DNA of 64,000 nucleotides from Bacteroidota bacterium (GTDB lineage Bacteria; Bacteroidota; Bacteroidia; NS11-12g; UBA9320): NCBI GenBank assembly GCA_018700895.1, contig JABIUV010000052.1, forward strand, positions 56,491-120,490, read 5' to 3'. The position numbers and the translations under genes are program-made. Positions 1 to 64,000 of this stretch are shown here, one piece after another. Position 1 is the first letter of the stretch, and the number at the start of each line of letters is the position of its first letter. Below the pieces are notes generated by a model. That model had not been told where the DNA came from, did no database searches, and saw only the letters and a program-made list of their open reading frames with translations.

Positions 1-121
1 ACCTATCAATCAAATGTCCTCTTATGAGGTTACTCAATGCAGCATCTTGTGGCAGCACCAATGCAATCTTAAGGCAGGTCTTACTCAACAACTTGGATCG
101 TTTATATATATCATCTATCAT
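1..121 (-). CDS. Partial CDS running off the left window edge (N-terminus MIDDIYKRSKLLSKTCLKIALVLPQDAALSNLIRGHLIDR...)
   Basis: Open minus-strand frame starting ATG at 121, overlapping the tgt stop codon (ATGA); product unknown. Confidence 0.45.
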   Translation of the reverse strand, partial: MIDDIYKRSKLLSKTCLKIALVLPQDAALSNLIRGHLIDR

Positions 122-1236
122 AGGCGTTGGTCTAATTTTTTTACCATACTGTTTTTCCAAGATAAGAAAGTATCTGCAAGGATGTGCTTACGTGCTTCGG
201 TAACTAACCATAAGTAAAACTTAAGATTATGCTCGCTCGCTATTTGAGCAGCCAAGTACTCTTTTGCTTTGAATAGATGCTTGAGATACGCCTTACTGTA
301 GTGAGGTGTAAGCTCATCATCTATGGGGCTGTAGTCATCTTCCCACTTCTTATTACGCATATTCATAGTGCCATTTTTGGTAAATAGCATCCCATTACGA
401 GCGTTACGTGTAGGCATCACGCAATCAAACATATCTACACCTAAGTGTATACACTCCAATAGGTTAGCTGGCGTACCTACTCCCATAAGGTAACGCGGTT
501 TGTCCTGTGGTATGATGGCCGTTATCTGCTCGGTGATGCGATACATATCCTCGTGTGGCTCACCTACGGATAATCCGCCTATGGCAATTCCATCGGTGTC
601 GTGTTTCAGGCAATACTCAGTGCTTTGCTGTCGCAAATCTGAAAATGTACTTCCTTGTATGATGGGGAATAATTGCTGCGTATGTCCGTATATCGGTTCA
701 GTCTCGTTAAATCTCTTGATACATCTATCCAACCATCGATGCGTAGTATGCATAGAGTTGGTGGCATACTCTCGCGTAGCGGGATAGGGTGTACACTCAT
801 CAAAGGCCATAATAATATCGGCCCCAATGGTACGTTGCGTATCCATTACATTTTCGGGGGTAAAAAGCAGTTTGTGCCCGTCTATATGGCTTCTAAAAAT
901 CACTCCTTCATCGGTGATTTTTCGTTGGTCGGAGATACTGTATACTTGAAAACCTCCACTATCTGTAAGCATAGGTCTATCCCAATTGATAAACTTATGC
1001 AATCCTCCAGCTCCTCTTATTATATCTAAACCAGGTCTGAGATATAGGTGATACGTATTGCCCAATATAATTTTAGCATCGATATTATTTTTTAGAATGG
1101 CTTGATCTACTGTTTTTACCGTACCCTGTGTTCCTACGGGCATAAATATAGGAGTTGGTATTTCTCCATGGTCAGTAGTGATAAGACCTGCTCTGGCTTG
1201 CGTGTCTTTCTCGGTGTGTTGTAAGTTGAAAAACAC
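118..1236 (-). CDS. tgt: Queuine tRNA-ribosyltransferase
   Basis: 372 aa; TGT motifs LTDSGGFQVYS, IGGLSVGEP, GVGTPANLLECI, FDCVMPTRNARNG. Confidence 0.97.
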   Translation of the reverse strand: MFFNLQHTEKDTQARAGLITTDHGEIPTPIFMPVGTQGTVKTVDQAILKNNIDAKIILGNTYHLYLRPGLDIIRGAGGLHKFINWDRPMLTDSGGFQVYSISDQRKITDEGVIFRSHIDGHKLLFTPENVMDTQRTIGADIIMAFDECTPYPATREYATNSMHTTHRWLDRCIKRFNETEPIYGHTQQLFPIIQGSTFSDLRQQSTEYCLKHDTDGIAIGGLSVGEPHEDMYRITEQITAIIPQDKPRYLMGVGTPANLLECIHLGVDMFDCVMPTRNARNGMLFTKNGTMNMRNKKWEDDYSPIDDELTPHYSKAYLKHLFKAKEYLAAQIASEHNLKFYLWLVTEARKHILADTFLSWKNSMVKKLDQRL

Positions 1237-1931
1237 TATTGAAAAATAAGGCTAAACTGCAATAGCTTAGGCGAAACACGCTCTACACTACTTGCAAAAA
1301 TGAAATTATCTGGCACCTTCTGATTTCCCAGACCATTACTCAGCTTAATCTCGGGGCTAAATTTAAAAAAATCGTAATAAATATCGAACCCAAATCCTAT
1401 GTCGTAAGAGAAGGTATTAGGGTACAGTGCCAATATAGGTTTGGTATCGCTACGGTCCGTTTGTATATCACTTGTAAAGTCAAACCTGTATGTTGCCCCG
1501 CCGAGTAGATAAAGACGCACATTTTTATGACGTTGCGACTTGTACTCAAAGGTTAGCGGTATCTCCATATAAGTAGCCTCCATCTCTGCCACTTTAATAT
1601 TATCCTGCTTAAAGGCATAATTCATATCTCGGCGAGCAAACTGTATATTAAGCATACTTCGCACATCCCAATGATCTGCCAAACGTACATTTACCAATCC
1701 TCCCAAACCAAAACCTGGGTAGTAAGTAGACTCTATGGTTTTGAGGCTATCGTAATTTAGATTATTATCTTTTACCGTATATTTCAGCTTAGCTGTATTG
1801 CCCATTATCCCAAACCCAAATCGCACGGGGTTGCGGTCGTAAAGGGGGTTTGTCTGCTGAGCTTTTACAGTACACCCTACTGCTAAGAGCAAGGTTGTTG
1901 CAATTATTTTAATCCTGTGTATATGGAACAT
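1236..1931 (-). CDS. porT: PorT-family outer membrane beta-barrel protein (T9SS-associated)
   Basis: Signal peptide, beta-barrel-like sequence, position next to ubiE as in many Bacteroidetes. Confidence 0.75.
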   Translation of the reverse strand: MFHIHRIKIIATTLLLAVGCTVKAQQTNPLYDRNPVRFGFGIMGNTAKLKYTVKDNNLNYDSLKTIESTYYPGFGLGGLVNVRLADHWDVRSMLNIQFARRDMNYAFKQDNIKVAEMEATYMEIPLTFEYKSQRHKNVRLYLLGGATYRFDFTSDIQTDRSDTKPILALYPNTFSYDIGFGFDIYYDFFKFSPEIKLSNGLGNQKVPDNFIFASSVERVSPKLLQFSLIFQ

Positions 1932-2623
1932 ACGCCAAATGTTAAACGTCGGTCTTCTACTTTATCGTATTTTAAACCTCGCATTATACTTTTAAATTCA
2001 TTTCCCTCCGGGAACGCAGCTACAGACTCAGGCAAGTACTTATACGCCGCATTATCTCCAGAAAACAACTTACCCCACAGAGGCAAAAGTGTCTTGTTGT
2101 ATATAGTGAAGAGTAATCCAAACAATCCTTTAGGCTTAGAAAACTCCAAAATCATAGCTACTCCACCTGGTTTTAAAACTCTATTTATTTCGCCTAGACC
2201 TTTTTTAAGATTTTCGAAATTACGTACTCCGAAAGCTACTATCACCGCATCAAATGAGTTATCCTCAAATCTTAAGTTCTCACTATCTCCGTTTTCTAAT
2301 CGTACATTGCTAATGCCCTTATCGGCTATTTTCCTACGCCCTATCTCAAGCATACCATCTGATATATCTACTCCTATCACCTCTTCTGGCTGAATTTGGA
2401 GTGTAGCCAACGCAAAATCGGCAGTACCCGTAGCGACATCCAATATACGCTTGGGCTTGTGCTCAGCGAGCATTTTAATTGCTTTTTTTCGCCATCCTTT
2501 GTCTATACCTAATGACAAAAAACGATTTAAAAAATCATAGCGATGTGCGATGTTATCAAACATTTGCTGCACTTGCTCTTTTTTAGAGCCTTCATCTTGA
2601 TATGGTTTTACTTTAGTACCCAT
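1904..2623 (-). CDS. ubiE: Demethylmenaquinone/ubiquinone methyltransferase
   Basis: SAM-MTase motif ILDVATGTADFA; start re-assigned to ATG 2623 (MGTKVKPY), downstream of a TACCTTTG -7 box at 2636-2643. Confidence 0.93.
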   Translation of the reverse strand: MGTKVKPYQDEGSKKEQVQQMFDNIAHRYDFLNRFLSLGIDKGWRKKAIKMLAEHKPKRILDVATGTADFALATLQIQPEEVIGVDISDGMLEIGRRKIADKGISNVRLENGDSENLRFEDNSFDAVIVAFGVRNFENLKKGLGEINRVLKPGGVAMILEFSKPKGLFGLLFTIYNKTLLPLWGKLFSGDNAAYKYLPESVAAFPEGNEFKSIMRGLKYDKVEDRRLTFGVCSIYTGLK

Positions 2624-2758
2624 TTTTTTGCTTTGCAAAGGTAACAATTATGTTTAGTGGAGAGTTTTGAGAATAGAAAAGGTTTCGTCCCTTATCTACA
2701 CCGCATTCGAAGTTTAATGAAAAAAGGATTTTTCACACCATAGTCTAACTCTGCTCCA

Positions 2759-2766
2759 TACCTTTG
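2759..2766 (+). promoter_or_regulatory. Bacteroidetes -7 element TACCTTTG for engB
   Basis: Matches TAnnTTTG; ends 4 nt before the GTG start at 2771. Confidence 0.6.
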
Positions 2767-2770
2767 CAAC

Positions 2771-3373
2771 GTGAATTTTGCAAAAGCTAAGTTTTTGAGG
2801 AGTTATAGTCTCGTGGAGCAAATTACGGATAATATAAACCCGGAGTTTGCTTTTATAGGTAGAAGTAACGTGGGCAAAAGCTCCCTTATTAATGCACTTA
2901 CGCGTAAAAAGGATATGGCTAAAACAAGTGCCAAGCCAGGGAAAACGCAACTCATCAACTTCTTTGATGTGGAGGGAGCACTGAACCTAGTTGACTTACC
3001 TGGTTACGGTTACGCCAAGGTTTCCAAGAAACTTCGTGAACAATTTGAAGGGATAATCACTGAGTATTTGCTAAAAAGCGAAAAGCTATTCATTGTATTT
3101 GTGCTCATAGACGCTGCTATCCCCCCACAGCGTATTGATCTAGAATTCATGGAGTGGTGTGGTGTACATCGCGTTCCGCTAGGTATTGTTTTCACCAAAA
3201 CAGATAAGAAAAAGCCTAAACAAACGGAAGCCAATATGTTGGCCTTTGAAAAAGAGCTCACGAAGCACTTTGAGGAGATACCAGTCACATTCGAGACCAG
3301 TGCCAACACACACAGAGGAGTGGAAACTTTAGCCGAATGGATAGAGGAGCAGAATACTATACTAAGATCATAA
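2771..3373 (+). CDS. engB: Ribosome biogenesis GTP-binding protein EngB/YsxC
   Basis: GRSNVGKSSLINAL, DLPGYGYAKV, FTKTDK GTPase motifs; GTG start. Confidence 0.96.
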   Translation: MNFAKAKFLRSYSLVEQITDNINPEFAFIGRSNVGKSSLINALTRKKDMAKTSAKPGKTQLINFFDVEGALNLVDLPGYGYAKVSKKLREQFEGIITEYLLKSEKLFIVFVLIDAAIPPQRIDLEFMEWCGVHRVPLGIVFTKTDKKKPKQTEANMLAFEKELTKHFEEIPVTFETSANTHRGVETLAEWIEEQNTILRS

Positions 3374-3406
3374 GCTACTCATCTGCCAACTTATATCCAA
3401 ACCATT

Positions 3407-3414
3407 TATCTTTG
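3407..3414 (+). promoter_or_regulatory. Bacteroidetes -7 element TATCTTTG for the ferredoxin gene
   Basis: Matches TAnnTTTG; ends 5 nt before the GTG start at 3420. Confidence 0.6.
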
Positions 3415-3419
3415 CAGCC

Positions 3420-3752
3420 GTGGAAAACATCATAACTATACACGTAACAGACCTTGAAGGTCAAACTCACGAGATACAAGCACCTACCGACATGGGAATG
3501 AACGTAATGGAAGCTATTCGTGCTAATGAGTTGCCCATCAAAGCTACGTGCGGAGGAATGGCCATGTGTGCTACGTGCAACTGTGTGGTAAAAAGCGACC
3601 ATTCCCTCCCGGAAATGAGTGAAGACGAGGAAGCAATGCTCGACGAAGCATTTGTACTTGACATCGATGGCAGTAGGCTTATGTGCCAAATACCATTGAC
3701 TGATGAAATAGATGGCCTGCGTATAGTAATGGGAGAACTAACTGGAGAGTAA
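3420..3752 (+). CDS. 2Fe-2S ferredoxin (adrenodoxin-like)
   Basis: CGGMAMCATCNC Fe-S ligand motif, distal C in LMCQIP. Confidence 0.93.
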   Translation: MENIITIHVTDLEGQTHEIQAPTDMGMNVMEAIRANELPIKATCGGMAMCATCNCVVKSDHSLPEMSEDEEAMLDEAFVLDIDGSRLMCQIPLTDEIDGLRIVMGELTGE

Positions 3753-3756
3753 TACC

Positions 3757-4254
3757 ATGCCACAAGCCATCATACGTGAAGCCAAGCTCACTGATGCTGC
3801 AGCTATTGCAGATATTTACAACCACTACATCACTCATACTATAATCACTTTTGATACGCGAACCATAACCTCAAAGGATATGGAAGGTAAGATAGGGAAC
3901 TTACAAGTGAATTACCCCGTATTGGTTATAGAGCAAAGCGACCAAGTAATTGGATTTGCTTATGCATCCCAATGGAAGTCTAAAGAAGCTTATAAATATT
4001 GTGCGGAGACCACGATCTACATGCACCCAGAACATACTCAAAGCGGTTTCGGGCAGAGATTATATAACGCCTTATTAAGTGCCCTACCACTTTTTGATAT
4101 TGTACACGCCATAGCCTGCATTACTATACCCAACGAAACCAGCATTAAATTACACGAAAAATTGGGGTTTCATCGCATAGGTACGTTCAGTAAAGTGGGA
4201 TATAAACAAGAGCAGTGGATAGATGTAGAATATTGGCAAAAACACGTGGCATAA
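3757..4254 (+). CDS. GNAT N-acetyltransferase (phosphinothricin acetyltransferase-like)
   Basis: REAKLTDAAAIADIYNHYI start; LHEKLGFHRIGTFSKVGYK. Confidence 0.9.
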   Translation: MPQAIIREAKLTDAAAIADIYNHYITHTIITFDTRTITSKDMEGKIGNLQVNYPVLVIEQSDQVIGFAYASQWKSKEAYKYCAETTIYMHPEHTQSGFGQRLYNALLSALPLFDIVHAIACITIPNETSIKLHEKLGFHRIGTFSKVGYKQEQWIDVEYWQKHVA

Positions 4255-4306
4255 TCCACACAAAATTGCTTCGCTACAAGAGCATCATATAATTTCTATT
4301 CAATTG

Positions 4307-4337
4307 TTTGAATATACAGAGCAAAAGGGTACATTTG
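4307..4337 (+). promoter_or_regulatory. Promoter of the rplM-rpsI-rpsB operon (TTTG -33 at 4307-4310, TACATTTG -7 at 4330-4337)
   Basis: 19-nt spacer between TTTG and TAnnTTTG, fits Bacteroidetes primary sigma consensus. Confidence 0.75.
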
Positions 4338-4370
4338 CAGCCCGAATTTTAAGAATAAAAAAGTTTAATT

Positions 4371-4814
4371 GTGGATACATTATCATACAAAACCATATCG
4401 GCTAATAGCAACACTGTTGATAAACAGTGGGTTATAGTTGACGCTGAAGGAAAGACGCTAGGTCGTTTTTGTTCGGAAGTAGCCAAAGTACTAAGAGGCA
4501 AACACAAGCCAAGTTTCACTCCGCATGTTGATTGTGGTGACAACGTGGTCGTAATCAATGCAGAAAAAATTACCATGACTGGTAATAAAATGGATGTAAA
4601 AGAGTACGAAACTTTTAGTGGTTACCCAGGCGGTAGAAGAGTAACACTTGCTAAGCATTTGCTAGCTAGAAAACCAAAAGACCTTGTAGAAAGAGGTGTA
4701 AGAGGAATGTTACCTAAAAACAGATTAGGAAGAAAGCTATTTACCAATATGCATGTATATGTAGGTAGTGAGCATCCACACGCGGCACAGAAGCCAACCA
4801 AATTAGAGATTTAA
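4371..4814 (+). CDS. rplM: 50S ribosomal protein L13
   Basis: Highly conserved L13 sequence (WVIVDAEGKTLGR, GMLPKNRLGR); GTG start. Confidence 0.98.
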   Translation: MDTLSYKTISANSNTVDKQWVIVDAEGKTLGRFCSEVAKVLRGKHKPSFTPHVDCGDNVVVINAEKITMTGNKMDVKEYETFSGYPGGRRVTLAKHLLARKPKDLVERGVRGMLPKNRLGRKLFTNMHVYVGSEHPHAAQKPTKLEI

Positions 4815-4821
4815 TCATTAT

Positions 4822-5208
4822 ATGGACGTTATAAATACAATTGGGAGAAGAAAATCATCAGTAGCTCGTGTGTACATGAGTGAAGGTAAAGGTGCTATTA
4901 CGGTAAATAACAGACCGTTAGAAGAGTACTTTGCTTCTCAAGAGTCAAGATACTATGTTAACTTACCACTTGCAGTATGTGAGATGGAAGGTAAGTATGA
5001 CATAAAGGTGAACGTAGACGGAGGTGGTACCACCGGTCAAGCAGACGCTATCAAACTTGCTATCGCAAGAGCTTTGGTAGAGATAGATGCTGAGCTGAAA
5101 CCAGCCTTGAGAGCAAAAGGTCTGATGACCAGAGATTCTCGCTCTGTTGAACGTAAGAAACCAGGACAACCAAAAGCACGTAAGAAAACACAATTTAGTA
5201 AGCGTTAA
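4822..5208 (+). CDS. rpsI: 30S ribosomal protein S9
   Basis: [12 protein letters not shown]..., C-terminal [11 protein letters not shown]. Confidence 0.98.
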
Positions 5209-5212
5209 TATA

Positions 5213-5974
5213 ATGGGAGTAAGTACAGAACAATTATTAGAGGCAGGTGTACACTTTGGTCACCTTACCAGCAAGTGGAATCCCAAGATGGCACCATATA
5301 TCTTTATGGAGCAAAATGGTATCCACATTATAGACCTCAATAAAACTTCATCTAAATTAGAAGAAGCTCAACATGCTATAGCTAACATCGCAAGAACAGG
5401 ACGTAAAGTAATGTTTGTTGCTACCAAGAAACAAGCTAAAGATATTTTGGAAGAGAATGCTAAGAAAGTAAATATGCCATACGTAAGCCAGAGATGGTTG
5501 GGTGGTATGTTGACCAACTTTGCTACTGTTCGTAAGTCTATCAAGAAAATGCAAGCCATCGAGAAAATGAAAACCGATGGTACGTTCGATAATATGAACA
5601 AGAAAGAGCGTTTGATGAAGACTCGTGAGCAAGAGAAGCTTTACAGAGTACTTGGAGGTATTGAAGAATTGAACAGATTGCCTGCAGCCCTTTTCGTAGT
5701 AGACGTGAAAAGAGAGCACATTGCAGTAAAAGAAGCTCAAAAACTTAATATCCCAATATTCGCTATCGTAGATACTAACTCAGATCCTACAAAAGCTGAC
5801 TTCCCAATACCAGGAAACGATGATTCTGCAAAGTCTCTTCATATCCTAATCACGGAAGTGACTAATGCTATAGCAAAAGGTTTGCAAGAAAGAGCACAAG
5901 CTAAAGAGCAAGCTAAGAAAGATAAAGAGGAAACTGAAGAAGTAATAGCTGACGGAACTGAAGCCGAAGCTTAA
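5213..5974 (+). CDS. rpsB: 30S ribosomal protein S2
   Basis: [30 protein letters not shown]; start at ATG 5213 rather than the ORF-track start 5147. Confidence 0.97.
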
Positions 5975-6016
5975 TCCTTTTATTTGACAAAACATATTTC
6001 ATAAACTAATAGAATA

Positions 6017-6850
6017 ATGACAACTATTACAGCCTCAGCAGTAAACAAACTGAGACAAATGACAGGTGCCGGTATGATGGACTGCAAAAAAGCTTTGCAA
6101 GAGTCTAACGGAGATATGGATGCAGCAGTAGATGTACTTCGCAAAAAAGGTGCAGCTAAAGCGGCTAAAAGAGCAGACAGAGAAGCTGCAGAAGGATTAT
6201 CAATAGCGAAAGCTTCTGCTGACAACACTTATGGTATCGTAGTAGAAGTAAACTGTGAAACTGATTTCGTTGCTAAAAACGATGATTTCACTGCTTTCGC
6301 AAATAGTATTGCAGATTACGCATTGGAGAATAAAGTAGCTGATAAAGATGCTTTACTTGCAACTCCTTGGGAAGGAAAAACATTAGGTGAGATACTTGTA
6401 GACAAAACTGCCGTTATAGGTGAGAAAGTAGAAGTATCAAACTATGCAATGGTTTCTTCTGAAGGTGTAGCAGCTTACAATCACGGTGCTAATCGTATTG
6501 GAGTACTTGTAGCTCTTAACTCAAACAAAGAAGAAGCACTAGCAGCAGGAAGATCATTGGCAATGCAAATTGCTGCGATGAATCCTATCGCCGTAGATGC
6601 TGATGCAGTGCCACAAGAAGTTAAGGACAAAGAGTTTAAAATAGGAAGAGAAATAGCTGAGCAAGAAGGAAAACCAGAAGCTATGCTAGATAAAATTGCT
6701 ACGGGTAAACTACAGAAGTACTTCAAAGACAATACTTTGATGGCTCAAGCCTTTGTGATGGATAGCTCTATGAACGTAGCAGCATTCTTAAAAACAGTAG
6801 ATGCAGATCTTAAAGTAAAATCTTTCACAAGATTCCAATTGGGAGCTTAA
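6017..6850 (+). CDS. tsf: Elongation factor Ts
   Basis: VNKLRQMTGAGMMDCKKAL, VEVNCETDFVAKND. Confidence 0.98.
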   Translation: MTTITASAVNKLRQMTGAGMMDCKKALQESNGDMDAAVDVLRKKGAAKAAKRADREAAEGLSIAKASADNTYGIVVEVNCETDFVAKNDDFTAFANSIADYALENKVADKDALLATPWEGKTLGEILVDKTAVIGEKVEVSNYAMVSSEGVAAYNHGANRIGVLVALNSNKEEALAAGRSLAMQIAAMNPIAVDADAVPQEVKDKEFKIGREIAEQEGKPEAMLDKIATGKLQKYFKDNTLMAQAFVMDSSMNVAAFLKTVDADLKVKSFTRFQLGA

Positions 6851-6900
6851 TTTAAATTACACCTACGTACTCGGTTTACCGTTGTACACAACATACTAAA

Positions 6901-6930
6901 AACCTCGACCAAGTTGGTCGAGGTTTTTTT
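6901..6930 (+). terminator. Rho-independent terminator after tsf
   Basis: AACCTCGACCAAGTTGGTCGAGGTTTTTTT hairpin plus T run. Confidence 0.9.
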
Positions 6931-7148
6931 ATGCCTGCATTTTATCCAGTATGTAGCTATATGAATACGGAGGACTTGCATATACCAATTGAACAATAGA
7001 ATGACGCATATATCTCGTTTCTTTCCGAATCTTACATCGTTAGAAAATATTCCAAGATATTAATACGACTTTCTATCATTCATTTGGCATTAAACATCCT
7101 TCAGTGAATGACCAATAGTTTCGGAAAGGTGTTTTAATACCGTCTCTC

Positions 7149-9545
7149 CTACTCCACTACAAATCTGCGTATGTCATACGCATTATTCTCCGTGACTATG
7201 CCTAGAAAATACGTTCCTGGAATCAGTTCTGACACATCTATGGTTTCTTCTTTGCTTCGGCCTTTAAGTTTTTGAGAAATCACGACTTGCCCTTGTAAGT
7301 TGGTAACCTCCAATGTACAGCAATCGTGTTTTTTATCAAATTCGATATGCAGTTCATCACCAACAGGATTAGGGAATAGCTTAAACGAAGTGCTCTCTTT
7401 TACAACTTGGGCGTTACTAGCCAAATTGGCATCATACATTGCTAAGCAATATTGCCCTTTTTGTAAATTTGCTATATCAATAGTTCCTCGTTTGTCGAAT
7501 AATGAACCTGTGTTCTTAGTGTAATCTACAACCTCCTCCCACGCACTTGTTGCGTTGGGACGATAGAGCAATACAAGACTATCTTCTGTAATTCGAATAA
7601 GTTCGTTGTCTAGATATCCAAACTGAAGAGAATTAGCAAGAAGACCACTATAGGTCAACCTTGCCGACAAAGCAACATCCTCATCCCAAATACCATTTAC
7701 CAGCCAATATCGTTGCGAGCTCAGCACAGCACCTTGTGGCTTACCGTAGGTACCATCAGCAGGAGCCCAATGATGCTCAACCCTTAGTAATACTGAGTCA
7801 CTCGAATTGTTTTTTACATTTATAGCACTCAACATTCCCTGTGGCATATCTATGGTCTCCTCACCAGGTTGAAAAATCGCCCAATCCGTTGTTACGGCAT
7901 CACTTATTTTATCATCAAAATCGAATGACCAATAAACAGGCTCAAATGGACAAGCCACACTGAATGTCTGCTCCCGATTAAATATGATAACTTGAGCATC
8001 ATAACGCTCCCAATTTTTGCCAAAGGCAGTAACCGTGGCCACCGTTCCTTGGTAATTTAGTGTATTAAATCGAGGTGTCTGTTTTATGCGTACATCGTAT
8101 GATTCACCTTGTTTAGTTACTTCTAAAATATCAAAGTGGGCAAAGCCTGCTTCTTTAATCCAATTGTCAAAGAATCCCGTAAGATTGATAGGCGTAAATT
8201 CGCCAAAGTAATTCGCCATATCATCCGTAGTTACCTCTTTGAATTTAAACTCTTGTTGGAACCCTGCACACGCTTCAAAAAAATCTTCGTCACCCATCAT
8301 ACCACGAAGCGTATGCACCATATCTGCTCCTTTGTTATATACGTGTCGGCCATAGGTGTTAGCGTGACCAATTCCACTTACAGGCAGCACCGCTTCATCT
8401 TGCACGTGAGCAAACTGTAGTACTTGACGATGATTATCTTCTATATCTTCATCATACCGTTCGCGACCATATACCGCCTCTAGAAATATTCTCTCGGAGT
8501 AGGATGCCCAGCCTTCATTGAGCCACATATCTTCTTGGGTGCTGCACGTAGTAGTATTTCCCCACCAGTGGTGAGCCAACTCGTGAGCGTACAACGTTTC
8601 ATTATCTTTATCACCATTGGCAATAGCATAACGCGGGTACGCAATGTTGGTAGCATGCTCCATCGCTCCTGCATTGAAAGGAACAATATTAAAACCTATT
8701 CGGCTAAAGCTATGTTCGCCGTACACTTCCTCAAATCTGCGAATGCACTGCGGAATATTCTCAAAACTACTACGAAGGTTCGCAGTATCTGCAGCTAGAG
8801 CCGTAAGCAAAACAGGTATCCCATCTACATTCATTGTTACCTCTTCATAATTTGCCACAGCTACCGATGCTAAATAAGTAGGAATAGGTTCTTCCATAGC
8901 CCATTTATAGGTTGTGGTATTGTCTCCATTATCTACGACATGAAGAAGCAAACCATTAGCATAAGCCTTTTTGTCACCATCTACTCTTACATTGGTATAG
9001 TACTTCGCTCTATCCACAAAATTGTCAAAACAAGGAAACCACGCCCTGCCAAAATTATGTGGGTCTGCCGCAAAGCCAACGCCTAGGTTAAATGCATATT
9101 CTCCAGTAAAATAAAAACCACCCCACTGAGCATCACTTTGAGGTTTGCCTGCATATGCCACTTCTACACTGAAGGTATCACCCACTTCAATGGTCGGCAG
9201 TTCTATATACAAATTAGGGCTTGAATAATGAAATGAAGCAACAGACTCATTCACCTTGACTTCACTCACAGGCAGCTCTAATAAATCCAAAGAGACACTT
9301 GAAGAAGGTTTTAGCAGTACGATATCTATTGTAGTAATTGCCTCCAAATTGGGTGCGGCCACATAGTTGAGCAAAGAAGCATCAATGGTGTAACTTAGTA
9401 CATCAAACGTGTCTGCTCTAAGATCTATCGTGTTATTGTTTGCCAAGGCTTGTTGCATACGCAAATGTTTGCAGAAGTGCTGAGCAGCAGCAAATTGGTA
9501 ACAGAAAACTACGAATGACAGAATACAAACTAATCGATTGCTCAT
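7149..9545 (-). CDS. Secreted M1-family aminopeptidase with C-terminal T9SS sorting domain
   Basis: GAMEH and HELAHHWWGN...NEGWASY zinc peptidase motifs; C-terminal KLFPNPVGDELHIEF...YDIRRFVVE. Confidence 0.93.
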   Translation of the reverse strand: MSNRLVCILSFVVFCYQFAAAQHFCKHLRMQQALANNNTIDLRADTFDVLSYTIDASLLNYVAAPNLEAITTIDIVLLKPSSSVSLDLLELPVSEVKVNESVASFHYSSPNLYIELPTIEVGDTFSVEVAYAGKPQSDAQWGGFYFTGEYAFNLGVGFAADPHNFGRAWFPCFDNFVDRAKYYTNVRVDGDKKAYANGLLLHVVDNGDNTTTYKWAMEEPIPTYLASVAVANYEEVTMNVDGIPVLLTALAADTANLRSSFENIPQCIRRFEEVYGEHSFSRIGFNIVPFNAGAMEHATNIAYPRYAIANGDKDNETLYAHELAHHWWGNTTTCSTQEDMWLNEGWASYSERIFLEAVYGRERYDEDIEDNHRQVLQFAHVQDEAVLPVSGIGHANTYGRHVYNKGADMVHTLRGMMGDEDFFEACAGFQQEFKFKEVTTDDMANYFGEFTPINLTGFFDNWIKEAGFAHFDILEVTKQGESYDVRIKQTPRFNTLNYQGTVATVTAFGKNWERYDAQVIIFNREQTFSVACPFEPVYWSFDFDDKISDAVTTDWAIFQPGEETIDMPQGMLSAINVKNNSSDSVLLRVEHHWAPADGTYGKPQGAVLSSQRYWLVNGIWDEDVALSARLTYSGLLANSLQFGYLDNELIRITEDSLVLLYRPNATSAWEEVVDYTKNTGSLFDKRGTIDIANLQKGQYCLAMYDANLASNAQVVKESTSFKLFPNPVGDELHIEFDKKHDCCTLEVTNLQGQVVISQKLKGRSKEETIDVSELIPGTYFLGIVTENNAYDIRRFVVE

Positions 9546-9585
9546 TTAAAAATACTTTTGTACGAATATATAAGTATTTGAACAG

Positions 9586-11586
9586 ATGAAATTAATACAG
9601 TCACTTATTACAACCGTTTTACTTTTCGTAGGTTTAACTGCTTGGGGACAGACCTTTTCAGAATCACGATCGGTCAGTGGATACGTCATTACAGACGAAC
9701 TCTCTAATTCACTTATTCTACACTGGAACACCACACCAAATACGACTCAATTTAACATCTATAAACGAGGCATAAACAGCACAGTCTGGGGCACTCCTAT
9801 TGCTACTGTGGCTGCAGATGTAGTATCTTATACCGATACAGATGTTGAAAAATACACTATTTACGAGTACGCTATAGAACGGATAACCAATACAGACGAT
9901 AGGTTTAAACCTGGTAATATATATGGGTATAGTTACCTAAGTGCAAGCATTGAAGCTCCAGCAATTCATAATCGCGGAGCAATTTGGGTTATCACCACAA
10001 AATTGATAAGCGATAGTCTGGACACAGAAATCACTCAATTAGAGTCGGACCTAGCTGCTGACGGTTGGAATGTCTACATGCATAGTCTAGCAGAAAATGT
10101 CTCGGTGGGTGATGTTAAGAGTTTCATAACCGAAAAACAAAGTACCATAGGCTGTGATGCAGTATATTTCTTGGGCCACGTTCCTGTCCCATATTCAGGG
10201 GTGTTTTGTGACGATGCAAGTTATCCAGTACCTCCAGATGGTCATGCAGAGACAGACCCTAATTCACATTGCGGTGCTTGGCCTGCCGATGTTTACTATG
10301 GAGACATTTCGGGCTCTTGGACAGATACTGAGGCAAGCTTACGAGCTAAGCGAGCAGAAAACAACAACGAAATAGGAGATGGTAAATTTGACCAAATTTT
10401 AATCCCAGGAAAGGTAGACATCGCAGTAGGAAGGGTAGACATGAGCGACTTGCCTCTTTTTGGCATGAGTGAAGTAGCCTTGACCAAAAGGTACCTCAAC
10501 AAGGTACATAAGTTTAAGGTAGGGGGTACACCACTTGCCAATGAAGCGATCATTGAAAACAACTTTACGGGAGCAGATGAAGGATTTAGTTCAGGTGCAC
10601 TGGCTGATTTTTATGCCGCTTGTGGCGACAATAGCATCACTCAAGCAGATGTATTCACTTCTAGCGAGAGCAAGGATTATCTACTAGGCTACACCTGCGG
10701 TGCAGGTTGGTATACAAGCTGTAGTGGCTTTGGAACTTCGGATAATTTTAAAACCAAAAATGCTGCAGCGTTCAATCACATATTTGGCAGTTTCTTTGGC
10801 GATTGGGACATCACAAATAATCTAATGAGGGCATCTCTTGCGACTGAGAAACTAAACTTTAACTGTATGTGGAGCGGTAGACCAAAGTGGACCACTCATT
10901 CACTTGCCATAGGCGAAAGTTACGCCGACGTTACCAAGAGGACTCAGAATAACATTAATGATTATCAGACTAGTTTTTTCAGAAACAGTGTGCATATCGC
11001 TATGCTTGGTGATCCTAGTTTGAGATTACACGCCATTTCTCCTGCTCAAAACATTGTGGCAACTGCAAATGCTAACAGAGACAATGTCACCATAACGTGG
11101 GAGGCTACTCCAGAAACTGATATAGAAGGTTATTTCGTGTATCGCAGTCACAGAAAAACAGGTAGATATCAATTAATCAACTCAACTCCTTTTACAGAGC
11201 TTTCCCTCACCGACAACGACCCTTACGAAGGAACCAACCACTACATGGTACGTGTAGCTAAGAAGCAAATCACCGGCAGTGGGAGTTACATCAATCTTAG
11301 CTTGGGGATAAACGCCGAAATCAATGCTATGGTGGGCGATGTAGCTCAAGTGATAGCACCATTAGCAAGTGACTTAGCAGTCTACCCTACTATAGTAGAG
11401 GGATACATTATGATTGAGCAAGAGAGGAACGACAACGTCGCTTTCCAGATACTCAATACACTCGGAACTATAATCAGTACAGGAAAGACTAAAGGAAAAA
11501 ACACTCGTATAGATGTTTCTCAATTGGCTAGTGGCACCTACTTTGTAAAAGCAGGAAGTGCCACTTATCGTTTTATTAAGTTGTAG
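9586..11586 (+). CDS. Secreted T9SS cargo protein; possible gingipain (C25)-like fold
   Basis: Signal peptide, FLGHVPVPYSG, GAWPADVYYGD, AMLGDPSLRL, fibronectin-like segment, C-terminal sorting-like domain. Confidence 0.6.
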   Translation: MKLIQSLITTVLLFVGLTAWGQTFSESRSVSGYVITDELSNSLILHWNTTPNTTQFNIYKRGINSTVWGTPIATVAADVVSYTDTDVEKYTIYEYAIERITNTDDRFKPGNIYGYSYLSASIEAPAIHNRGAIWVITTKLISDSLDTEITQLESDLAADGWNVYMHSLAENVSVGDVKSFITEKQSTIGCDAVYFLGHVPVPYSGVFCDDASYPVPPDGHAETDPNSHCGAWPADVYYGDISGSWTDTEASLRAKRAENNNEIGDGKFDQILIPGKVDIAVGRVDMSDLPLFGMSEVALTKRYLNKVHKFKVGGTPLANEAIIENNFTGADEGFSSGALADFYAACGDNSITQADVFTSSESKDYLLGYTCGAGWYTSCSGFGTSDNFKTKNAAAFNHIFGSFFGDWDITNNLMRASLATEKLNFNCMWSGRPKWTTHSLAIGESYADVTKRTQNNINDYQTSFFRNSVHIAMLGDPSLRLHAISPAQNIVATANANRDNVTITWEATPETDIEGYFVYRSHRKTGRYQLINSTPFTELSLTDNDPYEGTNHYMVRVAKKQITGSGSYINLSLGINAEINAMVGDVAQVIAPLASDLAVYPTIVEGYIMIEQERNDNVAFQILNTLGTIISTGKTKGKNTRIDVSQLASGTYFVKAGSATYRFIKL

Positions 11587-11606
11587 GAAGATATTCCTTT
11601 ATTCCT

Positions 11607-13349
11607 TCAAGGCGTGCTGAAAAAATCAGCATTCCCCACTTGGAAAAATACTTTTTCGTATGGCTTGTCTTGTGGGGGACGAACGTACGTTTTCGTCCCG
11701 ATATCCCACATATTCAAGGTACTGTCTGATAAATACACCAATCCATCGTGATACGAGTAAAAAGCCCTGCCCTGCGGATGAAGTAAGGATGATTTTGCCA
11801 ATTCACTATTGCTGAACAATTGTGCTACTGTAGGGAATATATCCATTTGACTTACTACTGTAGCTATACTAGTATCAGCAATCACGGCCCCTCCGGTAAG
11901 TAAGAGTGGTATTCTAAAATTGGATGTATCGTAGAGTGGCGGATTATCGGGTCTAATTGTGCCATGGTCAGCCGTAATTATCAGTAAAGTATTTGCCCAT
12001 TTATCACTTCGTTTCAATTGATCCACCATTGCTCCTAAGCAACTATCGGTGTACGCCACGCTATTCAGGTAGGCGTTTTCGTGTTTGGAAAAATTAGGAA
12101 CATCAAATGGTTCGTGACTACTCAGTGAGAATAGCATCGTAAACTGCGGTGAGTTGTTCTCTAAAAATCGTTTAGTCTCCGTTTGAAAAACATCCTCGTC
12201 GTGTACACCCCATGCATTCTTATTATCACTCGCGTAGCCACTTTGAGATAACACTTCATCCGCATCTTTAAAAAGCACTTTGATATTCGCAAACTCCAAA
12301 TTGCCACCATAAGCAAACCGAGTAGTATATGTAGATGGGAAAACACTGAATATGCTAGCCCTATCAGCAAGATGTTGAGGGAAATTAGTTAATGTTTGCC
12401 GTGCTGAACTCGGCACACCGTAGGTAAGAGCAAGCAATCCTTTATCCGATCTAAAACTACTCGCGTATGCACTGTGGTAATTTATTCCTTCTTTCATAAG
12501 TACATTCAAGTTAGGCGTCGCATCGTACTTAGGACCACTCAAAGCACCTACTACCTTAGCACTGAAACTCTCTAATACCAAAAGTAAGACATTGGTACTG
12601 TCATTCACCTGAACCAATGAATCAAGACTCTCGGAGTTATTTACTGGTAATGTGAAGCGAGCCAATTCCTGCTCATCTTCAAAGAACATCAACGCAGCGT
12701 GCTTATCCCGTTCCAGCTCCGTCGCCATAAAATTCCAAACGGCATTAACCGCCGTGTTGTTGTGTACATTATTCTCGCTAAAATACGCACTACTCACATT
12801 GATGGGCACAATGCTTATCCCGCCTCGCAGCAATACCACAGACACTCCTATGAGCAGCAAAGACATCAACATATTGATTTTAAAATCTATACGAAGTTGA
12901 TGGACACCCCATTTGACAAACCAATAAATGGCTACAGCCATAAAACCTATCACAATAATGTATGTTTTGAGTTCTATCGAAGCTAGACCAGCATTCTCTT
13001 TCCCCAAAAACTGTGTGAAACCGAGGTTGGTTTTCTGTCCCCAATAGCTAAAAAAGAATGGATCTACCGCTACAATGAGCACCATTACTACGAAGAGAGT
13101 CCACCAATAGCCGGTGATTACACGTTTCGCACTTCGCTTAACTAAAGATGCTAGCAGCGAGAGCAATAAAGGTGCAATCATCACGTAGCCCACCATAGCA
13201 AGGTCTAGTCGCAGCCCATTTTTCCAAATAGCAAAAAAATCACTCATGCTTATGGCCTCACTGTTTATTGTAAAGAAAAACCATTTCGCTATCGCAAAAA
13301 ACAACAGCCAAACTAATGTGGCTTTTAGGAAGTAGAGAACTGTTCGCAT
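11607..13349 (-). CDS. LTA synthase/alkaline phosphatase superfamily membrane sulfatase
   Basis: N-terminal TM helices; NVLLLVLESFSAKVVG, LIITADHGT motifs. Confidence 0.9.
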   Translation of the reverse strand: MRTVLYFLKATLVWLLFFAIAKWFFFTINSEAISMSDFFAIWKNGLRLDLAMVGYVMIAPLLLSLLASLVKRSAKRVITGYWWTLFVVMVLIVAVDPFFFSYWGQKTNLGFTQFLGKENAGLASIELKTYIIVIGFMAVAIYWFVKWGVHQLRIDFKINMLMSLLLIGVSVVLLRGGISIVPINVSSAYFSENNVHNNTAVNAVWNFMATELERDKHAALMFFEDEQELARFTLPVNNSESLDSLVQVNDSTNVLLLVLESFSAKVVGALSGPKYDATPNLNVLMKEGINYHSAYASSFRSDKGLLALTYGVPSSARQTLTNFPQHLADRASIFSVFPSTYTTRFAYGGNLEFANIKVLFKDADEVLSQSGYASDNKNAWGVHDEDVFQTETKRFLENNSPQFTMLFSLSSHEPFDVPNFSKHENAYLNSVAYTDSCLGAMVDQLKRSDKWANTLLIITADHGTIRPDNPPLYDTSNFRIPLLLTGGAVIADTSIATVVSQMDIFPTVAQLFSNSELAKSSLLHPQGRAFYSYHDGLVYLSDSTLNMWDIGTKTYVRPPQDKPYEKVFFQVGNADFFSTP

Positions 13350-13352
13350 TTT

Positions 13353-14375
13353 CTAAAATCTATTCAAAAGTACACTTTCGTGAAGTTCTCCTTCACCGTA
13401 CATGTGATCTACCAATTCATCAACAAGCACAGGAGCCATACTTACGGCCTTGCTCCCCATTCCATTAACCACGTAAGAATTTTTATACTCAGGATGTTCT
13501 CCAAGTAGTGGCTTACGATCCACACTTGCAGGGCGAATTCCGCAGTAGTGGTCTATCACCTTGTAGGGCAATTGCAATACCTTTTCTAATTTGGTTACCA
13601 AATCGTCCTTCATCATCGCTGTAGGATGAAGCGTGGCATCATTCTTATTGTAAGTGGATCCTACTCGCCATCTGTTATCGCACAAATGCTGCATAAACAC
13701 GGAGCCAAGATAAATGCTCCCATGGGGCTCTAAGTCCGTCTCTATAACCAAGAGCTCTCCTTTAGTCGGCACCACTTTTATATACTTATTCCAAATAGGA
13801 TTATCCCTCAATTTGTGGCCTTCTGCAAAGATTATTTTATCAAAGGTTACGCCATTATATTCTTTATTAATCAAGTCAAGCTTAGTGTAGTCTATGTCCT
13901 CTTTTCGTGTATTTAGTTGTGAATCGCACCCTTCTAAAAAAGAACGCGTATCTAACTCTCCGCCTTGCAGTACATTAAGCACTCCGAAGTGCGTATTGAG
14001 CCCAACTAGATCTTCGTGAGCGAAGGAGCAAAAGCCTACATACTTAGACTGATGTGCTTTGCTGAGCCAAATATTTTGTTCACCTGCTGTTGAGATAATG
14101 CGTTTGAGCAATCTTGGTCTAAAAAACGAAGTGCTTAGGCGTTTTTCCAAATTGGCGTAAAAGGATGCCAAATGAGGAAAAAACTCATTGGCTCGCCACC
14201 CTACGGTAAAAAACTTGCCAACCAGCGGATTAGCTAGTCCCGCAGCCACTGCGGTACAATGGTTACCACTCGGGCTATCATACACCAAGGTGTTTATGCC
14301 TCGTTGTTCCAAATTTAATTGCAACAAACGCCCACAAATCCCTCCTCCAACAATCAGACATTCTACCTTTTGCAT
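13353..14375 (-). CDS. FAD-dependent oxidoreductase (DAO family)
   Basis: N-terminal CLIVGGGICGRLLQLNLEQRG dinucleotide-binding motif. Confidence 0.88.
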   Translation of the reverse strand: MQKVECLIVGGGICGRLLQLNLEQRGINTLVYDSPSGNHCTAVAAGLANPLVGKFFTVGWRANEFFPHLASFYANLEKRLSTSFFRPRLLKRIISTAGEQNIWLSKAHQSKYVGFCSFAHEDLVGLNTHFGVLNVLQGGELDTRSFLEGCDSQLNTRKEDIDYTKLDLINKEYNGVTFDKIIFAEGHKLRDNPIWNKYIKVVPTKGELLVIETDLEPHGSIYLGSVFMQHLCDNRWRVGSTYNKNDATLHPTAMMKDDLVTKLEKVLQLPYKVIDHYCGIRPASVDRKPLLGEHPEYKNSYVVNGMGSKAVSMAPVLVDELVDHMYGEGELHESVLLNRF

Positions 14376-14421
14376 CTATTGGGGCAAAGATAGTCTGCTA
14401 ATAATTTATGTTATTTGCACT

Positions 14422-14823
14422 ATGAAAAAAATACTCGTAGCACTCGTATGTATCGTCGCTCTAATAGGGTGTAAGGACGAGTTAAATCTTCCTGAATATA
14501 ATAGCTATGTGGACAGCACGCCGCCGTCTATAGAGATTGTAACACCTCTGGATAACCAAGAATTTACAGGGACGAATATCATTGATCTTCAGTATAATCT
14601 CAGGGACGATTACAAATTAGCCTCTTTTAGTCTCCGTATTATACCTAGTGATATCGACTTATCAGAGTTTAGCGACGAAATACAGATAGACGATAGTATA
14701 TACACCTACAGCAATCAATATACATTGCCCAGTAGCGACCCTATGACGTACGAGGTAAATATATCTGCACAAGACTCTCTCGGTTTCGGAACCAACAAGG
14801 TCTACTTTTTTACCTACGAGTAA
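14422..14823 (+). CDS. Lipoprotein, DUF4625-like/unknown
   Basis: MKKILVALVCIVALIGCKD lipobox; ORF-track start 14188 is upstream of the true start and lies within the divergent gene. Confidence 0.7.
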   Translation: MKKILVALVCIVALIGCKDELNLPEYNSYVDSTPPSIEIVTPLDNQEFTGTNIIDLQYNLRDDYKLASFSLRIIPSDIDLSEFSDEIQIDDSIYTYSNQYTLPSSDPMTYEVNISAQDSLGFGTNKVYFFTYE

Positions 14824-16707
14824 TTGGAGCGTTTAGTAGCAATAAGGCTTTACTTAATCGTCGTTTTTGTCTTTGCAGAACTCGGTGCTCAAGCACAATT
14901 GCTAGACACTAGCGATGTTCATAACTATAAACCAATAGATGTATACCGTCTATCTGTAGATGGTATACAGGCCCTAGAACTAGACACCACAGAAGTAGAC
15001 ACACAACTTAATTTATTTTATAATTACTACCCCGTCTACAATACAAGTTTTCCTAATATAGATTTGGGACTAGAAGCCACACCAAGTTTATCTCTTGGCG
15101 GTAGCAAGCAGCGAGAAGTAGCTATGCAACTTGGAGCTAATCACATGGAAAACTACTTCTTAGACAACTCCATTCACATCTACCAAACCACGCGTCCATT
15201 TACCCGACTAGAGTATGCTCAAGGACCTCTTGAATTTATCAATGTAGGCGTAACACACGCACAGCAGATTAGCAAAAGGTTAGCTTTTGGGCTGGACTAC
15301 CGACGTATTAAAAACCAAAATCTATATTACTCCAACCTAGAAAACCTCAGCAGAGTAAGAATGGGCAACCTTTTTAACTCAAAATTTTATACGAGCTACT
15401 ATACTCCTACCCGCAAGTACGAGATGATAGCATCTTACGTTTGGAACAAGAGTAGAAATGCTGAACCCGGTGGATTAGCGAACGACACCACTTACGAACT
15501 GCTGAGTGGCCGACAAAAAGAAAATAATAACCCAGCTAGGTATACGAGTGCTTTTAATACCCACGCACAAAACAACTTTAAACTTAGCCAATTTTATAGA
15601 CCCGGCGGTAAATCTACTGATAGCACCATAGACATGAGCTTAGGACAATTTCGTAATCAATTTTTTTTGACAACGGAGTTTAGAAGTGAACGACTCACCT
15701 ACGAAGATAATAACCCAGACTCCGCTAATTATGGATTTTGGCTCGATGAATTCAAAGACTCTTTTCAATTACGCACGCTGAGTAACGAAGTGGGTTACAC
15801 TGTAAAACTAAAACCCATAAGCCTCACTACCAGCCTACAACACGCATACAGCACTGTGTATAATAATGGCATAGCGGAGTCTTATAACAATGTATACGCC
15901 AGAGCCAACATTAAATTACAAGTCAAAAGCTTTGGGGTAACTGGCAATGCTAAACTGGGGCTGCTCGGGTACAATCTCGGCGATTATCACCTAGACGGTA
16001 ATGCTTCCTTCTTATTCAAAGGATTTAATATGAATGCAGGAATCATATCTCAACTCGTAGAGCCTAATTATTTAGATCAAAACCTAAATAGTAATGTCAT
16101 CTCTTGGACAACGAATTTTAAAAAGACGAGTGTAAATAAAATTGTAGCTAATGCAGCCTTTGAGAACGGCGGTCATCGTATAAAAGCACGAGCAAACATC
16201 GAGACGATAGGCAACCTTGTCTACTTTGATAACACCGATCGGATACAGCAAGAATCTGGCTTAATTTCTCTCCTGCAATTAGAAGCTGGACACGGATACA
16301 AAACCAAATATTTTGGAAGTAATGTAAGCGTGTTACTACAAAACTCAAGTAACAATCAAGCATTACCCCGACCTGCCACGTCCTTAAGTGCCAATGCATA
16401 TGTGGCTTTCAGACTTTTTAACAAAAACTTGGGTGTGCAAGTAGGAGCTCGCAGCTATTGGTTTAGTGATTTCAATAGTCCGATGTATACTCCTTACACA
16501 CGACAATGGCACAATACCAACGAAAATTTTACTATGACGGCTCCTATCAATCCTTACGTAACCGCCAAGGCGAAGAGCTTTTTCTTTGGATTTGAGATGT
16601 TTCATGTGCAGGAAGGCTTAATGGGTGATGCGTATTACAGCTCACCTGATTATGCACTTATGCCGCGTAGTGTTCGTCTGAATTTCAGATGGGATCTTAG
16701 CAACTAA
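14824..16707 (+). CDS. Putative outer membrane porin/beta-barrel protein
   Basis: Signal peptide (TTG start), alternating aromatic beta-strand pattern, C-terminal VRLNFRWDLSN. Confidence 0.7.
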   Translation: MERLVAIRLYLIVVFVFAELGAQAQLLDTSDVHNYKPIDVYRLSVDGIQALELDTTEVDTQLNLFYNYYPVYNTSFPNIDLGLEATPSLSLGGSKQREVAMQLGANHMENYFLDNSIHIYQTTRPFTRLEYAQGPLEFINVGVTHAQQISKRLAFGLDYRRIKNQNLYYSNLENLSRVRMGNLFNSKFYTSYYTPTRKYEMIASYVWNKSRNAEPGGLANDTTYELLSGRQKENNNPARYTSAFNTHAQNNFKLSQFYRPGGKSTDSTIDMSLGQFRNQFFLTTEFRSERLTYEDNNPDSANYGFWLDEFKDSFQLRTLSNEVGYTVKLKPISLTTSLQHAYSTVYNNGIAESYNNVYARANIKLQVKSFGVTGNAKLGLLGYNLGDYHLDGNASFLFKGFNMNAGIISQLVEPNYLDQNLNSNVISWTTNFKKTSVNKIVANAAFENGGHRIKARANIETIGNLVYFDNTDRIQQESGLISLLQLEAGHGYKTKYFGSNVSVLLQNSSNNQALPRPATSLSANAYVAFRLFNKNLGVQVGARSYWFSDFNSPMYTPYTRQWHNTNENFTMTAPINPYVTAKAKSFFFGFEMFHVQEGLMGDAYYSSPDYALMPRSVRLNFRWDLSN

Positions 16708-16735
16708 ACCGCGATTAGCATTCCAATTGTTTTGA

Positions 16736-17803
16736 TTAAATCTGCTTGAGCAAATAAATCTCTACACGCTTATTTTGATCTTCCTCAGCTCTGTTCGCAG
16801 GTAGTTTAAATTTCATCCTAAAATTACTCATCCCTTTATAGGTGAGTCGATCTCTGCTCACCCCGCTAGTTACTAGATAATGGTATATAGCCTTAGCTCG
16901 TTTGTAACTGAGTTCCATATTCCATCGTTGCTGCATGCTATTCGTCGGCCTGTTGATAGGGTAGTTCATATGACCTTGAATCTCAACATAAGCATCCTTA
17001 TTCCTTTGTAGGGCTGCGAGTAATTTAACTAACTCCGGTTGACTCTCAGGTCTTATCTCATCACTATCCGTAAAAAAATAGATATGCTGATACGTAAGCT
17101 TATCTGTAACCCTTACTTTGGAGAGTTCGAGCACATAAATCAATGTATCTATTGGCTTATCTATATCACCCTTAGGTATGGTAAGGTATGCAGAAAGGTA
17201 TTGCATAGCAGAAGCCGAGATGGTTACCTCGTCTGATAGTAGACTGAGCGGTGCAGATACTCCTGTCTTATCTACCATACTAAATTTCATCTCTTGGCCT
17301 TCGTAATCAAAACTAATGGACGCTTTTATGGGCTTCTTCGTTTTCTTGTCAATCGTTTTAACAATAACCCATTTGGGTGGGCTCAATTCCGATTTATAAT
17401 CTGTCTCATAAATGAAATAAACTTTAGCTCTCCTATTCTGACGGTGCACTTCACTTACTAACGCAGACTCGCCAAAGCTTTCCATTTTAATAAACCGAGA
17501 AGGCACACCTATAGACTCTAACACTTTGACCGCTGCTAAAGCTCTATTGGTTGCCAATACCGCATTATACTCACTAGTAGCAAAGCTATCGGTGTGGCCT
17601 TCTACATATATCTCCTTAATATTGGTACCTCCTATTTCGAGTATTTTGTTGGTTAGCAGACGCTTTTGCACCGCCGTAACCTCATAACTGTCTGACTCAA
17701 AGTAAATGAAAAAATCAGTAGAAGTAAGCGAATACAATTGGGCACTTGCTCTATGGAGCAACCCGCTAGCAGCCAAAGTCAGTATGAATAAAATTTGTCT
17801 CAA
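16736..17803 (-). CDS. OmpA-family protein with peptidoglycan-binding domain
   Basis: Two OmpA-like segments, IYVEGHTDSF and VEIQGHMNYP...RAKAIYHYLVTSGVSRDRLTYKG. Confidence 0.85.
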   Translation of the reverse strand: MRQILFILTLAASGLLHRASAQLYSLTSTDFFIYFESDSYEVTAVQKRLLTNKILEIGGTNIKEIYVEGHTDSFATSEYNAVLATNRALAAVKVLESIGVPSRFIKMESFGESALVSEVHRQNRRAKVYFIYETDYKSELSPPKWVIVKTIDKKTKKPIKASISFDYEGQEMKFSMVDKTGVSAPLSLLSDEVTISASAMQYLSAYLTIPKGDIDKPIDTLIYVLELSKVRVTDKLTYQHIYFFTDSDEIRPESQPELVKLLAALQRNKDAYVEIQGHMNYPINRPTNSMQQRWNMELSYKRAKAIYHYLVTSGVSRDRLTYKGMSNFRMKFKLPANRAEEDQNKRVEIYLLKQI

Positions 17804-18174
17804 GTAAGTAAGAATGTGTTCTGGTTAAAAATGAAACGTAAAAAAAAGTTCCGGCCGTATAGATCAGGACTTGAATTTCAAAGATAAAATACTAGACTAC
17901 TACTTATGATGAAGTTATTAACCACGTGTATTCGAAAATACATTTGTATTAAAGCTAAACTCATGCCAAAAGTAACACGTCACTCATACGTGGAACTCAC
18001 GCCTTAAACCCGTCCAAAAACTCTTTAATAGAGACTGCATTGTCTCGATATTAGACTTTTTTGCAAACCAAATTTAACGCTCATCAAACAGCAATATACA
18101 CATTGACGCCAAGGTTTATCTCGTTTCAGTGACGATCAATATGAGAAGAAAAATATTATGTGGGACGAAGTGCG

Positions 18175-19218
18175 TTAAACGACTACGTTCCACTCATCGT
18201 GTTCGCCAAGCTCTAAGAACTTAGCCGCGTCTAAACGCTCTTTGAGAGCAAGTACCAGGGCGTATGCATTGGACTCTACTGTATAAGTCTCATTGTCTAT
18301 CGTAATAGCATTGATGTAAGTTATAGCTGCTGCTGTCCCTGTAGCAAACATGCACTCCACTGTGCCAGCTGCCAAGTCTTGATGGAACTCTTCTGCTGTT
18401 ATAACCTCTTCGGTCACACTCATTCCGGTGTCTCTAGCGAGTTGAATAACGGTAGCTCTAGTTATGCCACGTAAGATGCTATCCTCTACAGAAGGGGTAC
18501 GTATTGCACCATTCTTCACGTAAAAGAAGTTAGCACTCCCCAATTCTTCGAGGCTGAAATTATTAGAAACATTCGTCCAGAGTACCTGGTCAAAACCTAG
18601 GTTTTTAGCTTTAGAAGAAGGGTAAAAAGATGCAGCATAATTTCCAGCTGCCTTTGCGTAGCCAATACCCCCTTTACCTGCTCTGCTGTACGATTTTTCT
18701 AAGTAAACGCTGAGCGGCTTGTCATAATAGAACCCTACTGGACAAGCAATAATTACAAATCTGAATGTCTTACTTGACACTGCCCTGAGGGTAGGATCAG
18801 TAGATATCATAAACGGGCGTATGTATAATGACCCTTGATGCTTAGCCGGGATCCACGCCTTGTTACTAGCTACAAAATCTTTAATAATTTCCTCTACCTT
18901 ATCAGCATCAAGTTGCGGCATCATCATTCGATGAGCACTTTTATTTAATCGGGCAATATTATCTTTTAACCTAAAGATATTAATGCGTCCATCATCACTT
19001 TTATAGGCTTTGAGGCCTTCGAATATTGCTTGACCATAATGAAAAACCGAAGTTGCAGGGTGCATAGCCATTGTTTCCAAAGACTTCACTTCAAACTCAC
19101 TCCACTTCTCTCCATCGTAATCAGCAACAACCATTGTATCGGCAAACACTTTACCGAACTCCAAGTTGTCAAAATCTACAGAAACAGTATTCATTGGGGT
19201 AGGCGTTGTTACTTCCAT
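18175..19218 (-). CDS. ilvE: Branched-chain amino acid aminotransferase
   Basis: IFEGLKAYKSDDGRINIFRL, YIRPFMIS, AGNYAAS; start re-assigned to ATG 19218 (MEVTTPTPM) 5 nt after a TACCTTTG -7 box. Confidence 0.95.
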   Translation of the reverse strand: MEVTTPTPMNTVSVDFDNLEFGKVFADTMVVADYDGEKWSEFEVKSLETMAMHPATSVFHYGQAIFEGLKAYKSDDGRINIFRLKDNIARLNKSAHRMMMPQLDADKVEEIIKDFVASNKAWIPAKHQGSLYIRPFMISTDPTLRAVSSKTFRFVIIACPVGFYYDKPLSVYLEKSYSRAGKGGIGYAKAAGNYAASFYPSSKAKNLGFDQVLWTNVSNNFSLEELGSANFFYVKNGAIRTPSVEDSILRGITRATVIQLARDTGMSVTEEVITAEEFHQDLAAGTVECMFATGTAAAITYINAITIDNETYTVESNAYALVLALKERLDAAKFLELGEHDEWNVVV

Positions 19219-19223
19219 TGGTG

Positions 19224-19231
19224 CAAAGGTA
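19224..19231 (-). promoter_or_regulatory. -7 element TACCTTTG for ilvE
   Basis: Minus-strand TAnnTTTG, 5 nt from ATG. Confidence 0.6.
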
Positions 19232-19307
19232 CGATTCTTAACTATATTTTTTAGTACAGTGTTGATAAGCAAGCCACCCAGAAGTTTTAAAAAATACCAT
19301 AACACAA

Positions 19308-19880
19308 GTGCTCGTTGAGTTCTTAGTCAAAAAAAAAGTGTTGTTTTGTGTAGTGCAAAAAATAAAAGAACTCGACATACCACTTTTATATCAAAACCTC
19401 GTGGTACTTCCGCAAGACAAGGCTACGCTCACCCCAGAAAATACCAAGAGGGAAGAAGAAATCACTCCTGCCAAACAACCAGAGAAAGAAACCCTACCTA
19501 CAGAAGCTAGCGAACCTAAAGGGACGTACACACCCAAGCAAGCAATACCCTTCATCATTCTCATTCCTGAACATCTAAAAGCAGATTACATGGCTGAAAC
19601 GAGTGCATTCTACAAAATACTAGCGGCACTTAATATTTCGACCGCCTCTAAATATGTAAGTTCTAATCTTGAACTCCTCAACGAAACCGACACTTATTCT
19701 TGCATTCGGTGCGTAGGGCTAGACCTTGCCAATGAGAAAAAAGCGATGCAAAGTGGACATAAAAACATCCTACTATCACCGGACATCCATAACCTAACAA
19801 CTAAAGAGGAGAAAAAAGCAATGTACACACCTCTCAAACAATTTGTGCAAGACAACTTGGAGCACATCAACAAGATATAG
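19308..19880 (+). CDS. Hypothetical protein, possible DNA polymerase III psi (HolD)-like C-terminus
   Basis: ORF with GTG start (real start may be the GTG near 19353); C-terminal NILLSPDIHNLTTKEEKKAMYTPLKQFV resembles HolD-type ending. Confidence 0.5.
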   Translation: MLVEFLVKKKVLFCVVQKIKELDIPLLYQNLVVLPQDKATLTPENTKREEEITPAKQPEKETLPTEASEPKGTYTPKQAIPFIILIPEHLKADYMAETSAFYKILAALNISTASKYVSSNLELLNETDTYSCIRCVGLDLANEKKAMQSGHKNILLSPDIHNLTTKEEKKAMYTPLKQFVQDNLEHINKI

Positions 19881-19973
19881 CCATTACATATAACCTTCGC
19901 TCTTGGTATCCTCTCGCCACTTAACCTCGCATTATGTTATTTTTGCGTCCCTCATAACCCATAACAAAACGCA

Positions 19974-22382
19974 ATGCTGAGCAAAGACGATTTTACACAA
20001 TATAAACATCAATCCTTTTTTCTTAAACTGAAGGAATTAGCAGCCAATCAGGGCCCTAATCCGTTTGAGTTTAAGATGGTTTTCTTTGGAGGTACAGGAG
20101 CAGTAGGTGGACAAGCCGTAATAGAAGTGCTACAGAGTTTTGTGTATATGAAAAACGCGAGCGTTACGGCACCCAATTCCATACCTCAACTCATTATTAC
20201 GGGCATCAACAAGCCACAGATAGAGCAATTTTGCAGCAAGCTTTTTCAAATATTTGGGAGACAAACCTTTGAGAAAATAGCCGAAGAAGGAGATTCTTCC
20301 ATACTCTTATTTGATAGTTTCGTTGAGCTCCATTTCAAAACACTGATGGCCGTGCCTCAGTTTCAGGCAGACTTGAACAAAGAGCTTGACCAACTTAGTG
20401 ATAAACAAGCCAAGATAGACTACCTCATAGCCGAAGCCAGCAAAACAACTTCTCCCTTTGAAGCATTCATAAAAGAAATAAAAACGGAGCTGAACATTGG
20501 TGAAAGCGAGAAACTACGTGCCGTATTTAGCGGTATTCCCGTACCAAGTGTAGCTACCTATCACTTTGAAAACATTGACCGACTCTTAGATGAACACGGA
20601 CTAAGTGACGGCGACACCGAAAAAAGTATCGAACGCAGCATCAAAAGAGAAATCCTAAAAGGACTTGCCGAAGATTTTGGCGATATCAAAAAATATCACG
20701 CAGAAGAGGTACTTATGGCTCACACGACTTCGGTAGGTGGAATGTACCAAATCATAAACGGCGAGCCTGTAATCAAACTGGGTTACGCTCACTCTTCACT
20801 TGGCGACTTGTTAAAAGAAAAGCAGTATTACGCCAACGTGTTGACCATACAATATTCTAACTTCAAACTTAAAAGCTTGGTGACGGCCAGTGCTATTGGC
20901 ATAGACTATATATACCAAAGCAGCACCCTACCACTAAGTAGTGGCGTGAGCAGAAAATTTAGACACGCTGCAGAACACAACTTATTGCCTTTTGATATCA
21001 AAATATCGCAAGACAAAAAAGGAGAACGATTACTCAATAAGATATTCCCTGCCCTACCCGTAGCTACTAATCATCCAGTACTAGACACCAACGGCAAACC
21101 ATCAGAAAAAGCTCTATTCAACTTTGGTAATGAAAAAGAAAATATCCCGAGTCTGAATGTGAACTATGCTCTCCGCAGTGGGGAAAACGGTCTTTTTTCG
21201 CTAGATAATGCCTATGCCCTTTATCTCAATATGAAAATAGCCTCGCAAGAGGAACTAGCACACGTATTGGTAAGCAACGCATTACTGGGAGACGATGAGC
21301 AAAAACCTTGGTTTGACAAACACGGAATATGCTACTACACACAAACGGATAACAGTAGTCTCATTTTTGCTTTGCTCAATAATCGTAAGGAGTTTCGCCG
21401 TTACCAAACGAGTGCATTCACCACCAAGGCGTTTCAAGAATTGGGAAGCAGTAAGCACCAAGCCGAGCTACATACCCACGGCCTGATGATGCTAGTTCAC
21501 AAGCTCAAACATCTGAATCCTAAGGTAGTAAGCCAAAACGTAACCAGTAAGTACAAGGAAGCTGAGGTAAAAGATTTTGTAGACCAAAATACTCCAAAAC
21601 TATTGCTAGAGGACGTAGTGGAATACGGTAAGGATATAACCACATTTGCTCAGCACTTCACCGATTTATTCAACATAAACTCGGTAGAGGATATGGCACG
21701 ATATACAGGTTTCAAAGGTGAGCTCAAAGGATTCATCAAGACTTTTTACAATGGACTACACTCAGCCGTATCCCAAACGGTACGAGCTATCACCTCTCTG
21801 GGCACTCCTATCATTTACAAGAATGCCGAAGGTAAAGATGAGATTCTCACGGGACCCTACTTTGCCCCATTAGACCTTGTGCTTACGGCTAATTACACTT
21901 TGCTAGAGGCCATCGACAAAATAAGCGAAGAACATCGCCTGGACAGAGACGATTTTATCAATTGGTTGGTGTGCAATAATGGTTTTGTAGACCTAAGACC
22001 AAATGCTACGCTCAATACCGCCAAAACGTATATGGGTGGACTGACTGACCGAATCACAACACTTACAGGCGAGGTCGCATTCCGCAAGGCGATAAATACA
22101 CTGAAACAAAAAAATGCTCGTAATACCGACGAGAACTACCACTTCAATACAAGTGGTCTGTTAGCGTACTGTGGTCGATTAACTGGACTGTTTGAGCAGT
22201 TGCGGGAATTTGACCTAAGCCTAGGAACCTATAACGGCTGGAAAGCCTTATTCCCTATAGATGGCAATGAGAATCATATCCTCATCCCCGGATTGGTAGA
22301 GGCTATGCGTCATTACTCAGAAGGTCTTGGCAAAATAACAGGAACGGAGTTCTTGTACCCACGGTATGGGTATTATGGGTAA
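19974..22382 (+). CDS. Uncharacterised 802-aa protein with N-terminal glycine-rich FFGGTGAVGGQAV (Rossmann-like) motif
   Basis: Long ORF, TATTTTTG -7 box at 19938-19945. Confidence 0.75.
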   Translation: MLSKDDFTQYKHQSFFLKLKELAANQGPNPFEFKMVFFGGTGAVGGQAVIEVLQSFVYMKNASVTAPNSIPQLIITGINKPQIEQFCSKLFQIFGRQTFEKIAEEGDSSILLFDSFVELHFKTLMAVPQFQADLNKELDQLSDKQAKIDYLIAEASKTTSPFEAFIKEIKTELNIGESEKLRAVFSGIPVPSVATYHFENIDRLLDEHGLSDGDTEKSIERSIKREILKGLAEDFGDIKKYHAEEVLMAHTTSVGGMYQIINGEPVIKLGYAHSSLGDLLKEKQYYANVLTIQYSNFKLKSLVTASAIGIDYIYQSSTLPLSSGVSRKFRHAAEHNLLPFDIKISQDKKGERLLNKIFPALPVATNHPVLDTNGKPSEKALFNFGNEKENIPSLNVNYALRSGENGLFSLDNAYALYLNMKIASQEELAHVLVSNALLGDDEQKPWFDKHGICYYTQTDNSSLIFALLNNRKEFRRYQTSAFTTKAFQELGSSKHQAELHTHGLMMLVHKLKHLNPKVVSQNVTSKYKEAEVKDFVDQNTPKLLLEDVVEYGKDITTFAQHFTDLFNINSVEDMARYTGFKGELKGFIKTFYNGLHSAVSQTVRAITSLGTPIIYKNAEGKDEILTGPYFAPLDLVLTANYTLLEAIDKISEEHRLDRDDFINWLVCNNGFVDLRPNATLNTAKTYMGGLTDRITTLTGEVAFRKAINTLKQKNARNTDENYHFNTSGLLAYCGRLTGLFEQLREFDLSLGTYNGWKALFPIDGNENHILIPGLVEAMRHYSEGLGKITGTEFLYPRYGYYG

Positions 22383-22406
22383 ATTATAGCACGATACATC
22401 CTAGTT

Positions 22407-23068
22407 CTAACTTATCCAAAGCGGATACGTTAAAACGAGCCTCCAAACACCATTGCGGTTTTTGAATACCAGTATCTCTCCACTTCCCAGTAAGAGCCCT
22501 CCTTGACCCGAGTGCTCAATAACAACCGTCTTTTTGTCTTCACTAAACACTGGAATAGAAAACTCATGAAGTCCTCCATTCCCGCAAAACTCTCGAAAAG
22601 CTGTCCAATAATCAAGTGTATCATTCTTCTGTATTTTGTAGAGTTCTTTAGGTGTAAGACACCATGCACGTGGCAAAAGTGACTGATCCCATAGCTTCAA
22701 GGTTACTCCCAACTGCTTTTCATATAACTTTTCTCTTCTATCGTCAGCACAGAAGGAGCCGCTTCTACGAAGAATCGTTCTAAGGCTGAGCTGTGTTTCA
22801 ATGAAAAACACTTCAATTTGGTAAACAACCGCAGATTATCTTCAATGGATTCTTCTGCAAATAGGCATTCATTCATAAAGTTATAAATGTGTTCACCGCA
22901 CACCACCTCATTATGCTCTATCAAATCTACATATTCATACGCGACACTCCGTTTCCAAAACCCATCATAACCATAAAAGTAAACACCAAGAAATATTACA
23001 AGTACGACACCTAACCCCACAGTGTAAAGCGATGGCATCCCAAGTTGATTTATCTTTCTTCGTCGCAT
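22407..23068 (-). pseudogene. Possible frameshifted membrane-anchored protein (two overlapping ORFs 22703-23068 and 22407-22811)
   Basis: N-terminal ORF with TM helix ends in ...EEKSYMKSSWE*; continuation ...REKLYEKQLGVTLKLWDQ in the next frame. Confidence 0.5.
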
Positions 23069-23211
23069 AATATGCAGTTCCTTAACATCATACGCTTGGT
23101 AAGTTTAGAATATTATGTCAGCCGCTTACTAGTTTACGAAGAGACCTTTTCGCTTAATGAAATCACCTATGGAGGGAAGCTTTACCACACAAGTAGCAAA
23201 ATCCAGTAACC

Positions 23212-23240
23212 AAAAAAAATCCGCTTTCGCGGATTCTTTT
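23212..23240 (-). terminator. Rho-independent terminator of the dcw cluster/ftsZ
   Basis: Minus strand AATCCGC-GAAA-GCGGATT followed by a run of T. Confidence 0.85.
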
Positions 23241-23318
23241 TACATTTATTATATCTAGGCACTACCCATGATGCCGTTGTAGGAACTGGCGTGGATTGTC
23301 CTTGTAGGCATATTACAT

Positions 23319-24692
23319 CTAATCTACATTATCGTGTAAAAAAGAATTGTTGGTACGCAATTCTGGTTTTTTCTCAGGTTCTTCTATCAGACTTGTGCGG
23401 CTAATAGTGGTCTCCGAAGAATGTGTCACCTCGTCTAAATGTACGCCTTTGCGTTTGTAAGCGGGTACATTTTCGAGCATTTCTTGTCCATTCTCTTTGT
23501 TGGCAGTATCGTTCAAGTCTTTGAGGTACTTCATACGTTGCGTCATCTCCTCTACCTTGCGATTAGCGGCAGCTATCTCTGCTGCATCTCCCTCTCCTAT
23601 CTGGTCGAAGATGGTTGTTTGCTTGTTTGCCTCTGCTTCTTCAGCCGTTGGCTCACTATTTACACTCAAAGCACCAAGGTCAAACTCTACTTCTTCGTTT
23701 ACCTCAAAGTTGGTTTTATACTTATTCTCTGCTCTATTAAACCCCGTAGCAATTACGGTAACACTTATTCCTCTACCCAAGCTATCATCGTAGCACAGAC
23801 CACATTTCAGCGTAGCATCTCTACCTGCTTCGTTTTGCAAGTATTCATTGATTTGAGCGTACTCATCCATCGTAGCTTCTTCTTCTCCGTAAGAGATATT
23901 CACCAATAAATCGCTCGCACCGTTTATCTTGTTATCATCCAATAACGGCGAGTTAAGAGCTTGATTTACAGCACGCATAGCACGGTCATCGCCTTCGCTT
24001 AGCCCCATACCCATTATAGATACACCACTATCGCTCATAGCTGTTTTCACGTCTTCAAAATCCACGTTTATACTTCCTGCTATGGTGATAATCTCTGCAA
24101 TACCTTTGGCTGCGGTAGTGAGTACATTATCCGCGTAGCCAAAAGCCTTGCTTATAGCTAGGTTACCGTATATTTCTTTTATTCTATCGTTAGATATCAC
24201 AAGCAGTGAATCTACACTCTCGCGTATTTCCTCTACTCCGTGAAAAGCAGCATCACATCTGCGTCCACCCTCAAAGGTGAAAGGGGTAGTGACAATACCC
24301 ACGGTGAGTATGCCCATATCTTTGGCCGCTTTGGCTATAACAGGAGCTGCACCAGTACCGGTACCACCACCCATTCCAGCCGTGATAAATACCATTTGGG
24401 TATTCACACCAAGTGACTCTATGATGTCTTTCATATTCTCCTCGGCAGCCTTACGACCTACCTCCGGATTAGAACCTGCTCCTCTCCCTTCGGTGAGTGC
24501 ATTTCCTATTTGAATCTTATTAGGTATAGGACTACTTTCTAATGCTTGTGCATCTGTATTACAAATGAAAAAGTCAACCCCCTTTATACCTTCACGGTAC
24601 ATATGATTTACGGCGTTTCCACCGCCGCCTCCTACACCTATTACTTTGATGATAGAAGACTTGTCTTTAGGTAATTCTACTGTGAAACTCAT
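23319..24692 (-). CDS. ftsZ: Cell division protein FtsZ
   Basis: GGGGNAVNHM, GGGTGTGAAPVIA. Confidence 0.98.
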   Translation of the reverse strand: MSFTVELPKDKSSIIKVIGVGGGGGNAVNHMYREGIKGVDFFICNTDAQALESSPIPNKIQIGNALTEGRGAGSNPEVGRKAAEENMKDIIESLGVNTQMVFITAGMGGGTGTGAAPVIAKAAKDMGILTVGIVTTPFTFEGGRRCDAAFHGVEEIRESVDSLLVISNDRIKEIYGNLAISKAFGYADNVLTTAAKGIAEIITIAGSINVDFEDVKTAMSDSGVSIMGMGLSEGDDRAMRAVNQALNSPLLDDNKINGASDLLVNISYGEEEATMDEYAQINEYLQNEAGRDATLKCGLCYDDSLGRGISVTVIATGFNRAENKYKTNFEVNEEVEFDLGALSVNSEPTAEEAEANKQTTIFDQIGEGDAAEIAAANRKVEEMTQRMKYLKDLNDTANKENGQEMLENVPAYKRKGVHLDEVTHSSETTISRTSLIEEPEKKPELRTNNSFLHDNVD

Positions 24693-24703
24693 TGTTGCTT
24701 ATT

Positions 24704-25993
24704 CTATTTGTAATCGGTTATATCGTCTACCTCGTCTTTCAGCCAATCCTTAAAACGGTCTAATATGGCTGTTTTCTTTTTCTGTTCTCTAGGGTTATCT
24801 CCTGATGTATTTATGGCACCTCCGACCATACGCTCTTCTGCCAAGCCTCTCAGTACAAGCCCAACACTCGTAGCGTATATCGGACTTTTCACCTCTTCTA
24901 CCATTCCTTTAGCCAAATGCTCGTTAGGGTAACCAATACGAGCGTCTAATCCTGTTACAAACTCTGCCAACTGAGCTATGTGTTTCAATTGAGACCCCCC
25001 ACCTGTAAGTACAATACCTCCAGCCAGTTTTTTCTCCATATTGCTCGCTTTTATCTCATAATAGACTAACTCCATAATCTCTTCTATACGAGCTTGTATG
25101 ATCTTACTCAGATTGCGAACCGATATTTCTTTGGCTTCTCTACCGCGAATACCCGGTATGCTTATAATCTCGTCTTCGTCTAATTCATTGGCCAATGCAC
25201 TCCCAAATTTCACCTTGAGCAACTCGGCATGAGCCTTCATCACGTAGCATCCTTCTTTTATGTCCTCTGTTATTATGTTACCACCGTATGGTATGATTGC
25301 CGTATGACGGATGATATTTTCGTGGAAAATCGCAACGTCCGTAGTGCCACCACCTATATCTACCAATACCACACCTGCTTCTAGCTCCTCGGGGCTTAGT
25401 ACTGCTTCTGCTGATGCCAAAGGCTCCAAAGCAATTTCTGATGCTTTTAAACCTGATTTCTCTATACACTTATATACATTTTTAGCCGCCGAAATCTGAC
25501 CAGTGATAATATGAAAATTACCTTCTAGCTTCACTCCTGCCATACCTACTGGATCTACTATTCCCGGCTCATCATCTACCGTATAGTCCTGTGGCAAAAC
25601 GTGTATTATTCTGTCCCCCGGCTTCACAGCTAGTTTGAACATATCATTTTCTAATTTTTTGAGGTCTTCTGTACTTATCTCAGACTCACCGTCATTGCGG
25701 ATAATCATACCGCGATGTTGCAAACTATTGATATGTGCCCCTGCGATACCCACCTGTACTCGATTAATATCAACGTTACTTTTTTCAGACGCCTCTTTTA
25801 TCGCCTCTTGAATAGCGGCTACCGTTTTGTCAATGTTAGAAACCACACCACGAGTTACACCTCCGTGAGAAGCCACCTTTCCCATACCGAGTATATCTAC
25901 TTTCCCGTATTGGTTAACTCTACCCACTATTACGCACACTTTGGTAGTACCTATATCTAGTCCTACTATTATTTTTTCTTGTGTTTCAGCCAT
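24704..25993 (-). CDS. ftsA: Cell division protein FtsA
   Basis: GLDIGTTKVCVIVG, VDIGGGTTDVAIF, GGIVLTGGGSQL. Confidence 0.97.
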   Translation of the reverse strand: MAETQEKIIVGLDIGTTKVCVIVGRVNQYGKVDILGMGKVASHGGVTRGVVSNIDKTVAAIQEAIKEASEKSNVDINRVQVGIAGAHINSLQHRGMIIRNDGESEISTEDLKKLENDMFKLAVKPGDRIIHVLPQDYTVDDEPGIVDPVGMAGVKLEGNFHIITGQISAAKNVYKCIEKSGLKASEIALEPLASAEAVLSPEELEAGVVLVDIGGGTTDVAIFHENIIRHTAIIPYGGNIITEDIKEGCYVMKAHAELLKVKFGSALANELDEDEIISIPGIRGREAKEISVRNLSKIIQARIEEIMELVYYEIKASNMEKKLAGGIVLTGGGSQLKHIAQLAEFVTGLDARIGYPNEHLAKGMVEEVKSPIYATSVGLVLRGLAEERMVGGAINTSGDNPREQKKKTAILDRFKDWLKDEVDDITDYK

Positions 25994-25994
25994 T

Positions 25995-26729
25995 TTAATT
26001 ACAAACGATTTGGTCTTTATATTTCAAATTGATGGTTTTATACTTATCCCAACCTATATGGTTCAACCCCTCGGTATAAAAGTCGATAAGCTTTTCAAAC
26101 TTCTGTTCTATTCGCTCCGTATCTCCTATGATGATGCGTTGATTTTGCAGTTTTGGGATAATTACAAGATCATCTTTGGTATCCACAAATATCTGTTCTG
26201 TAAGGGCTTCCATAAATGGGTTTTCATGCACATAGGTGGATAGTGTGTATACTTTCCTAATCATAGCGTTTGTTAAACGGCCATTTGCTATCGGCACACG
26301 AGCTACATCCGTACCAATTACGGGTATCTTGGTATAATCATCGGCCAAGTAAAACTGCTCGCCATTGCTATGAATTATACGTACTAGTGGAATACGTTGT
26401 TCTACTTCTATTCTCAGCTCTCCACGTAGGTCAAAACTCACCTCTGCGTTTTTTACCGCCGGCATCGTTTCTAGTCTTCGCTCTATATCTGGTAAATCCA
26501 AGTTTTGCTGCGAAGTGCCTGACAGGCCTCCACTATACCACTCACTTATTTTGTCGAGTACTAGTCGCTGTGTTACCAGTTGCTTTTGTAATGGAGCATC
26601 TATCTCTATGGTTATCTTATTGCAGATTTGGTTTGCCTGTTGCCTTTTGAGCACAATGAGAAGTACCACAAGCAAGACTAGCCCTAGCACGTAACTTGTT
26701 TTGCGTGTGTACGTGTTCCACTTACTCAC
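25995..26729 (-). CDS. ftsQ: Cell division protein FtsQ/DivIB-like
   Basis: Single TM, POTRA-like segment, position between murC and ftsA. Confidence 0.85.
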   Translation of the reverse strand: MSKWNTYTRKTSYVLGLVLLVVLLIVLKRQQANQICNKITIEIDAPLQKQLVTQRLVLDKISEWYSGGLSGTSQQNLDLPDIERRLETMPAVKNAEVSFDLRGELRIEVEQRIPLVRIIHSNGEQFYLADDYTKIPVIGTDVARVPIANGRLTNAMIRKVYTLSTYVHENPFMEALTEQIFVDTKDDLVIIPKLQNQRIIIGDTERIEQKFEKLIDFYTEGLNHIGWDKYKTINLKYKDQIVCN

Positions 26730-28092
26730 TGTAGTAGGCTTTTATGGGTTGTACTAATCTATCTATATCTCCAGCTCCAAGAGTGAGGAGCACTTCTACC
26801 TTACTATTTTCTAGATACTTCAATACGTGTTCTTTGTCCAAGCATTGGGCATTTGTCAAGGTCACTTGCTGCATTACCGCCTCGCTCGTTACTCCGGTAA
26901 TAGGGAGTTCTCTGGCAGGGTAAATGGGTAATAGCAACAACTCATCTACCTGCGAGAGTTCATGAGCAAACTCCTGCATAAAATCTTGTGTTCTACTAAA
27001 GAGATGGGGTTGAAATACTGCCGTTATTTTTCGGGTAGAGTAAAGTTCTTTTACGCTACAAATAATTGCTTTTAGTTCACTAGGATGATGGGCATAGTCG
27101 TCTATATACACCATATCTTCCCGATCTATCACATATTCAAATCGGCGTTTTATTCCTTTGAACTGAGCTAATCCGCTGCGTATAGCTGCTATACTTACTC
27201 CTGCTTTGAGGCACATAAGCGTTGCTCCTATCGCATTTTCTAGGTTATGATGTCCGGGAATGTTGAGGTACAAATCAGGAATTGCATCCTTTCCCACATT
27301 ATTGTTTATGCTAAAATGCGTTCCTTTCCCATCTTTTCGGGTGATGACCGCAAAATAATCCGCGGAGGTATCGGTAGCCGAATAGCTCACGCCTGCTATA
27401 TGTGCTGCGTGGCCTTTGGCATAAAAGCGATGAGACTCCTTACTCACTAATTGCGAGAACTCAACATATGATTTTTCTAAATCTTCTTTTTTGCCGTAAA
27501 TATCGAGGTGGTCGGCATCGGTACTGGTAATCACCGTATAGTCTGGACTCAAGTGTAAAAACGAATGGTCAAACTCATCGGCTTCTGTGATGCTAAGGTG
27601 TTCCTGTGCGTTTCCTTTTTGGTAAAAATAGTTGCTCCCTAGGTTGGTACTTATCCCTCCTAAAAATGCTGAAAACTGCTTTTCGGAATGTTGCAAGATA
27701 GTAGCTACAATGCTACTTGTTGTTGTTTTGCCATGTGTTCCCGCTACGCTCAGGTTTACCGTTTGCTTGGTAACAATGCCTAATACTTCAGCTCGCTTGG
27801 CGAGTGAGTAGCCTTCATTTTTAAAATAGTTTAGAAGCACATTATCACTTGGGATAGCGGGCGTGTACACCACCATAGTCCCTGTTTTGTGGGCAATATA
27901 TTCTTGACCAATTGCTTGTATATCATCCTCTAAAGAAACTGCGATACCTTCTTCCTGCAGCTTATCAGTAAGTGGACTCCGAGTCTTATCGTAACCCGCC
28001 ACTACATAATCTTGTGCGTGAAAATAACGAGCTAAGGCACTCATGCCTATGCCGCCTATCCCCAAAAAGTATATGTGTTTCTTATGTACCAA
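26722..28092 (-). CDS. murC: UDP-N-acetylmuramate--L-alanine ligase
   Basis: FLGIGGIGMSALA, GTHGKTTTSS, DDYAHHPSE. Confidence 0.97.
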   Translation of the reverse strand: MVHKKHIYFLGIGGIGMSALARYFHAQDYVVAGYDKTRSPLTDKLQEEGIAVSLEDDIQAIGQEYIAHKTGTMVVYTPAIPSDNVLLNYFKNEGYSLAKRAEVLGIVTKQTVNLSVAGTHGKTTTSSIVATILQHSEKQFSAFLGGISTNLGSNYFYQKGNAQEHLSITEADEFDHSFLHLSPDYTVITSTDADHLDIYGKKEDLEKSYVEFSQLVSKESHRFYAKGHAAHIAGVSYSATDTSADYFAVITRKDGKGTHFSINNNVGKDAIPDLYLNIPGHHNLENAIGATLMCLKAGVSIAAIRSGLAQFKGIKRRFEYVIDREDMVYIDDYAHHPSELKAIICSVKELYSTRKITAVFQPHLFSRTQDFMQEFAHELSQVDELLLLPIYPARELPITGVTSEAVMQQVTLTNAQCLDKEHVLKYLENSKVEVLLTLGAGDIDRLVQPIKAYYSE

Positions 28093-29170
28093 GGTCTCTT
28101 ATTATTTCATTTACGATGCGTTGAGCAGCATTGGGCAAGCCCAATGCTGCTATCTGTGATTGCAGTTGTTTCACGTGGCTTTCGTCCTTCATTAAATGGA
28201 CGGCCATATCACCAAGTTGTTCTTTGGCCTCTGAGTCTTTGCACAGTAAGGCAGCTTTTTTATCTACCAAACTCATTGCATTTTTCGTTTGGTGGTCCTC
28301 ACTCACAAAAGGAGAAGGTACGAATATGGTCGCCTTTCCGAGTGCCGAAAGCTCGGATACGGACATAGCTCCTGCTCTACTAATCACAACATCCGCTGCT
28401 TTGTATGCGAGATCCATACGTTTGATGAATGCAGTGCGTGTGCCCCACTCAAATATTCCAAACTCACCGTTATAATTTTTACCCGTTTGCCAAAGCAATT
28501 GAATTCCTGCATTGGCTAATTTTTCTAAATTGTGCTCCACGGCCTCATTGATAGTGCGAGCCCCAAGGCTACCACCTACTATGAGTACAGTTTTCTTTTG
28601 GTTAGCAAGAGAAAAATAGGTCAGTGCTTCTTGCTTGGTTGCTTCACTGCTTAGTATATCTTGACGAATAGGATTGCCCGTAATCACGATTTTATCCGCC
28701 GGGAAAAAGCGTTGCATATCGTCATACGCCACACAAATCTTGCGTGCTGCATTTTTCATCAGCTTGTTAGTAATACCCGGAAAAGAATTTTGCTCCTGCA
28801 AGTAAACAGGAACACCCATTTTACTCGCCACATAATTGAGCGGACCACTCGCATAGCCTCCCACTCCCACGGTAAAATCAGGTTTGAACTTTCGTATTAT
28901 CCTCCAAGACTTCCATAAGCTGGCAATTACCTTAAAAGGTAAGGACAGATTTTTGGGTGTAAGTCGTCGTTGTAAGCCACTGATCCATAATCCGTGAATG
29001 GTGTAACCCGCAGCAGGAACTTTTTCCATTTCCATTTTGCCTTTGGCCCCTACAAATTCAATTATACTATCCGGATATTGAGCCTTTATTTCATTTGCGA
29101 TAGCGATAGCCGGAAAAACATGTCCTCCCGTACCGCCGCCCGATATAAGTACACGATAACTAGCTGGCAT
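28082..29170 (-). CDS. murG: UDP-GlcNAc--undecaprenyl-PP-MurNAc-pentapeptide GlcNAc transferase
   Basis: ISGGGTGGHVFPAIA, GGYASGP, LIVGGSLGA; start re-assigned to 29170. Confidence 0.97.
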   Translation of the reverse strand: MPASYRVLISGGGTGGHVFPAIAIANEIKAQYPDSIIEFVGAKGKMEMEKVPAAGYTIHGLWISGLQRRLTPKNLSLPFKVIASLWKSWRIIRKFKPDFTVGVGGYASGPLNYVASKMGVPVYLQEQNSFPGITNKLMKNAARKICVAYDDMQRFFPADKIVITGNPIRQDILSSEATKQEALTYFSLANQKKTVLIVGGSLGARTINEAVEHNLEKLANAGIQLLWQTGKNYNGEFGIFEWGTRTAFIKRMDLAYKAADVVISRAGAMSVSELSALGKATIFVPSPFVSEDHQTKNAMSLVDKKAALLCKDSEAKEQLGDMAVHLMKDESHVKQLQSQIAALGLPNAAQRIVNEIIRDLGT

Positions 29171-30311
29171 TTTCTCTGTTGGGATAAATGGTTCTACTGG
29201 CACTTAGTATAATGCCAAATGCAATACTTACAAATAATATGGATGTACCTCCTCTACTTACAATGGGCAGAGCTAATCCTGTGACGGGTAGCACATTCAC
29301 GGCTACTCCCATATTTACCAATGCTTGCACCACAAGGCTAAACGCGAGACCTATAGCCAACAGTGCGGCCAATGAATTGTCTGACTGGAGCACCACACGA
29401 AACGCACGGTACAAAAGCAACATATACAATACGATAAGTGCAAGTCCACCAAAGATGCTTCCATATTCTTCTATGATAATGGCGTATATAAAATCAGCAA
29501 AGGGAGAAGGTAAAAAATCTTTTTGTCGGCTACGGCCGGGGCCTTTTCCTGTAAATCCTCCTCGTGCCACAGCTATTTGAGCCTGTTTACTCTGATAGTT
29601 TCCGCCATCGGCATCTTCGTTTGAGAAGGATTCTATCCTACTTTTCATCGTCGCTATACGCCCAAACTGAACGTCGGTACTCATCACATAGGCAAATGTG
29701 CTCCCTAGCACAAGCACTCCGATGCCCGCCAAAAGGCCTATTTGCTTGAGCGGTAATCGCCCCAAAAATAAGACCAACATACTTGTAAGAAAGAGTACTG
29801 CCGAGGTGCTAAAGTCTTCGGGAAAAATAAGCAGACACACTATGAGTATTATACCTAATATGGGAAGCAGCGTACGTTTGAAATCGTGCACCTCTCCTTG
29901 CCTGCGTGCCATAAATCGGGCGACATACGCTACCAAGGCTAACTTGGCAAAATCGGATGTTTGCACGGTAAGCCCTATTCCCGGCAACATTACCCAGCGG
30001 CGAGCATCATTTATCTCTACACCAAACACAAGCGTATAAATGAGTAGCGGCACGGCTAGCCAAAGCATTATTTGCGAAATGCGATAGAAATACTGAATAT
30101 CTATCATGTGCGTGAGCCACATCGTGAACAAACCAAAAATCAACAATGCAGAATGTTTCAGCAGATAATACTCCGTATCTCCTCCTCTATCTTGCCATGC
30201 CATTGCACCTGTGCTACTGTATACCGCCAATACGCCGTACACCGAAAGTGCAAATACTACGAACCAGATGTAGGGATCGCCTTTTAGATATTTCGCTAAA
30301 AAATCTCTCAC
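29160..30311 (-). CDS. ftsW: FtsW/RodA/SpoVE family lipid II polymerase
   Basis: Multi-TM; ARGGFTGKGPGRSRQKDFLPSPFADFIYAIIIEEYG; GGTS near C-terminus. Confidence 0.95.
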   Translation of the reverse strand: MRDFLAKYLKGDPYIWFVVFALSVYGVLAVYSSTGAMAWQDRGGDTEYYLLKHSALLIFGLFTMWLTHMIDIQYFYRISQIMLWLAVPLLIYTLVFGVEINDARRWVMLPGIGLTVQTSDFAKLALVAYVARFMARRQGEVHDFKRTLLPILGIILIVCLLIFPEDFSTSAVLFLTSMLVLFLGRLPLKQIGLLAGIGVLVLGSTFAYVMSTDVQFGRIATMKSRIESFSNEDADGGNYQSKQAQIAVARGGFTGKGPGRSRQKDFLPSPFADFIYAIIIEEYGSIFGGLALIVLYMLLLYRAFRVVLQSDNSLAALLAIGLAFSLVVQALVNMGVAVNVLPVTGLALPIVSRGGTSILFVSIAFGIILSASRTIYPNRENAS

Positions 30312-31651
30312 AGATCTCTTACTGCTCGCTTAAATTGGTTTCCTCTATCTTGGTAGTTCTCAAATAAGTCGAAAGATGCACACGCAGGTGAGAGCAAAAC
30401 GGTCTCGCCATTCTCGCCTAAGTTATAAGCTATATCTACCGCCTCTTTTGCAGAGCTTGCGTTTATCATCATATCTACATCCTTACGAAATGCTTGGTGT
30501 AGCTTCATGTTGTTTTCGCCCAGGCATACGATGATGCGTACTTTTTCTTTCACAAGTGGGCTAAGAGCTGCATAATCGTTACCCTTATCTACTCCGCCAG
30601 CTATCCATACGATAGGGCCTTCCAGACTCTCTAGTGCGTACCAAGCTGCATTTACATTAGTGGCTTTACTGTCATTGATAAAGCTCATTCCTTTTACTTT
30701 AGAAACGTATTCTAGTCGGTGTTCTACATTCTTAAAATCAGCAAGACTCTCTCTGATGCTTTCTTTACGAATCAGCAACGAGCTAGCTATGATAGAAGCT
30801 GCCATGGAATTGTACGTGTTGTGCTTTCCGGCGATGGTTAATTGGTTAATAGCCATATTAAATTCTGTTTTTGGTTTGTTTAATGTTATGTTGATTTGAT
30901 TATTCTCCACCCACGCTCCTTCTGCAAGCGGACCACCATCGTAGGTGAACGGTATGCATTGAGCTGCGGTAGAATAATGTTCGAGTTGTTTTGTAATATC
31001 TTCATCATCAGCACAGTAAATAAATTTTTGCTCACCTTGCTGATTTTGGTTAATCTTAAACTTGGATTGGATGTAGGCTTGATACGAATCATATCTATCC
31101 AAATGATCGGGAGAGATATTGAGCAGTACCGCATAGTCTAAAGCAACAGTGTGCATTCCGTCTAGCTGAAAACTACTGATTTCCAACACGTAATATGCCT
31201 TATCCTCTAGAGCCACTTGCTTGGCAAAACTGAGACCTACATTTCCTGCCATTCCTACATCGAGTCCTGCTTTATGGAGCAAGTGGTAGGTAAGCATTGT
31301 GGTAGTCGTTTTGCCATTGGTTCCTGTGATGCCTATAAGCGTAGCGTCGGTATACGCCGCCGCAAATTCTATTTCGCCTATTACCGCTATGCCTCTCTCC
31401 GTAGCTTTTGCCACTATTGGAGCTGTATCGGGTATTCCTGGGCTTTTTATGATTTTTTGAGAGGTGAGTATCTTAGCCTCATCGTGGCCACCTTCCTCGT
31501 ATTTTATCCCATAGGTATCTAGCTCATCTTTGTAACGAGGCTTGATAGTGCCGTAGTCGCTTACCCATACATCAAAGCCTTTTTGCTTTGCTAATAAGGC
31601 CGCACCTACTCCGCTTTCGCCAGCACCCAATATGGAAATCAAGTTACTCAA
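30308..31651 (-). CDS. murD: UDP-N-acetylmuramoylalanine--D-glutamate ligase
   Basis: GTNGKTTTTML, FINDSKATN, WIAGGVDKG. Confidence 0.96.
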   Translation of the reverse strand: MSNLISILGAGESGVGAALLAKQKGFDVWVSDYGTIKPRYKDELDTYGIKYEEGGHDEAKILTSQKIIKSPGIPDTAPIVAKATERGIAVIGEIEFAAAYTDATLIGITGTNGKTTTTMLTYHLLHKAGLDVGMAGNVGLSFAKQVALEDKAYYVLEISSFQLDGMHTVALDYAVLLNISPDHLDRYDSYQAYIQSKFKINQNQQGEQKFIYCADDEDITKQLEHYSTAAQCIPFTYDGGPLAEGAWVENNQINITLNKPKTEFNMAINQLTIAGKHNTYNSMAASIIASSLLIRKESIRESLADFKNVEHRLEYVSKVKGMSFINDSKATNVNAAWYALESLEGPIVWIAGGVDKGNDYAALSPLVKEKVRIIVCLGENNMKLHQAFRKDVDMMINASSAKEAVDIAYNLGENGETVLLSPACASFDLFENYQDRGNQFKRAVRDL

Positions 31652-32902
31652 TTATCTTAGTTTGAAAGTGATGATGGTAAAAATGGCGAGCATAATACCG
31701 ACGATCCAAAATCGTACAACGATCTTAGGCTCAGCATATCCCAGCTTTTGATAATGATGATGCAGTGGCGACATTTTGAAAATGCGTCTACCTTCTCCAT
31801 ACTTCTTTTTAGTATATTTAAAATAGCTTACCTGAAGCATTACACTCAGGTTTTCGGCTAAGAAAACACCGCATAAAATAGGAAGCACCAATTCTTTGCG
31901 GAGCATCAATGCTAATACAGCAATCACACCACCGAGAGCCAAGCTACCCGTATCGCCCATAAATACTTGAGCAGGAAAACTATTGTGCCACAAGAAACCA
32001 ATACACGCTCCAGCTAATGAAGCTGCGTATATCACCAGTTCACCTTGATTGGGGATGAACATTATATTGAGGTAATCAGAAAAAATAAGGTTACCGCTTA
32101 TGAAGGCAAGAGCCGCTAGCGTAACACTTATTATAGCCGACGTTCCCGCGGCTAGCCCGTCTATTCCGTCGGTAAGGTTAGCTCCATTAGATACTGCCGT
32201 CACTACTACGATCACTACGAGCATAAACACAATCCACGACCACTTTTTGGCTGCGGTGTCACTCATCCAGAATAATACTTTGGAGTAATCTATCTCGTGT
32301 GTTTTGATGAATGGCAGAGTGGTGGTTGTGCTTTTCACATCTTTGAAATACATCAACTGCCCGTTAATTTCTTTTACTACTACACCGGCTGGGGCTTCTT
32401 CTACGGTAGCTATTTTGTACTGCTCACGCACGACTACGTCATCATTAAAATGAAGTACGAGTGCTACGATGACACCAAGACCTACTTGACCTACCACCTT
32501 AAATTTACCAGCTAGTCCTCCCTTATCTTTTTTATAAATTTTGATATAATCATCTACAAACCCAATAAGTCCTAACCATACCGTACTGAATATCATCAAC
32601 TGGATGTAGATATTATCTAGCTTCGCAAAAAGGAGTGTTGGAATGAGTATGGCCGCTATGATAATAAGCCCACCCATAGTCGGTGTACCTCTCTTAGCCT
32701 CTTCACCATCTAGGCCAAGCGTTCTGATGGTTTCTGCTGCTTGAAGATTGCGAAGTTTCTCAATGAGTGTCTTGCCAAATACCATAGAGATAGTAAGCGA
32801 AACAATCACCGCAAATGAGGCCCTAAAGGATATGTACTGAAATACACCCGCACCTGGCAGGTTGTAATTATCTTGTAGATAGTCGAATAAGTGGTATAGC
32901 AT
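31652..32902 (-). CDS. mraY: Phospho-N-acetylmuramoyl-pentapeptide transferase
   Basis: [33 protein letters not shown]. Confidence 0.97.
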
Positions 32903-34359
32903 TACTCTTTGATTAGTTTAAGGTTCTTGGTTATTATTTCTTTATCGTCAAATGGGTATTTTACTCCATTTATCTCTTGGTAGGTCTCATGACCTTTGCC
33001 CGCTACGAGTATTACATCTCCTGCATTACTTAGGCTTATGGCGGTTTTTATGGCTTCCTCTCTGTTGCTTATTTGCAGTACTTTTTTGAAATGTTGCGGC
33101 TCTACGCCCACCATCATTTCTTTTATAATCTGGTTAGGGTCTTCGCTACGCGGATTGTCACTCGTAAGTATAACTCGGGTGCTTGCTTCGCAGGCTATGC
33201 GGGCCATTACAGGTCGCTTTTCGGTATCTCGGTCGCCACCACAACCCACTACGGTAATGAGCTGCTCATTGGTCGTACGTATAGCATTTATGGTATCTAC
33301 CACATTTTGCAAGGCATCCGGCGTATGGGCATAATCTACTATGGCAGTGATTCCAGCTTCTTTGATATGCTGAAAACGCCCGTCTACACTATTGATAGCA
33401 CTGAGTGCTGTTACAATATCCAAGTGCTCCTTACCCAGCAGAAATGCTGTGCTGTATACTGCCAATACATTATACGCATTGAACTTGCCCACTAGGCGTA
33501 ACCACACTTCAGAATTGCGTATACTGAGTAACATCCCATCAAAATCGCTTTCTATAATCTTTGTCTTAAAATCACTTACGGACTTTAGACTGTAGGTGTA
33601 CACACTCGCTTTGGTGTTTTGCACCATTACTTTTCCATTTCTATCATCTTTGTTGGTGATGGCAAAAGCATCGCTGCTTAGTCCGTCAAACAGTCGTTTT
33701 TTGGTATACAGGTATTCTTTGAAATCGGTATGATAATCCAGATGATCGTGTGTGATATTCGAAAAAATGGCTCCGTTAAAAGCTAAGCCTGCCGTCCGAC
33801 CTTGATGCAACGCATGCGAGCTTACTTCCATAAAAGCATACATACAACCCGCATTCACCATCTCAGCGAGCAACTCATTGATACGCACACTATTGGGCGT
33901 GGTATGGGTGCTCTTATAATCTTCGCCTCCTATGCTGTACTTAATAGTAGAAAGCAGACCACACTTATGACCCAGATTCATAAAACACTGATACAGCATC
34001 GTAGCAATGGATGTCTTACCATTGGTACCCGTCACTCCTACTAGCTGTAGATTACTGCTTGGGTTATCGTAATATTCCGAAGCTAGGTAACCAAGTGCGT
34101 TGGCCGAATTTTCCACTACCACGTACGTAGCATTGCTCGTATCAGTTGGCAAATCTTCACATACAATTACACCTGCACCTTGCTCTATTGCCTTAGCTAT
34201 GTAGCGATGTCCATCCGTAGCTGCACCGCGGGTAGCAGCAAACAGGTAATTAGGCTTCACCTCACGCGAATCGAGCGTAAGTCCGCTTAGCGATACTTCT
34301 GTATCGCCTATGATTTCCAATACAGCTATGGCCGATAATATGTCGCTTAATACTTTCAT
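32902..34359 (-). CDS. murE: UDP-MurNAc-tripeptide synthetase (MurE)
   Basis: [30 protein letters not shown] (meso-DAP-type DNPR motif). Confidence 0.97.
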
Positions 34360-36425
34360 TGTAATCGGATATAAACTGTTCTATTTTGTCGAACTACAGT
34401 ACCGGGAGCAGGACTTTGTTCTACTACTCTTCCGTACCCATTAATTCGTGCTTTGAGTCCGTGCATCTCCAATAGATACATAGCATCTTTGGCACCTAGC
34501 CCTCTTACATTAGGCATCTTACCATCGGCAATTGCCAGACTAGTGACTGTCCCTTTAGCCGCATTTACACTTACGATATCTGCTTTCACATCACCCGCCA
34601 TCTGCACATCAAGCACCTTGTTGAGCAACTGGAAATCGGAGTAATATCCCTTGGTATACGTAGGTGCTGCTTTACGCTCCTTGCCTACCTCTTGTTTTAC
34701 ACTGATGGTAAAAATCTTTTCGGCAGCTTCGCTAAAAACAGGTGCAGCGACATATGAAGCATAGAACTGCCCATTGCTTGGCTCACTCACCTGCACGTAC
34801 ATACTATACACTGGATTTTCCGCAGGAAAATGACCTACGAAACTGGCGTTGTACTTCTTTGCTTTTTGGTATGCTCCTTGGGTTGCAATCTGAGCGGTAC
34901 CCGTTTTACCACCCATACTCACCACACTGCTACGCACATTGCGTGCAGACCCTTCGGTAAATACAGCCGCGGTGATCTCTCGTATCTTGGCCGACGTCTC
35001 TTCGCTACATACGCGAATGGTCTTTACTTTTTTGTTATTATCACGTATAACCAGCCCCGCATCGGTTACCTGATTTACTATACGTGGCTTAATCATTATA
35101 CCATCATTGATAATACCATTATACGCCATAAGCAATTGTAAGGGCGTGTGCTGATTTTCATATCCTATGGCCAACCACGGGAGTGTAAGTTGAGACCAAC
35201 TGGAATTTTGCGGATGATTAAGAAATGGTTTTTCTTCTCCCAAAATCTCGATGCCCGTTGTTTTATCTAAATCAAGCTTGCGGAGGTAAGAGATGTACTT
35301 ACTGGGATTTTTACCATAATTATCAAATACGATAGACGAAAACGCTACGTTACTAGAGCGAGCAAATGCCTGCTTAAAACTCATTTTGGTGTATCGCCCC
35401 TTGTCTGAATCCCGCATTGGCTTACCAAAGTATTCACGCTCTCCATTGTAAATATTCATAGAATCATTTACATCAATGAGATCATCCTCGAATGCCGCCA
35501 TCGCAGAAAACACCTTCCATACAGAACCCGGCTCATAACTACCTCCCACAGCATAATTGTAAAGCTCGCCATACGTACCATCATTGCGTCGCTTGAGGTT
35601 AGCTATTGCTTTTATCTTACCGGTGGCTACTTCCATCACCACCACACAACCGTGCTTTGCATTGTGCTTTACAAGTGCATTCTCCAGCGAGCGTTGAGCA
35701 ATCTCCTGAAAATCGATATTAATCGTCGTATGTACATCACGACCATTTTGTGGTTCTATGAGGTTTTCATCATTGAGCGGTCTGAATCCGCCCGAAATAC
35801 GCTGCACTAGTCGTTTCCCTTTGGAACCACCCAAATCTTTGTCATAAGCCCGTTCTAATCCTACTCCAGGATTATTTATCGTACTGTACCCTATGGTTCT
35901 GTTGGCTAGCAATCCGGCAGGCTTCACTCGCTTAGTGCTGAGCTCTGAGAGGTAACCGCCACGGTATCGGCCTTTTCTGAAAATCACAAAATCTCGTATC
36001 GCCTTTTGCTCGTGATAGCCTACTCTGCGGCGTATCAGCTTATACTTATTCTTATCCTTTCTCGCTTTTTTGAGCAACGTCAAGTAATAGGATGCCGTAT
36101 GATCAGGAAACATCTGAGAGAGCTGTGTTGCCAACTCATTCACCTGTGCATCAAACGTATCTTGATTAACAATAGTAGCATCCCAGCGGATATCGTAAAT
36201 AGGCATAGACGTAGACAATAGATTACCATCATCCGAATAGATATTTCCTCGAGCAGGGCTAATGTCTTGGTGACGAATAGTAGTGCTGTCTGACAGGCTC
36301 AGTAGGCGTTCGCCCTCCACAATCTGAACACGAAACATCTGAAACGTAACCCAGAACGCAAAAAGTGCCACGACACTCATGCCGAAGATCACACGCTGCA
36401 TTATGCTCTTTTTTACGTTAGTCAT
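34356..36425 (-). CDS. ftsI: Penicillin-binding protein (FtsI/SpoVD-type) with C-terminal PASTA domain
   Basis: Transpeptidase SSNVAF and GKTGTAQ motifs; C-terminal MPNVRGLGAKDAMYLLE...VVEQSPAPGT PASTA. Confidence 0.95.
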   Translation of the reverse strand: MTNVKKSIMQRVIFGMSVVALFAFWVTFQMFRVQIVEGERLLSLSDSTTIRHQDISPARGNIYSDDGNLLSTSMPIYDIRWDATIVNQDTFDAQVNELATQLSQMFPDHTASYYLTLLKKARKDKNKYKLIRRRVGYHEQKAIRDFVIFRKGRYRGGYLSELSTKRVKPAGLLANRTIGYSTINNPGVGLERAYDKDLGGSKGKRLVQRISGGFRPLNDENLIEPQNGRDVHTTINIDFQEIAQRSLENALVKHNAKHGCVVVMEVATGKIKAIANLKRRNDGTYGELYNYAVGGSYEPGSVWKVFSAMAAFEDDLIDVNDSMNIYNGEREYFGKPMRDSDKGRYTKMSFKQAFARSSNVAFSSIVFDNYGKNPSKYISYLRKLDLDKTTGIEILGEEKPFLNHPQNSSWSQLTLPWLAIGYENQHTPLQLLMAYNGIINDGIMIKPRIVNQVTDAGLVIRDNNKKVKTIRVCSEETSAKIREITAAVFTEGSARNVRSSVVSMGGKTGTAQIATQGAYQKAKKYNASFVGHFPAENPVYSMYVQVSEPSNGQFYASYVAAPVFSEAAEKIFTISVKQEVGKERKAAPTYTKGYYSDFQLLNKVLDVQMAGDVKADIVSVNAAKGTVTSLAIADGKMPNVRGLGAKDAMYLLEMHGLKARINGYGRVVEQSPAPGTVVRQNRTVYIRLQ

Positions 36426-36726
36426 CCTTCTGTTTACGTATTACTTTTACAGCTCTATTGGGCTCTTTTACCCCGCGCTCAGCCAACCGCTCCTCCAGAC
36501 TCGCTCTAGACCGCTGTTGCATCAATTCTGATTTGAGCGTAATATTCTCTGCTCGCTTTTCTACCAAGCTTCTTTTGGTCGCCTCTATATCGCGTACGAT
36601 ATTGTCTGTACGATGCGATAAGTAGATATACAGCAATGCCACCACAAAAAGGAACAACAGGTAGTTAATCCATTCTGCAGGTATTCTCAACTCAGGCGTA
36701 GCGATGGATTTTTTCTGTTTTGCCAT
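36418..36726 (-). CDS. FtsL-like cell division protein
   Basis: Single TM plus coiled coil, positioned between rsmH and PBP gene. Confidence 0.75.
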   Translation of the reverse strand: MAKQKKSIATPELRIPAEWINYLLFLFVVALLYIYLSHRTDNIVRDIEATKRSLVEKRAENITLKSELMQQRSRASLEERLAERGVKEPNRAVKVIRKQKDD

Positions 36727-37631
36727 CAGATACGTTCTGCTATTCTAAGTTTTGCACTTCGGGCCCGTGGGTTGGCCGCTATTTCTTCATCGGTTGCCAT
36801 TATGGGCTTTCGGCTTACCGCTTTGTACACTTTAGGCAGATTGCCAAAGGGATCCGCATTCTTATCACCCCCTACATTGCCTGTTTGTATGAGGTTTTTC
36901 ACTAGCCTATCTTCTAGCGAGTGGTACGACATTACGACCAGTCGCCCTCCAGGATGGAGCAGCTCCGTGGCCTGATCCAACATTTGCTCTAGCGTACTCA
37001 TCTCGGCATTCACCTCTATACGCACCGCCTGATACACCTTGGCTAGGGTTTTATTTCTGGTTTTCGGATTCAAAAATCGCTCGAGAGCCATCTCCAAATC
37101 CTCCGTAGTTTCTATAGGCTTCACAGTACGATAATTCACCACCGCATTAGCCATTGGCGAAGCCTTATCTAGCTCACCGTAACTTCTAAATACTTTAGCC
37201 AACTTAGGCTGCTCATACGTATTCAGCACATTAATAGCCGACACTTCCGCATCCGTATTCATACGCATATCGAGTCCCGCCTCTCCAAATCGGAAAGAGA
37301 ATCCCCGCCCCTTAGCATCCAGATGGTGCGAACTCACACCTAAGTCAGCGAGTAGCCCATCTATTTTTTGCACGCCGTAGTAAGAACAGAAATTTTGCAA
37401 GTACCTGAAATTGGCCTTGCAGAAATGCAACCTATCATCGTCAATGCGATTTTCTACCGCATCAGAGTCTTGGTCAAAAACCAACAACTTACCCTTAGCA
37501 CTCAGTCGCTCCAATATTCCCTTGGAATGACCTCCCCCGCCATACGTAACATCCACATACGTTCCGTCGGGATTAATCTCCAGCCCATCTAGGCACGGCT
37601 TCAGCATTACCGGCACGTGATAATTACTCAT
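36726..37631 (-). CDS. rsmH: 16S rRNA (cytosine1402-N4)-methyltransferase
   Basis: YHVPVMLKPCLDGL, DVTYGGGGHSKGIL, VMSYHSLEDR; start re-assigned to ATG 37631. Confidence 0.96.
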   Translation of the reverse strand: MSNYHVPVMLKPCLDGLEINPDGTYVDVTYGGGGHSKGILERLSAKGKLLVFDQDSDAVENRIDDDRLHFCKANFRYLQNFCSYYGVQKIDGLLADLGVSSHHLDAKGRGFSFRFGEAGLDMRMNTDAEVSAINVLNTYEQPKLAKVFRSYGELDKASPMANAVVNYRTVKPIETTEDLEMALERFLNPKTRNKTLAKVYQAVRIEVNAEMSTLEQMLDQATELLHPGGRLVVMSYHSLEDRLVKNLIQTGNVGGDKNADPFGNLPKVYKAVSRKPIMATDEEIAANPRARSAKLRIAERI

Positions 37632-38097
37632 CGCCACCTCCCGTATTTTGGTCGCCCAGTACATCTTCCGCCAAATCGGCAAAATCATCTGCATCCACAT
37701 CCATCATCTCCGTGTACAGATGCTTACTCCATATCTCTATCCTGTTACCGTAAGCATAAAACACCGCCTCGTTTTTAATCTCAGCATACTCACATAGTTT
37801 CTTGGGCACGAGCATACGCGATGAGTTATCCAACTGCACCTCCGTAGCACCGTTGCTAAACTGACGAATAAACATCCGATGCTTCTTATTGAAATGATTG
37901 AGCGAGCTCAACCCCTCCAGCTCAGCATCCCAATCCTTGCGGGTGTAGAGCGTAAGACATTTTTCAAAACCGCGATTTACCACCAGTTTACTCACGGCAT
38001 CCTTAGGCAGTTGCTTCTTGAGCCCCGCTGGCAAAACCACACGACCCTTGTCGTCTAGCTTAGCCTCAAATTCTCCTATGTAAAGTGGTTTAGACAC
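37624..38097 (-). CDS. mraZ: Transcriptional regulator MraZ
   Basis: YIGEFEAKLDDKGRVVLPAGLKKQL; start re-assigned to GTG 38097. Confidence 0.95.
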   Translation of the reverse strand: MSKPLYIGEFEAKLDDKGRVVLPAGLKKQLPKDAVSKLVVNRGFEKCLTLYTRKDWDAELEGLSSLNHFNKKHRMFIRQFSNGATEVQLDNSSRMLVPKKLCEYAEIKNEAVFYAYGNRIEIWSKHLYTEMMDVDADDFADLAEDVLGDQNTGGGDE

Positions 38098-38115
38098 TGA
38101 TTTTAATCTTGGTTT

Positions 38116-38123
38116 CAAAAGTA
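38116..38123 (-). promoter_or_regulatory. -7 element TACTTTTG of the mraZ/dcw promoter
   Basis: Minus-strand TAnnTTTG directly downstream of the MraZ boxes. Confidence 0.65.
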
Positions 38124-38130
38124 AAACGAA

Positions 38131-38160
38131 TTTTCCCACTTTCTACCACTCTCCCCCACT
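38131..38160 (-). promoter_or_regulatory. Three direct-repeat MraZ boxes, 10-bp phased (AGTGGGGGAG AGTGGTAGAA AGTGGGAAAA)
   Basis: Direct reading of minus strand; matches known TGGGN/10-bp-period MraZ operator architecture. Confidence 0.85.
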
Positions 38161-38294
38161 TTTTGGCATAAGTAATCCACAATTCGTGTTATATTGCTGA
38201 ATGTCAATAATTTAACAAGTGGCACAAATTCCCCTAAATTTTGAATATTAGCGTTTATACGCGGGTAAAAAAGGATGATATGCGGGTACGAGGG

Positions 38295-38351
38295 GAGATT
38301 GTGGGAGGGGATGAGAGGAGGAGATTGTGGGAGGGGATGAGAGGAGGAGAT
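38295..38351. repeat. 26-bp purine-rich tandem repeat (GAGATTGTGGGAGGGGATGAGAGGAG x2 plus partial)
   Basis: Two exact consecutive copies plus GAGAT of a third. Confidence 0.9.
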
Positions 38352-38487
38352 AGATCAGTCCATTTTTTTCTAAAACGAGCGTTTACTAGTTGCGTTTATC
38401 CCTCCCACAGGACGCATAAACGACATGTTTTTGCTACACTTGCTGTTATACTAATGTTAGAATCAATAAAAAAAACATTAATATTAA

Positions 38488-38850
38488 ATGAGAATGACGA
38501 AAAGAAACTTTGTGATATTAATGGCTTTCGGATTTATCTCTATGTTAATAATGCTTGAATCCTGTAAAAATGATGATGATATTATTGACTCAGGTAGAAC
38601 TGCACTTGACCACGCTTATGAATGTGAAGAAGTATTAGGACCATTACCAAAATTTAGCTGTGCTGATGCCATAGAAGTATCTACTACAAAAAATGGAAGC
38701 CCAGTAACTTTTCCTTCGGGAGAAGAAGGTAATGGCAGCACAAACCCCAATGACTGTGACCATCCATGGGCTTTTGGCATGGCTTGTCAAACAGGAAATA
38801 AAGTAGGTCGCTATCAAGGCTTGAACTCAGATATTCTGAATATCTATTAA
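38488..38850 (+). pseudogene. 5' part of a lipoprotein gene, apparently truncated by hsdS remnant at about 38825-38845
   Basis: Lipobox-like LIMLESCKNDDD; ORF continues only a few codons into sequence that in another frame encodes HsdS. Confidence 0.55.
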
Positions 38851-39265
38851 AGTCATTTTATTTCAAAGAAGAATATTACCGATATGGAAGAGGAATTGTA
38901 GAAGACCTTTGGACAACAAGGTATTCGGAAATGAAAAATATGATAATTCCTTCTGCTCCAATTGAAGAACAAACCGCCATAGCCAATTTTTTAGATTACA
39001 AACTAGAAAAATAGCCCGTTTTATTAAAAAGAAAAAACAACTGGTTAGTTTATTAACAGAGCAAAAAGCAGCCATAATAAACCAAGCCGTAACCAAAGGA
39101 ATAAACCCAAATCCCAAACTAAAATGTAGTGATATTGAATGGTTAGGCGATATTCCTGCAAATTGGGAGGTGAGAAAGTTGAAATATTCTGTTAGATTGA
39201 ATAGTCATACCGCATTTGAAAAATCTGAAAGTATTCAAAATAAAATTGCTTTAGAGAAGAGTTAG
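38829..39265 (+). pseudogene. hsdS: Type I restriction-modification specificity subunit (HsdS) fragment, frameshifted
   Basis: YLLKSFYFKEEYYRYGRGIVEDLWTTRYSEMKNMIIPSAPIEEQTAIANFLDYKLEK* / KKKKQLVSLLTEQKAAIINQAVTKGINPNPKLKCSDIEWLGDIPANWEVRKLKYSV. Confidence 0.9.
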
Positions 39266-39888
39266 AAGAAGAGCAACAAGCAGATTTTAGAGCTAAAGTT
39301 AAAACTTATGTTCGTTTGTATATTTTCCTTTCTCAAATTGTGGACTTTGAAAATGTGTATTTAGAACGTTTGTATATTTTCTTAAATTATTTGCAAAACA
39401 AATTAGGAACAGAGGCTGAGCCTGACTTTTCGCAAGGAGTTTTGGACAATATTGATATGGATAGCTATCGACTGCAACTAGAAGCAACTACCAATATAGC
39501 AATGGAACAAGGAGAAGATTTACAACCTATCCCAACAGAAATGAGAGGTGGAGTAAGCGACCCAGAAATTGACCAGTTATCAAATATTATTCAAACTTTT
39601 AACGACCGTTACGGAACTAAATTTGAAGATGCTGATAAGGTTAGACAAATGGCTGAAAGTATTGTAAATGGAGTCGCTAAAAATAAAGATATGTTAAACT
39701 CTATTGAGCATTCTGACGAACAAAACGCAAGAATTACGAGTGATAAAATAGCTCAAGATGAATTACTGAAACACGTAACAACGAATTTTGATTTCTACAA
39801 AGTAATTAATGACAACGTAGAAGCCAAAGAAGAGTTTAATACGATGGTTTTTAATATGGTGAAAGAAATGCTGAACAAAGCTGTGTAG
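39250..39888 (+). pseudogene. hsdR: Type I restriction enzyme R subunit (HsdR) C-terminal fragment
   Basis: FREELEEEQQADFRAKVKTYVRLYIFLSQIVDFENVYLERLYIFLNYLQNKL...; lacks nuclease and helicase domains. Confidence 0.88.
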
Positions 39889-39942
39889 AAAACCAAAGCA
39901 AGCAAGTTTTGAAAAGTCTTGCTTTACATTTGCCCCCAGCAA

Positions 39943-41160
39943 ATGAACATCATCCTCAAAAACATAAAGCAACTCATAGGTATCACCGAAAATTCGGATA
40001 CCATAAAACGCGGCACAGCTCAAGGTGAAGTCACCAAGCTAGACAATGCCTACCTCGTTATTCGCAATCACCGCATAGAGGGCTTTGGCCCGATGAGCGA
40101 GTGCCCAGAGCTAAACCTGGATAGTCACGACTGCACCGGCAGGCTTGTACTGCCCACCTACGTAGATAGTCATACGCATATGATTTTTGCGGAGAGTAGA
40201 AGCGGCGAAATGAACCAACGCCTACACGGCAAAACCTACCAAGAAATAGCCGAAGCAGGCGGAGGCATACTGAATAGTGCCGCAAAGCTGCGGGCTATGA
40301 GTGAGCAGCAACTATACGACGATGCACAAGAACGCATAGGCAACGCGATAAAACAAGGCACTGGTGCCTTGGAAATAAAAAGCGGGTACGGCCTTACCAT
40401 AGAAGATGAGATGAAAATGCTGCGAGTGATTCGCATTTTGAAGCAACTGTCTCCTACGCCTATCAAGGCTACCTTCTTGGGAGCACACGCCTTGCCTGCG
40501 GAGTTTAAAAACAATAAGGACGTGTATATACACCTCGTATGCAATGAGATGCTACCGCGTATAGCTGGAGAAGGATTGGCTGATTATATCGATATTTTCT
40601 GCGAGACGGGCTATTTCAGCCTAGACGACCTAAAACACGTGATAGAAGCCGGAGACAAACACGGCCTCAAGGCCAAGGTGCACGTCAATCAGTTTAGTAG
40701 TTTTGGTGCGGTAAAGATGGCTTGTGAAATGGGAGCCCTATCGGTAGACCACCTAGAGGTGATGCAAGATGAAGATTATACCGCCTTGTCTAGCTCTAGC
40801 ACCATAGCTACGGCCTTACCCCTATGCTCGCTATTCCTTGACATTCCTTATACGCCTGCTAGACAACTCATCGACAAGAATATTCCATTGGCTATAGCCA
40901 GTGATTTCAATCCCGGTTCTGCACCCAGTAGCAATCTGAACCTCGCTTTCGGATTGGCGTGCAGTCAGATGAAACTTACTCCCGAGGAGGCTTTTAATGC
41001 ATTGACGTACAATGCCGCATTTGCTATGGAAGTACAAGATGAAGTAGGAAGCATACAAGTAGGCAAAAAAGCCAACCTTATTATCACCAAACCAGCCCAC
41101 GGACTGGAGGATATACCGTATTGGTTTGGTGATAGTATGATAGGTAGTGTGGTGATATAA
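39943..41160 (+). CDS. hutI: Imidazolonepropionase
   Basis: LPTYVDSHTHMIFAESRSGEMNQRLHGKTYQEIAEAGGGI, FNPGSAPSSNL; start re-assigned to ATG 39943. Confidence 0.95.
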   Translation: MNIILKNIKQLIGITENSDTIKRGTAQGEVTKLDNAYLVIRNHRIEGFGPMSECPELNLDSHDCTGRLVLPTYVDSHTHMIFAESRSGEMNQRLHGKTYQEIAEAGGGILNSAAKLRAMSEQQLYDDAQERIGNAIKQGTGALEIKSGYGLTIEDEMKMLRVIRILKQLSPTPIKATFLGAHALPAEFKNNKDVYIHLVCNEMLPRIAGEGLADYIDIFCETGYFSLDDLKHVIEAGDKHGLKAKVHVNQFSSFGAVKMACEMGALSVDHLEVMQDEDYTALSSSSTIATALPLCSLFLDIPYTPARQLIDKNIPLAIASDFNPGSAPSSNLNLAFGLACSQMKLTPEEAFNALTYNAAFAMEVQDEVGSIQVGKKANLIITKPAHGLEDIPYWFGDSMIGSVVI

Positions 41161-41230
41161 ATTAACCGTTATACAGGACTCTCCTCCCATCTAAATCTAA
41201 AAAGTATTTAAAAAGGAGACGTTCAAAAGC

Positions 41231-43120
41231 TTAGTAAGCTCTTGCTGTTTTCCCTTCCATGTAATAGACAAAACTTCTATTTACTACAGCATTACCTCCT
41301 GGTGTAGGATAGTTGCCCGAGAAGTACCAATCGCCTAAGTGATTGGGGCAAGAAGCGTGGAGGCCTGCTATGGTTTGATATACAATTTCTACCTCCGCAT
41401 TCATTTCTGCGGGCGTCACAAGTCTCGCTATTTCAGATTCTATCTCTTTGTCTGTATATCTATCATACAAGAGCTTCACTTTATTCTCCATTTCTTCTAC
41501 AGGCTTAAGCAATTCTTGCTTACACAGCTCATGTATTCTATTTAAGAAATCAAGATCACCTTCCTTTTCTAACAAGCTTTTTACAGCTTGAAAAGCTATG
41601 AACTCATTCATTCTACTCATATCTATCCCGTAACAATCAGGGAATTTTATAATAGGAGCACTGGAGGCTACGATTATTTTCTTAGGGCCTAGCCTATCGA
41701 GTATACGTAGGATGCTTTTCTTAAGTGTTGTTCCTCTTACTATACTATCATCTACCACGACCAAAGTATCCGATGGTTTTACTACCTCATAGGTGACGTC
41801 ATATCCGTTTCCTACCAAATCATCACGACCATCATCCTGTGCAATAAATGTACGTATTTTGGCATCTTTTACGAGCAGTTTTTCTCTTCTAATTTTCACT
41901 GCCAATAGCTTATCAATGGCTTGGGGTGTGGCCTCGCTGCCCATTTTGAGCAATTGCTCGCGTTTCCACTTATCCAGGTACTTATACACGCCATCTATCA
42001 GGCCATAATACGAAGTTGCAGCCGTATTAGGGATGTAGGAGAATACGGTAGACCGAATATCAAAATCTAGGCGTTTTAATATTTCTCGCGATATCTTACG
42101 GCCTAGGCGTTTTCTTTCTTCGTGTATTTTACCATCACTTCCTCTGGAAAAATATATACGCTCAAAGCTGCACGAGAGTCTTGGTGAAGGTTCTAAAATT
42201 TGTTTCTCCGAGAAACTCCCATCACGTTTTACAATTAACGCATTCCCAGGCTTTACTTCTTTCAGATCATCTAGTTTCAAGTCAAATGCCGTTTGTATAG
42301 CAGGACGCTCGCTTGCTACCACTATTACTTCATCATTGGCATAGTAATAATTAGGTCGGATACCATTGGGGTCACGCATTATAAATGCATTACCGTCCCC
42401 TATAAGTCCTACCATATTATAGCCCCCATCTACACTTTTAAACGAGTTTTTGAGAACATTTTCTAGATTGAGATTATTTTTAATGTACTCCGCACTTGCC
42501 AAGCTATCAAGCCCTTGAGATTTACTCTCGTGGTATAAACGCTCATTCTCATCATCCAAAAAATGTCCTATTTTTTCGAGCATTGTTACATTATCACTTA
42601 TCTCCTTAGGGTGCTGCCCTAGGTCAATAAGCTGTTGATACATCTCGCGTACATTCGTCACGTTATAATTGCCTGCTAGAACAAGATTTCTACTCATCCA
42701 ATTATTCTGACGCAAGAAAGGGTGTATGTTCTCTATGCTATTTTTACCGTGGGTCGCATAGCGAAGGTGCCCCAGGAGTATCTCACCTGCATAAGGATAT
42801 TTCTTTTTAAGCCACGCTGTATCATTAGCCTTTACCGGATCTAGCGAGGCCAATCGCTTATTCACACGCTCAAACAAGGTAGATACGGCACCAGCACCTT
42901 TTGCTCGTTCTCGTGCTATGTATCTACTACCATATTTGGGATCCAACTTTATCACGGCCATTCCTGCACCGTCTTGACCTCTGTTCAGTTGCTTGTTCAT
43001 CAGCATCTGGAGTTTATTCAGTCCATACAGTTCCGTACCGTATTTTTCTTTGTAGTACTCAAGTGGTTTTCTGAGCCTGATGAAGGCCACGCCACACTCG
43101 TGTTTTATAGGATCGCTCAT
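41231..43120 (-). CDS. Amidophosphoribosyltransferase family protein (PurF-like, 629 aa Bacteroidetes form)
   Basis: HECGVAFIRL N-terminal nucleophile Cys, GLIGDGNAFIMRDPNGIRP, LVVVDDSIVRGTTLKK PRPP loop. Confidence 0.93.
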   Translation of the reverse strand: MSDPIKHECGVAFIRLRKPLEYYKEKYGTELYGLNKLQMLMNKQLNRGQDGAGMAVIKLDPKYGSRYIARERAKGAGAVSTLFERVNKRLASLDPVKANDTAWLKKKYPYAGEILLGHLRYATHGKNSIENIHPFLRQNNWMSRNLVLAGNYNVTNVREMYQQLIDLGQHPKEISDNVTMLEKIGHFLDDENERLYHESKSQGLDSLASAEYIKNNLNLENVLKNSFKSVDGGYNMVGLIGDGNAFIMRDPNGIRPNYYYANDEVIVVASERPAIQTAFDLKLDDLKEVKPGNALIVKRDGSFSEKQILEPSPRLSCSFERIYFSRGSDGKIHEERKRLGRKISREILKRLDFDIRSTVFSYIPNTAATSYYGLIDGVYKYLDKWKREQLLKMGSEATPQAIDKLLAVKIRREKLLVKDAKIRTFIAQDDGRDDLVGNGYDVTYEVVKPSDTLVVVDDSIVRGTTLKKSILRILDRLGPKKIIVASSAPIIKFPDCYGIDMSRMNEFIAFQAVKSLLEKEGDLDFLNRIHELCKQELLKPVEEMENKVKLLYDRYTDKEIESEIARLVTPAEMNAEVEIVYQTIAGLHASCPNHLGDWYFSGNYPTPGGNAVVNRSFVYYMEGKTARAY

Positions 43121-43177
43121 ACAGTGAGATTATACGAACAAATGTATAACTTTGGACGTTCATAGAAAGGACATCTT

Positions 43178-43600
43178 ATGAAAATACTGATTATAAATGG
43201 ACCCAACCTGAACTTGCTCGGAAAGCGAGAACCAAGTATATATGGTTTTGAGCGATTTGAAGACTTTCTGACGCAAGTTAGAAACCAATTTTCAACAGTA
43301 TATATCCAGTATTATCAAAGCAATATAGAAGGTGAACTTATAAATAGGCTCCATGCCACAGAATACGAGGACTATAGCGGCATCATCCTAAATGCAGGCG
43401 GATATTCACATACAGCCGTAGCCCTAGCCGATGCAGTAGCAGCTATAAAAACTCCAGTCATTGGTATTCACATTAGCAATACATATACACGCGAAAAAGA
43501 ACGTCATCAAGAGCTCTTGGCCCAATATTGTCGCGGCGGAATTTATGGCCTCGGGCTGCAAGGATACTCCCTTGCTATTCAGTCGATTATAAATCAGTAA
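43178..43600 (+). CDS. aroQ: 3-dehydroquinate dehydratase type II
   Basis: INGPNLNLLGKREPSIYG, ILNAGGYSHTAVALADA, GLGLQGYSLA. Confidence 0.97.
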   Translation: MKILIINGPNLNLLGKREPSIYGFERFEDFLTQVRNQFSTVYIQYYQSNIEGELINRLHATEYEDYSGIILNAGGYSHTAVALADAVAAIKTPVIGIHISNTYTREKERHQELLAQYCRGGIYGLGLQGYSLAIQSIINQ

Positions 43601-44609
43601 ATTTCTTCTTGCCTTGGGCAAAGAATTGCCATACTATAGATTTAGGATAAAGTGTCACATCTTCGGTTCCTAAGCTTTTTACCCAACGCCTTTTACCCAG
43701 TATCGTGTGAAACTTGCCCCAGAAAGCAAAATGTGCTTTTATGATGGTCATAAAGAGTGAGGCTTTACCATCTACTATGAATTTTAACGCAGAGATACCA
43801 TCTAATACCATACGCCAGAGGATGATAAAAAACCAAAAAGGGGAACTATGATTTTTGGCAAGAAGCACGAGGTTATTCCTAAAATTGAGGAAATACTTTC
43901 TATCAGAACCTTCTGTCAAGGTACCCCCGCCTACATGAAACACCTCTGAGCGAGGCTGCACCATAACCTTATAGCCCATTCGCTGCATTCGCCAGCATAG
44001 GTCTATTTCCTCCATATGGGCAAAAAAATCAGCATCTAACGCTCCTGCTTGATGAAAAACATCGGCTCTTACAAACATACACGCACCTGTAGCCCAAAAC
44101 ACCTCCTGTAAATCATCATACTGCTGCTTGTCCTCTTCTAGTGTATCAAATATCCTACCCCTACAAAAAGGATAACCCCACTTATCCAAGTATCCCCCAC
44201 TTGCTCCAGCATACTCAAATAGTTCTGTTCGTACGGCATCTTTTATCTTGGGCTGAATGGCCGCCACTTGCTTATCGGCAATAGCCAACTCTACCAATGG
44301 CTTGAGCCAATTACTGGGTACACGCACATCGCTATTAAGTAGAACGTAGTAATCTGCTTCTATTTGCTCGAGTGCCCAATTATACCCGCCGGCATATCCA
44401 TAATTTTTGGGCGAAACAAGGACACGCGTTTCATCCGAAAAATGTTGCTGTACGTATTCCACAGAATCGTCCATAGAGGCATTATCTACCACCCATACCT
44501 CTTTGTTACTATAATCAGTTGCTAATACCGACGGCAAAAATCGCTCGAGTAACGGTCGCGTATTGTAGTTCAATATTACGATGGCAACTTTGGGCTGTAG
44601 GCTTTTCAT
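43587..44609 (-). CDS. Glycosyltransferase family 2
   Basis: VAIVILNYNTRPLLERFLPSVL, VVDNASMDDS, EIDLCWRMQRMGY. Confidence 0.93.
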   Translation of the reverse strand: MKSLQPKVAIVILNYNTRPLLERFLPSVLATDYSNKEVWVVDNASMDDSVEYVQQHFSDETRVLVSPKNYGYAGGYNWALEQIEADYYVLLNSDVRVPSNWLKPLVELAIADKQVAAIQPKIKDAVRTELFEYAGASGGYLDKWGYPFCRGRIFDTLEEDKQQYDDLQEVFWATGACMFVRADVFHQAGALDADFFAHMEEIDLCWRMQRMGYKVMVQPRSEVFHVGGGTLTEGSDRKYFLNFRNNLVLLAKNHSSPFWFFIILWRMVLDGISALKFIVDGKASLFMTIIKAHFAFWGKFHTILGKRRWVKSLGTEDVTLYPKSIVWQFFAQGKKKFTDL

Positions 44610-44617
44610 ATAGGCTA

Positions 44618-44980
44618 TTATTTAGATGAGAAAACAAACTTCATACTATCGGGATGCACCAGTAGTACACAGAATTTATCTGCATTCACGGCAAATTGTT
44701 GTTTGAACTCCGCTTCTTTTTCTTTGAGTACCACTCGTCGTGACACCATCTCTTCTAATGTGCTTGCACTGAAACTAAAGTGTGTTTGATGCTCGTTTTT
44801 ATCAATCACCTTTTGGGCGATGGCAATGTCTTCTGTATGAGCTAATACAATGGGAAATTTAGAGTAACCACCATCTACAACCGCTTTCACTGTTTCGTTC
44901 AATTCCTTTTTGAGCACCTTTATATCACTCTCCAAATTATAGAGTATTTCTTTCTCCTTTTCTGAGATACTGTTGTCCAT
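44618..44980 (-). CDS. Hypothetical protein
   Basis: Intact ORF, coherent with flanking gene orientation. Confidence 0.6.
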   Translation of the reverse strand: MDNSISEKEKEILYNLESDIKVLKKELNETVKAVVDGGYSKFPIVLAHTEDIAIAQKVIDKNEHQTHFSFSASTLEEMVSRRVVLKEKEAEFKQQFAVNADKFCVLLVHPDSMKFVFSSK

Positions 44981-45087
44981 TTTATATTCTATTGTTCGTC
45001 AGTTAATTCTAATATTTGCAAAGCGTATAGCAAAAGTGTGTAAATAATATCGTATTGTCGAACTTGTATTTCAACAAACCAATTAAT

Positions 45088-45645
45088 ATGAAAAATATAT
45101 TCTATTTAGGTATTGCCGCAATTTTGCTCAGCACAGCCTGCACCGACCAAGAAACTACCGAAAAAGTAGTAGGACTCAAGCCTGTATATGGCACCATTGA
45201 TGACATCTCAACTTCCATTAAAACCGGACCAAGTAAAAGCTTGAAGCAAGTAGGAAAAATATACGTATATGGTGACAAGCTGCTTATCAATGAAGTAAAT
45301 AAAGGTGTACACATTTATGACAACTCAGATCCTAGCAATCCGCAAGCAATCAATTTTATCAGTATTCCTGGTAATGTAGATGTGGCCATAAAAGATAATT
45401 ATATGTATGCAGATATGGGAGTAGGTCTTATTACCATAGATATTAATGATCTAAACGACGTAAAGGTTACCTCATTTGAGCAAGAACATATCAATATAGA
45501 GAACACCAAACGTCCACCACCGGCTGTTACTAGCCTGATAGTGAGCAACAAAGTTTACTTTGAATGTCCAGATGCCAGCAAAGGACTCATACTCTCTTGG
45601 GAAATAGAAGAAATGCCGAAACCTGAATGCTATATCAACCAATAA
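45088..45645 (+). CDS. Lipoprotein with LVIVD-like beta-propeller repeats (short)
   Basis: ILLSTACTDQ lipobox; GVHIYDNSDPSNPQAINFISIPGNVDVAIKDNYMYADMGVGLITIDINDL. Confidence 0.8.
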   Translation: MKNIFYLGIAAILLSTACTDQETTEKVVGLKPVYGTIDDISTSIKTGPSKSLKQVGKIYVYGDKLLINEVNKGVHIYDNSDPSNPQAINFISIPGNVDVAIKDNYMYADMGVGLITIDINDLNDVKVTSFEQEHINIENTKRPPPAVTSLIVSNKVYFECPDASKGLILSWEIEEMPKPECYINQ

Positions 45646-46418
45646 TGAAAATTCGAATGAAAAATATTATAACAATTTTATGTTTAGTCCTTGCTTTTGG
45701 ATGTAGCGAAGACTCCGTTTCTCCAACTTCATCAGAATCCAGTGCAAGCCAAAGTAGTGGCGGCACAACAGGTACTGGCGGCTCTCTAGCTCGTTTTACC
45801 ATTGCCAAAAATCACTTATACGTAGCTACAGAATCTCAGTTATTTACCTATTCACTAGAGAACGCGAGTGACCCTCAGTTTCAAAATAGTATCCAGCTGG
45901 GCAACGGAGTTGAGACTATTTTCTCTTTGGGTGACTATATTTATCTAGGAACGCAGAATGGAATGCTGATATATGACATCACCAATGCAAGCTCTCCGCA
46001 GTACACTTCGGCCTATTTTCATGTAACCAGTTGCGATCCTGTAGTGGCCAACGAAAATTATGCTTACGTAACTTTACGTGATGGGCAGCCTTGCAGAAAT
46101 GGGCAGAATCGACTCGACGTAATAGATATAAGCAACAAGAGATTTCCTGTGGAAGTGAATAGCCTACAAATGGAAAATCCAATTGGCTTAGGACTAAATG
46201 GGAACCAACTGTACGTAAATGATAACGGAAAAATCAAACAATTTGATGTATCCAACCCTACGATTCCACTCGTGATACGCGAAACAGAATTGATTGGAGT
46301 GTTTGATGTAATCGTAGCAAACAATAAACTAATAGCGGTCCATCCTAATGGGGTGAATCAATACAGTATCGCCAACAATGGAGCATTAACACTATTAAGT
46401 ACCATAGAAAAAGACTAA
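45645..46418 (+). CDS. Lipoprotein with LVIVD-like repeats
   Basis: LAFGCSEDS lipobox; repeated LxxYDITNASSPQ / LDVIDISNKRFPVE. Confidence 0.8.
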   Translation: MKIRMKNIITILCLVLAFGCSEDSVSPTSSESSASQSSGGTTGTGGSLARFTIAKNHLYVATESQLFTYSLENASDPQFQNSIQLGNGVETIFSLGDYIYLGTQNGMLIYDITNASSPQYTSAYFHVTSCDPVVANENYAYVTLRDGQPCRNGQNRLDVIDISNKRFPVEVNSLQMENPIGLGLNGNQLYVNDNGKIKQFDVSNPTIPLVIRETELIGVFDVIVANNKLIAVHPNGVNQYSIANNGALTLLSTIEKD

Positions 46419-46421
46419 ACC

Positions 46422-47117
46422 ATGCAAACAATCAAAAATATACTGACTTTCACACTTGTACTCATCGTATCGGTTGCCTCGGCTCAAGATACATTACCCA
46501 TACAAAAAGGAGATTACAAAATAGCGAAGCTGGACGTACTTAACCTGATGGGTATTGGGGTGCAGAAATTAAGCCTTGCTTACGAAACTACTCCTATGAA
46601 AGCCAATGCTGGCAACCTGCCTACTGTAAGTGTGAGAGCAACCATACCTTTCAATAGCTTGAGTGTGATAGACATGAACTATGGACTAGAAGCAGGTGCT
46701 GAGCTGCGTTTTTATCAACGTAAAAGACACGCAGAAATCCTTCTTCCTGAAGGATTATACGTAGGTGTGGGTCTAGATGGCGGCTACGTAAATTTCAATA
46801 GACTAGAACAATACAGAGCCATCGATTTTAGCGGGGGCAAAGAAGTAGATGTAGAGTATAACCGTATTCGTACAGGAATATATGCTACTCTAGGAGGACA
46901 AACTAAGCTAGGCGAAAACCTTTATTTTGATGCCAACTTTGGTATAGGGTGGAGTAACGTGAATGTATCTGCAGTAAATACACCAGATACCGAAGGATTC
47001 TTTTTACAGTCAAACAACATCAATGAACTATTCTTTTTGCACTACCGAGAAGGTAAAGGTCAGCGTATATACATGCCCATTAGTGTATCGATAGGTTACA
47101 ACTTTGGGACACGCTAG
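46422..47117 (+). CDS. Outer membrane beta-barrel protein
   Basis: Signal peptide, C-terminal YMPISVSIGYNFGTR. Confidence 0.7.
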   Translation: MQTIKNILTFTLVLIVSVASAQDTLPIQKGDYKIAKLDVLNLMGIGVQKLSLAYETTPMKANAGNLPTVSVRATIPFNSLSVIDMNYGLEAGAELRFYQRKRHAEILLPEGLYVGVGLDGGYVNFNRLEQYRAIDFSGGKEVDVEYNRIRTGIYATLGGQTKLGENLYFDANFGIGWSNVNVSAVNTPDTEGFFLQSNNINELFFLHYREGKGQRIYMPISVSIGYNFGTR

Positions 47118-47604
47118 TTTACAGTGCAAAACTGTACTATCGGCTAGTGATATTGCTGCTACTGCTCGCCTAGCCCGTCAGATTTGGGAGCAGCACTATA
47201 CGCCCATTATAGGAACTGAGCAGGTGAACTATATGCTCACCAAGTTTCAGAGCGAAGCGGCCATTGCCCAGCAAATAGAAGAAGGGTATGACTACACACT
47301 ATGGCAAACAGACAAACCTGTGGGCTACCTCTGCATTCAAGAGCGAGAAAACCACTTGTTTATCAGCAAGATATATGTGACACAGCCCGAACGAGGAAAA
47401 GGTTACGGCAAAGAGATGATGAATTATGCTATGGCCATTGCAGCTGATAAAGCATTGCAAATCATACGCCTTACTGTAAACAAACATAACGACAAAAGCA
47501 TTGCCGCATATCAAAAAATGAGCTTTACCATAAGGCGAGCTGTCGTATTTGACATCGGGCAAGGTTATGTGATGGATGATTATGAGATGGAACTAGAGGT
47601 TTAA
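47104..47604 (+). CDS. GNAT N-acetyltransferase
   Basis: ISKIYVTQPERGKGYGKEMMNYAM acetyl-CoA motif. Confidence 0.9.
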   Translation: MGHASLQCKTVLSASDIAATARLARQIWEQHYTPIIGTEQVNYMLTKFQSEAAIAQQIEEGYDYTLWQTDKPVGYLCIQERENHLFISKIYVTQPERGKGYGKEMMNYAMAIAADKALQIIRLTVNKHNDKSIAAYQKMSFTIRRAVVFDIGQGYVMDDYEMELEV

Positions 47605-47690
47605 TATCAGTTAAAAACAGCTAGTCTATTATTCACTAGACATGATATGCGATCTCAGGGATATAAGTGCATCCTCACTTTTTCGAGATA

Positions 47691-48500
47691 TCATCTACTC
47701 AACTTAAGTATCCGAAATGCTCCTTGCACTACCAAGACAAAAACAATTGTTCCAATAATTAAATCTGGTTTATTTGAACTAAGATAGTTTACTAAAATCC
47801 CAGCCAGGATAACTCCAAGATTAATTATGACATCATTCGAAGTGAATATCATACTTGCTTTCATATGAGCCTCTTCTTTACTCTTTGACCTTTGCAAAAT
47901 GTAAAGACAGATTGTATTTGCAATAAGTGCTACAACAGAAACAACAATCATTGTAGAAAAGTCTGGCAGTTGTTCTGCACCGAAAAATCTTCTGAGCACC
48001 TCAATAAATCCAATAATTGCAAGTATTATCTGTAAATATCCCGCGAGTTTAGCAATTCGCTTTTTCTTTATTAAAGTACCCCCAACTGCAAACAGACTAA
48101 TTCCGTAAACAAAACTATCAGCAAGCATATCTAGACTATCAGCGACTAGCCCTAAGGATTTAGAAATAATTCCTGTCGTCATTTCAATTATAAAAAACGC
48201 AAAATTTATCGCAAGTACTGACCAAAGTATCCTTTTCTGGTTTTCGTTTTCTTTGAATGAAGTTTGTTCAGTGCGTTCAGTGCGTTCAGTGGATATTTTT
48301 GTTCCACCCAAATTCAATTCAATAACTGCACGTTCAATTTCATCAATTTGTCCCACGTGAAACACGGTCAACTTTCGATTAGGTATATCAAAGTTCAAAT
48401 GCATAATACTAGAAACCTCGTCTAGTTTCATGCGAATTAGATTTTCCTCTGAAGGACAATCCATTCTGGTAATTTCAAATAATGTCTTGAACAATTTCAA
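47691..48500 (-). CDS. HMA-like domain fused to cation diffusion facilitator (CDF) transporter
   Basis: N-term FEITRMDCPSEENLIRMKL; TM domain LVADSLDMLADSFVYGISLFA. Confidence 0.85.
   Translation of the reverse strand: MKLFKTLFEITRMDCPSEENLIRMKLDEVSSIMHLNFDIPNRKLTVFHVGQIDEIERAVIELNLGGTKISTERTERTEQTSFKENENQKRILWSVLAINFAFFIIEMTTGIISKSLGLVADSLDMLADSFVYGISLFAVGGTLIKKKRIAKLAGYLQIILAIIGFIEVLRRFFGAEQLPDFSTMIVVSVVALIANTICLYILQRSKSKEEAHMKASMIFTSNDVIINLGVILAGILVNYLSSNKPDLIIGTIVFVLVVQGAFRILKLSR
48266..48292. repeat. 9-bp microsatellite GTTCAGTGC x3 (in-frame T-E-R repeats)
   Basis: Direct reading; encodes TERTERTEQ in the linker of the CDF protein. Confidence 0.85.
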
Positions 48501-48515
48501 AACCTCTTCTTATTT

Positions 48516-49922
48516 TCACCTCAACTCCAATACCACCACATTTTCTACGTGGTGTGTCTGCGGAAACATATCCACTGCTCTACTTTTCACCACTTTATAG
48601 GTGGCGTCTAACATAGCTAAGTCTCTTGCTTGTGTAGCAGGATTGCAACTTACATATACAATTTTAGGACAAGCTATTTCGGCCAAGTACTCTACCACCT
48701 TAGGATGCATCCCACTTCGTGGAGGGTCGGTAATGATAATATCGGGCTTACCGTGCTGAGCATAAAATTCGGCATTAAATACATCCTTCATATCTCCCGC
48801 CAAAAATTCTACGTTATCCAAACCATTGATTTTGGCATTCACATTGGCCGCCTCTATCGCCTCTTCCACTATCTCTACTCCCACTGCTTTTTGGGCAGTT
48901 TTGGCCGCCACACACGTAATGGTACCTGTACCACAATATAGGTCATATACCACATCTGTCGGTTTTATTTGAGCAAAATCAATTGCTACATCGTACAACT
49001 GCTCCGCCTGTACAGGATTCGTCTGAAAAAATGATTTGGGAGATATATTAAATTTCAACCCGCACAACTCCTCTTGTATTTCAAAATCGCCGCTATACGG
49101 AATAAACTCTTGGTCGAAGATACTATCGTTAAGCTTGGTATTGATACAATAGTTCAACGCCTTTGGGTTAAACTCTGCTTGAATAGCAGCCATCAGCGGT
49201 TCTATCTTATCCATCTCGGGCAAGGCAAATACGACATTCACCATCCAATCGCCCGACTTGGTATTACGTAACATCAAGTTACGCATAAGCCCACCGTGGT
49301 TTTTTAAGTCATAAAATGAGTAACCATTATCGATACAATATTGGTACACAAAATTTCTAATCGCGTTACCCTTATCATCTTGTAGCCAGCATTTGTCTAT
49401 GGCCAACACCTTATCAAATCGACCTGGTGCATGAAAACCGAGAGCATTCGTATGGTCAAGGTCCTCTAGCGACTCGTGGTCATACAACCACCGCTTATTG
49501 CTGAAGGTGTACTCCATTTTATTACGATAGAACTGAAGCTCATCAGTACCTAGAATATCGAGCGTTTCTTCTACCTCAATCTTACCAATGCGTTCCATAC
49601 AATCTCTGGCCCACTGGTCTTTTAGTTTGGCTTGAGCTGCGTAGTCTATGTGTTGCCACTTACAACCGCCACAAGTCCCATAATGCTCACAAAATGGCTC
49701 TGCTCTCAAATCACTTGCTTTATGCAGTTTTGTGATTTTCGCAAGGCTAAATTTCTTCTTTCGACCCACGATCTGTAGGTCTACCAAATCACCTGGAGCT
49801 CCATACTTTACAAATATCACCTTGCCTTCTATTTTGGCTAAGGCATGACCTTCTCCCCCTGCCGCCAGCAACTCTATATTCTCATAGTGCATTTGCTGAT
49901 CTTTCTTCCTTCTACGTCCCAA
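48516..49922 (-). CDS. rlmD: 23S rRNA (uracil-5-)-methyltransferase RumA/RlmD family
   Basis: CEHYGTCGGCKWQHIDY Fe-S motif, DLYCGTGTITCVAA, DPPRSGMHPKV, VYVSCNPATQARDL. Confidence 0.95.
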   Translation of the reverse strand: MGRRRKKDQQMHYENIELLAAGGEGHALAKIEGKVIFVKYGAPGDLVDLQIVGRKKKFSLAKITKLHKASDLRAEPFCEHYGTCGGCKWQHIDYAAQAKLKDQWARDCMERIGKIEVEETLDILGTDELQFYRNKMEYTFSNKRWLYDHESLEDLDHTNALGFHAPGRFDKVLAIDKCWLQDDKGNAIRNFVYQYCIDNGYSFYDLKNHGGLMRNLMLRNTKSGDWMVNVVFALPEMDKIEPLMAAIQAEFNPKALNYCINTKLNDSIFDQEFIPYSGDFEIQEELCGLKFNISPKSFFQTNPVQAEQLYDVAIDFAQIKPTDVVYDLYCGTGTITCVAAKTAQKAVGVEIVEEAIEAANVNAKINGLDNVEFLAGDMKDVFNAEFYAQHGKPDIIITDPPRSGMHPKVVEYLAEIACPKIVYVSCNPATQARDLAMLDATYKVVKSRAVDMFPQTHHVENVVVLELR

Positions 49923-49975
49923 TATGTGTTGTTTTTGATTTTTAGTTTTTGGTTAATTCTGCGGATTGAGCAACG

Positions 49976-50527
49976 TCACTTCATCACTGCTTTTTGATAT
50001 CGCTCCACGTTATCCAGCGTTTCGTTAAATTTCTTTACGTCTTGGTAACCCGGCACTTGAAACATTTTCTTGCTCTGAGGTACAAAGAAGAAGAACGTAG
50101 GATAACCACTTGGCTTATTGTTGGACAAAGCCAAGAGCAACTGTCTGCCATTCAGCGAATCGCTAGTCCCAGCATTATACTTACCCGGTTTCTCAGGGTT
50201 GAATTTTATGGCGATGTAATTTTCATTAAATCGCTGTACGATACTGTCATTGGTAAATGTCTTTTTGTCCATCACCTTACACCAACCACACCAGTCTGTA
50301 TAGCAGTCTATTATGGCAATCTTTCCTTCTTTTTGAGCGAGCTCAAAACCAGTATTGAAATCATACCATTTTATTTTGTGCGGTGCTTTCGTAATATCCA
50401 CGGTATACTCGCTTGCAGCGAATAGCAACGGCAATATAAATATGGCTAAAAATACTTTCTTCATAACGATGACACGAAAATAACGCTTAGCTACGGTTTT
50501 ATCGCTTATCGGTGGTTTTCTTGCCAA
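49976..50527 (-). CDS. Thioredoxin-fold protein (DUF255/DsbD-gamma-like)
   Basis: DCYTDWCGWCKVMDKKTFTND. Confidence 0.9.
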   Translation of the reverse strand: MARKPPISDKTVAKRYFRVIVMKKVFLAIFILPLLFAASEYTVDITKAPHKIKWYDFNTGFELAQKEGKIAIIDCYTDWCGWCKVMDKKTFTNDSIVQRFNENYIAIKFNPEKPGKYNAGTSDSLNGRQLLLALSNNKPSGYPTFFFFVPQSKKMFQVPGYQDVKKFNETLDNVERYQKAVMK

Positions 50528-50681
50528 GAAATGAAGAAGAATAATGTAGCAATTAGTTGATCCTCTATCTAGCCTCTAAAATTAATGAACGCAGGGTGTC
50601 ACATATTGGTTCGAATAACCCTCTCACATCAAAACAACGCAACAAATACCTTACATTTGCGTTCATAGGATTAAGCCGCTA

Positions 50682-53600
50682 GTGATACAGAATACACTCA
50701 TACAAAAGCTCGAAAATTTCATTAAGAAGTATTACCAAAACCAACTCCTCAAAGGAGCAATTTTGGGTATATCGTTAGTTTTTGCTGCATTCTTTACCTT
50801 GGCGTTTTTTGAGTATTTCGCACGATTTGGGACGAGCACTCGCGCCTTTCTTTTTTACAGTTTTATCCTTTTGTGCATTGCTGTTCTGATTTGGTATATT
50901 GTAAGACCTATACTTGGCCTAATTAACATTAATCGGCAATTTGGTATAAATGAGGCCTCTAAACTCATAGGCAATCATTTTCCTGAGGTAAAGGATAAAC
51001 TACTCAACACCTTACAACTACAAAACGAGGCGAATGAGACTAATAATGATTTACTGCTTGCAAGCATAGAACAGCGTACGGAGCAACTCAACCCTGTGCC
51101 ATTTGCCAACGCAATACCTTACAAAGCCAATCTCAAGTACGTAAAATTCGCTCTCATTCCTGCCCTTGCACTTATTTTCATACTCATCGTAAGTCCAGGT
51201 TTCAAAAAAAGTACCGAGCGGGTAGTGAACTATAACCAGCACTTTGAGATAGAGGCTCCATTCGCATTCATCACCGACTTGGACGGCAAACAAGCTATCC
51301 AAAACCAGCATATAGACATTCCTCTCAGCCTAGAGGGCGAGCAGATTCCAACAAATGCATATATCCATATAGGTAAACAGCGTTACAAAATGAAAGCTGA
51401 TGTGTTAGGCAAATTCAATTACACCATCAGCAACATACAACGTACCGAGAATATCTATTTTGAAGCAGGCGGATTTACGAGCGAGGAGTACACCATTGAC
51501 TTGGCACTGAAGCCAAGCATTGTAGGATACAGTGCTACACTCAAGTACCCCAAGTACTTGGGACTAAATAACGAAAAAGTTCGCAATCTAGGTGAAATAA
51601 GCGTACCACAAGGCACAACTATTCAATGGAATTTTGATACCAAAAACGTAACGAATCTAACCATAGCTCCAGATGATAAAAACTTAACACCCAAGGCTAA
51701 CAAACTATCATTCGCCAAGCGATTTATGCGGTCTACACTGCTAAAGGTGAATGCTAAAAACGACGACGTAAATGACGGTGATTCTATTTTTTACCAAATC
51801 AATGTGATACCTGACGAGTACCCTCAAATAGCCGTAGAGCGAAAAAAAGATAGCCTAAGCAATAAGGTATTCTACTTCTTGGGTGATGTATCTGATGACC
51901 ACGGTTTTAGCAAGCTGCAATTTCACTACCGGTTCAAAAAAACGGCGAGCGATGAGAATAAAGGCAAAGAAGGCATACTACCGGTAAGTATAGATAGAGG
52001 TATATCCTCACAAACTTTTTATCACTATTGGAACCTAGATGCACTCAATGTAGTAGCGGAGGATGAAATAGAATACTACTTCACGATATGGGATAATGAC
52101 GGGGTAAATGGAGCCAAACAAACTAAAACTGCTCCGAGCACTTACAAAGCACCGTCGCTCAAGGAGCTGAAAGAACAAACAGAAGAGGCAAACCAAGAGA
52201 TAAAAAGCTCCATGGCTGGTGCACAAAGTGATGCAGCCGAATTACAAAAGGAGATACAGAGCATCGAAAAAATGATGACTGAAAAGAAAAATCTGGACTG
52301 GAACGACAAAAAGAAAATACAAGACCTTCTGGACAAGCAAAAAGAGCTAGAGCAAAAAATACGTGATGCCGTAAATAAGAGTAAAGAAAAGAATAACAAA
52401 GAGCAGGAGTTTAACCGTATGGAAGAAAGTATGCTCGAAAAGCAGAAAAAGCTAGAAGAGCTTATGGAAGAGGTGCTAGATGATGAAACCAGAGAACTGA
52501 TGGAGAAAATCCAAAAACTGCTCGAAGAAAACAAGAAAGATGAACTCCAGAAGGCGATGGATGAGTTAAAATTCAGTGAAAAAGAAATAAGCAAGGAAAT
52601 GGATCGTATGCTCGAACTTTTCAAAGAACTAGAACTAGAGAAAAAACTAAACGAGACCATAGACAAGTTAAACGAACTTGCGAAAAAAGAAAAGGAGCTC
52701 GCCGAAAAAACTAAAAATAAAAAAGGTAAGAATGAAGAACTCACCAAAGAGCAAGAGCAACTCAAAAAAGAGTTTGACGATGTAAAAAAAGACCTAGAAG
52801 ATATAGACAAGAAAAATGAAGAGCTAGAGTCTCCCATAGACTTGAGCAAGCAAGAGGAAAGTAAAGAAGACGTAAGTCAAAAAATGGATGATGCTCAGCA
52901 ACAACAGAGCAAGGGTAAAAATAAAAGTGCTGCAGAGAGTATGGAAGAAGCTGCGGAGAAAATGAAGGAGATGGCCGAGCAAATGCAACAAGAAATGCAA
53001 GACTCTCAGGAGGAACAGCAAGAGGAAGATTATAACAACCTAAGGCAAATACTCGAAAATTTGATACAACTCTCTTTTGACCAAGAGCAACTGATAGACG
53101 GTTTCAAAGAAAACAGACGATATAGCCCTAAGTACATAGAACTACGCCAACGCCAACGGAAGATAAAGGACGAAACCAAAATGGTGGAAGACTCTTTACT
53201 TGCTTTAAGCAAGCGAAACATTCAGATACAATCATTTGTAAATGAGGAAGTAGCACGTGTAAATGACAACTTAGACAAATCAGTTAAATACCTTGGTGAA
53301 CGCTACACGAATAATGCAATAGTACATCAGCAGTATGCTATGACCGGCTACAATAATCTGGCCCTCATGCTAAGCGAATCACTCAAAAAAATGCAGGAGC
53401 AAATGAAAGCTCAACAAGAAAACAAAGGCAAGCCAAAGGGCGAATGCAAGAAACCCGGATCTAGCGGTAAAAAGCCACAAAAACCAAATGCTAACGCCAT
53501 CAAAAAAATGCAGCAACAACTCGCCAAGCAAATGAAAGAGCTGCAAGAAGGACAAAAACAAGGCAAAGGAAAACCCGGTAGCAAGGAATTTGCAGAAATG

Positions 53601-53996
53601 GCAGCACAACAAGCTGCGATACGCCAAAAACTGCAGGAGCTTAAAAGCAAACTTCAGAAAGAAGGCCAAGGTGGTAGCTTAGGAGATCTCAAGCAGACCG
53701 AAGACTTGATGGACAAATTGGAAGAGGACCTCTATAACAAGCGACTGAATAGTCAGACCTTCCAAAAATTAAATCAGATAGAGATAAAGCTAAGCGAACA
53801 CGAGAAAGCTGAACGCGAACAAGAACAAGACAATAAGCGAACCTCCAACGAGGGAACGGAAGAAGAACGAGCCATACCGCCTAGCATAAAGAAGTACCTT
53901 GAAGAAAAGCAAAAGGAAACCGAACTTCTCCGAAGTGTATCTCCCGAATTACAGCCTTATTACCAGAAAAAGGTGAAGGAGTATTTTGCTAGATAA
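50682..53996 (+). CDS. Large membrane-anchored coiled-coil protein (DUF4175-like)
   Basis: Two N-terminal TM segments then long K/E/Q-rich coiled coil, 1104 aa; TACATTTG -7 at 50652-50659. Confidence 0.85.
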   Translation: MIQNTLIQKLENFIKKYYQNQLLKGAILGISLVFAAFFTLAFFEYFARFGTSTRAFLFYSFILLCIAVLIWYIVRPILGLININRQFGINEASKLIGNHFPEVKDKLLNTLQLQNEANETNNDLLLASIEQRTEQLNPVPFANAIPYKANLKYVKFALIPALALIFILIVSPGFKKSTERVVNYNQHFEIEAPFAFITDLDGKQAIQNQHIDIPLSLEGEQIPTNAYIHIGKQRYKMKADVLGKFNYTISNIQRTENIYFEAGGFTSEEYTIDLALKPSIVGYSATLKYPKYLGLNNEKVRNLGEISVPQGTTIQWNFDTKNVTNLTIAPDDKNLTPKANKLSFAKRFMRSTLLKVNAKNDDVNDGDSIFYQINVIPDEYPQIAVERKKDSLSNKVFYFLGDVSDDHGFSKLQFHYRFKKTASDENKGKEGILPVSIDRGISSQTFYHYWNLDALNVVAEDEIEYYFTIWDNDGVNGAKQTKTAPSTYKAPSLKELKEQTEEANQEIKSSMAGAQSDAAELQKEIQSIEKMMTEKKNLDWNDKKKIQDLLDKQKELEQKIRDAVNKSKEKNNKEQEFNRMEESMLEKQKKLEELMEEVLDDETRELMEKIQKLLEENKKDELQKAMDELKFSEKEISKEMDRMLELFKELELEKKLNETIDKLNELAKKEKELAEKTKNKKGKNEELTKEQEQLKKEFDDVKKDLEDIDKKNEELESPIDLSKQEESKEDVSQKMDDAQQQQSKGKNKSAAESMEEAAEKMKEMAEQMQQEMQDSQEEQQEEDYNNLRQILENLIQLSFDQEQLIDGFKENRRYSPKYIELRQRQRKIKDETKMVEDSLLALSKRNIQIQSFVNEEVARVNDNLDKSVKYLGERYTNNAIVHQQYAMTGYNNLALMLSESLKKMQEQMKAQQENKGKPKGECKKPGSSGKKPQKPNANAIKKMQQQLAKQMKELQEGQKQGKGKPGSKEFAEMAAQQAAIRQKLQELKSKLQKEGQGGSLGDLKQTEDLMDKLEEDLYNKRLNSQTFQKLNQIEIKLSEHEKAEREQEQDNKRTSNEGTEEERAIPPSIKKYLEEKQKETELLRSVSPELQPYYQKKVKEYFAR

Positions 53997-54082
53997 TAGA
54001 ATACTTTTCGTATTCATCACTTCAGTTTGGCCCTATCAGCACCTCTCTTACCTTGATAAAGGAATAATGAATTTATAAATAT

Positions 54083-54808
54083 TTAAGGTCGTAACTCAAA
54101 ATTGCTACCTAGGTAAACCTTACGTACCATTTCATCATCCGCTAGTTCTTGCGGAGTTCCTTTTTTGAGTAAACGCCCTTCGAAGAGCAAGTAGGCTCTG
54201 TCCACCAAGTTTAATGTTGCTTGTACATCGTGATCTGTGATAAGTACTCCAATATTTTTGGTAACTAGCTTTTGAACAATTTCTTGAATATCCTCAACAG
54301 CGATGGGGTCTACACCTGCAAAAGGCTCATCTAACAACACAAACTTAGGATCCGTAGCCAAGGCACGGGCAATTTCGCAACGTCTACGTTCACCACCACT
54401 AAGGACTTTCCCTAGGTTCTTTCGTACTTTCTCCAGCCCAAACTCAGCGATAAGCGTCTCGGTTTTATTCTGTTGCTCCTCCTTACTTTTATTAGTCATT
54501 TCCAATACGGCACTGATGTTGTCCTCTACGGTAAGGTCTCTGAAAACAGATGCTTCTTGGGGTAAGTAACCTACTCCCTTTTGTGCACGTTGATACATCG
54601 CCCGACTGGTAATGTCCTCAGAGTCTAAATATACGTGTCCACCATCAGGCTTCACCAAACCTACCACCATGTAAAAAGTGGTGGTTTTCCCTGCTCCATT
54701 GGGGCCCAGTAATCCAACGATTTCTCCCTGCTCTACTTCTAGAGACATATCGTTTACCACCTTACGTTTTTTGTACTGTTTTACCAGATTTTCGGCTCTG
54801 AGACGCAT
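54083..54808 (-). CDS. lptB: LPS export ABC transporter ATP-binding protein
   Basis: GLLGPNGAGKTTTFYM, LSGGERRRCEIARAL; start re-assigned to ATG 54808. Confidence 0.96.
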   Translation of the reverse strand: MRLRAENLVKQYKKRKVVNDMSLEVEQGEIVGLLGPNGAGKTTTFYMVVGLVKPDGGHVYLDSEDITSRAMYQRAQKGVGYLPQEASVFRDLTVEDNISAVLEMTNKSKEEQQNKTETLIAEFGLEKVRKNLGKVLSGGERRRCEIARALATDPKFVLLDEPFAGVDPIAVEDIQEIVQKLVTKNIGVLITDHDVQATLNLVDRAYLLFEGRLLKKGTPQELADDEMVRKVYLGSNFELRP

Positions 54809-54887
54809 CTTGTGGCCAAAAGTAGCATACAAATAATTAAGTAATATCTGATTTCAAGTATATTTGTTGAATTATTAGAATTACGAG

Positions 54888-55604
54888 ATGAAAAAGACAA
54901 TAATGACTTTATGCCTACTCGCTACTTTACCACTAGTAAGTAGCGCACAGCAATGGTTAACAGTAAAAACTGGCGGAGGAATATCTACTGCTATAGGTCC
55001 AGCAGGTATAACTCCTGGATTAGCTACCACATTTGGCTTAGGATATAAGCACCAGCTATCTAATAGACTAATCGCTGAAGGCAATATCCTCTTAGACGGA
55101 AGATCAATGTCTTACCCTACTGGCGTGCCTGATGCGAATGATCAAATGATATACTTCTTAGCGGGTGGCTCGTATGTACAAGTTCCTTTAACTATACAAT
55201 ATAAAATCCCTTTCAGAAAAAAAGAACTCAAACCTTATAGAACCGGTCAGCCTAGCTCTTATTTCTTTATAGAAGGTGGACCATACTTATCTTACGGACT
55301 TGCGGTCACTCCGTTTCTTGATGCTAGCATTATCGCGTCATATGAAGGCGGAGACGATTCTATAACCTTAGCACAACAAGAACCTCGTAAGCTAGATGTA
55401 GGAATAGTAGCTGGCATGGGGGTCAACTTTAAGCTTGGCGACAAAGGGAAGTACAGACTATCTGTAGGAACACGAGCTAACTATGGCATGCTTAATGTTT
55501 ATAAAGATACACGACTAGGAACTTCTAGCAACTTTTCAGCGGTTGGATACCTTGCTTTAGACATCAACCTCACTAAGCGTAAACACATTAAACATCGTTG
55601 GTAG
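54888..55604 (+). CDS. Outer membrane beta-barrel (PorT-like) protein
   Basis: Signal peptide and beta-barrel pattern. Confidence 0.75.
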   Translation: MKKTIMTLCLLATLPLVSSAQQWLTVKTGGGISTAIGPAGITPGLATTFGLGYKHQLSNRLIAEGNILLDGRSMSYPTGVPDANDQMIYFLAGGSYVQVPLTIQYKIPFRKKELKPYRTGQPSSYFFIEGGPYLSYGLAVTPFLDASIIASYEGGDDSITLAQQEPRKLDVGIVAGMGVNFKLGDKGKYRLSVGTRANYGMLNVYKDTRLGTSSNFSAVGYLALDINLTKRKHIKHRW

Positions 55605-57321
55605 GTCTTGCGTCTTTCAGCATAAGCTGAAGGCTCCGATTACCATTAAAGATATTTTCATTTATCTGAAAGCAAGCTTCAAAAGAGCTTGCTTTTTTTA
55701 TGTCCACCAATTTGTCAGCCATACCAAATCCTACTGCTGCAAGTGAGTCCTTCTCACGCTTCACATTCAGTCGTATGTGTTCTGCTGTTTTGCCGATAAT
55801 ACGCCCTGTACCATCATCTCGCAAATTATTTACATAAAAGACAGGCGTCATATTTGCCGGACCAAAGGGGGCCATTTTGTTTATGATATTTAGCATCTTA
55901 TCGTTCACCTCTTCTATATTGATTTTAGCATCATAGTACACCTTTGGAGTAAGCAATTCTTTAGTAAGCATCTCCTCTCCCACTTTCTCAAAAGCCTCAC
56001 GAAACGCATCCAAGTTTTCCATTTTCATAGTCATACCAGCGGCATACATATGCCCACCAAACTGCAATAGATGCTCGCTGCATTTTTCTAAAGCTTCGTG
56101 CACATCAAAACCTTTTACACTACGAGCACTCCCCGCTAACACCCCATCTCCACTCTTAGTCAAAATGATCGTTGGCCTGTAATATAATTCTATGGCCCTA
56201 CTTGCCGCTATGCCCACTACACCCTTATGCCAGTCTTCTTTATAAAAAACGTGCGTTTTTCTATCCAATAATTGGGGATTAGCGGCTACTATTTCTTGGA
56301 AATCAGCCGTAATTTTTTGGTCTACGAGCTTCCTGCTTGCATTTTGAGTTTGTAGCTCATTAGCAAAGGTGTTAGCCGTTTCATTATCCTCGGCTATCAG
56401 CATTTTTACCGCATTTTTGGCATCGTCCATACGACCCGCAGCATTTATCCTAGGTCCAAGGTAAAACACTAAATCGCCGATACTGAGGTCCGTCTTATTG
56501 ATAGACACCTCTATGAGTTTCTTCAATCCCAATCGTGGTTGTTGGTTTATAATCTTCAGCCCGTAGTGAGCAATAATTCTATTCTCATCTACTATGGGAA
56601 CTATATCACTCGCTATGCTAAGTGTGGCAAAATCTAAATATTGCAGGTAGTCACGCTCGTCTAAATCGTGTACTTGACAATAAGCCTGAGCCAACTTAAG
56701 TCCTATTCCACAGCCTGCCAATTCTTTGAATGGGTAATCACAATCGTTGCGTTTTGGGTCAAGCACTGCCACTGCATCCGGAATCTCTTTGCCGGGCAGA
56801 TGGTGATCACAGATAATAAAATCGATGCCCAATGAAGAGGCATACGCCACTTTATCCACCGAACGAATGCCACAATCCAATGCTATAATGAGACTCAATC
56901 CATTAGCCTTAGCATAGTGTATCCCATCGTTACTAATTCCGTAGCCTTCCTTGTACCTATCGGGTATGTAGTAGTCTATCTTGTCGAATTTGTCTTTGAA
57001 AAAAGAATAGGCTAACGCCACAGATGTAGTGCCGTCCACATCGTAATCTCCAAATATCAGAACCCCTTCTCCCTGCTCTTGAGCTTTTTGTATTCGCTCT
57101 ATTGCCTTGTCCATATCCTTCATCAGAAATGGGTCGTGCATATCGCCAATACGTGGATTGAAGAATTTTTTTACCTTTTCGGGAGAATCCACTCCGCGTT
57201 GTACTAGCATCTTTGCTATGACCTCAGGAGCATTTAGTTCGCTCGTTAATACATTCACCATAGCTTGGTCAGGTTCTGTTTTCTGTTTCCAGATTTTCGA
57301 GATTAATTTTGAATTAGTCAA
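55588..57321 (-). CDS. recJ: Single-stranded-DNA-specific exonuclease RecJ
   Basis: IFGDYDVDGTTSVAL, CDHHLPG, GPRINAAGRMDDA, QFGGHMYAAGMT. Confidence 0.97.
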   Translation of the reverse strand: MTNSKLISKIWKQKTEPDQAMVNVLTSELNAPEVIAKMLVQRGVDSPEKVKKFFNPRIGDMHDPFLMKDMDKAIERIQKAQEQGEGVLIFGDYDVDGTTSVALAYSFFKDKFDKIDYYIPDRYKEGYGISNDGIHYAKANGLSLIIALDCGIRSVDKVAYASSLGIDFIICDHHLPGKEIPDAVAVLDPKRNDCDYPFKELAGCGIGLKLAQAYCQVHDLDERDYLQYLDFATLSIASDIVPIVDENRIIAHYGLKIINQQPRLGLKKLIEVSINKTDLSIGDLVFYLGPRINAAGRMDDAKNAVKMLIAEDNETANTFANELQTQNASRKLVDQKITADFQEIVAANPQLLDRKTHVFYKEDWHKGVVGIAASRAIELYYRPTIILTKSGDGVLAGSARSVKGFDVHEALEKCSEHLLQFGGHMYAAGMTMKMENLDAFREAFEKVGEEMLTKELLTPKVYYDAKINIEEVNDKMLNIINKMAPFGPANMTPVFYVNNLRDDGTGRIIGKTAEHIRLNVKREKDSLAAVGFGMADKLVDIKKASSFEACFQINENIFNGNRSLQLMLKDARPTNDV

Positions 57322-57425
57322 GGTTGAAATTATACTATTATTCGTGTTCGCAATTTAGTATCCCAATATTATTCTTTACAAAAATCTCTTCAGTAGATGT
57401 TATTAATTGTTCCGATGAAAGTAAA

Positions 57426-57785
57426 TTAGTGCCTTTTTAAAACTACCACCTCACCAATAAACGAACGATCAAAGAAATTGACAAATTCATTAAAAGTGTT
57501 TCCCACAAATCGCACTAAGCAAGAATTAATTCCAGCTTGAATATCCAAATAATCATCAAAATTACAATTTTCAAAAACCAGATTTCCTTCGAAGAATGAA
57601 AACGTAGTAACCGCTCCAGAAAAAGAGGACAGAATACAATTTCTAAACTCAATAGTTTGACAAAAACTCTCAAGTTTAAGAAGTTTAATCTTCCCTTCAA
57701 CATAACTATTAAAAATAGCCTCACCATTTGCAAGTAAATCAAGAGCTTTGGCACTTGATATTTTATGGAAGGGATTAGCCGTCAC
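57426..57785 (-). CDS. Small hypothetical protein with pentapeptide/beta-helix-like repeats, possibly truncated
   Basis: IEFRNCILSSFSGAVTTFSFFEGNLVFENCNFDDYLDIQ. Confidence 0.5.
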   Translation of the reverse strand: MTANPFHKISSAKALDLLANGEAIFNSYVEGKIKLLKLESFCQTIEFRNCILSSFSGAVTTFSFFEGNLVFENCNFDDYLDIQAGINSCLVRFVGNTFNEFVNFFDRSFIGEVVVLKRH

Positions 57786-57796
57786 AAAATGTTTTT

Positions 57797-58717
57797 TTAA
57801 AGTGAAATCTTAACCTGACTAAGGTCTATAAACTCTTGCACCCTACTATTAATTTCTGAATCGCTTAAGTTTACTATTCGCTCTGCACCAAATTTCTCTA
57901 CGCAGAAACTAGCCATAGTACTTCCATATATTACAGCACGTTTCATATTGCTAAATGAGGTGTCATCAGTTTTGGCCAAGTAGCCTATGAATCCACCGGC
58001 AAACGTGTCTCCCGCACCCGTAGGATCAAATACAGACTCCAACAATAATGCTGGGCAGCAATACACCTTATCTTCCCCAAAGAGTAATGCACCGTGCTCC
58101 CCTTTTTTGATTATCAAATACTTAGGACCCATTGCCATAATTTTAGTTGCCGCTGTTTTGAGCGAGTATTCTCCACTCAGCTGGCGAGCCTCCTCATCAT
58201 TAATAATGAGTACATCTACCATAGCAATAGTCTTATCTAGCTCCTCACGAGCTATATCCATCCAAAAGTTCATGGTATCCATTGCAATGAGTTTCGGCTT
58301 ATTTTCCATTCGTTCTATAACCTTTCGTTGTACATCTGGGCTGAGATTTCCTAGCATCACGTACTCACTACTTTGATAGCTCGCAGGTATTACAGGATCA
58401 AAATCAGCAAGCACATTGAGCTCAGTAACCAAGGTGTCACGGCTATTCATATCATTATGATATTTACCACTCCAAAAGAATGATTTTTCATCTTCCTTAA
58501 CCTGAAGACCTTCAGTATCTACACCATGGTCTTGTAGTAGTTTGATATCTTCTTTAGGAAAATCACCACCCACTACGGCTACAAGATTCACCTTATTTGC
58601 AAGGTAGCTACTGCTCAATGCTATGTAAGTTGCAGCACCGCCTATTATTTTATCTGTTTTGCCAAATGGCGTCTCTATGGCATCAAAAGCCACACTTCCT
58701 ATTACCAATAAACTCAT
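57797..58717 (-). CDS. PfkB-family carbohydrate kinase
   Basis: GGAATYIALSSSYL, DPTGAGDTFAGGFIGYL. Confidence 0.95.
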   Translation of the reverse strand: MSLLVIGSVAFDAIETPFGKTDKIIGGAATYIALSSSYLANKVNLVAVVGGDFPKEDIKLLQDHGVDTEGLQVKEDEKSFFWSGKYHNDMNSRDTLVTELNVLADFDPVIPASYQSSEYVMLGNLSPDVQRKVIERMENKPKLIAMDTMNFWMDIAREELDKTIAMVDVLIINDEEARQLSGEYSLKTAATKIMAMGPKYLIIKKGEHGALLFGEDKVYCCPALLLESVFDPTGAGDTFAGGFIGYLAKTDDTSFSNMKRAVIYGSTMASFCVEKFGAERIVNLSDSEINSRVQEFIDLSQVKISL

Positions 58718-58722
58718 GGCGG

Positions 58723-58730
58723 CAAAAGTA
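58723..58730 (-). promoter_or_regulatory. -7 element TACTTTTG for the PfkB kinase gene
   Basis: Ends 5 nt before the ATG at 58717. Confidence 0.6.
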
Positions 58731-58810
58731 CTTTATCCATCGACAATCCTTCTCTTAGGTAAATCCACTTTTTTCGAATAATACACAATTCTATAATTAA
58801 ATTCGCAGTA

Positions 58811-59572
58811 ATGAACTTGAACGAGATAGCAAAGACACTAGATTCAGCCGCCGCAAATGCTAAAGTTACCTCCCAAATAAGTCATACTACCTCACTTACA
58901 GAAGAGCAAGCTTATAAGATACAACGACTCTCTATGGCAGAGAGACTAACCCGTGGAGAAAAATTTGTAGGTCTCAAGCTGGGTTTTACCTCTTTTGCCA
59001 AAATGGAGCAAATGGGTGTACACGATATGATATGGGGTCCACTTACAGATAAGATGTGGTACAAGAATGGCGATGAACTGCCGCTAAATCAATTTATTCA
59101 TCCACGAGCTGAACCTGAGATAGCCTTCTTACTCAAAAAAGATCTTGATCGCGAGATTAGTCTAGAAGAAATACCAGCATACATACAAGCATGTGCTCCA
59201 GCCATAGAAATTATAGATTCACGTTACGAAAATTTCAAGTTTTCGCTAGAAGATGTTATTGCAGACAATTGTTCATCATCAGCCTTTGTAATTGGGGCGT
59301 GGCAGCCGCTGCCAGAATCGCTTAATGATTTGGAAATGAGCCTCCTTTTTGACAAAGAAGTCATGCAAAGCGATAGCAGTAATGCGATCCTAGACAACCC
59401 ATATCTTTCTATCAGTAATGCTTCTCGACTTGCGGCTAAGTACAATCAACCATTCAAAGCAGGCGACATCCTATTAGCAGGGGCGGCTACTCCAGCTGTT
59501 TTCGTACAAAAAGGGAGAAAAATCACAACAAAAGTTGCCGGTTTAGGGAGCTGTAATATTATTCCAAAATAA
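58811..59572 (+). CDS. 2-keto-4-pentenoate hydratase / 2-oxo-3-hexenedioate decarboxylase family
   Basis: GLKLGFTSFAKMEQMGVHDMIWGPLTDKM, HPRAEPEIAFLL. Confidence 0.9.
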   Translation: MNLNEIAKTLDSAAANAKVTSQISHTTSLTEEQAYKIQRLSMAERLTRGEKFVGLKLGFTSFAKMEQMGVHDMIWGPLTDKMWYKNGDELPLNQFIHPRAEPEIAFLLKKDLDREISLEEIPAYIQACAPAIEIIDSRYENFKFSLEDVIADNCSSSAFVIGAWQPLPESLNDLEMSLLFDKEVMQSDSSNAILDNPYLSISNASRLAAKYNQPFKAGDILLAGAATPAVFVQKGRKITTKVAGLGSCNIIPK

Positions 59573-59668
59573 AATCCAAAAAGTATTTCTGTTTTCAAGT
59601 AAAAATCTATTTTTGCACTCGCTTTTGAAAGGACGGCAGTAAACCTGAGTCAACAAAAAGCAAAAGAC

Positions 59669-59745
59669 GCCTTCATAGCTCAGCTGGTTAGAGCGGTTGA
59701 CTGTTAATCAATAGGTCCCTGGTTCGAGTCCAGGTGAGGGCGCCA
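59669..59745 (+). tRNA. tRNA-Asn (anticodon GTT), with encoded CCA
   Basis: Cloverleaf: GCCTTCA/TGAGGGC acceptor, GCTC D-stem, GTTGA-CTGTTAA-TCAAT anticodon arm, CCTGG-TTCGAGT-CCAGG T arm. Confidence 0.95.
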
Positions 59746-61270
59746 TTATAGACAGGAGGTCATTTTTGACCTCCTTTTTATTTACATCATTTCTCAAAAC
59801 CTTGCTGGCCAACAGAATAGATTCAATCTCTGGAGTGAATATCTGGTTGCAACTCTCAAAATCAAAATTTTCGAAGTTTTCCTTAAAGATGCAACCAAGA
59901 ATTTTCCTTTTAGTCTCACCATCCGCCTCATCCCAATACTGGCTTAGGTTTTCAATCATTGGAAGAGTTTTATTGAGATACACCTTAAAAGGACTCTTTA
60001 CAGACTTCAAATTTGATAGTTGATCCTTTTTTTCACTAATCTCAGACTCAATTCTGGACTTCATCCCATTGTAATCAACGGAGGTAATATCTCCATCAAG
60101 AAAAGAATTCTGTAGTTTTAATTGTCGACGACCATAGTTTTCAATTGACTCATTTAATCGCTTGATTTCAGTCTTTCTTGTGACATCCTCTCTATCTATC
60201 AGTGCCTCAAGCTGCGATTTGTAAACCTTAACCATACCTGCAGTAAAAGAGATCTTATCCAAAAGGTTTTTAATCTGTTCGTGCGCCCAATCCACTCTGA
60301 ACCTTCGACATTTTGGTTTAGTACACAGATAGTAATGGTGCCAAGTTTTATTTCTACTTTGACATTTATACGCGGTAATAGCACGATCGTGTTTGGAACA
60401 TCTCATAAATCCTTTTAAAGGGTATAGGTCACTTTTTTCAGATTTAAAGTCACAATTTCTAACCCTTCCCTCCAGATAATCATTGGCCCTCTTAAAAAGG
60501 ACGTCAGACACTATCGGAGGGTGACGACCAACTATTATTTGCTCCGGTTCTTTCTTCCACGCTTTTACTTTTATTTTACCTGTGTATGCAATATTCCGGA
60601 TTGTATTATAGAAGGTTGATTTACTCAAGTAGAATGTTCCACGTTTATAAGAATACTTCTTTCCATTAATGTACTTTCTAACTTCATTGGCTGAATATAT
60701 TCCTAGAGCAAATCTTTCGAAACATTCTTTTATGTATGGTGCAGCCTCGTTTGGTATTAAGGTTGACTTGTTGTCAATCTTGCAATTATCATAACCACGA
60801 GGAGCAGCACCTGTCCAACAGCCTTCAATGCGCGACCTCCTCATCCCTTCAGTAGTTCTAATACTGTTTTTATCGTTTTCAACTTCTGGGAGTGTCAGGT
60901 ATAAGCTCAAAAGCACCTTACTGTCTGGGCTTGAAAGGTCTATTGGCTGTTCCACCGTTGATATGAGGACTCCGTATTTTTCTAGTGTTTTAATTTCTTT
61001 GAGTGCCAAATATTGATTCCTTGACCAACGGTCCCAACGAAGACATAATATCTGATCTACCTCACCCCTATTCTTCTTGAGATAATTTATAATTTTAACC
61101 CATTCTGGACGATTAAAATCTTTACCACTAAAATCTTCAGTGTATATATTTACAATAGGGTAATTATTCATTTCACAGTATTGTCTCATTACACTTTCCT
61201 GATGTTGAAGTGAATATCCTCGATCGGCTTGATCATCAGTGCTTACCCGTTTGTAGATAATTGTTCTCAT
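59708..61270 (-). CDS. Large serine recombinase (site-specific integrase)
   Basis: YKRVSTDDQADRGYSLQHQ catalytic region, RWDRWSRN, recombinase domain, zinc-ribbon Cys residues, coiled coil; C-terminus MAPSPGLEPGTY antisense to tRNA. Confidence 0.95.
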   Translation of the reverse strand: MRTIIYKRVSTDDQADRGYSLQHQESVMRQYCEMNNYPIVNIYTEDFSGKDFNRPEWVKIINYLKKNRGEVDQILCLRWDRWSRNQYLALKEIKTLEKYGVLISTVEQPIDLSSPDSKVLLSLYLTLPEVENDKNSIRTTEGMRRSRIEGCWTGAAPRGYDNCKIDNKSTLIPNEAAPYIKECFERFALGIYSANEVRKYINGKKYSYKRGTFYLSKSTFYNTIRNIAYTGKIKVKAWKKEPEQIIVGRHPPIVSDVLFKRANDYLEGRVRNCDFKSEKSDLYPLKGFMRCSKHDRAITAYKCQSRNKTWHHYYLCTKPKCRRFRVDWAHEQIKNLLDKISFTAGMVKVYKSQLEALIDREDVTRKTEIKRLNESIENYGRRQLKLQNSFLDGDITSVDYNGMKSRIESEISEKKDQLSNLKSVKSPFKVYLNKTLPMIENLSQYWDEADGETKRKILGCIFKENFENFDFESCNQIFTPEIESILLASKVLRNDVNKKEVKNDLLSIMAPSPGLEPGTY

Positions 61271-61404
61271 TGGTTTAGTTTTACGTAATTGTCGTATTCA
61301 ATTTGAGCTAATTTATTCAAAAGGTTGATGATTAGCGTTATGTCTGTTCTCGGAACATCTGCTAGCTCCTCCTTGATTGTTCTTATTGAATCTTGCTTGT
61401 TCAT
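61267..61404 (-). CDS. Small 45-aa protein translationally coupled to the recombinase
   Basis: ATG 61404, MNKQDSIRTIKEELADVPRTDITLIINLLNKLAQIEYDNYVKLNQ*, stop overlaps recombinase ATG (ATGA). Confidence 0.6.
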   Translation of the reverse strand: MNKQDSIRTIKEELADVPRTDITLIINLLNKLAQIEYDNYVKLNQ

Positions 61405-61513
61405 TCCGTCATATATAATAGATTTTACGTTATAATGGTCTTTATATCAGACACATACGATAAAGTATACAGGAAATTATTCTAAAAGTCAACCCCTGTT
61501 ATGCCTAATCGAC

Positions 61514-63100
61514 TCAGCTCTCTTCCATATCCTTTTTATCATTCGATATATGGTTACTGGTTACGTTCCACTCCGAAATAAATTCTTCAGCTTTTTCAAT
61601 ACAATTTTTCAGAAGTGAATTCTTGAGCTCTTTATAACGTGACGGCTTGGAATCTTTTATTATTCTATTGACCATTTCGATGACATAAGATTCTTGCGTA
61701 AAATCTATCTCTTTTATGTTTTCAACTGTCAATCCGGGTTTAATACCCGTTCTCTCAGTTAAAACCGTATTCATAACATCATATAACTGATCCTTGTATT
61801 TCTGAGTTGTTAGAATTGAATCGTGAATTGTAAAAATTGGAGCTTCAGGACACAATCTGTGAAACTCAGGTACAATACAATCAAGAACTAGGTAACTTTC
61901 AGCCCTCTGGAGAAACAAGGCGAAATTTGACTTGCCAATATCTGAAAGAAGGCGTTCTATACACCTGTTTACAAATGGATAAATTCGCTTGAATAGTTTA
62001 ACACTTTCAACATTTTTACGATGTGCATACAAGTCTTGAAAGAGTAGATACATGATGCCAGACTTAATTGCATCTCTTTCTTCTGAACTTGGGAATGAGT
62101 TATTTTCCAAATGACAAATGTGGGAATAGAAATCTTCAGAAAATGGTGCGTCTCGAAACTTTTTAAATTCCTCATGATCTAAGGTGTCCGGGGAAATATC
62201 TCCTATAGGTTTACTAGAAAATTGCGCAAACATTAATGTGGAAAACATGTAAAGCATAACCTCTTTTCTTGTTTTCTTATCAATTAGATCTTTTGTTAAT
62301 CTATAGAATGAATAATCTCCTTTTTGTTTAAAGAATTGATGATTAAGCAAACTAGCTAATACATAAACCTGACTAGATTTTACATCTACTTGAATCAGTT
62401 GCTGATTGTCATATTTTAGATATCCTCTGAATTTCTTTGATATATTGGTTATTGAAGAATTGTATCTTTTATTTGATGCTGATCTACTTTTCCAAAATTC
62501 ATTTTTGTCGATATCTTCTATCAACAGTAACATCATACCTATCCAATTTTTAAGTATTTTGATTTGTTTAGGTGTTTTTAGTTGTTTTTCTACTTCCGAG
62601 TAAAACTTTATGAGTTTAGGATAAATATCATCACTCTTTATAGTGATTTTATCATTGAAGTATGAGTCTAATAGTTTTGTTTTACTCTCAATCTCCTTTT
62701 GTCTTATGGTGATGGTTTTGTATTTATATTTAACATATTGACACTTGTGTTTTAATCGATATTTGCTGCATCTGTCACCAGGGAGATAATCTTTTCCATT
62801 TTCAATTATGCCTTCTGTTTTTAGGAGATTTAATACTTTTTCGTAATCTCTGTTTAGTATTTTTTGTAATTCCTTGGAGCAAATTCTGATATGGTTATCA
62901 TGGTAAAAGTATCTTGAGTTTCGATGTGTTCTAGTTAGTCTAGATATCACCCTAACTATCTTATTTTTCACTGTCTTTTGAGTTAATCTAGATTCAATAT
63001 TTAGTTCTTGCACAAGAGATTCTGCATCGATGTTCATTGGTATTGCAACCCTATATGTATACTTTCTTACTTTCATCTTATGCTGCTTCATTAAATTCAT
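61514..63100 (-). CDS. Divergent polymerase-palm-like protein of mobile element (candidate family-A DNAP/T7 RNAP-like), N-terminal winged helix-like region
   Basis: LIQVDVKSSQVYVLASLLN (motif A-like), KKTRKEVMLYMFSTLMF (motif B/O-helix-like), PIFTIHDSILTTQ (motif C-like HDS). Confidence 0.6.
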   Translation of the reverse strand: MNLMKQHKMKVRKYTYRVAIPMNIDAESLVQELNIESRLTQKTVKNKIVRVISRLTRTHRNSRYFYHDNHIRICSKELQKILNRDYEKVLNLLKTEGIIENGKDYLPGDRCSKYRLKHKCQYVKYKYKTITIRQKEIESKTKLLDSYFNDKITIKSDDIYPKLIKFYSEVEKQLKTPKQIKILKNWIGMMLLLIEDIDKNEFWKSRSASNKRYNSSITNISKKFRGYLKYDNQQLIQVDVKSSQVYVLASLLNHQFFKQKGDYSFYRLTKDLIDKKTRKEVMLYMFSTLMFAQFSSKPIGDISPDTLDHEEFKKFRDAPFSEDFYSHICHLENNSFPSSEERDAIKSGIMYLLFQDLYAHRKNVESVKLFKRIYPFVNRCIERLLSDIGKSNFALFLQRAESYLVLDCIVPEFHRLCPEAPIFTIHDSILTTQKYKDQLYDVMNTVLTERTGIKPGLTVENIKEIDFTQESYVIEMVNRIIKDSKPSRYKELKNSLLKNCIEKAEEFISEWNVTSNHISNDKKDMEES

Positions 63101-64000
63101 TTAGGACTATTGATAATTCGTCCTGGTTAAACTCCTTCTGTGCGTTTTCCATAACCTTACATCCAACTTGATAATACTGAGATGTTAGTTCTGTTGATAG
63201 ATATCTTCGATTCAACAGATTGGCAATTCTACCCGTGGTATTAACACCTCCGAAGGGATCAAAAACTAGGTCATTCTCGTCTGTCGTCATTAAAATTGGC
63301 ACAACAGGTAACAACTCAGCCATCATTGCAGGGTGACTTAGGATAGAGGCTTCTTGAACAGGCTTATTCCCTCCAACAGCACATTTGATCATTCTATTCA
63401 CATCTTGGGCTGCTAGATGGTTATAGATCTTCTTGTAAGGTTTTGAAAGAGACTTGGATTTCTTTGAAACAACCCCATTTTGGTTTACATCCTTGGCTCC
63501 TTTGGTAATACCTATTTGTTTCTTCTCGTCTGTGTACTTCAGGTGATTGTACTTGGACTTAGCTGGATCTACAACAAACCAGAGTATTACTTCGGTATTA
63601 TTCGTAGGACGATTCACCTTTTCACCTTGAGGATGAGGGTTTGGTTTACTCCATATCAATGTATCCTTATAAGTGAGTCCCGTATGTTCTTTGATTGCAT
63701 TTTTTACTAATCCTGGAATATCAAGTGCACAACCATTTCTATAAGTTTCTCCTATATTGATCATAACATTTGATGTGGGATTTATTAGGAATTCGAACCT
63801 ACTAATGATTTTTCCAATGTTGGCAGCAAACTGTTCAGGCGTTCTTTCGTGCCCTAACTGGTCACTCCCTTCACCAGTATTATAATATCGAACCGAATAG
63901 TAAGGTATCGACGTAAAGATAAATGGAACTTGACCTTTGAATTGAACTAACTGGTTAATATCCCTACAGTTCAAATTGAAAGATGAAGATCTATCTGGAA
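63078..64000 (-). CDS. DNA methyltransferase (N4/N6 amino-MTase), partial, runs off right edge
   Basis: FTSIPYYSVRYYN motif IV variant, LIWSKPNPHPQ, VFDPFGGVNTTGRIANLLNRRYLSTEL motif I; frame remains open to 64000 beyond the listed TTG at 63974. Confidence 0.88.
   Translation of the reverse strand, partial: PDRSSSFNLNCRDINQLVQFKGQVPFIFTSIPYYSVRYYNTGEGSDQLGHERTPEQFAANIGKIISRFEFLINPTSNVMINIGETYRNGCALDIPGLVKNAIKEHTGLTYKDTLIWSKPNPHPQGEKVNRPTNNTEVILWFVVDPAKSKYNHLKYTDEKKQIGITKGAKDVNQNGVVSKKSKSLSKPYKKIYNHLAAQDVNRMIKCAVGGNKPVQEASILSHPAMMAELLPVVPILMTTDENDLVFDPFGGVNTTGRIANLLNRRYLSTELTSQYYQVGCKVMENAQKEFNQDELSIVLNEFNEAA

Follow-up and report, generated by a model that had tools for sequence, protein, structure and literature searches.

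What kind of enzyme is encoded beside the serine recombinase gene of this locus, and what would it do for the mobile element that carries it? The window, a 64,000-nucleotide stretch of a Bacteroidota genome, contains an open reading frame that a first-pass annotation, made from the letters of the DNA, had read as a divergent polymerase palm protein and as a good candidate for an undescribed polymerase-like family. Computation supports a fold class, catalytic residues, purifying selection, an operon with a methyltransferase and a tRNA-Asn location for this gene. The results probably identify its product as a TV-Pol (transposon-virus polymerase), that is, a minimal family-A-type DNA polymerase with an added N-terminal domain, acting as a PrimPol-like replication enzyme of an integrative element.

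The polymerase gene and its operon

The reading frame of 528 residues is present as annotated and spans exactly 61514–63100, but it is read from the minus strand, since 39 stops interrupt the plus strand over this interval. Its start codon is likely the ATG at 63076, giving a product of 520 residues, because a TAAGATG sequence puts this ATG directly behind the methyltransferase stop (63078) and because the sister element L023 has an equivalent start. Residues are numbered throughout on the 528-residue form. The methyltransferase gene lies upstream of the polymerase gene in the same operon, and the serine recombinase gene adjoins it downstream on the same strand (Table 1). The right end of the window is the end of contig C12 (120490 bases), where the mobile element is cut, leaving it visible in part.

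Table 1. Features of the polymerase locus, with positions in the window.
Feature	Position	Strand	Basis
tRNA-Asn(gtt), insertion site	59669..59745	+	identical copy of 59675–59739 at the far junction, G000:C49:29568-29636
Large serine recombinase (Resolvase PF00239 + Recombinase PF07508)	59708..61270	-	1e-24 and 9e-14; 3' end inside the tRNA gene
TV-Pol-type polymerase gene	61514..63076	-	520 residues from ATG 63076; frame open to ATG 63100 (528 residues)
H426-D427, motif C (FTIHDSI)	61820..61825	-	41/41; hairpin 423–432
LQxxE motif (Q398, E401) in helix 390–416	61898..61909	-	41/41; also in Ma-LMM01 MAP_030
True motif B, R342-D-A-I-K346, in O-helix (339–354)	62063..62077	-	K346 41/41
Variable low-confidence insert, residues 275–293, first taken for motif B: KKTRKEVMLYMFSTLMFAQ	62222..62278	-	pLDDT below 50 over 276–299; R278/K279 gaps in 32/41 rows
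Q244, Gln at +5 from the motif-A Asp, corresponding to the Pol I steric gate E710	62369..62371	-	41/41; equivalence from spacing
D239, motif A catalytic Asp (LIQVDVKSSQ)	62384..62386	-	41/41; end of strand 233–240
R212, Arg at beta hairpin (Pol I R668-like position)	62465..62467	-	41/41; hairpin strands 204–206 and 213–215
Two-helix thumb (residues 156–198; helices 156–173 and 177–198)	62507..62635	-	AlphaFold model
N-terminal helical, possibly winged-helix, domain (residues 1–140)	62681..63100	-	AlphaFold secondary structure; putative function
DNA methyltransferase (N6_N4_Mtase, PF01555)	63078..64000	-	3e-29; 5' end cut off at contig end; sister copy in L023

Predicted structure of the polymerase

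The structure was predicted with AlphaFold from alignment A4, whose 41 rows comprise the polymerase and its homologues and which is also the basis of all residue conservation counts. The full-length model has a mean pLDDT of 83, and the core modelled alone (residues 140–466) has a pLDDT of 85.6 and a pTM of 0.86. Residues 1–140 fold as a separate part of the model. For the stretch read at the outset as a winged helix (residues 73–116), the prediction gives helices 38–61 and 75–95 with short strands after them, an arrangement compatible with such a fold.

Foldseek comparison with the PDB gives a consistent answer as to fold. For the full-length model, each of the best 50 matches is a family-A DNA polymerase; the lowest E is 1.5e-4, and 12 of these matches fall below 0.001. 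This is also the case for the best 50 matches of the core, for which 88 have E below 0.001 and the best reaches 9.8e-6. RNA polymerases of the T7 type are absent from the best 50 in both searches. Structure matches in BFVD include phage proteins named DNA polymerase. Global TM-scores are modest (up to 0.53 for the core) and r.m.s.d.'s large, as would be expected if the thumb and fingers of the model were oriented differently. The palm assignment therefore draws on the consistent family among the fold matches together with the conserved residues, both of which agree with the polymerase palm proposed in the first-pass annotation.

Catalytic residues and the position of motif B

Invariant in all 41 rows of A4 are R212, D239, Q244, Y325, K346, Q398, E401, H426 and D427, while R342 is Arg in 36 rows and Lys in 5. 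The conserved residues fall on the thumb, hairpin, palm and fingers elements of the model. Motifs A and C had been placed correctly from the start: D239 and D427 lie on predicted palm strands, with the His-Asp pair at the turn between strands 423–425 and 428–432, and both Asp residues are retained by every homologue in the alignment. From order and spacing, we take R212, D239, Q244, R342 and K346 to be the equivalents of R668, D705, E710, R754 and K758 in Pol I, and Q398, H426 and D427 those of Q849, H881 and D882. The position equivalent to Pol I F762 is Met in this polymerase and mostly Phe, Met or Leu among its homologues. A further position is of interest for substrate choice. In T7 RNA polymerase it is occupied by a Tyr that helps to select rNTPs; spacing puts F354 here, which is Phe in 36 of the 41 rows and Tyr in 5.

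Motif B had been assigned to RKEVMLYMF within the insert listed in Table 1, which most homologues lack. The O-helix motif is instead R342-x3-K346. Since motif B had been misplaced, the accompanying claim that motifs A and B are about 40 residues apart, closer than in Pol I, was wrong as well: the distance from D239 to R342 is 103 residues.

Membership of the TV-Pol family

Sequence searches gave little guidance as to family. Neither the single protein (against Pfam, PHROG and NCBIfam) nor the 41-member alignment (against Pfam and PHROGs) produced a convincing or informative match, and PDB sequences were equally uninformative for both. The polymerase protein has no match to PF00476 (Pol I) or to an exonuclease or other nuclease family, in keeping with the exonuclease domain having been reported as absent at the outset. 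In a HMMER profile search, Pol I, T7 RNA polymerase and the Ma-LMM01 ORFs gave no significant match. The hhalign alignment with Pol I was out of register, the Pol I alignment being a low-diversity profile from one order. Profile–profile alignment with T7 RNA polymerase covers motif C alone, pairing HDS and the next segment with HDSFGT, and that with MAP_030 of phage Ma-LMM01 covers the LQxxE region alone (P about 0.02). Because direct sequence comparison is weak, the match to MAP_030 being limited to this region, we argue membership of the TV-Pol family from features, fold and context.

The family was defined by Iyer, Abhiman and Aravind in 2008 and has members from Bacteroidetes (PMC2579912). 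Some TV-Pols reside in mobile elements with serine resolvases, one subset combines an N-terminal domain with nearby genes for gamma-delta resolvases, integrases and the like, and another subset is linked to a D5-like helicase; nuclease fusions are said never to occur (PMC2579912). The present protein resembles these enzymes in its length (400–600 residues), its residence in a mobile element with a resolvase or integrase and its Bacteroidetes origin, and its separately folded N-terminal part may correspond to the extra domain of the resolvase- and integrase-linked subset. Its two catalytic palm Asp residues are invariant and sit on predicted palm strands, and an Arg-bearing hairpin is predicted around the equally invariant R212. 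The two-helix thumb is N-terminal to the palm, and the fingers that come after motif A carry a helical RxxxK (R342/K346). There is no nuclease domain in this protein, and the adjoining serine recombinase provides the resolvase, integrase or transposase neighbourhood. A D5-like helicase, which marks a different subset and not the whole family, is found neither in the portion of the element before the contig end nor recurrently near homologues. What distinguishes this polymerase from other TV-Pols is its place in a six-row clade found mostly with serine recombinases, along with its operonic DNA methyltransferase.

Three known systems help to place the enzyme. Pol I enzymes (Klenow, Taq, Bst and apPol) share its fold and catalytic residues, but the present protein is much shorter, lacks exonuclease domains and has about 10–15% identity to them. 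SCCmec CcPol, which is assigned to the TV-Pol group, polymerises DNA and primes it with its partner MP (PMC7581432), and PolA–SSB pairs occur in Bacillota elements (PMC10061031). As in CcPol–MP and PolA–SSB systems, a minimal family-A polymerase here accompanies large serine recombinase(s) in an integrative element, with restriction-modification-type cargo nearby. CcPol differs in being close to bacterial Pol I, in having no N-terminal domain and in keeping the equivalents of E710 and F762, which are Gln and Met in this polymerase. Moreover, CcPol has an OB-fold SSB and a helicase as partners, whereas in the window the polymerase gene stands between those for a methyltransferase and a serine recombinase, with the remainder of the element beyond the contig end.

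The third system is Microcystis phage Ma-LMM01, which is listed as a TV-Pol source (PMC2579912). MAP_030 shares with our protein the motif order R...R, YDxxxCH, VK..LA, LLQxxE, QHDG, and transposase genes adjoin it; on these two grounds MAP_030 is provisionally assigned as the TV-Pol of the phage. The two proteins have little overall sequence similarity, and motif details differ. MAP_030-like genes are also found near a resolvase or recombinase gene on Calothrix plasmid6 (L149) and Polaromonas pH8NP1 (L150), plasmids of 13.7 and 11.2 kb, respectively.

Homologues and their neighbourhoods

A single-protein search found a full-length relative with 45% identity in genome G017 of the same genus, relatives with 22–36% identity spread across Bacteroidota, and a relative on a Hymenobacter plasmid. 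Weak relatives occur in uncultured phages of 595–735 kb: L019, L020 and L021 (LR745206, LR756511 and LR756502), H4, H5 and H23. Scanning one genome for each GTDB species with a profile gave 46 loci, which by their record titles are nearly all from Bacteroidota. Together with the window and L023 these make up the 48 loci whose neighbourhoods were clustered, L036 and L023 being the same locus.

A tyrosine integrase is near the polymerase in 29 of the 48 loci, and the serine-recombinase cluster of the window in 7. AAA_24 ATPase, DUF3871, HTH_17 and RadC proteins are other frequent neighbours. Defence genes are also found nearby, namely a type I methyltransferase in L043, a type IIG enzyme in L065 and a cytosine methyltransferase in L077; BREX genes (BrxA, BrxB, BrxC and PglX) lie near the homologous polymerase of L037 (L037:12664-21501). 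No replicative helicase is present in the window's part of the element, and no replicative helicase family recurs among 72 selected neighbouring proteins (Pfam). Likewise, no SSB-like partner was identified in the window or found to recur among these 72 proteins.

The tree groups the window protein with L036–L040 in a six-row clade with a support of 98. Four of the six rows have serine recombinases only and one has both kinds, and L039 has neither by this clustering. The polymerase at L046:9377-11437 (the same protein as L008) has a C-terminal extension that reads like a GIY-YIG-type endonuclease, and one A4 member matches NUMOD4 and HNH_3. A genome from a different genus of this bacterial family has short matches to the polymerase C terminus (G001:C25:7458-7622 and G001:C28:35038-35223), which are probably remnants.

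Insertion at tRNA-Asn

The serine recombinase ORF ends inside the tRNA-Asn gene. The second copy of this tRNA gene, on C49, is at the contig end and is without its first bases. Empty sites are seen in G014, G022, G027, G019 and G025, where the flanking genes are 253–518 bp apart with tRNA-Asn between them. The gene to the left of tRNA-Asn is, from its sequence, presumably 2-keto-4-pentenoate hydratase-like; the right flanking gene of the empty sites is found on C49 in the window's genome.

The 118 bases beside the C49 tRNA copy are about 96% identical to the beginning of a tyrosine-integrase gene at the right end of a second island in this genome. That island, on C25 (G000:C25:46308-53452, L106), is about 7 kb long, lies in tRNA-Met and has no polymerase. 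With these bases recognized as a tyrosine-integrase gene start, the C49 copy was rejected as the right-hand boundary of the element with the serine recombinase. A match on contig C79 of G017, which is terminator-like only and has no tRNA, was also discarded. Because the far junction matches a tyrosine-integrase gene start, two layouts would fit: either one insertion runs from the recombinase–polymerase–methyltransferase module on the left to a tyrosine integrase on the right, or two elements lie in tandem. The serine-integrase element of the first-pass annotation thus stands as to its mobile context and adjoining serine recombinase, but this recombinase is a candidate integrase for the whole insertion, given that the far tRNA-Asn junction abuts the tyrosine-integrase gene start. 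In two genomes without this polymerase, the genes flanking tRNA-Asn are about 8–11 kb apart (G029:C7:1342-9725 and G013:C133:434-11273), and other insertions may also favour this site.

Apparent replacement of the polymerase gene

Comparison of the window with the G017 module revealed an uneven pattern of divergence. DNA identity is 75–100% in the recombinase and 82–95% in the methyltransferase but 50–63% in the polymerase, with the chromosomal flank at about 70%. The drop coincides with the gene limits of the polymerase (window 61514–63100 versus L023:10937-12463, about 60% identical). Values of dS are 0.34 for the recombinase and 0.48 for the methyltransferase, whereas the polymerase reaches about 2.4, close to saturation. 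At this near-saturated dS, the dN/dS of the polymerase against its sister gene is about 0.2. Low identity in the polymerase, high identity in both flanking genes and breakpoints at the gene limits together point to replacement of the complete polymerase gene between elements whose other genes are related, apparently under purifying selection. This apparent gene swap, the serine-recombinase-linked sub-lineage and the relatives in the 595–735 kb phages are new here.

Alternative readings and proposed mechanism

That the protein polymerises DNA, that it primes de novo and what its N-terminal part does are inferences from these data: the polymerase is probably active, and a priming or replication role for the mobile element is plausible. 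The enzyme might instead depend on primers, filling gaps or making repair-like patches of DNA once the element has integrated or excised, while host DnaG primes. We consider this a real but lesser possibility. No SSB-like partner was identified beside the polymerase gene, and CcPol without MP only extends primers (PMC7581432, PMC10061031). On the other hand, TV-Pols are found elsewhere in the place of primase modules (PMC2579912). Furthermore, the template could be bound through the added N-terminal domain, and the window holds part of the element, such that a partner could lie beyond the contig end.

It is unlikely that the protein is a T7-type enzyme, whether an RNA polymerase or an RNA primase. 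The alignment of motif C with HDSFGT and the replacement of the Glu steric gate by Gln would suit such an enzyme, as would the primase ability proposed by Iyer et al. (PMC2579912), but the best 50 PDB fold matches are all DNA polymerases, and the rNTP-selecting position, as placed by spacing, has F354 rather than an invariant Tyr.

We give scant credence to a categorically undescribed polymerase family, and the proposal to that effect in the first-pass annotation is not supported. Pfam, PHROG and NCBIfam indeed hold no convincing match, and sequence profiles give no link to Pol I or the Ma-LMM01 protein. Absence from model libraries is not, however, absence from the literature: all four TV-Pol structural features and the matching context are found in a protein from a phylum that already had members in the family as published in 2008 (PMC2579912). 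This is not a new kind of polymerase. Finally, loss of the active-site Asp is known from some RRM-only relatives carried by Bacillota elements (PMC10061031), but it is highly improbable that this protein is a dead relic or has a purely structural palm fold, given catalytic residues invariant in 41 aligned sequences and a dN/dS of about 0.2.

The reading of the protein as a TV-Pol replication enzyme has points counted against it. Profile links to Pol I, T7 RNA polymerase and MAP_030 are weak. No replicative helicase or proven SSB partner was found in the window or as a recurrent family among the 72 neighbouring proteins, whereas the case for priming by TV-Pols depends partly on linkage to a helicase. 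Q244 also stands where CcPol retains the Glu steric gate. As a TV-Pol, its core consists of the two-helix thumb, the Arg-bearing hairpin, an RRM palm (D239, D427) and fingers with R342xxxK346. The element would first be excised by the recombinase, after which the N-terminal domain would bring the polymerase to element DNA. The core would then make and extend short primers on a single-stranded template by two-metal catalysis, and the element would be copied independently of host primase. More speculatively, and with rather low probability, the enzyme could represent a stand-alone TV-Pol primase-polymerase sub-lineage of serine-recombinase elements that works without a helicase or SSB partner, its N-terminal DNA-binding domain targeting the origin and its Gln gate leading to ribonucleotide starts with DNA continuation.

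Implications for the TV-Pol family

These results add to the TV-Pol family a compact, well-supported member and a clade linked to serine recombinases. No Pfam, PHROG or NCBIfam model recognizes the protein, so genes of this sort tend toward annotation as 'hypothetical'. The activity of TV-Pols appears to have been tested in the literature mainly for enzymes of SCC elements. The 520-residue enzyme of this operon bears on the prediction made in 2008 that TV-Pols with an N-terminal domain prime alone (PMC2579912).
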